In this document: one piece after another, positions 1 to 28,286 of the stretch | How the letters are laid out: each line of letters starts with the position of its first letter | How positions within the stretch are numbered: position 1 is the first letter of the stretch | Source of the DNA: a virus | IMG/VR virus record: IMGVR_UViG_3300031933_000154 | Location: 1-28,286 of that record | Strand: one strand, 5' to 3' | DNA length: 28,286 nucleotides | Notes under the pieces: generated by a model | What the model was told of the DNA's origin: nothing | Seen by the model: only the letters and a program-made list of their open reading frames with translations | Databases searched by the model: none | Translations under genes and position numbers: made by a program

Positions 1-67
1 CACAATATATAAGCAACTACGCTATCGCTTCGCAGCTCATATATTTCCTACGTTAGAAAAACATTGC
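1..67 (-). repeat. Imperfect palindrome, attC-like
   Basis: The arms ATATATAAGC (5-14) and GCTCATATAT (35-44) pair at 9 of 10 positions around a partly self-complementary 20-base centre. A CGTTAG box follows at 51-56. It lies just downstream of a small minus-strand ORF. Long imperfect hairpins bordered by GTTAG-type boxes are the hallmark of integron attC sites, and I infer that identity. The left boundary is cut by the window edge, so the opposite core site cannot be seen. Confidence 0.4.
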
Positions 68-295
68 CTACCCGCGTTTGTACCCATTATTTTTAAGCAT
101 TTTGTCTATGTTTTTTATTTCTTTTTTCATCTCTGTATCCCAATCCCCTTCTTCTTCCGGCCCAGCTGAACACCCATACATAGCCTCAATAGTGTCAATA
201 ATATTTAACATACTTTTGAGTTGCTTATCTGTAAATTCTAAAACTATTTTTCCCATCGCTCTAAAACGTTTTCTAACAAGCTTGTAATATGCCAT
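68..295 (-). CDS. Small hypothetical protein (75 aa)
   Basis: I do not recognise this protein. It is basic at the N-terminus and has an acidic centre (GPEEEGDWD) followed by a lysine-rich C-terminal helix. There is no signal peptide, membrane segment or metal motif. An internal ATG at 256 gives a 62-residue protein starting MGKIVLEF, and it follows an AGAG tract, so it is an equally good start. The gene lies alone between two palindromic spacers and shares its orientation with the next small ORF, which fits a gene-cassette arrangement better than the tightly coupled phage operon that begins near 808. It could belong to the phage as an accessory gene. Confidence 0.45.
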   Translation of the reverse strand: MAYYKLVRKRFRAMGKIVLEFTDKQLKSMLNIIDTIEAMYGCSAGPEEEGDWDTEMKKEIKNIDKMLKNNGYKRG

Positions 296-304
296 GCCTG
301 TTAT

Positions 305-380
305 TGTTAGTGCCGTGAAAATTTACTTTGTTCGGCTTGCACGGCACATACAAGCCGGGACGTTAGCGTTCATACTAACG
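305..380. repeat. Nested inverted repeats between two small ORFs
   Basis: Three stems are visible: GTGCCGTG (about 311-318) with CACGGCAC (about 340-347), GGCTTG with CAAGCC inside and after it, and CGTTAG (361-366) with CTAACG (375-380). The first two interleave and cannot both form at once. GTTAG/CTAAC boxes mark both edges. This matches the style of an integron recombination site and separates the ORFs at 68-295 and 375-623. It could also be a terminator or RNA element, although there is no T-run next to the stems. Confidence 0.4.
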
Positions 381-623
381 ATGGTATTTATAAGGTCGTT
401 CATGTCCTTTTTTACAATGCTTCGCTCTTGGCACGAATGGCATATCAATTAATTTAGGTATCTCAATTTTTGTTGGCTGGATAATTTTATCAAAGTTATC
501 AATCTCACTAATGGGTATTTCATCAGCCTTTTCAATAAAAACAATATTGTCGTGTCCCAACTGGTTTATTATTTCTCTTGCTGTTTGTGTACCAGCTCCG
601 CATCCTACTACTAATACTTTCAT
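375..623 (-). CDS. Small protein with a Rossmann-like N-terminus (82 aa)
   Basis: The start at 623 gives MKVLVVGCGAGTQTAREI, a beta strand followed by a glycine-rich turn (GCGAGT) of the kind that begins NAD- or FAD-binding Rossmann folds. The protein is too short to hold a full dinucleotide-binding domain, so it may be a single half-fold or a fragment. A longer frame reaches a TTG at 656, but the ATG at 623 places the Rossmann strand at the very N-terminus, as is usual. The C-terminus is basic (KKGHERPYKYHR). A palindromic spacer bounds it on each side, so it may be a mobile cassette gene. The function is unknown. Confidence 0.45.
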   Translation of the reverse strand: MKVLVVGCGAGTQTAREIINQLGHDNIVFIEKADEIPISEIDNFDKIIQPTKIEIPKLIDMPFVPRAKHCKKGHERPYKYHR

Positions 624-643
624 ATCTGGTAAATAAGCCGTAC

Positions 644-680
644 GAAACGCTAACAACAGCTATAAAAAATAGCGGTTTAG
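644..680. repeat. Hairpin with GTTAG edge, attC-like
   Basis: GCTAT (659-663) pairs with ATAGC (about 669-673) around an A-rich loop. On the minus strand it is followed by TGTTGTTAGCG, giving a GTTAG box next to the hairpin. It lies just upstream of the ORF starting at 623 and is the third palindrome with such a box in the first 700 bases. The interval 681-807 carries no convincing gene. A 6-bp stem GTTCGG/CCGAAC (782-798) is the only structure there and has no T-run. Confidence 0.35.
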
Positions 681-807
681 TGCTGTACGGTCGGTTAATA
701 TTTCAATTTTACTTAATCTCATTTTGATACTTTTTGTGCTTCGATTTCCGCTACTTTTCATAGCTTCGACCGTTACAGGCAGTTCGGTAATCCCGAACAA
801 CCACTCC

Positions 808-936
808 CTAAAACAACCAGGCAAAAGGCACAATAAGTTTCCACACCGTTGCTTTTTTCATACCTTGATGTCTTGCAAAGATGTATAGAACAGGTTCTAT
901 CAAGATAATTCCGTAAATAATGCTCATTAACAACAT
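808..936 (-). CDS. Small membrane-type ORF (42 aa)
   Basis: The reading frame runs ATG (936) to TAG (808). It encodes a strongly hydrophobic first segment (roughly residues 2-21), a short basic stretch (ARHQGMKKA), then a second hydrophobic run to the C-terminus, so one or two membrane passes are likely. A second ATG at 927 is possible. It begins 20 bases after the stop of the gene at 957-1223 and would be the last gene of the early operon. Small size and lack of recognisable homologues keep confidence low. Confidence 0.35.
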   Translation of the reverse strand: MLLMSIIYGIILIEPVLYIFARHQGMKKATVWKLIVPFAWLF

Positions 937-956
937 ACCTTGTAAAATTTTGAAGT

Positions 957-1223
957 TTAAATTCGATTCAAAGTCATGCGCGACTCATACGCGAAGGCTC
1001 TTTCAGTTATCTTATCCAATAGCGAATAATCTACTTCGTAGAGGTCAGCAATCATTTTCTTATCCTCACCTTTTGCAATTGCGAAACGAGGAGCTGCCAT
1101 TGCAATTCGCTTGACGTGTTCAGGGTATTCGCTTCTGAAAATGTCAATCTCAGAATCACTTATTGAGGTTGATTCCTTGATGTCGCCAGAACACGAATAG
1201 TAGTGTAACTTAACTTCTTTCAT
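957..1223 (-). CDS. Hypothetical early phage protein (88 aa)
   Basis: Not recognised. It is a soluble, mixed-charge protein with an N-terminal beta-like segment (KEVKLHYYS) and a mainly helical remainder. There is no membrane segment or metal site. It starts 4 bases after the stop of the gene at 1228-1431, so it is translated as part of the same leftward operon. Its position at the distal end, after the replication genes, suggests an accessory early function. Confidence 0.6.
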   Translation of the reverse strand: MKEVKLHYYSCSGDIKESTSISDSEIDIFRSEYPEHVKRIAMAAPRFAIAKGEDKKMIADLYEVDYSLLDKITERAFAYESRMTLNRI

Positions 1224-1227
1224 ACCT

Positions 1228-1431
1228 TCAGACCTTTATCCTGTTGCCACATATTGAACATTCGTACATCACATAGTTGTGGTCGTGACCTATCTCGCAA
1301 TAGTCGTGTTCGCATAGGTCGCGAACTAATTTAATAGCTTCGTGCATTTGCTCCTCTTGCTGTTGAGCGTGCCGGAGGCGACCTTGCAAGTCCTCAACGA
1401 GCGCGCGGGTTTGTTCTTCTGTCATGGTCAT
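1228..1431 (-). CDS. Coiled-coil/zinc-ribbon small protein (67 aa)
   Basis: The N-terminal half is a glutamine- and glutamate-rich helix, likely a coiled coil. The C-terminal half carries spaced Cys/His residues (LCEHDYCEIGHDH, then CSICGNRIKV), which suggests a small zinc-binding knuckle. The start overlaps the stop of the preceding ORF as ATGA (1428-1431), a sign of translational coupling. A second Met two codons in is possible. It is probably a nucleic-acid- or protein-binding accessory factor, but no specific function can be assigned. Confidence 0.55.
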   Translation of the reverse strand: MTMTEEQTRALVEDLQGRLRHAQQQEEQMHEAIKLVRDLCEHDYCEIGHDHNYVMYECSICGNRIKV

Positions 1432-1613
1432 GGTTCTATTACGATATTTCGGTTGGACTTACTTGACTTCATCTGATATTTGAATCCGTAAATGGTTGTA
1501 ATGTAAATTTCTTTGATACCTACATACACCTCCCGGATTTGATTGTTATCTCGCAGCTGAATAACTCTTTTTGCGATTGCTCTTTCCGGATAAGACCGAA
1601 TGCACTGGCTCAT
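1428..1613 (-). CDS. Small hypothetical protein (61 aa) overlapping the upstream gene
   Basis: Its 5' end overlaps the 3' end of the gene at 1546-2172 by 68 bases in another frame. No later ATG gives a useful product, so the overlap is either real or the ORF is spurious. In its favour, its stop codon overlaps the next start as ATGA. The product is basic (pI clearly above 9 by inspection), with a central beta-rich section (VYVGIKEIYITTIYGFKYQMK) that could be a small DNA- or RNA-binding fold. The function is unknown. Confidence 0.45.
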   Translation of the reverse strand: MSQCIRSYPERAIAKRVIQLRDNNQIREVYVGIKEIYITTIYGFKYQMKSSKSNRNIVIEP

Positions 1614-2172
1614 ATTGTTCCTTTTGAATATTTATTTGTTCCGTTAATTCGCTGACAATACCAGCTTCGAGGTGTTTGATAATCCGCTGCAGGGAGTAAT
1701 CATTCCAGATTTGCGGATATTGAGATAGGTGCTTCATCTTATACACCATGGCTTCGGCATACACTGCCGGTGCTTTATTGGTTCTATCAACGGGGTCAGG
1801 AGCGGCGTTCTTTTGTTCGTGCTGACGTTGACGGCTTCGCTCTTCGGAGAAATTGAACAGCCAGGACTGTATCTTTTGAACAGTGACTTTTGAAGAAGTG
1901 ATTGTGTTGCGGGAATACTGCCCTATCTTCCCCCTTTCGAGTGCGAGGTCAATATCTCCCCAAGTCCAGTATCGGTACTTTGAAGAAATCAACTCATAGG
2001 ACCGGTTGACTAAGTAATACAGTGCCTCTTGCTCTGTGGTAGTTTCAATCTTCTGACCGAAGTCGAGGATTAATTCTTTAATCTTTGTCTTTATCAGTTC
2101 CCGCATATCCTGTTTGTTAATATTCGATATGCGGAAGCTGTCGTAACGTTGCGTGAGAGTTCTTTCTGACAT
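1546..2172 (-). CDS. Putative replication-associated protein (208 aa)
   Basis: It lies 11 bases after the DUF4373-type replication gene, where phages commonly encode a helicase loader or primosome partner. The sequence is helical and charged, with a motif-like stretch YRYWTWGDIDLALERGKIGQY (residues about 66-87), a polar linker near 110-135 and a basic C-terminus (NRKKSYSAAR). I see no Walker A or B motif, so it is not a DnaC-like ATPase. The role in replication is inferred only from position. Confidence 0.55.
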   Translation of the reverse strand: MSERTLTQRYDSFRISNINKQDMRELIKTKIKELILDFGQKIETTTEQEALYYLVNRSYELISSKYRYWTWGDIDLALERGKIGQYSRNTITSSKVTVQKIQSWLFNFSEERSRQRQHEQKNAAPDPVDRTNKAPAVYAEAMVYKMKHLSQYPQIWNDYSLQRIIKHLEAGIVSELTEQINIQKEQYEPVHSVLSGKSNRKKSYSAAR

Positions 2173-2183
2173 AATGATTGTGG

Positions 2184-3026
2184 TTAAATGTTATTCATTA
2201 TTTCGTCGAGACTTTTTGCGGAAGTCTGTGATGTGGTCTTTAATTCCTCCTGCCAGTTGCGGGCATTCCACCCTCCATCTTCGTAATACTTATCAGGAGA
2301 GCCAAGGAACCGTGCAAAGGTGTGTACCTTTTCGCCTGACTCTGATTTGTAGCGCATGTAACCATCCAGTTGATTTAAGAAGTAGTCTAAGCGGTTGCGG
2401 TGTTCGAGGACAGAGACGAACTGTGTGGCTTCGCGTAGCTTATCGAAGTTGTTGGCTTCGGTAAACTTAAAAAAGGTCATAATTTTTTCAACACACGCAC
2501 CTATATGTGTATTCTTCTCTTCTCTTTTCTTCTCTTCTCTTCTCTTCTCTTCTCTTATAGCATCACTTTGCATTGCATCCGCATTGCTTGTGCATTGCTT
2601 GTGCATTGCTTGTGCATTGCTTGTGCATTCGGCTTTTTGGGGTTTGTTGTTTTCATTTAACGCCTTGTCCCACCGTGCTTTAGCTGCTTTTTCTGCCCTT
2701 TGTTTACTGATTTGTTTTTTAACATTCCAGTTTTCCATGCGTCGAACGAGTGAAGGAGAGAAGAAAAATTTGCCATCTTCAATTTCAAAAAGTCCAAAAT
2801 TCTCGATGATTGTCTTTAAAATCTGTTCGCTTATGTTATATTCATAAGCCAACGCGGGAATAATTACAACAGGCAGGGAATAATCCTCCTGCTCTCTGAG
2901 GTCCTCAATCAGCATCCAGTAAATACCATAACCCTGAGCGCCTAACTGGTGACGAAGCAACAGTAATTTAGGATCGCGCTTTGCATTGCTGTCATGAGGA
3001 AAATAATATGCATCTTTCTTTGTCAT
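2184..3026 (-). CDS. Phage replication initiator, DUF4373/Lin1244-type N-terminal domain (280 aa)
   Basis: The first 110 residues match the pattern of the DUF4373 (Lin1244/Lin1753) domain: YYFPHDSNAKRDPKLLLL, a GYGIYWMLIEDLRE segment and LFEIEDGKFFFSPSLVRRM. This is a winged-helix type fold found at the N-terminus of phage replisome-organiser proteins. A low-complexity linker rich in NA/AM/Q and then RREEK repeats follows (about residues 135-170), then a helical C-terminal domain. I use the ATG at 3026, because it overlaps the previous gene's stop as ATGA and starts directly at the conserved domain. The longer frame to 3122 would overlap that gene by 100 bases. The gene probably binds an origin within its own linker region. 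Confidence 0.75.
   Translation of the reverse strand: MTKKDAYYFPHDSNAKRDPKLLLLRHQLGAQGYGIYWMLIEDLREQEDYSLPVVIIPALAYEYNISEQILKTIIENFGLFEIEDGKFFFSPSLVRRMENWNVKKQISKQRAEKAAKARWDKALNENNKPQKAECTSNAQAMHKQCTSNADAMQSDAIREEKRREEKKREEKNTHIGACVEKIMTFFKFTEANNFDKLREATQFVSVLEHRNRLDYFLNQLDGYMRYKSESGEKVHTFARFLGSPDKYYEDGGWNARNWQEELKTTSQTSAKSLDEIMNNI
2510..2630. repeat. Iteron-like 11-bp tandem repeats and pyrimidine tract, candidate replication origin
   Basis: Four perfect tandem copies of an 11-bp unit, GCATTGCTTGT, occupy 2581-2624, with a partial fifth copy after them. Next to them (about 2514-2556) is a TCTTC-type 5-bp repeat giving a long strand-asymmetric polypyrimidine tract. The 11-bp period is close to one DNA turn, so a bound protein would sit on one face. 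Origins inside the initiator gene are well known in lambdoid phages. Origin function here is inferred. Confidence 0.5.
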
Positions 3027-3232
3027 ACAACTGCCAATTTTGAGTGTTTGATCACTTTTTTTGAGAGTAGATTCTTTGCTTTTTGAAAAGAATCGAACGG
3101 GACGTAATGACATGGTTGCCATCCGAACAGTAATGTTTTCCTCTGCACCTCATAAAAGGTTGTGAATTCATCGAGAGGAAATGTTGCGATTCGGAATTTA
3201 CTCCTGACTCGCTTTAATAGTTGTGTTTTCAT
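3023..3232 (-). CDS. Hypothetical basic early protein (69 aa)
   Basis: Not recognised. It is basic at both ends, with aromatic-rich central residues (FTTFYEVQRKTLLFGWQPCHYVPFDSF) suggesting a small folded domain. Its stop overlaps the start of the replication initiator as ATGA, and it begins 3 bases after the preceding stop, so it is coupled in translation on both sides. No signal peptide or metal motif. Confidence 0.6.
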   Translation of the reverse strand: MKTQLLKRVRSKFRIATFPLDEFTTFYEVQRKTLLFGWQPCHYVPFDSFQKAKNLLSKKVIKHSKLAVV

Positions 3233-3235
3233 AAC

Positions 3236-3439
3236 CTACCGTGGAAAAATGTTAACAATATTCTCACAAATAACCTCTCCTGAACCGCCACACACTTCAC
3301 AATCAGGATTGCGGCCCTTGCAGTTGTTACATTGCTGAATTCTTTCGCAAATGACTGATCGCGTTGCGCCCTTTTTTCTTATCAGTTGTCCGCGGTATTG
3401 TTGGTCTGGTGTTTGAATTTTCTTGAATAGATTAAACAT
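3236..3439 (-). CDS. Small zinc-finger protein with DnaJ-type CxxCxG motifs (67 aa)
   Basis: Residues 37-55 read CNNCKGRNPDCEVCGGSG: two CxxC pairs each followed by G, the pattern of the DnaJ cysteine-rich zinc domain. It is therefore likely to bind one zinc ion and contact nucleic acid or protein. There is no J domain. The N-terminus is basic (FKKIQ). Its start overlaps by 8 bases the end of a 38-residue ORF upstream. It belongs to the early operon just ahead of the replication genes. Confidence 0.65.
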   Translation of the reverse strand: MFNLFKKIQTPDQQYRGQLIRKKGATRSVICERIQQCNNCKGRNPDCEVCGGSGEVICENIVNIFPR

Positions 3440-3548
3440 GCTTGAAGTAGTTTTTAATGCGTTTAAAAATGTTTGGTAATGTGTCTTTAGCCAGGTGCTT
3501 TTTCACACCGGATGGCTCTGTGATGTATAGGTGCCAGGTTTGTTTCAT
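3432..3548 (-). CDS. Small coupled ORF (38 aa)
   Basis: This short frame fills the gap between two called genes. The start overlaps the upstream stop as ATGA (3545-3548), and the end overlaps the next start by 8 bases. The product begins MKQTWHLYITEPSG and ends with a lysine- and arginine-rich helix (NIFKRIKNYFKHV). Double coupling and the absence of any other gene here argue that it is translated. The function is unknown. Confidence 0.5.
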   Translation of the reverse strand: MKQTWHLYITEPSGVKKHLAKDTLPNIFKRIKNYFKHV

Positions 3549-4015
3549 TCGATATCAAACCTCCTTAATACATTTAAGATGTCATTAATGGAATTGTCGT
3601 GAGTAGAGAACAGAGTAAATTCCAACCCTTCGAAATGATCACTTGCATTGACAGTCAAAAAATTATCGTCAACAACAATGTGGAGATTATGCATAAATGG
3701 ATGATTGATTTCTTTTACCCACCAGTAACCTGATTTATCGTCGGAATAGACTTTTTTAAATCCAGAACTTTTTAATATATCAGCTTTACTGGGAAGAGTT
3801 ATTTTAGGTGGTTCAGGCAGCAAATCCTCAACAGAGGATAATTCATCTTTGGTTCCTGAAACCCAATCCCAATCAACAGGACTCCACCCATGAAACCGAT
3901 TATCCTGGTCAACTTTGCGTTTATTACAATTACTACACACGTAATAATCATTGATACCCATGGTTTTAATTAAAATCCATTTGTGTAGTCCTATTTTACA
4001 GAGTAGTTTCATCAT
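3545..4015 (-). CDS. Hypothetical protein with N-terminal zinc knuckle (156 aa)
   Basis: With the ATG at 4015 the protein begins MMKLLCKIGLHKWILIKT and soon has CSNCNKRK. This C..H..CxxC arrangement resembles the short DUF1660-type zinc motif of prophage proteins. The rest (residues about 45-156) is an acidic alpha/beta domain ending in a helix. The start is chosen because ATGA overlaps the stop of the HTH gene upstream. The codons of this gene look more AT-rich than those of the neighbouring HNH gene. The specific role is unknown. Confidence 0.55.
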   Translation of the reverse strand: MMKLLCKIGLHKWILIKTMGINDYYVCSNCNKRKVDQDNRFHGWSPVDWDWVSGTKDELSSVEDLLPEPPKITLPSKADILKSSGFKKVYSDDKSGYWWVKEINHPFMHNLHIVVDDNFLTVNASDHFEGLEFTLFSTHDNSINDILNVLRRFDIE

Positions 4016-4329
4016 GCCTCCACAAAATTTTCCTTGTACCACTTCATAAAATTATCAACACTCATTTTGTAGCGTGTACCACCTTCGAGTGTAACTGGTA
4101 TGGTGCCGGCTTCAACGCGGCGGTAGAATGTGCGAGTTGACCAGTTGACCAGTTTGCAAATAGCAGAGGCGCTTAGCATGCCATTTTGCGAGAGTGCATC
4201 GACACGTTGCCGGAGCGTTGTGTCGGTTTCGATTTCTTCCACAACCGCTTCTACCCTTGCGAGGCGGCTGATCAGTTCTTGTAAGTCGGCCTGTTTGACC
4301 ATTACTGTTTCCGTTGATATTCCTGTCAT
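4012..4329 (-). CDS. Helix-turn-helix protein, possible excisionase (105 aa)
   Basis: Residues 1-50 form a heptad-like helix. Residues 50-105 (LSASAICKLVNWSTRTFYRRVE, then GGTRYKMSVDNFMKWYKEN) are a MerR/excisionase-type winged HTH (HTH_17), with the recognition helix around WSTRTFYRRV. In Bacteroidota mobile elements such proteins serve as excisionases or small regulators. An integrase and attP are present in this phage, so Xis is a reasonable role, although the gene is not adjacent to integrase. It is coupled to the following gene by ATGA. Confidence 0.6.
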   Translation of the reverse strand: MTGISTETVMVKQADLQELISRLARVEAVVEEIETDTTLRQRVDALSQNGMLSASAICKLVNWSTRTFYRRVEAGTIPVTLEGGTRYKMSVDNFMKWYKENFVEA

Positions 4330-4331
4330 GA

Positions 4332-4637
4332 TTACTGATTGTTTGGATGTTGGTAGGTATTTTTGTTCTTCTCTATCTGAGAAAGAGAGTAATCCAGTTC
4401 AGCATCTTTGTCCTGAACGGTTGCGCCGATTGCCCTAATTCCTTCGGCTCCAAAATCTTTTTTTAGATCGTCCGGGATGGTTTTGAGAAAGTCAATTTCG
4501 GCCTTTGCAGTGTCGATAATTGTGTTCAACAGCCCTCTGACTTCCTGCGCTGTTTTAACGTCAATTTTGCCATCTTTCAGCATTCCGATAGCTCCCAGAG
4601 CTTCGGTTCTGACATCGGATAATGTTATTTTACTCAT
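4332..4637 (-). CDS. Hypothetical helical early protein (101 aa)
   Basis: Almost entirely helical and acidic, with segments LSDVRTEALGAIGMLKDGKI and AQEVRGLLNTIIDTAKAEIDFL. No domain recognised. It starts within the stop of the HNH gene (ATGA, 4634-4637) and ends 2 bases before the HTH gene, so all three are co-translated. Proteins of this size and composition recur in early regions of Bacteroidota phages, but I know of no assigned function. Confidence 0.55.
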   Translation of the reverse strand: MSKITLSDVRTEALGAIGMLKDGKIDVKTAQEVRGLLNTIIDTAKAEIDFLKTIPDDLKKDFGAEGIRAIGATVQDKDAELDYSLSQIEKNKNTYQHPNNQ

Positions 4638-5260
4638 TGTGCTTTCTTTTGATTATTAATAACTCTTGTTAATTCCTTCTTTACACCAATAAGCTGCCTT
4701 ACTTCGGGAGGATAACGAAGCCAGGAATTTCGGAGAACATTCTCGGCCCTGGTAATCATTTCAAGATTATTGATGTTGAAATTCCGCTTGTTACCATCTT
4801 TGAAAATCACTATACAATCAGGCGGGATTGGTCCGTTGTGCTCTTCATATATCTTGCGATGAAGGAGGACGAACTTTCCTTTTTCAACCCTTACCTCCAC
4901 ATATCCTTCTTTACTGACTCGCTTGTAACCGTTGTAAGTGGTGTTGTGTGGCTCATGGCCTTTTTTAAACCACCCCTTTTCGCTTCCGGGGTGTCGCAAT
5001 CCTTTCATGCCCTTATTCCAGGCAGGCAAGCCTCTTAATCCCTCACTCTTTCGGCGGCAGAATTCCGGGTCTTTGTGAAGATCCTTTGTTATTTGTGACT
5101 TAAAGGCTTCGCTTTTCTTCAATCCTAACTGAAACGCCATATTGCGAACCTGCGACAATCTAAGATTAAGTACTGATGCAATGTCAGCGGTAAGGGTATC
5201 GGCATAACATTTGCGCAAATATTCCTTTTCTTCTTCCGTCCAATAATGTTTACCAGGCAT
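4634..5260 (-). CDS. HNH endonuclease with N-terminal Myb/SANT-like domain (208 aa)
   Basis: Residues 4-50 (YWTEEEKEYLRKCYADTLTADIASVL and on) resemble a Myb/SANT-like DNA-binding helix bundle. Residues 85-110 (HPGSEKGWFKKGHEP) resemble a NUMOD-type DNA-contact motif. The region 133-180 is an HNH_3-like nuclease: LHRKIYEEHNGPIP, then FKDGNKRNFNINNLEMITRAEN. The histidine that usually precedes the DGN motif is phenylalanine here, so catalysis may rely on H134/H141 or be weak. It is probably a free-standing homing-type nuclease. It is coupled to the next gene by ATGA. Confidence 0.75.
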   Translation of the reverse strand: MPGKHYWTEEEKEYLRKCYADTLTADIASVLNLRLSQVRNMAFQLGLKKSEAFKSQITKDLHKDPEFCRRKSEGLRGLPAWNKGMKGLRHPGSEKGWFKKGHEPHNTTYNGYKRVSKEGYVEVRVEKGKFVLLHRKIYEEHNGPIPPDCIVIFKDGNKRNFNINNLEMITRAENVLRNSWLRYPPEVRQLIGVKKELTRVINNQKKAQ

Positions 5261-5263
5261 ACC

Positions 5264-5374
5264 TTACTTATTTTTATACATCTCAATAAAATCTCTAACT
5301 GTCTTAACCCCGATATACAGGGTGGTCACTACCATTGTAGCCAGTATCAATATGTGAATGATTGCATTAAACAT
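5264..5374 (-). CDS. Single-pass small membrane protein (36 aa)
   Basis: The frame ATG (5374) to TAA (5264) encodes one hydrophobic segment (residues about 4-23, AIIHILILATMVVTTLYIG) followed by a charged tail (KTVRDFIEMYKNK). It overlaps the end of the LuxR-type gene by 8 bases and stops 3 bases before the HNH start, filling an otherwise empty 100-base gap in a compact operon. It is probably an inner-membrane peptide. The role is unknown. Confidence 0.5.
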   Translation of the reverse strand: MFNAIIHILILATMVVTTLYIGVKTVRDFIEMYKNK

Positions 5375-5750
5375 GGTAATCCTCCTTTCTTCTGCCCTGT
5401 CGGGCTGTTCGGTTTATATTGCGAGAAGCCACCGGGCGCGCTGCCCTTACGGCAGGAGTATCGAAAACAACCTGAACACCTGTTATCATCAGGAATGCGA
5501 ATATTGCAGGAGCGGCATGATGCCTGATTGCTTTTGATAGTTCGTCTTTAGTGCAGATAGCGTGGTAGATGAACCACTCGCGAACGAGATCCGTTTCCTT
5601 GCGGATGCTTAATTTATCGTAGAGGTTGCGATACAACTGATTGACTGTGTGATAACTTCTGTCCAGCTTAACCGCTATCTCTTTTTTTGTGTATCCCTGC
5701 ACTACGAGTGCCCAGATTTGAGCTTCGCGGGGTGAAACAAGTGCTTTCAT
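5367..5750 (-). CDS. LuxR-type HTH protein with C-terminal membrane segment (127 aa)
   Basis: Residues 4-60 (LVSPREAQIWALVVQGYTKKEIA...HTVNQLYRNLYDKLSI) are a GerE/LuxR HTH: the SPRE opening, the KEIA helix and the HTVN recognition helix are all present. There is no sensor domain in front. A hydrophobic stretch at about 79-96 (AAPAIFAFLMITGVQVVF) could anchor it to the membrane, followed by a basic tail (RTARQGRRK). It is probably an early or middle transcription regulator. The start overlaps the preceding stop by ATGA. Confidence 0.65.
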   Translation of the reverse strand: MKALVSPREAQIWALVVQGYTKKEIAVKLDRSYHTVNQLYRNLYDKLSIRKETDLVREWFIYHAICTKDELSKAIRHHAAPAIFAFLMITGVQVVFDTPAVRAARPVASRNINRTARQGRRKEDYHV

Positions 5751-6103
5751 AGCTTTCCGTCTGATTGTGCCACCAACCTTGATAACCGTTGGTGTAATTG
5801 AATTCGCTTACTGAACTTGGTTGTAGTCTTAAGCTGTTGACGAACGTCTCTGATTTCAGCATTAAGGGGCTTCACGATAGCCTTTTCGATGCGTGGCCTT
5901 GATATAGCTTCGAGACAGTGAGCGGGCATAAGTAGGACAGACCGGAGTTCGCACTCATTAGGTTCTAACCTTACATTGTAAAGTCTGTGGTGGTCTTTTT
6001 GATTGACATGAGTAATGCGGCCTTTTGTGCCGATTATTCCTGAAGGGATGTCTTTCGTTTCAGGAATGGCGGTTACTCTTACGAGGTCGTGTTTTTGAAA
6101 CAT
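5747..6103 (-). CDS. Hypothetical protein with SH3/KOW-like N-terminus (118 aa)
   Basis: Residues 1-65 (FQKHDLVRVTAIPE, SGIIGTKGRITHV, LYNVRLEPNECELRSVLLMPAHCLEAI) have the strand-turn pattern of small SH3-like or KOW barrels that bind nucleic acid or ribosomal partners. The C-terminal half is a basic helix that may form a coiled coil. It is not a named family that I can confirm. An AC-rich leader ending CACCTCACGCT lies directly before the ATG. It is coupled by ATGA to the LuxR-type gene. Confidence 0.6.
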   Translation of the reverse strand: MFQKHDLVRVTAIPETKDIPSGIIGTKGRITHVNQKDHHRLYNVRLEPNECELRSVLLMPAHCLEAISRPRIEKAIVKPLNAEIRDVRQQLKTTTKFSKRIQLHQRLSRLVAQSDGKL

Positions 6104-6130
6104 AGCGTGAGGTGTTTAATTGATTATACA

Positions 6131-6355
6131 TTAGGCAACCTCTTGACCGAGTTGCTTTAGAATTGCTTTAATTTCATTGCACTGGTTTTTTGTTAGCCAC
6201 AAATCGCCACGCATAGCGAGATAAAAGGTATTGGGTGCTGTCCAACCCTGACTGGCCATTACTGCGTGACGGAATTGAGGTTGAATATTGCGGGGGAGAC
6301 TATCGTAAACCTCCCTGAAATCGTACTTCGCTTTGTGTTGGAGAATCTTAATCAT
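6131..6355 (-). CDS. Hypothetical early protein (74 aa)
   Basis: Basic and helical: KYDFREVYDSLPRNIQPQFRHAVMASQGW, then a tail LTKNQCNEIKAILKQLGQEV. The pattern could be a compact DNA-binding helical bundle, but I recognise no family. It is the first intact gene of the early operon downstream of the CRISPR array. Its start overlaps the stop of a truncated frame (6348-6449), showing that another gene once lay immediately upstream. Confidence 0.6.
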   Translation of the reverse strand: MIKILQHKAKYDFREVYDSLPRNIQPQFRHAVMASQGWTAPNTFYLAMRGDLWLTKNQCNEIKAILKQLGQEVA

Positions 6356-6449
6356 TGGCCTTGTCTTTTAATTTAAAATCTAACCTAATTCTGTCGAGTT
6401 GTAGTTTAACTATATCATTTCTTTGCTTTAGATATCCGCTGTATCCACA
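6348..6449 (-). pseudogene. Truncated early ORF cut by the CRISPR array
   Basis: A minus-strand frame without a start codon reads KQRNDIVKLQLDRIRLDF (positions about 6360-6413) and ends at a TAA (6348-6350) that overlaps the next gene's ATG, as the functional genes of this operon do. The charged heptad-like pattern looks coding. Going upstream, the frame runs into repeat 1 and meets TAG at 6450-6452, with no ATG, GTG or TTG in between. I infer that the 5' part of the gene was lost when the array or its flank arrived. Confidence 0.5.
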
Positions 6450-6803
6450 CTACATTTTAAGATGTGTTACACCGGATGATCGCGGAGTATCTCAATAACC
6501 ACCGCTGTATCCACACTACACTTTAAGATGTGTTACACCGCCATCTTCAAAGTTTTCCTCTGGCCGCCCGCTGTATCCACACTACACTTTAAGATGTGTT
6601 ACACCTCGGAATTTTTTGAACTAAAATTTAAACCCAGCTGTATCCACACTACACTTTAAGATGTGTTACACCGAAAAATGCTTTCGGTAGGTAATTTGCT
6701 CAGCTGTATCCACACTACATTTTAAGATGTGTTACACCGTTTGGCGTGAGGTTTAAAGAAAGGGCCTGCTGTATCCACACTACATTTTAAGATGTGTTAC
6801 ACC
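6438..6803. CRISPR. CRISPR array: six 36-bp repeats, five 29-31-bp spacers
   Basis: Repeats lie at 6438-6473, 6504-6539, 6570-6605, 6637-6672, 6703-6738 and 6768-6803. They start GCTGTATCC and end ATGTGTTACACC on the plus strand, and are identical except position 18 (T,C,C,C,T,T). The spacers are unrelated to each other, 30, 30, 31, 30 and 29 bases. The repeat has nearly complementary ends (GCTGTA against TACACC) and an inner ACAT/ATGTGT stem around TTTTAA. Length, spacer size and this fold resemble type VI-B repeats of Bacteroidota. The reverse strand ends GGATACAGC, recalling Bacteroidota II-C repeats, so the type is open. No cas gene is in the window. Confidence 0.9.
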
Positions 6804-6916
6804 ATAGGTGGACGTAACTAATTGAAAGTGTGGTTTTCGAGTGGGATTATACCCCTCAAATCGAGGCTGTACAGCCAGCCCTTTAATATTTGTTTTCATA
6901 TAGCAAATTCGTGTTA

Positions 6917-6947
6917 TTGCACACATTCAAAGAATGTGTTACTTTTG
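6917..6947 (+). promoter_or_regulatory. Promoter for repressor gene with internal operator
   Basis: A -33 TTG (6917-6919) and a -7 TACTTTTG (6940-6947) are 20 bases apart, fitting the Bacteroidota consensus. Exactly between them is a perfect 8-bp inverted repeat, ACACATTC aaa GAATGTGT (6921-6939). A protein bound there would block the promoter. A second GAATGTGATAC at 6954-6964 repeats the right half 22 bases further on. Transcription would start near 6954 and run into the repressor gene. Confidence 0.55.
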
Positions 6948-6963
6948 AACTGTGAATGTGATA

Positions 6964-6996
6964 CAAATATAGGCCAAATTTGTCTGTATGTCCAAA
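6964..6996 (-). promoter_or_regulatory. Early-operon promoter facing the repressor promoter
   Basis: On the minus strand, TTTG (6993-6996) is followed 21 bases later by TATATTTG (6964-6971), an excellent match to -33 TTTG and -7 TAnnTTTG. Transcription would start near 6957 and pass first through the CRISPR array and then the early genes. It overlaps head-on with the repressor promoter, so the two should interfere, as in the face-to-face promoters of phages P2 and 186. Confidence 0.55.
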
Positions 6997-7029
6997 TTTT
7001 TTGGACAAAAAAAGCAGCCAAATTTGACA
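6973..7029. promoter_or_regulatory. Operator cluster: TGTCCAAA palindrome and two CAAATTTG sites
   Basis: A perfect palindrome with 8-bp arms, TGTCCAAATTTTTTGGACA, lies at 6989-7007 and covers the early promoter's -33 box. Two CAAATTTG half-site pairs, each preceded by GC, lie at 6975-6982 and 7019-7026, 44 bases apart. These are likely binding sites of the adjacent XRE repressor. They lie downstream of the repressor's own start point, so bound repressor could also limit its own transcription. Confidence 0.5.
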
Positions 7030-7047
7030 AATTGTTTTTATATGGCT

Positions 7048-7431
7048 ATGAATGAACGCTTTAAAAGAGTGTTAAAATCGACAGGGATGTCGAAAGACAA
7101 ACTGGCAGATGTTTTGGGAGTAAGTTCCAGAACACTAAAGAGAATAGAGGCCGGAGAAGTAAGTACGGTAAGCATAGAAATGCTGGCAACCTTACGTCAG
7201 CAATTCAATATTGATTTAAATGCTCTTTTCTCTAAGGAGTATAACAACGATGACAAAAGTGTCCCTCATCAGGCCAACGATAATCCTATAAAATATGGAA
7301 GCATTCCGGATCGATTTGCAAAACACCTTGAAGAAGAAAACAAGTGGTTGAAAGAACAAAATGAGAAGCTGTTGAACATGATAGCTAATAAGGGGGCAGA
7401 CGAGAAAACACATGTGCGCAACTCCGGATAG
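7048..7431 (+). CDS. XRE-family phage repressor with C-terminal coiled coil (127 aa)
   Basis: Residues 1-60 (NERFKRVLKSTGMSKDKLADVLGVSSRTLKRIEAGEVSTV) form a classic HTH_3 domain, with the turn at LADVLGVSSRTLKRIE. Residues 88-112 (FAKHLEEENKWLKEQNEKLLNM) are a leucine-zipper-like coil for dimer formation. There is no S24 peptidase domain, so induction would not be by RecA-stimulated self-cleavage. I choose ATG 7048 (7042 is also possible). The frame extends to 6988, but that start would place the operator palindrome inside the gene. Divergent position and operators support a CI-like role. Confidence 0.8.
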   Translation: MNERFKRVLKSTGMSKDKLADVLGVSSRTLKRIEAGEVSTVSIEMLATLRQQFNIDLNALFSKEYNNDDKSVPHQANDNPIKYGSIPDRFAKHLEEENKWLKEQNEKLLNMIANKGADEKTHVRNSG

Positions 7432-7473
7432 TGCATACAAGATATTGATTTAACATTTTAATACAATAGAACA

Positions 7474-7890
7474 ATGAAACAATTATTTCTAATATTATTG
7501 TTTAGCATTGCAATAGTCAGTCATTCAAATGCTCAGGATGCACCTAAAAGAAGTACTAAGGCAATAATCGAATACAACAATAAAGGCGAAGCACTTCAAG
7601 AAATAGCCTGGATATTATCTGAGAAAGGATTTTACTTTGAGGAAGTGAATGAGACAATCGGAATAATGTCAACCGGAATATTAGCGGATGGAAAAACAGA
7701 ATACAGATTGAATGTAGTTGTTGACGGCGAAGGCAATGCAATGATAACAGGTCAGTACCGCGTTGATGTAATCGATAACAAGTTCACCATCATAGAAAAT
7801 AGGGGGATGAATGGCAGTCCTGTAAAGAATGCCTGGAACATATTAGAAGAAGTGGCAACAGAAACAGGCATGCCTGTAAGATATGAATAA
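7474..7890 (+). CDS. Secreted or periplasmic protein, lysogeny-expressed moron candidate (138 aa)
   Basis: The first 21 residues (MKQLFLILLFSIAIVSHSNAQ) are a standard Sec signal peptide with a likely cut after NAQ and no lipobox cysteine. The mature part is a small alpha/beta domain: KAIIEYNNKGEALQEIAWILSEKGFYFEEVNET, then strands EYRLNVVVDGEGNAMITGQYRVDV and a final helix. It follows the repressor by 42 bases in the same direction and ends at a strong terminator. Expression with the repressor points to a lysogenic-conversion function such as superinfection exclusion. The family is not recognised. Confidence 0.6.
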   Translation: MKQLFLILLFSIAIVSHSNAQDAPKRSTKAIIEYNNKGEALQEIAWILSEKGFYFEEVNETIGIMSTGILADGKTEYRLNVVVDGEGNAMITGQYRVDVIDNKFTIIENRGMNGSPVKNAWNILEEVATETGMPVRYE

Positions 7891-7926
7891 CATTACTTCG
7901 TGACCACTTGCGTGAGGTTGTGAAGA

Positions 7927-7958
7927 AAGGGCCGGCTGTGTGGTTACAGTCGGCCCTT
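7927..7958. terminator. Bidirectional terminator between secreted-protein gene and integrase
   Basis: A 13-bp stem, AAGGGCCGGCTGT (7927-7939) with ACAGTCGGCCCTT (7946-7958), has one G-T wobble and a six-base loop. TGTTATTTC follows on the plus side. It lies between two convergent genes and so can stop both. The 24 bases ending in its left arm closely resemble CRISPR spacer 5. Confidence 0.8.
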
Positions 7959-7959
7959 G

Positions 7960-9117
7960 TTATTTCTTATCAGTTAACTTTTGAGTTAACCGGCTCATAT
8001 CATCAGCAAGCTTTTGGCGAGTGATACGTGCGTAAATCTGCGTTGTTGACAGGTCGGAGTGTCCCAGCATACGCGAAACTGTTTCGATAGGCACACCGTT
8101 TTCGAGTGTTACCGTTGTGGCGAATGTGTGACGCGCCACATGGGTAGTGAGTTCGATAGGTATATTACAGAGTGCCTGTATCTCTTTAAGGTAACTGTTC
8201 ATTCGCTGATTGCTGGGGATTGGCAACAGCCGGTCGCTCTCCTGGTCGTTGTGCTTCTGAACAATTGCGGCGGCTTGTGGCATTAAGGGTATGGCGCTTT
8301 CCTCTTCGGTCTTTCGGCGATTGGTAATGATGAACATGGTGCCGTTATGGATATAGAAGTCCGTAGGGGCCAGCTTGCGCACATCGGAATAAGCAAGTCC
8401 GGTAAAGCACGAAAACAGGAACATATCTTTTACAACCTGAAGCCGGTGGTTCGGCATATCCTTTTCAATAATTGACTGAAGATGTTCCCAACCGAGGTAC
8501 TTTCTTTTTACTTCAACAGCTCGCGGCATCTTAAAGCGGGTGTACGGATTCTCATTGATGTGCCCGGCATCTATGGCCTTATTGATAAACCGCCGCAACA
8601 GGGCGTGTTTCTTCCTTATTGTATTGACGTTGTAATTCTTACTGAATAACCACGCGTCAAACTCCCGGATGGTTTCAATATTAATCTGATTGAACTGCTC
8701 AATCTTTGCGAATGACTGCATCAAATTAACGAAACTGGACAGCTGCCTGTGTGTTTCCGACCTCAGTCGGGCATCATATACGATGCTACGGCAAAAGGCC
8801 GTAAAACTGCCGTAATTTTGATTTTTGAGAATTTTGGTGACGGCATCGAGAGAGAGTGACAGATTATTCTGCCTGCAATGATATTCGTATTCGTCCAGTT
8901 TGGCAACCATATCGCGCAACTGGTTGTTGTACTCAACCTTTTTGCCGACCTTGGTAAAATGGTATTGCGGGTGCCACTGTTCTTTTGTGACTGAGATACC
9001 TGTACTGAAGTACCTGGCCTTTCGGTTAATGGTTACGCGTAGTTGTACCAACGCGGTGCCGTCCTCCTTATACCCTTTGCGGGCATGGATGAATTTGTAG
9101 TGCAATCGTTCATTCAT
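7960..9117 (-). CDS. int: Tyrosine integrase (385 aa)
   Basis: Site-specific recombinase that integrates and excises the phage at attP/attB. The N-terminal arm-binding domain (about 5-95) is followed by a SAM-like core-binding domain (about 100-195) and the catalytic domain (about 205-385). All catalytic residues are visible: R247 (SDVRKL), K269 (NRRKT), H326 and R329 (HVARH), H353 (LGHSD) and the nucleophile Y362 (TQIYARI). The layout matches Bacteroidota phage and conjugative-element integrases. Its promoter lies among repeated GGTACAAC sites that are likely its own binding sites, so it may control its own expression. Confidence 0.95.
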   Translation of the reverse strand: MNERLHYKFIHARKGYKEDGTALVQLRVTINRKARYFSTGISVTKEQWHPQYHFTKVGKKVEYNNQLRDMVAKLDEYEYHCRQNNLSLSLDAVTKILKNQNYGSFTAFCRSIVYDARLRSETHRQLSSFVNLMQSFAKIEQFNQINIETIREFDAWLFSKNYNVNTIRKKHALLRRFINKAIDAGHINENPYTRFKMPRAVEVKRKYLGWEHLQSIIEKDMPNHRLQVVKDMFLFSCFTGLAYSDVRKLAPTDFYIHNGTMFIITNRRKTEEESAIPLMPQAAAIVQKHNDQESDRLLPIPSNQRMNSYLKEIQALCNIPIELTTHVARHTFATTVTLENGVPIETVSRMLGHSDLSTTQIYARITRQKLADDMSRLTQKLTDKK

Positions 9118-9169
9118 AGTTGTACCTTTGAGTTATTAAGTAATCCTTAACAACTGAAATACGGTACAA

Positions 9170-9200
9170 CAAATGTAGATTATATTTCTATTCGGTACAA
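9170..9200 (-). promoter_or_regulatory. Integrase promoter
   Basis: On the minus strand a -33 TTG (9198-9200) and a -7 TACATTTG (9170-9177) are 20 bases apart, matching the Bacteroidota consensus. The -33 lies inside the arm-type site at 9194 and the -7 touches the site at 9163, so integrase binding would cover the promoter. The start point would be about 9163, leaving a leader of roughly 45 bases. Confidence 0.6.
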
Positions 9201-9297
9201 CACGGGTACAACTTTTGTGAAAACAACTGTCTGTATGTTCGATGTCACCATTTTTGAGAATCTCCACTTATGTGACGGTTATGTGATTGAGGGTGAC

Positions 9298-9327
9298 AAA
9301 AAAAGCCTGTCGGGGGTTGACAGGCTT
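9298..9327 (-). terminator. Rho-independent terminator of the late operon
   Basis: A perfect 9-bp stem, AAGCCTGTC (9303-9311) with GACAGGCTT (9319-9327), has a seven-base loop and is followed on the minus strand by a run of T (9298-9304). It ends leftward transcription after the holin gene and shields the integrase promoter. It may be part of the attP core, since tRNA genes often carry such a terminator at this distance. Confidence 0.85.
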
Positions 9328-9402
9328 GTGATCCCGGGAGTATAAGAACCACCCCCTTATTCATTGGCTTGCGCTTACATCGGTACAACAAAAGTACAAC
9401 AA

Positions 9403-9849
9403 TCAGGAATCCTTTTTTTTATCATCATCAACACCTAATTTGTTTCTGAGGATGTCGGATATACTTGTAAGAGGTTCCCATTTTGTTATTCGGTAACCGT
9501 TTTGGAGGATTGAAAATAATAGAATTCCTGCGATAAACCAACCAATAATTTTGTAGGTAGATACCAACTCCTGACTGAAGACAGTATCCCAGGCATACGC
9601 ACCGAGGATGAGAACGAGTGAAAGTACCATGCGCGGGATTGTGGTATTCCATACAATCCGTGCGCTGAAGCGTTGGCCTTTTAACTTTTTTGCAGCGAGG
9701 TATCCAAAGACCGTATCTGCAATAAAAAAAATGATAATGAGATGAATAATGTCTTTTACGGGGAGAAAGTAACCCAGGAAGGATGCGAATAATCCTGTGA
9801 GGGCGGCCCATATCTTTGAGCCAAGTTCTTCGAGGATTTTAAAAAACAT
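9403..9849 (-). CDS. Phage holin, multi-pass (148 aa)
   Basis: Hydrophobic segments lie at about 12-30, 34-53, 72-92 and 97-117, separated by a basic loop (AAKKLKGQRFSARIVWNTT), with a charged C-terminal tail (DDDKKKDS). This is the pattern of the holin_4_1 (toxin secretion/phage lysis holin) type seen in Bacteroidota and Firmicutes phages. It would form the membrane lesion that releases the endolysin at the end of infection. It is the last gene of the leftward late operon, with a terminator 75 bases on. The AC-rich leader before the ATG includes CCTCACGC. Confidence 0.75.
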   Translation of the reverse strand: MFFKILEELGSKIWAALTGLFASFLGYFLPVKDIIHLIIIFFIADTVFGYLAAKKLKGQRFSARIVWNTTIPRMVLSLVLILGAYAWDTVFSQELVSTYKIIGWFIAGILLFSILQNGYRITKWEPLTSISDILRNKLGVDDDKKKDS

Positions 9850-9869
9850 AAGTGCGTGAGGTTTTGTGG

Positions 9870-10463
9870 TTATTTAAAAAGTTTAAATGCGGCGAATCCG
9901 CCGTATATCGTTTTATCACCTATCTTCATGACATCAATTCCATACATGGCCCGGCTGTTGGGCATGTATCCCAACCCTACTCGGCCGACAAAGCCTTCTC
10001 CAAATCCAATCCCGCCGGTAGCATATATCCCGGATGCCTCTGTGGTTACTTTAATAGGCTTTTCAACGATTACCGGATAGGGCTCGCGGATGGTTGTGAA
10101 TTGCTTTTTAAGGACCGGTTGATACTCCCACTCTATATTGAAAAGCTTGTCTGCGTATATGTCTGCCCATATGCGCACTTCATCATTTACAATGCTATCC
10201 CGGTAATGGTTAACGGAATCGTCCGGTTGTGGCTTTTCAAACTCCCTATCCCGGTAAATTATTGAATCCTTGTAAATGGTTGTATCGCGAACGATGGTCA
10301 CGGTGTCCGGGGGCATGGCTTCAATGGCGCTGATGCTGTCAACTACCGCGTTCATTTTCGCCAACTCCTTTAAGTTGTCGTTGTACAGACTCCTAAAAGT
10401 CAATCCCCAGGCTACCACGGCCAACACAACCAGTGTGGTTATTATGCTACTTAGGTGCTTCAT
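9870..10463 (-). CDS. Candidate spanin or lysis accessory protein (197 aa)
   Basis: With the ATG at 10463 the protein begins MKHLSSIITTLVVLAVVAWGLTF, a single N-terminal membrane anchor. A periplasmic section follows with a DTVTIVRDTTIYKDSIIYRDRE stretch. The C-terminus is glycine- and aromatic-rich (GIYATGGIGFGEGFVGRVGLGYMPN and on), like beta strands that insert in an outer membrane. An inner-membrane anchor plus an outer-membrane-like C-terminus in a lysis cassette suggests a one-piece spanin, but no family is recognised. It overlaps the gene before it by 17 bases, typical of lysis genes. Confidence 0.45.
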   Translation of the reverse strand: MKHLSSIITTLVVLAVVAWGLTFRSLYNDNLKELAKMNAVVDSISAIEAMPPDTVTIVRDTTIYKDSIIYRDREFEKPQPDDSVNHYRDSIVNDEVRIWADIYADKLFNIEWEYQPVLKKQFTTIREPYPVIVEKPIKVTTEASGIYATGGIGFGEGFVGRVGLGYMPNSRAMYGIDVMKIGDKTIYGGFAAFKLFK

Positions 10464-10689
10464 TGTCCTGCTGTTTTGCTTCGTACTTCTTTTGCCATAC
10501 CTTACCCCCAATTACTGGAGAAATGAAAACCCCTATGGCTCCGGTCATTATGGCGATGCCTTGCCAGTTAATTTCATTGCCTTTGATTGTTGCGACAATG
10601 ATAGATGCGGCGGTGGCGAGTGTAAGGATTGCCGCGAGTGCGATAACTGAATACATTGCGCGGCGCATACTGGACTGTGTTAACTTCAT
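10447..10689 (-). CDS. Small two-pass membrane protein, holin-like (80 aa)
   Basis: Two hydrophobic segments (about 12-33, YSVIALAAILTLATAASIIVA, and about 44-61, IAIMTGAIGVFISPVIGG) are joined by a short polar loop, with a charged lysine- and glutamate-rich tail. Size and topology fit class II holins or antiholins. It is found beside the amidase and a larger holin-like gene, so the phage may have a holin pair. It starts 10 bases after the amidase stop. Confidence 0.6.
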   Translation of the reverse strand: MKLTQSSMRRAMYSVIALAAILTLATAASIIVATIKGNEINWQGIAIMTGAIGVFISPVIGGKVWQKKYEAKQQDNEAPK

Positions 10690-10699
10690 AGCTTAATTA

Positions 10700-11332
10700 T
10701 TAAGGGGTTAAAAAATCTTTGTACCCGTAGTGGTCGCATAGTTGGACAATAGAGTACAACAATGAATCTACATACCTTTTAAAAATGCTTTCCTTTTTTA
10801 AAAGGTCGAGGTCTGATACGTTGTCCATGAATCCGAACTCAACGAGGACTCCTGAATAATTCGGCTCTACTTTACTATTCCCGGCAATTACTGTGAAGTT
10901 GGCTTCTTTGTATAATTTATCGGGAGAATACTGCCTCCACCCCATTTCCGGAAAATCCTTTTTCAGGTTTTCTGAGAAAGTATTGGCTACGAGAATGTCC
11001 TGCGCTTTTGGATTTTTGCGGACAAACAACTCGTTACCGGATGCCTTGCCTCGTATCACTTTAGGTGCTGCATTGTTATGCAAGCTGATGAGGATAGGAT
11101 GCTTTACTTTATCGCTGTGATGATTCGCGATGTTTACGCGAGTAGAAAGGCCTGGTTCGCGGTCGGTGGTTGCTGTGAAAGCATACGGAATATCCATATT
11201 GGATAATTCCCTGGCAAGTGCATCAACAACTTTTTGAGAATATTCCCACTCCACGAAAGAACCGTCCGGGGATGCTTTACCCCGAACATTCTTTCCATGT
11301 GCGCGATCTAATATGAATAAGAGTTTACCCAT
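10700..11332 (-). CDS. N-acetylmuramoyl-L-alanine amidase, endolysin (210 aa)
   Basis: An Amidase_3 zinc hydrolase that cuts the bond between muramic acid and L-alanine in peptidoglycan. Zinc ligands fit H12 (DRAHGKN), E28 or E30 (FVEWEY) and H85 (SLHNNA), and the catalytic glutamate fits E165 (GVLVEFGF). The whole protein is the catalytic domain, with no cell-wall-binding domain and no signal peptide, so it needs a holin for export. The ATG at 11332 overlaps the upstream stop by 8 bases. The longer frame begins with TTG at 11341 and is less likely. Confidence 0.88.
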   Translation of the reverse strand: MGKLLFILDRAHGKNVRGKASPDGSFVEWEYSQKVVDALARELSNMDIPYAFTATTDREPGLSTRVNIANHHSDKVKHPILISLHNNAAPKVIRGKASGNELFVRKNPKAQDILVANTFSENLKKDFPEMGWRQYSPDKLYKEANFTVIAGNSKVEPNYSGVLVEFGFMDNVSDLDLLKKESIFKRYVDSLLYSIVQLCDHYGYKDFLTP

Positions 11333-11636
11333 TTCCTTCAATCATTTTAACGGCCTGTCCGCAATAGAGGATAGGCATAACCGCAAGTGATTTCTTAATA
11401 ATTGTCACATCTTCGGCGGGCACATCAATAGCACCTTTCGCCTGACGGATCTTTGAGGCCAGTTCGTAACGCTGTAACTTTTCTTCCCAGCTCATTTTCT
11501 CCTGTTCGCCTCCTTGTAACAGGGCGGCTGAACATACAAATGCGAGGGTTACATTGTTCTTTTTGCCTTCCTCGTACTGCTCAACAATAGGGTTTCCGGA
11601 AAGGTCTTTGAGTTGCTTTGTGAAATTTACTTTCAT
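11325..11636 (-). CDS. Hypothetical protein before the endolysin (103 aa)
   Basis: It begins MKVNFTKQLKDLSGNPI and has a central helix-rich part (GEQEKMSWEEKLQRYELASKIRQAKG) followed by DVPAEDVTIIKKSLAVMPILYCGQ. The layout (a short beta start, then helices, then a conserved-looking acidic patch) recurs in small proteins next to lysis or tail genes of many phages, but I know no function. The leader AACACAACACAACC directly before the ATG is shared with the tail chaperone gene at 19374. Confidence 0.6.
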   Translation of the reverse strand: MKVNFTKQLKDLSGNPIVEQYEEGKKNNVTLAFVCSAALLQGGEQEKMSWEEKLQRYELASKIRQAKGAIDVPAEDVTIIKKSLAVMPILYCGQAVKMIEGNG

Positions 11637-11656
11637 GGTTGTGTTGTGTTTTAAAG

Positions 11657-11676
11657 CCCCTCTAAAAAAAGAGGGG
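11657..11676 (-). terminator. Possible weak terminator hairpin
   Basis: CCCCTCT (11657-11663) pairs with AGAGGGG (11670-11676) around six A. On the minus strand the stem is followed by CTTTAAAA, so the T-run is short and termination would be partial. It separates the tail genes from the lysis genes and may lower lysis-gene expression. Confidence 0.4.
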
Positions 11677-11682
11677 GTGTGG

Positions 11683-11823
11683 TTAAAAAATTAGTGCTGC
11701 CAAAATGGCTAATAGAATTACACCGCCTATGATATAAGGGGTGTAGTTGGTTTTACTGTCTTTGGATTTAGAACAACTCTCGCCTTGCGGTTGTCCGTTG
11801 TTGTAGTGATGTTGCTGTCTCAT
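11683..11823 (-). CDS. Tail-anchored small membrane protein (46 aa)
   Basis: The frame ATG (11823) to TAA (11683) gives a polar N-terminal half rich in Q, N, H and S (MRQQHHYNNGQPQGESC) and a C-terminal hydrophobic anchor (about 29-46, PYIIGGVILLAILAALIF). It fills the 200-base gap between a tail gene and a lysis gene. Codon phase and a clean membrane anchor suggest it is real. It could be a lysis accessory or antiholin peptide. No family is recognised. Confidence 0.5.
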   Translation of the reverse strand: MRQQHHYNNGQPQGESCSKSKDSKTNYTPYIIGGVILLAILAALIF

Positions 11824-11840
11824 AATCTCTAATGTTAATT

Positions 11841-12842
11841 TTATAATTGTATTGTTTCTGTTATTGGAGAATAGCCAATAGCTTCACCATTATATTCAAT
11901 TCTAATCCTATAATTATTCCCTGCTTCTCTTCTATTAAGGTCGGTTGTTATTGAATGTGTTATATAAGAGTTTGGTGAAATTGAAACATTAAAATATCCA
12001 CTTTCTAAAACTCCTTCAGGGCCGTAATCTTCCCAAGTAAACTGTTCAACTCTGGTCGTATCACTTGTATTATTTAGTTTAAATTCCCAATGTATTGATG
12101 CGTTTTCATATGTTTTTCCTGGTCTAACATCAACTGTTGCTGGTGAATGTGTTACCGTAGTTGTTGAAAAAGGAATGGGTAAAACATTAACAGTAACGGT
12201 CACACTTCCATCTTCAATTGGATTTCGCTTAGTCCAATCGTGAGTAATGGAAGAACGAGTATAATAATAAGGTTGAATATTGATTACTTCATTTGTTCTA
12301 AAAATGTAATTTATATTTTTTGTTAGTGGAAAATTTGATAATATATACTCTGTAATACTGCCATCTTCCACACCATCAATGACCAATCCAACGCCAAGAA
12401 GACTATCACCAGCACTATTTTTATAAACATGATGATTTCCATTTTCATCTAACGGGGACATTTCACCAATTTGCATTGTCACTAATATAGTTGTATTAGT
12501 GTTTTTTTCACCTTCAATTGTTTTATTTTGTTGATGTTCATATATGTAAGTAGGGGGTTTAGCCTCGTGATTATACAAACAGAAATCTCCTATACTAAAT
12601 GGGGAAACCCCATTTGGCTTAAATAAAGCCCATTGATTAACATTAGGAGAAGAGCAAAGAATTGTTGCCTTGAGACTACCTTCACCTAAGACATTCCCGA
12701 TTAAACTAAAGGGCAAAACCTCAGCATCTACTTTCATTGCATCTACCTTGGTAACAAGTGAGGGTAATTCGTAATTTGCAATAAAGTAATCTGCATCCCT
12801 CAGTGTTTTTAAGGGGTCGATTGTTATTGATTTAACCGCCAT
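11841..12842 (-). CDS. Putative receptor-binding or tail appendage protein (333 aa)
   Basis: It is encoded after the long fibre gene at the end of the tail module, where receptor-binding and accessory tail proteins usually lie. It has no signal peptide, is beta-rich throughout, and its C-terminal part (about 215-333, VTVTVNVLPIPFS..., then WEFKLNNTSDTTRVEQF) looks like one or two immunoglobulin-like sandwiches. The gene is clearly more AT-rich than the head and tail genes around it, which points to recent exchange, as is common for host-range genes. Function is inferred from position and fold pattern only. Confidence 0.5.
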   Translation of the reverse strand: MAVKSITIDPLKTLRDADYFIANYELPSLVTKVDAMKVDAEVLPFSLIGNVLGEGSLKATILCSSPNVNQWALFKPNGVSPFSIGDFCLYNHEAKPPTYIYEHQQNKTIEGEKNTNTTILVTMQIGEMSPLDENGNHHVYKNSAGDSLLGVGLVIDGVEDGSITEYILSNFPLTKNINYIFRTNEVINIQPYYYTRSSITHDWTKRNPIEDGSVTVTVNVLPIPFSTTTVTHSPATVDVRPGKTYENASIHWEFKLNNTSDTTRVEQFTWEDYGPEGVLESGYFNVSISPNSYITHSITTDLNRREAGNNYRIRIEYNGEAIGYSPITETIQL

Positions 12843-12843
12843 A

Positions 12844-13068
12844 TCACTCTCCTTTTACTCTTTTAGAATTATTCTTTTCATAGTAGTCATCCAGAATTTT
12901 ATCTGTGTCAGCGTAGGCGACAACGTTATCGAAAGGGCCGCCATTCACTGTCATAACATCGATAGGCTCTCCGTGAAACATTATCTCTTTATCGGTCAAT
13001 AATTCAACCGACCCTTTGTTATCCATTTCGATAACTTCAATTTGGCCTTTACATACTATTATCTTCAT
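12844..13068 (-). CDS. Hypothetical small protein in tail module (74 aa)
   Basis: Begins MKIIVCKGQIEVIEMDNKGSV, likely beta strands, and ends in a charged helix (YYEKNNSKRVKGE). Its start overlaps the fibre-gene stop as ATGA, and its own stop is one base before the next start, so it is coupled to both tail genes. It may be a fibre-assembly factor or minor tail protein. No family is recognised. Confidence 0.55.
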   Translation of the reverse strand: MKIIVCKGQIEVIEMDNKGSVELLTDKEIMFHGEPIDVMTVNGGPFDNVVAYADTDKILDDYYEKNNSKRVKGE

Positions 13069-16000
13069 ATCAATTTACTTTTTTTTTCAAGTTCCTGAAT
13101 CCGTTTACTTTGATCTTGTATTATTGCGTATAACTCCTGAATGCCTTTTGTTGCTACCGTTGCTGCATACTCGCTGTAATTGATAGATAGATAGCTGTCT
13201 TTTCCTTCCTTACCTGATACGAATTGAGGGAACTGCTTTTGCAAATCCTGAGCGAGTAGTCCTGTTCTTACCTTCTTATCCTCGTTGTCGTTACGTGTGT
13301 AGTCGTATATTGTGAGGGCGTTGATTTTTTCAAGGGTACTTTCGGTTGGATTGATAATGTCTTTCAGGCGTGCATCGGAGTAGGCGGTTACTTCGCCGGA
13401 GGCAAGGATGTTGCCGTTGACATCGAGTGCTTCGGTGGGGGATAAATTGTCACCGACTCTTAATCCTGTGTTATTTATTCTTGCTTTATATACACCATTT
13501 AAATAAAAATCAATTTTTTCCTTCCACAAAAATACCGCCGCGCGAGTTGCATTGTCAGCTAGATTACGTATACTAATACCTGTAAAATGAGAATCACTAT
13601 CTGAATTTATTTGTAAAATATTATTATTACCTAATTTAATATTCCCGTTAACGTCTAATGCTTCAGTAGGTGATAAATTGTCACCGACTCTTAATCCTGT
13701 GTTATTTATTCTTGCTTTATATACACCATTTAAATAAAAATCAATTTTTTCCTTCCACAAAAATACCGCCGCGCGAGTTGCATTGTCAGCTAGATTACGT
13801 ATACTAATACCTGTAAAATGAGAATCACTATCTGAATTTATTTGTAAAATATTATTATTACCTAATTTAATATTCCCGTTAACGTCTAATGCTTCAGTAG
13901 GTGAAGTTGATTTTCCAACAGACAACCAACCACTTGTATAGTCGTTTGCATCGGAACGTAAAAACTGACTACCCTGTAACCCATCTAATTTATCACTGTC
14001 GTCACTATAACCACTCCTTAACTTTCCCCACGCAATCCCTGAATAATACCCTGCGTAATATGATGATACAGTGCCCCCAGCTAAAGAACCTTCAATTGCA
14101 CCACCTTTAAAGACTGAATAATTTGTATCAGAATAATAACACATTAAAGGTGACGATTTTAGCATTAATTCAGAAGCTTGATAGCCGTCTAATTTATCAG
14201 AATCCGCAGCCTTAGCCGTCTTCCCCAGATAATTCAACCCAACCCAACTCTCCGTAGCAATGTTATCTCCACCTATTTTCCAGCGATTGTCTGTTCCGTA
14301 AAGCAACGAACTCACTACACTCGTGCCGTCATACACATCAATACCGCTTGCGACAGTTGCAGCATCCTGTGTTCGATTTAATTGCAGACGTGCGTCATCT
14401 ACTGTGATAACATCTGCTACCCAATGATTTACAGTGCCGTGAATTATTAAATCATTGACTATAAAATCCTGATCACTTGCTCCTCCTTTTACGTGATAGT
14501 TATTGCCTACCCATGTCTGAGTTGCATATCCCTGAGAAGCATGGTCTCCCCACCCGTATGCAGTCTGGCCGTTATTTATCCTGCTGTCGTTGCCTTGTGC
14601 CACTGTGCCGGAGGCTGTGCCGAAGTTTTTATTAAAGGCTGTGTTTTTTGTGAACTTCGCTTCAAATTGGCCGGTCGCCCAACTCTCCGTTGCTACTGCA
14701 TTGCCTCCTTTTTCAAGCAATCCGGTGAAATTCCAATCTCCGGAGGGATTGTAATTGGCTGTTTCATCAAATCCCTGACCAACTGAACCATCTATCTTTA
14801 ATACACCGTTGTCGTTGATAAGGCCAGTGCCTACGGGTATGGCTTCGAAAATTGAGGGTAAATTCAAACCTGCGGAAGCAAAAGCTACAACATCGTAATT
14901 ACACACAAAAGGAAGCTTTGCGCGAATAAGAGGATTGCCTCCATTCTCTTCGTAAACGAACATATCAGAAAGTCGTTCAATCTCAGATATCTTATGCGTG
15001 TGCTCGAGAGGTGGATACAAAGACGGTTTATTTCTTACATTTTCCCAGGTCGGCAGTACTGTGCTACCTGATGCATTCAGCGTGTCGGAAGATATCTTAT
15101 TGTCGTTGTCGGGGTCTGCATTATAAGATATAACCACATTACTTACAATCGATTGTTCTTCATACTCAAGAATCTCTACAAAGTCGCCGGATACGGTATT
15201 CTCATATAAATCCCAGGTACCTGTTTTGGCCCAAAAGTTTGCTTGATATAAACCCTGATTTTCTACATAGATAGTATTCAGGCGATGGAATGAATGTTTC
15301 AATTGACCTGAAAGAATCTGCCTGGTCTTTCTGTTGTTGGAAGCGACGGTGCGAAGCAGTATTTCAGAAAGGTCATAATTCTGAGTATCATTAATATGCC
15401 TCCATTCGGCAATAATCGTCCCGTCCGAAGCCCTTTTGGCAGCAGGGAACATTCGTTCTCGGTTAGGTAGGTCAGGAGCACCTGCAACGAACTCTTCTTC
15501 CAGTTCGTTAATCACATGGTCTGCGAGTTTGAGGTCGTAGTTAACGAAGGCAGGGACCGAGATACTATCATTCTCAATGTTTGGGAAAACATTGATTTCA
15601 TTTACAACAAAAGTAACAGGCTCGCTGTACATATCGACAGGCTTGTACCAATCGATTCTTAAGTTTCCGGTTATAGGTATTTCAGAGAAAATGAAATTGT
15701 GTTCAATAACCGTATCGCGAACGAACGTGACATCGAAGTAGTATTCTGAAACGGCAGAGCTCCATCCATTTTCAGTAAGATAATAAGTAGTTGTGCCGTC
15801 GCTGATGGATATGGTTATCTGAGAAAAAAGCTGATTGATAAGAACACCGTCTGAGCGCTTATCGAATACCGCCTTAAGACTGTGCCTTAATCTTGTTTCT
15901 TCGGTGGATGCCTCTACAGGTACACTCATATAAGCAGCAATGCCCGGTGTGGAACTGTCGCCTCCAAACAGGATATTGATAACATCAGAGCCGGCACCTG

Positions 16001-16904
16001 ACTGGAATGATGTATGCTCAGTAACCGGATGGAAATAAATCAGCGGTTGATTCTTTCCGAGGTCTTCAGGAAGAATATTATCACGCCTGTATAACTTATT
16101 CGATAACTTGATGTGATGAATCCTACTGTCTATCTTCCGAGAAAGATAACCAACAGGCCAAGCACCATACTCCACATCAATAGTGTACTTGCTGAAGTGT
16201 GTATTCCCGGAACGGATATCAACAGGTCGAAGCAATACCCAATCTGATTCTATCTGAGTAATGTATGTATCTTCGGGGCCGTAGGAATGCAGTAAGCAAT
16301 TGATAACTTCATAACACTTCTTAGGGCCTTTGTCATCATAGAATATATCACAATTGGAATATGAATTTTCCAAAGCAGGCATCATTACGCCGTCAATATC
16401 TACACTGATATCGATGTAATTGACAAGCGGAAGTGTAAGACCTGTCTTTGAAAGGATGTGCGAGATAATATCAATATCTTTGTGAAAACCTTTAAGATCG
16501 AAATCGGCTTTTTTTAGCAAGCCAAGTCCATCGACCGCCGACAATTCGATATCGAAAGGCGGATAAATGTAAGGATCTTCGTACTGCTCCGGAACCAGGA
16601 ACCCTGAAAACAGTGTAATTAGATTTTGCACACCGTATTCGATTGCCACTTCAACCTTAAAGTGACGCGGATCTTCGGAGAAGAGAGAAATCATTCCATC
16701 CACTTCGTCGGTTTCGATAGAGAAGTTAAGCGCCGAACCGATAAAATGTTCGTTGTTGCTCTTCTCAATAGTCGGCGGGTTGTTGCCCATCTTTAATTCC
16801 ACAGGCGTATTAGTTTCCAAAACACCATTTTCAGAAATCAGGACAAACCCATAACGACTATATTTATCGCGAAAAGGAATTCTATATACCGGACCGTAAC
16901 TCAT
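13065..16904 (-). CDS. Tail tip/fibre protein with C-terminal S74 chaperone domain (1279 aa)
   Basis: The N-terminal 500 or so residues look like a distal tail or baseplate protein: it follows the tape measure gene and has the pattern YRIPFRDKYSRYG, then PFDIELSAVDGLGLLKKADF. A shaft follows with fibre-type motifs (NNGQTAYGWGDHASQGYAT, DSDKLDGYQASE) and then three SPTEALDVNGNI modules, two of them part of a perfect 77-residue duplication. The last 110 residues are an S74 intramolecular chaperone (AYSDARLKDIINP, with the usual catalytic S and K), which trims itself off after fibre folding, followed by a coiled coil. The fused tail tip plus fibre is long for one polypeptide. Confidence 0.8.
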   Translation of the reverse strand: MSYGPVYRIPFRDKYSRYGFVLISENGVLETNTPVELKMGNNPPTIEKSNNEHFIGSALNFSIETDEVDGMISLFSEDPRHFKVEVAIEYGVQNLITLFSGFLVPEQYEDPYIYPPFDIELSAVDGLGLLKKADFDLKGFHKDIDIISHILSKTGLTLPLVNYIDISVDIDGVMMPALENSYSNCDIFYDDKGPKKCYEVINCLLHSYGPEDTYITQIESDWVLLRPVDIRSGNTHFSKYTIDVEYGAWPVGYLSRKIDSRIHHIKLSNKLYRRDNILPEDLGKNQPLIYFHPVTEHTSFQSGAGSDVINILFGGDSSTPGIAAYMSVPVEASTEETRLRHSLKAVFDKRSDGVLINQLFSQITISISDGTTTYYLTENGWSSAVSEYYFDVTFVRDTVIEHNFIFSEIPITGNLRIDWYKPVDMYSEPVTFVVNEINVFPNIENDSISVPAFVNYDLKLADHVINELEEEFVAGAPDLPNRERMFPAAKRASDGTIIAEWRHINDTQNYDLSEILLRTVASNNRKTRQILSGQLKHSFHRLNTIYVENQGLYQANFWAKTGTWDLYENTVSGDFVEILEYEEQSIVSNVVISYNADPDNDNKISSDTLNASGSTVLPTWENVRNKPSLYPPLEHTHKISEIERLSDMFVYEENGGNPLIRAKLPFVCNYDVVAFASAGLNLPSIFEAIPVGTGLINDNGVLKIDGSVGQGFDETANYNPSGDWNFTGLLEKGGNAVATESWATGQFEAKFTKNTAFNKNFGTASGTVAQGNDSRINNGQTAYGWGDHASQGYATQTWVGNNYHVKGGASDQDFIVNDLIIHGTVNHWVADVITVDDARLQLNRTQDAATVASGIDVYDGTSVVSSLLYGTDNRWKIGGDNIATESWVGLNYLGKTAKAADSDKLDGYQASELMLKSSPLMCYYSDTNYSVFKGGAIEGSLAGGTVSSYYAGYYSGIAWGKLRSGYSDDSDKLDGLQGSQFLRSDANDYTSGWLSVGKSTSPTEALDVNGNIKLGNNNILQINSDSDSHFTGISIRNLADNATRAAVFLWKEKIDFYLNGVYKARINNTGLRVGDNLSPTEALDVNGNIKLGNNNILQINSDSDSHFTGISIRNLADNATRAAVFLWKEKIDFYLNGVYKARINNTGLRVGDNLSPTEALDVNGNILASGEVTAYSDARLKDIINPTESTLEKINALTIYDYTRNDNEDKKVRTGLLAQDLQKQFPQFVSGKEGKDSYLSINYSEYAATVATKGIQELYAIIQDQSKRIQELEKKSKLI
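13441..13902 (-). repeat. Perfect 231-bp in-frame tandem duplication in the fibre gene
   Basis: Copy 1 (13441-13671) and copy 2 (13672-13902) appear identical base for base. The unit is 77 codons, so the frame is kept. It encodes one LSPTEALDVNGNIKLGNNN module plus about 55 further shaft residues. A third, diverged start of the same module lies at about 13395-13440. Identity at synonymous sites shows the duplication is very recent. Confidence 0.9.
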
Positions 16905-16907
16905 ATC

Positions 16908-18683
16908 TTAAGTTCTTACATTTTTTCTCTGATTCTCAGTATCGATAACGGCAACTAATTCTCTGCCCTGCCCTTTAAGCGTACCACTTACATTAACATT
17001 AATTGGCTTCGCCTCGGCTCTTTGAGTTGTTCCGCGAACATCTACTGTACTGGATGTATTACCATATCCTCCCGAAGAAGAAGGAGTGGCACCCGAAGAA
17101 GCTCCACTGGCAGCACTCTTTAAGCTTGACTTAACAGCAGTACCAAGGGCCACAAGTGCAACACCGGCGGCAATGGCAGCAATAGGGTTAAGAGATTGCA
17201 ATGCCCGTTTAATTCCTTCAACAGCCACACCGGTAGCAATAGCCGTCTTACCTACATTAATGGCAAGGTCGGCAAGTGTACCCATCACGAAATTTCCGAA
17301 ATCGGCAAGTGAGCCGGAACCGGCAAGCATAGCCCCGAAGCTTTCAGCGAAACCAACAACCAGGTCGGTCATTGTTGCATTAATCATTTCAGAGAGATTA
17401 TCAAATATGGCACGCACCTGTCCGGCACTCTCTTCGAGCAAACTGGTATCAATAGCAGGCATGGGGGCAAGTGACATGGTATCAATAGAACCGGTATCCA
17501 CCGAAGTACCTGTGGCGGTCATCATACCGGCAGCCTTAATCTGGTCGTACATGGCCATCTCTGTTTCGCGGATTGCCTGTTGCTGTCGTTCGTACTCCCT
17601 GTTGAGGCTTACCATTTCAGAAATCATTGTTCGCTTCATTTTAAGCGACTGCATCTCTAATTGATTCACCTTTGCTTTTGCTTCAGCCAGTTCGCGGTCA
17701 TCTTCCCGAAGATTGTTTCCGAGTGCTTTCTGCTCTTCAACTATTTTAGCCCGTTCACGGGCAATGCGTAGTTCATCCTGTAATCGCGCCTGCTCTATGT
17801 TCATTGCCTGTTGCAACGCCCTTCGGCTTTCTTCCACATCCTTATCGCGCAACTCCTTAGAGCGTGCCCTGAAATACTCAATCTGCTTCTGCCTTTCAGA
17901 ATTAACTTCGATAAGTTTTATCTCTTCATCTTCGAGCTCCTGCAAGCGTTTACGAAGATTACTTGCTGCTTTGCCTTCCTCCTTAATTTCCTTAGCAACA
18001 CCCTTAATGCTGTCACCCACTTTTTTCTGTTGCTCAGGAGTGAGACCGGTACCAAGCTGGGTCATAGCCCCAGCAAAATCGGCGGCGGCTTCTTTGGCAG
18101 TACCGTCGAAAATACCTTTAACAATATTCCAGGCACTTTGAATAAGCTTAGGAACAGCGGCAATGCGGTTGACGAATTGCGATTTAATGAACTCCCACAA
18201 ATCTTTAACCGTCTGCTTTGGGTTTGTGAAGGCATCAACAATAGACTTACCCAATGCCGAAGCCCTGTCAACGATAACAGAGAACACGGCACCGATGGCA
18301 TCCATGGCGCGCTTAAGCATATCGGAACCCTCTTTAGTGCGCGTGAAGTAAGACATTAGAGAACCGAGCGCAACGATAAGCGCCCCTATACCAGTAGATA
18401 CAAGGGCAACTTTAAGAATCTTAAGTGCTTTGGTAAGGACACCTGAACCAGTGGCGGCACCTGTCATGCCTGCCTTCATGGCTCCGAGTCCTGCGGTGAA
18501 TGTTTGTGTTTGTGCGGTAATGGCATCGACATTGACACCGAATGCCTGGGCGAATTGCGAGAATGCGGAAGAACCTTTCTTTTTGAAATCCTGAACCGCA
18601 CGGTCGCCCTCCTTCATTCCCTTCTTGAACTTAGAGGTATCTGCACCAAAGCGGACTTTCAGATTTGTAATGACGTTGCTCAT
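16908..18683 (-). CDS. Tape measure protein (591 aa)
   Basis: Sets tail length and is ejected ahead of the DNA. It begins MSNVITNLKVRFGADTSKFKKGMKEGDRAV, the standard tape-measure opening. A hydrophobic segment at about 90-113 (VSTGIGALIVALGSLMSYF) and a second region near 460-530 (NPIAAIAAGVALVALGTAV) would insert in the host membrane. A long charged coiled coil occupies about 225-375. By the usual ratio of about 1.5 angstrom per residue the tail would be near 90 nm. It is coupled to the chaperone gene by ATGA (18680-18683). Confidence 0.9.
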   Translation of the reverse strand: MSNVITNLKVRFGADTSKFKKGMKEGDRAVQDFKKKGSSAFSQFAQAFGVNVDAITAQTQTFTAGLGAMKAGMTGAATGSGVLTKALKILKVALVSTGIGALIVALGSLMSYFTRTKEGSDMLKRAMDAIGAVFSVIVDRASALGKSIVDAFTNPKQTVKDLWEFIKSQFVNRIAAVPKLIQSAWNIVKGIFDGTAKEAAADFAGAMTQLGTGLTPEQQKKVGDSIKGVAKEIKEEGKAASNLRKRLQELEDEEIKLIEVNSERQKQIEYFRARSKELRDKDVEESRRALQQAMNIEQARLQDELRIARERAKIVEEQKALGNNLREDDRELAEAKAKVNQLEMQSLKMKRTMISEMVSLNREYERQQQAIRETEMAMYDQIKAAGMMTATGTSVDTGSIDTMSLAPMPAIDTSLLEESAGQVRAIFDNLSEMINATMTDLVVGFAESFGAMLAGSGSLADFGNFVMGTLADLAINVGKTAIATGVAVEGIKRALQSLNPIAAIAAGVALVALGTAVKSSLKSAASGASSGATPSSSGGYGNTSSTVDVRGTTQRAEAKPINVNVSGTLKGQGRELVAVIDTENQRKNVRT

Positions 18684-19374
18684 TGCTTAAAGGATTTCAA
18701 AAGGTTCGTTAATCTTGCCGCCTGCTGTTCTTCCGTAACTACTTCGCGCGGCTTGTGAGGTTTGTTCTGTTCTTCATCCCATGGGAATTTCCAAAGGTCT
18801 GAAGGTTCTTTTATCCGGTCCTTTCTGTTCACCTGAATATTGAATAGTTCGATAGTCTGAAGCCTGATGAGTTCTGCCCGTTCTCTGCGGTTCATTTCCT
18901 GCTCTTTGCGAAAACCATGAAGCTTTAGGAAGAAATCGCGAAGCCTCATTTTTCCGAACTCCACAGGCGACAGGTTGAGAACACCAAATGCCAGTGCTTC
19001 AAAGTATTCTATTCGGAATGCTTCCGTGTTGTGAACATCTTTATCAGGCTCTTTTTTTTTGTCTGATATTCCTGAGGTATCTGAGCATATACCTGCTTAC
19101 TGTATATCTCAAAGAATACACCTACCAAGATGGGATTGAGTCGCTTCGAAATATCCTTAATGCTCAGGTTGAATTTATTCCCGTCAGCTTCTTCCCCTTC
19201 TTTGATGCAAGCCCATATAAGCACTTTCACTTCATTGATACGAAAGCCTTTAATATCATCGAGAGCCGCAAGATCTGACCTGCCTGTCAAATCGCAGAAT
19301 GTGACAAAGGAATCCCAGTTCGCCTCAATTCTGAATTTCTGACCGTTTGGAAAATGTAAATAATCTGGTGTCAT
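18680..19374 (-). CDS. Tail assembly chaperone GT, made by -1 frameshift (about 231 aa)
   Basis: The short frame at 19009-19374 (G) can shift back one base on an A-run at 19052-19060. Past that point the -1 frame is open without interruption to the stop at 18680. It encodes EPDKDVHNTEAFRIEYFEALAFG and then NLSPVEFGKMRLRDFFLKLHGFR, a sequence typical of phage tail chaperone C-termini. No ATG lies at the start of this second frame: its first possible start is a GTG at 18964, in the middle of the conserved part. The fusion has 108 residues of G plus 123 residues of T. It bridges tape measure and tail tube during assembly. Confidence 0.75.
19009..19374 (-). CDS. Tail assembly chaperone G (121 aa)
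   Basis: The unshifted product of the G/GT pair. It begins MTPDYLHFPNGQKFRIEANWDSF and has a helical body (FCDLTGRSDLAALDDIKGF, VKVLIWACIKEGEEADG, KDISKRLNPILVGVFFEIYSKQVY). The open frame reaches 19461, but ATG 19374 is preferred: the leader AACACAACACAACC lies directly before it, as before the gene at 11636, and the upstream extension would cross the terminator hairpin. Position between tail tube and tape measure is diagnostic for this chaperone pair. Confidence 0.75.
   Translation of the reverse strand: MTPDYLHFPNGQKFRIEANWDSFVTFCDLTGRSDLAALDDIKGFRINEVKVLIWACIKEGEEADGNKFNLSIKDISKRLNPILVGVFFEIYSKQVYAQIPQEYQTKKKSLIKMFTTRKHSE
19051..19060 (-). other. Slippery site A AAA AAG for -1 frameshift
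   Basis: On the minus strand nine A are followed by G: in the G frame they read ACA AAA AAA AAG AGC. The last seven bases (19051-19057) form the A AAA AAG heptamer known to support efficient -1 slippage in bacteria. The new frame continues GAG CCT GAT AAA. I did not work out a downstream stimulatory structure. Confidence 0.7.
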
Positions 19375-19397
19375 GGTTGTGTTGTGTTGAAAGATTG

Positions 19398-19434
19398 AAA
19401 AAAAGATTCCACCGACCCCGGTAGCTGAGGCCGG
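19398..19434 (-). terminator. Terminator-like hairpin after the tail tube gene
   Basis: CCGACCCC (19412-19419) pairs with GAGGCCGG (19427-19434) with two wobble pairs, loop of seven. On the minus strand a run of seven T follows after 7 bases. It lies between the tail tube gene and chaperone G, where partial termination would keep tube protein in excess over the minor tail proteins. Confidence 0.5.
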
Positions 19435-19447
19435 CAGAATATTGATA

Positions 19448-19888
19448 TTATACTCCGGCAACTACAGTATCAGGAGTGAAAGCCTCTACACCACGGAAGT
19501 TGACAGAATAAGTGGCTTCGTTCTCACTGTCTGAATTTTCACTGTAACCGGTAACAATTACCTTCCCTTTAAGAACAGCGTCACCATCCTGGTCACCTCC
19601 GTAAATAAAGTTCAACTCACCTCCGGCGGTTGCAAGGGAAATGATGTCTGCTTTAGTCAGTTCATCTCCCGTGTCTCCATCTTCGGCAAGCATGACCAAG
19701 CCTTCAGCAGAAAACTCATAACCATAACCGGTTACTTTAGCTTTCTTGAACCCCTTGTCGACTTTGGTGATTGACTCTTTAACCTCAGGAGTAATATTGA
19801 AAGTATTGGCAGTAGTCCCTGCCAGGTACTTTTCGACTCCGGCATCATCGATGCGGAATAAGATGTTGTATCCAAATGCGGTTTTCAT
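19448..19888 (-). CDS. Major tail tube protein (146 aa)
   Basis: Forms the stacked rings of the tail tube. The acidic, beta-rich sequence (FGYNILFRIDDAGVEKYLAGTTANTFNITPEV, then KAKVTGYGYEFSAEGLVML, then a strand-rich end AVLKGKVIVTGYSENSDSENEATYSVNFRGVEAF) fits TP901-1/lambda-type tube proteins. Its place between the tail terminator-type gene and the G/GT chaperones, and the hairpin downstream, support this. Start ATG 19888 follows the preceding stop by 3 bases. Confidence 0.8.
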   Translation of the reverse strand: MKTAFGYNILFRIDDAGVEKYLAGTTANTFNITPEVKESITKVDKGFKKAKVTGYGYEFSAEGLVMLAEDGDTGDELTKADIISLATAGGELNFIYGGDQDGDAVLKGKVIVTGYSENSDSENEATYSVNFRGVEAFTPDTVVAGV

Positions 19889-19891
19889 GGC

Positions 19892-20254
19892 TTACAAGTT
19901 TTTGGTGTTAAATGTGAATTGCAGTTCGCTGAAATATGCGTTATCCTCCGGATCGTAATCGATGTTAATCTCTCCGGTGTGGAGCTTTTTAAAAGTGGTG
20001 CCGGAAATGGTTGACCCGGCTATATCGTTAAGCGCACTCACAACCTGATTGGAAAGTGTGAGCGTCTGTTCGTAAGTGCGACTGATAACAGAAAGCATAC
20101 CTGAACCCTCATAACCCACAACTCCCCGCTTGGTGCGGACAGGGTTGTGACGTTCACCAACTACGCACACAGGTAGTGTTTCGGACAAATCAGCATTGAG
20201 CGAGTAGGCCGGAACAATAGGATTGATGGTTGCTATGAGTGCTTCAATTATCAT
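19892..20254 (-). CDS. Tail terminator/completion protein, DUF3168-like (120 aa)
   Basis: With ATG 20254 the protein begins MIIEALIATINPIVPAYSLNADLSETLPVCVVGE and ends with a strand-rich C-terminus (GEINIDYDPEDNAYFSELQFTFNTK). This helix-then-strands pattern, the size and the place just before the tail tube are those of gpU/gp17-like tail terminators. The start overlaps the previous stop as ATGA. The open frame upstream to 20344 lies inside that gene and is not used. Confidence 0.7.
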   Translation of the reverse strand: MIIEALIATINPIVPAYSLNADLSETLPVCVVGERHNPVRTKRGVVGYEGSGMLSVISRTYEQTLTLSNQVVSALNDIAGSTISGTTFKKLHTGEINIDYDPEDNAYFSELQFTFNTKNL

Positions 20255-20733
20255 CTGACTGCGTGTTTCTGTAAAAATTTCACGGTCTCCGCTTCGAGTT
20301 CGTTCTCGATAGTCTGCTGTACCTGGTCTTGTGTGGACTCCCAACTGCGCTCAACAAAGAATTTCGGGCGGATGCCGCCTTTCCAGTTGGATGAAACAGT
20401 GCGGCGACCACGCTGAAAACTGTGAGAAGCAGCCCTGTTATTGAGTGTTCCGTAGTTCTGCCAGTATGCTTTCATGTATGCCGACATGTGCTTGCCACCA
20501 CGAAAACCAACCGATATAGAAAGATTGCGACTTCCTCTTCCGGCTTTAACGCCAATGCCTTTGCGCGTTTCTCCCGTATCTTTAGGCGTGTTCTTTCTAA
20601 GCGTGCGGGTGAATATGCGGGCACCTTTTCGGAACGTGGAAACCATCGGTTTCTTGGCATACTTAGCCGGGAGCTTTTCGAAGATATCTTCGAGGCTTTC
20701 TGCTCCTGTGAATTCCAGTTCTGTAAATGCCAT
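20251..20733 (-). CDS. HK97 gp10-like head-tail connector/tail completion protein (160 aa)
   Basis: The basic central section (STFRKGARIFTRTLRKNTPKDTGETRKGIGVKAGRGSRN) with the PKDTGxTRKGI motif and the aromatic segment AYMKAYWQNYGTLN are characteristic of the HK97 gp10-like family, which joins the finished tail to the head. Its order (connector, closure, gp10, terminator, tube) is canonical. The start overlaps the previous gene by a single base (20733). Confidence 0.8.
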   Translation of the reverse strand: MAFTELEFTGAESLEDIFEKLPAKYAKKPMVSTFRKGARIFTRTLRKNTPKDTGETRKGIGVKAGRGSRNLSISVGFRGGKHMSAYMKAYWQNYGTLNNRAASHSFQRGRRTVSSNWKGGIRPKFFVERSWESTQDQVQQTIENELEAETVKFLQKHAVR

Positions 20734-21044
20734 TACTCTACAATTTGAAGCGCCTGAATTTCGAGCCAGGTGCGCGATTTGTTGTTGATATTCCTGATGT
20801 CGTAATTCTTTCCATCTACCACAACGCGATGACCGGCTGTGAGTGTTGGAATGGGGCGACAGGTGATAGTGATACTTGTTTGAATGACATCGCGGTCGTG
20901 CCCGGTATCGTCTGCCTCTTCAGCAATCACCTTTGCATACATTGTCTTAAGGTCTGTCCATGATTCTATCTTCTGCCCGAAAGAGTCTTTCGTTGCAGTG
21001 CGAGTCTGGAATGTGACTAATGTTCGCTGTTGGATTGCATCCAT
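20733..21044 (-). CDS. Head closure protein, SPP1 gp16-like (103 aa)
   Basis: Small all-beta protein: IQQRTLVTFQTRTATKDSFGQKIESWTDLKTMYAKVIAEEA, then ITITCRPIPTLTAGHRVVVDGKNYDIRNINN. This matches the phage head-tail joining family (Phage_H_T_join, HK97 gp9/SPP1 gp16), which plugs the connector after packaging. It overlaps its upstream neighbour by one base at 21044. Confidence 0.8.
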   Translation of the reverse strand: MDAIQQRTLVTFQTRTATKDSFGQKIESWTDLKTMYAKVIAEEADDTGHDRDVIQTSITITCRPIPTLTAGHRVVVDGKNYDIRNINNKSRTWLEIQALQIVE

Positions 21045-21607
21045 TACCTTACATCTTTGAATTCAAACATATTGATGACCAGTTGCGCTGAACTTGGAAC
21101 GATGCTCTTTTTTTCAGCGCTTACCTCTTCGCGATTCTCATACATGTGAGCTACCATGGTTAATATTGCCCACTCTATCAACTTCGGTACGTCTGCGAGA
21201 TTGGCATGGCCGGCGGTGAAAGTAATCTTTACATTGCCGGGTGTTCCGTCTGTTCTGGGCCAGTCCTCACCGCGAAGTGTTAATCGTGCCGGGCGAGATA
21301 CGCTGTCAATAACCAGATTGGAAATGTCAACAGTCTGCTCAGTGCCTTCAGTATCGCGATACTTTATTGAAGTGACTGCGGAAACGGGGGACCGGTACAA
21401 TCGAATGACATCATCGAAAGAATCAGTGCTGAACTCAATAGATGATTCACCAATAACAATCCCTGTCATCTCAGTGAATCGCTGGCAAGCGGCTGCGATG
21501 TACACCTGCAACAAAGTATCATCATCAGTGCCGTAGATGAAGCAATGTTTCTTTACTTTATCCAGGTCAACGATTGATGTCGATTGTGTAACAGTCCTGT
21601 AACCCAT
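21044..21607 (-). CDS. Head-tail connector, gp6-like (187 aa)
   Basis: N-terminal helical part (SIVDLDKVKKHCFIYGTDDDTLLQVYIAAACQRFTEMTGI) followed by a beta insertion and a C-terminal helix (ADVPKLIEWAILTMVAHMYENREE). This is the gp6/SPP1 gp15 adaptor pattern, the ring that docks to the portal. It is one base from the next gene on both sides, so translation is fully coupled. Confidence 0.82.
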   Translation of the reverse strand: MGYRTVTQSTSIVDLDKVKKHCFIYGTDDDTLLQVYIAAACQRFTEMTGIVIGESSIEFSTDSFDDVIRLYRSPVSAVTSIKYRDTEGTEQTVDISNLVIDSVSRPARLTLRGEDWPRTDGTPGNVKITFTAGHANLADVPKLIEWAILTMVAHMYENREEVSAEKKSIVPSSAQLVINMFEFKDVR

Positions 21608-21966
21608 TATTCAGACTTCAAGAATTCGAGAATATTTTTTTTCATGGCATCACCGATACCCTTCAGCATTGTGAGGTCATCGTGATTGAGAACATCCTCA
21701 ACAGTTGTGAGGCCAGCTTCAACGAGGATATCGTGAGCGGGACAGTCGGCGGGCAATTCATTACCGCTATCAGATGGAACAGCAGGTGTTGAAGTTGCCG
21801 GAGCGGGGTGAGTTATCACCACATCAGCAGGAGCCGGACTGTAATCAGCAGCAATACCGAGACGAATTAGAGAATTCGCTTTTGCCTTCTCCATCTTCAC
21901 AATCTCATTAATGGTATAACTGAAGTTGAGACCTGCGTACGACTGATTAAATTTTACTGTTTTCAT
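21607..21966 (-). CDS. Hypothetical head-region protein with helix-hairpin-helix-like C-terminus (119 aa)
   Basis: An N-terminal strand-rich part (VKFNQSYAGLNFSYTINEIVKM) is joined by a Pro/Ala/Thr linker (about 45-70) to a C-terminal segment (AGLTTVEDVLNHDDLTMLKGIGDAMKKNIL) that matches a helix-hairpin-helix DNA-binding motif (LKGIGDAM). It lies between capsid and connector. It could help order DNA in the head or be a minor head protein. The function is inferred from the motif only. Confidence 0.55.
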   Translation of the reverse strand: MKTVKFNQSYAGLNFSYTINEIVKMEKAKANSLIRLGIAADYSPAPADVVITHPAPATSTPAVPSDSGNELPADCPAHDILVEAGLTTVEDVLNHDDLTMLKGIGDAMKKNILEFLKSE

Positions 21967-21978
21967 AATTAACGATTT

Positions 21979-22010
21979 TAGAAATAACCCCCCGGCACGT
22001 TTGCCAGGGG
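21979..22010 (-). terminator. Terminator after the major capsid gene
   Basis: CCCCCGGC (21989-21996) pairs with GCCAGGGG (22003-22010), one wobble, six-base loop. On the minus strand the stem is followed by TTATTTCTAAAA. It lies between the capsid gene and the connector genes, and partial termination here would keep capsid mRNA in excess. Confidence 0.65.
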
Positions 22011-22050
22011 AATTATTTACCTATAAATGAACGATGAATAAAAAAGAAAA

Positions 22051-23400
22051 TTAAGCAGCGGCGTGCAACAGGTGCTTAATAGGATTGGTTCCTGCATCCA
22101 ACAGGCGACCATCCATGCGGACAAACAACAAGAATCCTGTTGAATTCTGGTCGGCATAACGCTCGGTTAAGCGCTTAACGCTATATCCTCGAACCCTGCG
22201 AATGAGATACTTGCTAAAATCACCAAAAGCAACAGACTTGGCCGAAGCAGCGATGTCAGGCATGTCGTTGTTCACAACGAATGCTTTTCCGAGAATTGTG
22301 GAAGGCTCACCATCTCTCATGCTCTCCTGGAAGATTGGACGTTGCTGTCCGTCTTTCAGTTTCTTGATTGCCTTCAGTGTATTATCGTTGAACATCCATA
22401 CGGCATTCTTACGATAATTGGCATCAACACTGTGATACAAGTCAACAAGATTGTCATAAGTGATACCATCGACAGCGGCATCAGCGCCCTTGGCGGAACC
22501 TACGGTCACACCCTGAGGTGTTGAAGCACCTGCACCGGTAGCAGCATGTTCAGCAAATGCCCTCATTACGCGAGTAACAAGCATATTACTGATAACCTGG
22601 TCGAGGTTAACGGCATTGTCCTGAAGCAACTGGTTACTGATAATAACCGGCTTACTGGAATAAGTGAACGCCTTCAGCGTTACTGCATCGAAAGTAGGAT
22701 CTACAGAGGCACCGGCATCAGTATTCTCTCCCAAGATGGCACCTTTGTTCGCAGTGTCGTTCATGGTAGGATACTGAATATCATTACCGGTGTTGGTGTC
22801 CAGAATCTGAGCCACGGACATGATACCACCGAAACTCAACATAGCCTGTTCGAGAGTGTTGCTGAATCCTTCAGGAACAGTGAACCCACCTTCGGCATCG
22901 GTTCCGGTATTAAGAGCGCGTTGCTCTTCGAGGAATTCCCGTTGTTCTGAACTCAAAGCACTCATACCGCCGCGAAGATAAGACCGGAAAGCAGCTTCAA
23001 TCTTTTCTTTCCGCTCTTCGGCAGAAGTCTGCTCCTGCTTCCGTTTCTCTTTGCCGGCTTTGCCACCCAGGTCGCGTTCGGCCTTTTCGAGACGGTCGAT
23101 ATTTTTAGTAAGTTGATCGTGTCGCTTTTCGAGGTCTTGATAATTCTTATCTTCCTCATCCGTGAAGTCGCGGTTTTCGGCCTCAGCGGTATTGATAATA
23201 CCACGCATTTCGGCCTTTATACCAGCGAGAGTTTCGCGCTTCTCCTTAATAGCGCTACTATAATCAACATCGCCCAGGGCGGGAACAACAGCGAACGACA
23301 GTCCGCCAACAGCGGCAGCGATGAAGCTACCAAACAGGGCACCGACTAAGATGGCACCAATCATGAAGAATAACATCTTCTGAATACGAGAAAGTTTCAT
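22051..23400 (-). CDS. Major capsid protein, HK97 fold, with hydrophobic N-terminus (449 aa)
   Basis: Residues 50-130 are the charged coiled-coil delta/scaffold domain (KEKRETLAGIKAEMRGIINTAEAE and on) normally removed by the prohead protease. The mature shell domain begins near 165 (TGTDAEGGFTVPEGFSNTL) and has HK97 features (SSKPVIISNQLLQD, VWMFNDNTLKAIKKLKD, GKAFVVNNDMP). The odd part is the first 45 residues, which include a long hydrophobic stretch (about 9-40) like one or two membrane segments ahead of the delta domain. This frame starts from a normal ATG, and the next in-frame Met before the shell domain is at residue 66. Confidence 0.88.
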   Translation of the reverse strand: MKLSRIQKMLFFMIGAILVGALFGSFIAAAVGGLSFAVVPALGDVDYSSAIKEKRETLAGIKAEMRGIINTAEAENRDFTDEEDKNYQDLEKRHDQLTKNIDRLEKAERDLGGKAGKEKRKQEQTSAEERKEKIEAAFRSYLRGGMSALSSEQREFLEEQRALNTGTDAEGGFTVPEGFSNTLEQAMLSFGGIMSVAQILDTNTGNDIQYPTMNDTANKGAILGENTDAGASVDPTFDAVTLKAFTYSSKPVIISNQLLQDNAVNLDQVISNMLVTRVMRAFAEHAATGAGASTPQGVTVGSAKGADAAVDGITYDNLVDLYHSVDANYRKNAVWMFNDNTLKAIKKLKDGQQRPIFQESMRDGEPSTILGKAFVVNNDMPDIAASAKSVAFGDFSKYLIRRVRGYSVKRLTERYADQNSTGFLLFVRMDGRLLDAGTNPIKHLLHAAA

Positions 23401-23421
23401 GGTTTCAAAAATTTAAGTGAT

Positions 23422-24039
23422 TTACAAAAGGTTTAATTTTCGCCGCGCCATCTCGCGACGGTGGTATGTTTCAGCCTTTCGGACTTCCTCCTTAAAGGCT
23501 TCATAGCTTCTTTGCGCGACAGTAGTGTCGAGGTAGGCCGGTTTGGTGACGGGTGAGACATCGAGAATCTCTTCTCCTTTAATCAGTGTCCTCTTGTCGT
23601 GTCCATCGTCATCGTACTCCCACTTATCCTCTTTGCATATAAACGAGAAACTGGAATGCTGGATATCGCCCCGACGAACACTTTCAAGGAGGTCATTCCC
23701 GGTCGTGTTGTTTGGGGCTTCAAACCTGTAAAGCAATCCGGTCTCATCGTTGGTGAGTGTGAGAGTTCGGCTGATTGTCCGTGCCAGCACCTTATCGTAA
23801 TTGTGATTAAACAATGCGAGGATGTCGGCTTCATTTAAGCGAATATCATCGAGAAAGCCGCGGGCAATCTTTTCGTAGAACCATCCCATAATCAGGCGGC
23901 TCCACACGTCATACTTGAAAGCGTACCCCTCAATGATGCGGCCTTCTTCTTCCGGCTGATCCGGCAAAGCGCGAACGTGAACATCTGTAGAGAAGTAACG
24001 GCGCTCGGTAGCTGGTTGAAAAGTGTTTTTATTCTTCAT
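23422..24039 (-). CDS. HK97-family prohead protease (205 aa)
   Basis: Cleaves the capsid delta domain during head maturation. The serine-protease motifs are present: H79 in LFNHNYDKVLART, and S130 in QHSSFSF (the family usually has SFGF), with an acidic residue further on. The order portal, protease, capsid is standard. The start overlaps the portal stop by 11 bases. The C-terminal 40 residues are a basic helix, possibly an auto-cleaved tail. Confidence 0.88.
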   Translation of the reverse strand: MKNKNTFQPATERRYFSTDVHVRALPDQPEEEGRIIEGYAFKYDVWSRLIMGWFYEKIARGFLDDIRLNEADILALFNHNYDKVLARTISRTLTLTNDETGLLYRFEAPNNTTGNDLLESVRRGDIQHSSFSFICKEDKWEYDDDGHDKRTLIKGEEILDVSPVTKPAYLDTTVAQRSYEAFKEEVRKAETYHRREMARRKLNLL

Positions 24040-25273
24040 TGCCTTTGGCTTTAAGTTGTGATTCGGTTGTTGTATTAAGCGGGTAGTGCAGTTCGTCTGC
24101 CATTCCGCCTTTAGCGTTTAAGTCCTCTTTGGCGCGAACTTCATCAGGCGTAATAATACCGGCACCTGTAAGCTTGCTGTAATATTCACCACGGGCGGCG
24201 GCATCACCACGAAGCAGACCAGACACGTTGAACTTGCTGTACATGGGCATCCGCTTTTCTGCTTCGGTAAACAGCTTGCGGTCGAACTCACTTTCAAATC
24301 TTCGTATCCACGGAAGCAGGCTGTCCTGAACGAACTCAATCCCCTGCTGTTCGATATTGCTGAAAGTGGCTTTTTCGAGGTCGTAAATTTTGTGAGGTGG
24401 AACGCCGAGAATCCGGGCAATGTCTGACACGGAATGTTTCCGGCTTTCGAGATATTGCGCTTCATCGGGGGCAATACCTATCTTGTTTAGTTTAGCGCCG
24501 CCCTGGAGAATTGCTGTTTTGCCTGTATTCTGAGTTCCGGTATAAGCGCGATCCCAACTTTCGCGAAACCGCTCGTATTGTTCCTGAGTCATTTTGCTGG
24601 GATGCTCAACCACTGCTCCTACGTTCGCACCATTTTTGAAGAACCTCTGAGAGAACTCCTGAAGGGTGAGACTATATCCGAGACTTTGAGCGTGATACTT
24701 CAGAGGGGTGAGACCTACGATTCCATCGAACGACATTCCGAGAACGTGAATCATGTCGCGTGCCGGGAATGGTTCGCGAAACCCGTTGACGAAATAGAAC
24801 ATTTGTCCATCGGTCATTATCGGGCGCACCTGCTTAGGGTCACATATCCACAACCGCTTTGGCATGTAGTTACCATCGCGCTCAATGATTGAGTAAAAAT
24901 TTCCATCCTCAACTAAGAGGTGAACCATGGCGGTTTGCCGGAAAACAAAAGAGGTGTATAGGTGATTTGGTTCGGTGTGTAATAGTCGGTTAACCACGTG
25001 GTCGGCAGCTTCGAAACGATTGCCGGAAGAATCTTTTTTGTAAACAGTCAACGGAAGTGCGGCAATTTGTGAAGAAAGAAGATCCACGCCGCGGAAGAAA
25101 GCTGAAACCCGCATGGCCTTGGTTGGGGTAACAGACTGACCGGAAGAGCTGACAAAACTGTCACCTCCGGTAAAGGCATTAACAACATCGGGGTCGCTGA
25201 GTGAGTTCGCCGGGTTCTCCAAGCTGCGATAACTCACTATCTCTTTCCCGAAAATGTTTAAAGAAAATGCCAT
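24029..25273 (-). CDS. HK97-family portal protein (414 aa)
   Basis: Forms the dodecameric ring through which DNA enters and leaves. Typical segments are SVTPTKAMRVSAFFRGVDLLSSQIAALPL, FVFRQTAMVHLLVEDGNFY and SDIARILGVPPHKIYDLEKATFSNIEQQG, the last being the portal family signature. ATG 25273 is used. A frame extension to 25282 begins with TTG. The start codon is buried in one arm of an imperfect inverted repeat (25269-25303), which could affect translation. Confidence 0.9.
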   Translation of the reverse strand: MAFSLNIFGKEIVSYRSLENPANSLSDPDVVNAFTGGDSFVSSSGQSVTPTKAMRVSAFFRGVDLLSSQIAALPLTVYKKDSSGNRFEAADHVVNRLLHTEPNHLYTSFVFRQTAMVHLLVEDGNFYSIIERDGNYMPKRLWICDPKQVRPIMTDGQMFYFVNGFREPFPARDMIHVLGMSFDGIVGLTPLKYHAQSLGYSLTLQEFSQRFFKNGANVGAVVEHPSKMTQEQYERFRESWDRAYTGTQNTGKTAILQGGAKLNKIGIAPDEAQYLESRKHSVSDIARILGVPPHKIYDLEKATFSNIEQQGIEFVQDSLLPWIRRFESEFDRKLFTEAEKRMPMYSKFNVSGLLRGDAAARGEYYSKLTGAGIITPDEVRAKEDLNAKGGMADELHYPLNTTTESQLKAKGNEE

Positions 25274-25303
25274 ATCTGTCAATTTTGATATGACAAATAT
25301 GGC
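25269..25303. promoter_or_regulatory. Inverted repeat covering the portal start codon
   Basis: GCCATATCTGTCA (25269-25281) and TGACAAATATGGC (25291-25303) are complementary at 12 of 13 positions with a nine-base loop. On the minus strand transcript the portal ATG (25271-25273) is in the 3' arm, so the hairpin could hide the start, or the site may be a protein-bound operator. The minus strand also has CATATTTG here, one base off the -7 consensus, with TTTG 21 bases upstream. Confidence 0.5.
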
Positions 25304-25333
25304 AGGAAATAAAGTTTATACGCAAATTATTTG

Positions 25334-25350
25334 TTGCAAAAGTTTTGCAA
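25334..25350. promoter_or_regulatory. Perfect palindrome TTGCAAAAGTTTTGCAA
   Basis: A 17-base perfect palindrome with 8-bp arms in the gap upstream of the portal gene. Its length, symmetry and location suggest an operator for a dimeric regulator. Just downstream on the plus strand (25366-25393) four G-runs separated by loops of 1, 5 and 5 bases could form a G-quadruplex. No gene is seen in 25283-25393. Confidence 0.45.
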
Positions 25351-25393
25351 AGTGCAACTTTGGCAGGGGGGAGGGTGTCAGGGGGTGACAGGG

Positions 25394-25660
25394 TTATTTA
25401 TTAAAATAAACAAAACCTATTTGTACAAATCCTGAATCCATCTTTTTAAACTCAATGCCTCTTATATTTCCCATCAAATTAAGAGACTCTTCAGATATAT
25501 TATGGTTCAACTCATTGGGGATGATGTCTTTTAAACGGAACCGATCACCATCCATCAATCTTAAATTCCAATGGGTCAATGCAATCTCCAATCCTCTTAA
25601 GTCTCTTATATCCTCTGGAGATATAAAAGGGTCTGTCATAATCATTAAGTGTGTTTTCAT
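25394..25660 (-). CDS. Hypothetical protein (88 aa)
   Basis: Not recognised. Begins MKTHLMIMTDPFISPEDIRDLRGLEIALTHW, with a mixed alpha/beta pattern and an IPNELNHNISEESLNLMGNIRGIEF section. No membrane or metal motif. It follows the frameshifted small ORF by 6 bases and precedes the portal by 120 bases of palindrome-rich sequence. AT-rich compared with the terminase gene, so it may be an accessory insertion in the packaging module. Confidence 0.5.
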   Translation of the reverse strand: MKTHLMIMTDPFISPEDIRDLRGLEIALTHWNLRLMDGDRFRLKDIIPNELNHNISEESLNLMGNIRGIEFKKMDSGFVQIGFVYFNK

Positions 25661-25666
25661 AGTAAC

Positions 25667-25867
25667 TATTCGTTTAAAGATTTTTCAATCGTCTGTAATT
25701 TTATTTCATCAAGCAGATTCATAACTCGAATGATACCAAGATAGTGAACTTATTCCGGCAACGGAAACAAAGTGAGTCCAGTATCTTTTGGCGTACCAGG
25801 TCTTTTTCCGGACTTCGGCAACGTACCCTTGCGGGTATTTTTTTATGCGGAATGCGGGAGAGGTCAT
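25667..25867 (-). pseudogene. Small conserved-type phage protein with C-terminal frameshift
   Basis: From ATG 25867 the frame reads FRIKKYPQGYVAEVRKKTW, then KRYWTHFVSVAGISS and SWYHSSYESA, and stops at 25709 after 52 residues. The style matches short KRYWTHF-type proteins of Bacteroidota phages (from memory). In the +1 frame the sequence continues LLDEIKLQTIEKSLNE to a stop at 25667, the kind of helical tail expected next. A small out-of-frame deletion between ATGAA repeats would explain it. The start overlaps the upstream stop as ATGA, so the N-terminal part is probably still translated. Confidence 0.5.
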
Positions 25868-26052
25868 TGCTTTCTATCTCTCACAGTTCTGAAACTATTG
25901 TAATTCTTGTACTTGCGCTTTCCAAAGGCGCGCTTGTACTTGCGTTCGACAGCTTCGTAGGCCTGTTCGTAAGTGGAATAATCCTGAATCATTCGGTAAA
26001 ATTCGGCTGTGAATCCTTTGGCGGTGTCTAATATTTGATAATGTTGTTCCAT
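25864..26052 (-). CDS. Small basic phage protein (62 aa)
   Basis: Reads EFYRMIQDYSTYEQAYEAVERKYKRAFGKRKYKNYNSFRTVRDRKQ, a helical basic domain with a KRKYKNYNSFRTVR end that recurs in packaging regions of Bacteroidota phages. Possibly DNA-binding. The function is unknown. It begins 13 bases after the terminase stop, with an AC-rich leader that includes ACTCACGC, and its stop overlaps the next start as ATGA. Confidence 0.6.
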   Translation of the reverse strand: MEQHYQILDTAKGFTAEFYRMIQDYSTYEQAYEAVERKYKRAFGKRKYKNYNSFRTVRDRKQ

Positions 26053-26065
26053 GATTGCGTGAGTG

Positions 26066-27763
26066 TTATGCGGTTAATACTTCAAAAATATCATCTGATT
26101 CCGGCTGTTCGGTAAGGTATTCGCCCAGGGCCATCACTCCGGCGACTGGTCCGTCAACCTTTTCTTTACTTGCTCCTTTGTCTATCTTTTCATTGCCTCC
26201 GGCATCCCGTTTTATCTCAACGTTTGAAATCATCCAGGTGAGTACTGGATTTCCGCCGTGGTTGACTTGCTTCTTCAATACAAGTTTTTTAAACTCCTTG
26301 GTCGGAGTTGACATGCTTACAAATCCCTGCCCGAATGCTGACATCTCAATGTCATCGGACATTAAGTTGTTGACCAGCTGTGAAGAGTTCCACCGGTCGA
26401 AAGCAATCGAGGAAATAAGAACGTGGTCAGCAACACATGATTCATCGTGCTTCACTTCGCCATCTTCGACATAGTAACCAGACAGGCGGCGGCGGATGTA
26501 ATCGTAATCGACAGTATCGCCGGGTGTTGTTTCAATCCAACCTTCGCGCACCCATTGTTCGTAGGGTACCTTGTCGCGCTTGGTGCGCTCGCGTACTGTC
26601 TCTTCCGGGATGAAGAACAGCGGGTAAAGATCGTGGTATTCTTCGCCAGGAAAGAACAAGAATGCGCAGGTAATATCTTCCACACTGGAAAGGTCAAGCG
26701 CACCGAAGCATTGACGGCCTGCCAGGTCTTCCCACTTTATTGGTTTCAAATTGCAGGCATCCCAGCGCTTTGATTGAATCCAAACTTCGGAGGCATCAGT
26801 CCAGACATTAAGATTTTTGGTAAGGAAGTCAACGTGCTTCGATGGGTCGTTCTTTACCCGTTCGTAACGAGAATGGAGAAAGTCTCGGGTGGTATCGATG
26901 CTATTCATTGACGGATTGGCCTTGATCCAGTTGTCGGAATTCTCCCAGTCATCCTCTTGGTCCATGCTGAAAATCATGGCAAAGATATCATCCTGCTGAA
27001 TGATACCGTTCAATATCTTTTCACAAAGGTCGCGTTGAGTTTTGCAAGGGCCTAACTTATTGAATCCGGCTGTTGTTATGACAAACATCATCGGGTTTTC
27101 GCGGGCACCCATACCGGATTCAATGACGTTGTATAGACCATCATCTTTGTGAGCGTGGTACTCGTCAATGATTCCGCAATATGCGTTAAGGCCATCCTCT
27201 GTGTCACTGTCCTGACCGAGCGGTTCAAACTTCGCCATCAGTTCTTCGCTGTGCAGGTTGTTGCGAAACGGGATAACATACTCACGAAGTTCAGGCGACT
27301 TCTTGACCATGTTCTTTGCTTCATCAAAAGTAACTTTGGCCTGCTTTTGCTTGGTGGCACCGACGTATATTTCCGCGCCCATCTCGTCATCAGCAACCAT
27401 CATGTAAAGGCCGGTACCAGCTGCAAAGGTTGACTTTCCATTTTTCCGGGCAACTTCAATATAAGCTGTGTGGAATCGGCGCTTACCGTTGGCTGTGTAC
27501 CATCCGAATATGTTCCAAATGATGAACGCCTGCCATGGTTCCAGTTCGAAAATTTTACCGGACCATTTTCCTTTCGAGTGACGGAGATACTTCGGAAAGA
27601 AGCGGCAAGCCCGTGCGGCTTTCTTTGAATCAAAATATAATCCACGGTCGATGCCTGTTTCAAGGTCATCTAAGTAACGCTCAACAGCTTTCTTCACCAA
27701 CTTACCGGTAACAATCTCACCGGAACGGACTTTAAGCGCGTATGTGTGTGCAGGGTGTTTCAT
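26066..27763 (-). CDS. terL: Terminase large subunit (565 aa)
   Basis: ATP-driven packaging motor and nuclease. The Walker A-type motif is ARKNGKST (about 105-112) and the Walker B plus catalytic acid is YCGIIDEYHAH (about 196-205), followed by the FVITTAGFN coupling motif. The C-terminal RNase H-like nuclease has LDLSSVEDIT (D357 and nearby), then further acidic residues. The length is normal for the Terminase_1/HK97 group. It is coupled to the small subunit by a one-base overlap at 27763. Confidence 0.93.
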   Translation of the reverse strand: MKHPAHTYALKVRSGEIVTGKLVKKAVERYLDDLETGIDRGLYFDSKKAARACRFFPKYLRHSKGKWSGKIFELEPWQAFIIWNIFGWYTANGKRRFHTAYIEVARKNGKSTFAAGTGLYMMVADDEMGAEIYVGATKQKQAKVTFDEAKNMVKKSPELREYVIPFRNNLHSEELMAKFEPLGQDSDTEDGLNAYCGIIDEYHAHKDDGLYNVIESGMGARENPMMFVITTAGFNKLGPCKTQRDLCEKILNGIIQQDDIFAMIFSMDQEDDWENSDNWIKANPSMNSIDTTRDFLHSRYERVKNDPSKHVDFLTKNLNVWTDASEVWIQSKRWDACNLKPIKWEDLAGRQCFGALDLSSVEDITCAFLFFPGEEYHDLYPLFFIPEETVRERTKRDKVPYEQWVREGWIETTPGDTVDYDYIRRRLSGYYVEDGEVKHDESCVADHVLISSIAFDRWNSSQLVNNLMSDDIEMSAFGQGFVSMSTPTKEFKKLVLKKQVNHGGNPVLTWMISNVEIKRDAGGNEKIDKGASKEKVDGPVAGVMALGEYLTEQPESDDIFEVLTA

Positions 27764-28227
27764 CAGAAATCAGAAAAAGGTTTGTTCTTTGGTGCATCAG
27801 GAATCTTTACTTTGTGAGCACTGGCAGGAGTGATACCAAGTTCAACAGCATAACTCTTTGCATTAGCCAGGTGGGTGTTGGCATTCTTAACTCTATCTGA
27901 AATAACTGTTCGCTTATTCCCTTGCTTATCAAAAATTGTTTCATACTGTCCTTTCTCCTGAATATCAAACTGTGCCTCCCAGTATAATCCCATCTCATTA
28001 GCATACCCAACAACCATTGGCAAGTTGACTTCGTTAAGTATTCGCAAAGCAGCTAACTTTTCAGCAGTGGTTTTGTAGAGCTTCTTTGAGTGCTTATTCA
28101 TGTACTTCGGTGCCGACGGTATTTTTGTAATCATTCCAAAATCCAACTCTTTTTTTATTCGGCATGGCTGGTCGGTACCGGACAATTTCTTCATTGCGTT
28201 TGGCTTCGGTGGTCTTCCTCCTGGCAT
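27763..28227 (-). CDS. terS: Terminase small subunit, P27 family (154 aa)
   Basis: Recognises phage DNA for packaging. The opening MPGGRPPKPNAMKKLSGT and the closing ELGITPASAHKVKI (a GITPAS motif) are those of the P27 family. The middle is helical (SKKLYKTTAEKLAALRILNEVNLPMVVGYANEM), as expected for the oligomerisation and DNA-binding part. It is the most upstream gene of the leftward late operon in view. The last 59 bases of the window beyond it (28228-28286) hold no complete gene and no clear promoter. Confidence 0.88.
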   Translation of the reverse strand: MPGGRPPKPNAMKKLSGTDQPCRIKKELDFGMITKIPSAPKYMNKHSKKLYKTTAEKLAALRILNEVNLPMVVGYANEMGLYWEAQFDIQEKGQYETIFDKQGNKRTVISDRVKNANTHLANAKSYAVELGITPASAHKVKIPDAPKNKPFSDF

Positions 28228-28286
28228 ATCAATATTGTTTTAATAGGTTTCCCATCTGATGAGTTTTGCATGAGTGTGCAGAAAAC

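Follow-up and report, generated by a model that had tools for sequence, protein, structure and literature searches.

A CRISPR array without cas genes between the early operon and the repressor of a putative Bacteroidota phage

The DNA analysed here, called the window, is a linear stretch of 28,286 bases that comprises positions 1-28,286 of virus record IMGVR_UViG_3300031933_000154. Its genes include those for the small and large terminase, portal, capsid, tail-length protein, amidase, integrase and an XRE-type repressor, together with a leftward early operon. Repeat and spacer analysis locates a CRISPR array of six 36-nt repeats and five spacers at 6438-6803, with no strand assigned to the array or its spacers. 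On its left, the early operon is read on the minus strand, starting with a 74-aa ORF downstream of the array (6131-6355; ORF list and comparison, 57% identical to the ortholog in the relative G003), continuing with a 118-aa ORF (5747-6103; ORF list) and reaching an early regulator with a LuxR-type HTH (5367-5750; domain scan and comparison, G003 ortholog 68% identical). On its right, domain scans and comparison with G003 identify a plus-strand repressor of the XRE/Cro-CI family (7048-7431), which is followed by a 138-aa ORF for which the ORF list and domain scan gave no family (7474-7890, plus strand). A terminator hairpin (7927-7958, no strand assigned) separates this repressor operon from the tyrosine integrase (7960-9117, minus strand; domain scans). 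Elsewhere, a putative attachment site at 9301-9333 carries a terminator sequence, AAGCCTGTC...GACAGGCTTTTTT, that also occurs at the end of record G003, next to an apparent tRNA 3' half (it reads like one; ARAGORN made no call). The large tail gene, which ends in an endosialidase chaperone domain (Peptidase_S74), contains two head-to-tail 231-nt copies that are 96% identical (13408-13869).

Bacteroidota promoters follow a consensus with TTTG at -33 and TAnnTTTG at -7. The window has only one 10/10 match to this consensus, TTTG-21 nt-TATATTTG at 6964-6996, which is read on the minus strand (6996-6964) through the array and into the early operon; the relative (locus L095 of record G003) has this -7 region too. 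The preliminary description had placed the array between the early operon and the repressor, with an early promoter aimed through it, and both the gene positions and this sole perfect promoter of the Bacteroidota type bear that out. From the sequence, we predict that the array forms the 5' leader of the early transcript and is read on the minus strand. The interval from the early promoter to the first transcribed repeat (6768-6803) is a putative leader (6804-6957, minus strand; folding prediction) that is predicted to fold by pairing with that repeat, as published for type VI-B and II-A systems (PMC13187072). The predicted leader-repeat hairpin was set aside as a VI-B/II-A-like feature, being not significant: the fraction of shuffled leaders that did as well was 0.06-0.30.

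A weaker match to the promoter consensus at 6916-6947 (plus strand) is a putative repressor promoter, and it includes a palindrome, ACACATTCAAAGAATGTGT, that is a possible operator. The repeat and the palindrome at 6920-6942 have ATGTGTTAC in common, a likeness that shuffles equalled 6 times in 1000 locally and 51 times in 200 across the window. As the window-wide comparison was not significant, 6920-6942 was rejected as a degenerate seventh repeat. Separately, three copies of AAAGGGCYNGCTGT lie around the array: one in the early leader (6873-6886, minus strand), one at the junction of spacer 5 and repeat 6 (6758-6773, plus strand) and one in the repressor-operon terminator (7926-7941, plus strand). 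They may reflect chance or a shared origin.

Each copy of the repeat reads GCTGTATCCACACTACA[T/C]TTTAAGATGTGTTACACC. The copies lie at 6438-6473, 6504-6539, 6570-6605, 6637-6672, 6703-6738 and 6768-6803, with start-to-start spacings of 66, 66, 67, 66 and 65 nt, and differ solely at position 18, which reads T, C, C, C, T and T in order. They are near-identical direct repeats within the CRISPR length range (about 23-50 nt), and decay of a terminal repeat is absent. The spacers S1 to S5 are 30, 30, 31, 30 and 29 nt long, a near-constant length, and are unrelated to one another, with 21-38% mutual ungapped identity. Repeat coordinates and spacer comparison confirm what had been reported earlier, namely six 36-bp repeats with one variable position and five unique spacers of 29-31 nt. 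Because the uneven spacing breaks any reading frame, the array is not a coding repeat. A 66-nt period is common to nearly all of the 36-nt arrays that we collected from Bacteroidota genomes next to cas9 or cas13b, and the format is therefore that of a class-2 array of Bacteroidota. We conclude that this is a genuine phage-borne, cas-less CRISPR array. As an observation in its own right, the second base before all six repeats is C (6436, 6502, 6568, 6635, 6701 and 6766), which has a probability of roughly 3% by chance when any spacer position is allowed.

Scans with Pfam, PHROGs or PADLOC found no Cas proteins among about 30 predicted window proteins (some small ORFs left out), and for these proteins the earlier statement that no cas gene is present stands. 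The window record is incomplete, and about 2-3 kb may be missing at its linear ends. A terminase-region relative with 91% identical DNA (L007) extends beyond the right end of the window and there enters a recombinase gene that is absent from the window, and another relative (L009) has about 3 kb between the points that match the window. According to its ORF list, this 3-kb stretch encodes an HNH-like ORF, a tyrosine recombinase and ORFs without assignment, and no cas-like ORF was seen when the list was read by eye. Judged by the scanned proteins of a record short by perhaps 2-3 kb, this is a viral genome with an array and without a cas gene.

From the promoter type, the integrase domains and the terminase relatives, we infer that the phage infects Bacteroidota. 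Terminase relatives in genomes reach 48% at most (Hymenobacter and others), and the tRNA/terminator attachment pattern, used as a host clue, had no match in 395 Bacteroidota genomes. The nearest relative phage is record G003 (IMGVR_UViG_3300012002_000197; 33,957 bp), whose terminase is 75% identical and whose gene order is that of the window: repressor, early promoter region, 74-aa ORF, 118-aa-type ORF and LuxR-type ORF. The slot occupied by the array here holds a 215-aa KilA-N protein in G003 (Pfam E 6e-22). KilA-N proteins are often anti-repressors or early regulators. By sequence comparison with this single relative that covers the locus, the content of the slot differs between the two phages, through gain of the array or loss of KilA-N. 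Searches with the repressor or with the early ORF found no relatives, and a search with the LuxR-like ORF returned only G003 again. About 160 viral and prophage loci, retrieved through their terminase and mostly not spanning the early region, contained no further CRISPR-like array. G003 itself carries a 48-nt unit repeated in tandem about 22 times (L095:1420-2462; 74% matches), with copies of the integrase gene's 3' end on both flanks.

The class of the repeat was assessed with position-specific profile scores, using members left out in turn as the range. Reference repeats were collected from the Cas9 and Cas13b loci of Bacteroidota, and PADLOC family accessions were located by scanning a Cas13b and a Cas13a sequence. 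Against the VI-B profile, the phage repeat scores 6.2 (plus) and 14.0 (minus), compared with 22-41 for left-out members, and the minus-strand score of 14 resembles a wrong-strand reading of true VI-B repeats (-3 to 16). Against the II-C profile, it scores 6.5 at best, just below the 6.6-32 of members, and the II-C 5' motif, a G[T/C]TGTG..TTG-like start, is absent from both strands. Type VI-A was also considered, as the minus-strand repeat looks by eye like the Paludibacter repeat; a profile of eight reference repeats rules against it, with a score of 2.9 versus 25-47 for seven of the eight references (the eighth, Rhodobacter, failed its own profile too, at -3.0). By these scores, the repeat sequence belongs to no class among those tested (VI-B, II-C, VI-A). 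Rfam gave no match at gathering scores and chance-level matches only at a relaxed E-value.

The predicted fold of the repeat is a two-stem hairpin across its whole length, unlike most II-C repeats. It has the VI-B topology in a weaker form, with energies of -5.5 (plus) and -7.4 (minus) versus -7.9 to -15.2 kcal/mol in VI-B repeats, and as modelled it would fit a Cas13-like effector better than Cas9. The preliminary description had drawn hints of the effector from a VI-B-like fold and a II-C-like end; the two-stem fold has held up, whereas the sequence falls outside the VI-B range and just below that of II-C. It had also looked to a similar repeat adjoining a cas locus, and none was found: with up to three mismatches, the repeat is absent from 70 whole Bacteroidota genomes, a weak test, as the host may not be among them. 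The exact repeat has no copy in IMG/VR or in GTDB species genomes, and a relaxed repeat search in IMG/VR returned nothing. In another locus, a gene at L185:7158-10514 (minus strand) encodes a very divergent Cas13-like protein (PADLOC Cas13b E 4e-7, about 80 profile positions) and lies beside a 33-repeat array (GCTGGGAATGCTCTTGATTTATAGAGTAACTACAGC; L185:4935-7083), which is possibly an unusual type VI system.

A comparison of the whole array with phage and plasmid records gave only chance-level matches of 20-40 nt. Searches of these records and of the window found no convincing target for S2 (30 nt; 6540-6569) and no target for S3 (31 nt; 6606-6636) or S4 (30 nt; 6673-6702). S1 (30 nt; 6474-6503) bears a weak likeness to the putative attachment-site region at 9329-9353 that is not significant (score 14, shuffle maximum 15). 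S5 (29 nt; 6739-6767) resembles the phage's own 7910-7933 (plus strand) with a local score of 19, and none of 1000 shuffles did as well over the whole window. This self match is imperfect, consisting of 24 bases with one gap and one mismatch, and takes up part of the spacer only. In IMG/VR, the scan covered S5 (exact core) and S1 (codon-degenerate) only and gave no protospacer for either. The matched region covers the 3' UTR of the repressor operon and the foot of its terminator, and on the other strand the tail behind the integrase terminator; a related sequence (GCGTGAG...AAGAAA) is found at the corresponding place in G003. Because of this resemblance, S5 probably originated from another member of this phage's lineage.

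On its minus strand, 7910-7933 contains the motif AACCTCACGC, which also precedes several start codons of the phage. If read from the minus strand, an S5 guide would pair with the end of a repressor-operon transcript; if read from the plus strand, it would pair with messages carrying the leader motif or with the integrase tail. Across the window, the start codons at 6103, 9849 and 26052 are immediately preceded by (C)CTCACGC (motif positions 6105, 9854 and 26057, minus strand). The motif lies ahead of the start codons of several genes in the phage family, and also where the repressor operon ends (7910, minus strand). It may serve in translation or as a leader element; Shine-Dalgarno sites are few in this group.

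We hold with moderate confidence that this is an orphan array of a temperate Bacteroidota phage that relies on a host class-2 Cas effector in trans and serves in conflict between phages. Firing of the early promoter, during infection or induction, would produce a minus-strand transcript in which the array forms the 5' leader to the early operon. This transcript would be processed by a class-2 Cas effector of the host able to recognize the repeat, and the resulting guides would direct heterotypic superinfection exclusion, an attack on phages that are relatives or competitors. The phage would be spared by the imperfection of the S5 self match, but not a relative carrying the exact sequence. We infer the transcription, processing and targeting of the array from its sequence. 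Conflict between related phages with a host Cas is the most likely use because the array occupies the place of an early leader, the slot differs in the relative and one spacer resembles the phage's own lineage. The earlier suggestion that the array borrows host Cas proteins against rival phages is plausible on these grounds, and the likeness of S5 to the phage's own lineage supports it. In the literature, the arrays of phages are described as compact, with a median of six repeats; they may rely on host Cas, and other phages can be their targets (PMC7162821). Virus arrays that lack cas genes act in superinfection exclusion (PMC6858448). Against this reading stand the absence of an exact protospacer for any spacer searched, the failure to find a cas locus with this repeat in the genomes scanned, and repeat scores outside the VI-B, II-C and VI-A ranges.

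The early transcript might instead be an RNA anti-CRISPR decoy, whose six repeat mimics occupy the host Cas effector so that the spacers hardly matter. The array does lie directly behind the early promoter, as do the solitary repeat units that act as Racrs (PMC10651486), and extra, over-expressed crRNA titrates Cas13b (PMC13187072). However, Racrs are described as solitary repeat units (PMC10651486), whereas six repeats with spacers are present here; a decoy needs no spacers, yet these repeats alternate with unrelated 29-31-nt spacers, of which one seems to come from a phage, and we consider this explanation unlikely. We are equally doubtful that the array is an inert passenger, an orphan from a host chromosome or plasmid that is no longer paired with a Cas effector. 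That its repeat was not found near any cas locus in the 70 Bacteroidota genomes, and fits no class tested, is consistent with a passenger; the near-identical repeats, the intact end repeat and the place behind the early promoter point to recent use or to selection.

A more elaborate proposal wires the array into the lysis-lysogeny switch, with the early transcript as a crRNA precursor in the KilA-N slot. A host effector that targets RNA, and whose repeat class has not been described, would use S5-type guides against transcripts of the repressor operon in related prophages. We judge it quite unlikely; if true, it would amount to RNA-guided antagonism between prophages. A regulatory leader acting in cis, in which control of the early operon comes from the repeats and leader-repeat pairing, or a guide targets the repressor transcript of the phage itself, is improbable. 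It would draw on the predicted fold between leader and first transcribed repeat and on the likeness to S5 where the repressor operon ends, S5 in minus orientation being antisense to that operon's 3' end, but the pairing is not significantly better than that of shuffled leaders, the self match is gapped, mismatched and partial, and no sequence is common to the spacers. Finally, the ATGTGTTAC shared with the palindrome and the C ahead of every repeat could point to a binding-site array or structural repeat other than CRISPR, which is highly improbable given the class-2 format of Bacteroidota (repeats of 36 nt, separated by five unrelated 29-31-nt spacers), spacers of a constant length near 30 nt that is not usual in binding-site arrays and one spacer that resembles phage DNA.

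Conflict between phages through a borrowed host Cas, the reading we prefer, would add to a short list: few phages are known to carry guide RNAs but use a host enzyme, including archaeal viruses, C. difficile prophages and huge phages. With an array as its early-operon leader, a small temperate Bacteroidota phage would offer a compact test of whether guide production is timed to infection or induction, and a repeat that fits no tested profile could point to a host effector absent from the collections used. Among known systems, the type VI-B arrays of Bacteroidota (Cas13b) share the 36-nt repeat, the 30-nt spacer and the two-stem hairpin over the whole repeat, but the phage repeat lacks both the TTT at 18-20 and the ACA[A/G]C end that are conserved in them, and its profile score is far below that of real VI-B members; no cas13b was found.

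The prophage arrays of Clostridioides difficile use their host's type I-B repeat. Their spacers (phi027, strain 630 prophages) match other phages, and a location in an early-operon leader is not described for them (PMC4524475, PMC6127314), whereas the array here is placed in the predicted leader of the early operon and its repeat fits none of the classes tested. Mini-CRISPR arrays carried by Sulfolobales viruses (SPV) likewise have a leader and no cas genes, and their spacers against closely related viruses led to the proposal of superinfection exclusion (PMC6858448); those are archaeal viruses with 1-2 spacers, in contrast to a bacterial temperate phage with five. Huge-phage arrays also have a median of six repeats, and some of these phages lack interference genes, carry host-like repeats and may use host Cas, with some spacers that target other phages (PMC7162821); their genomes exceed 200 kb, compared with a 28-kb record here. 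Racrs share the position of a cas-less repeat directly behind a phage promoter (PMC10651486), but are solitary repeats without spacers, whereas a full array is found here. Cas-less phage-borne arrays are therefore already known from C. difficile prophages, Sulfolobales viruses and huge phages (PMC6858448, PMC7162821, PMC4524475, PMC6127314), and what is unusual here is the array's place in the lysis-lysogeny leader and a repeat outside the classes tested.
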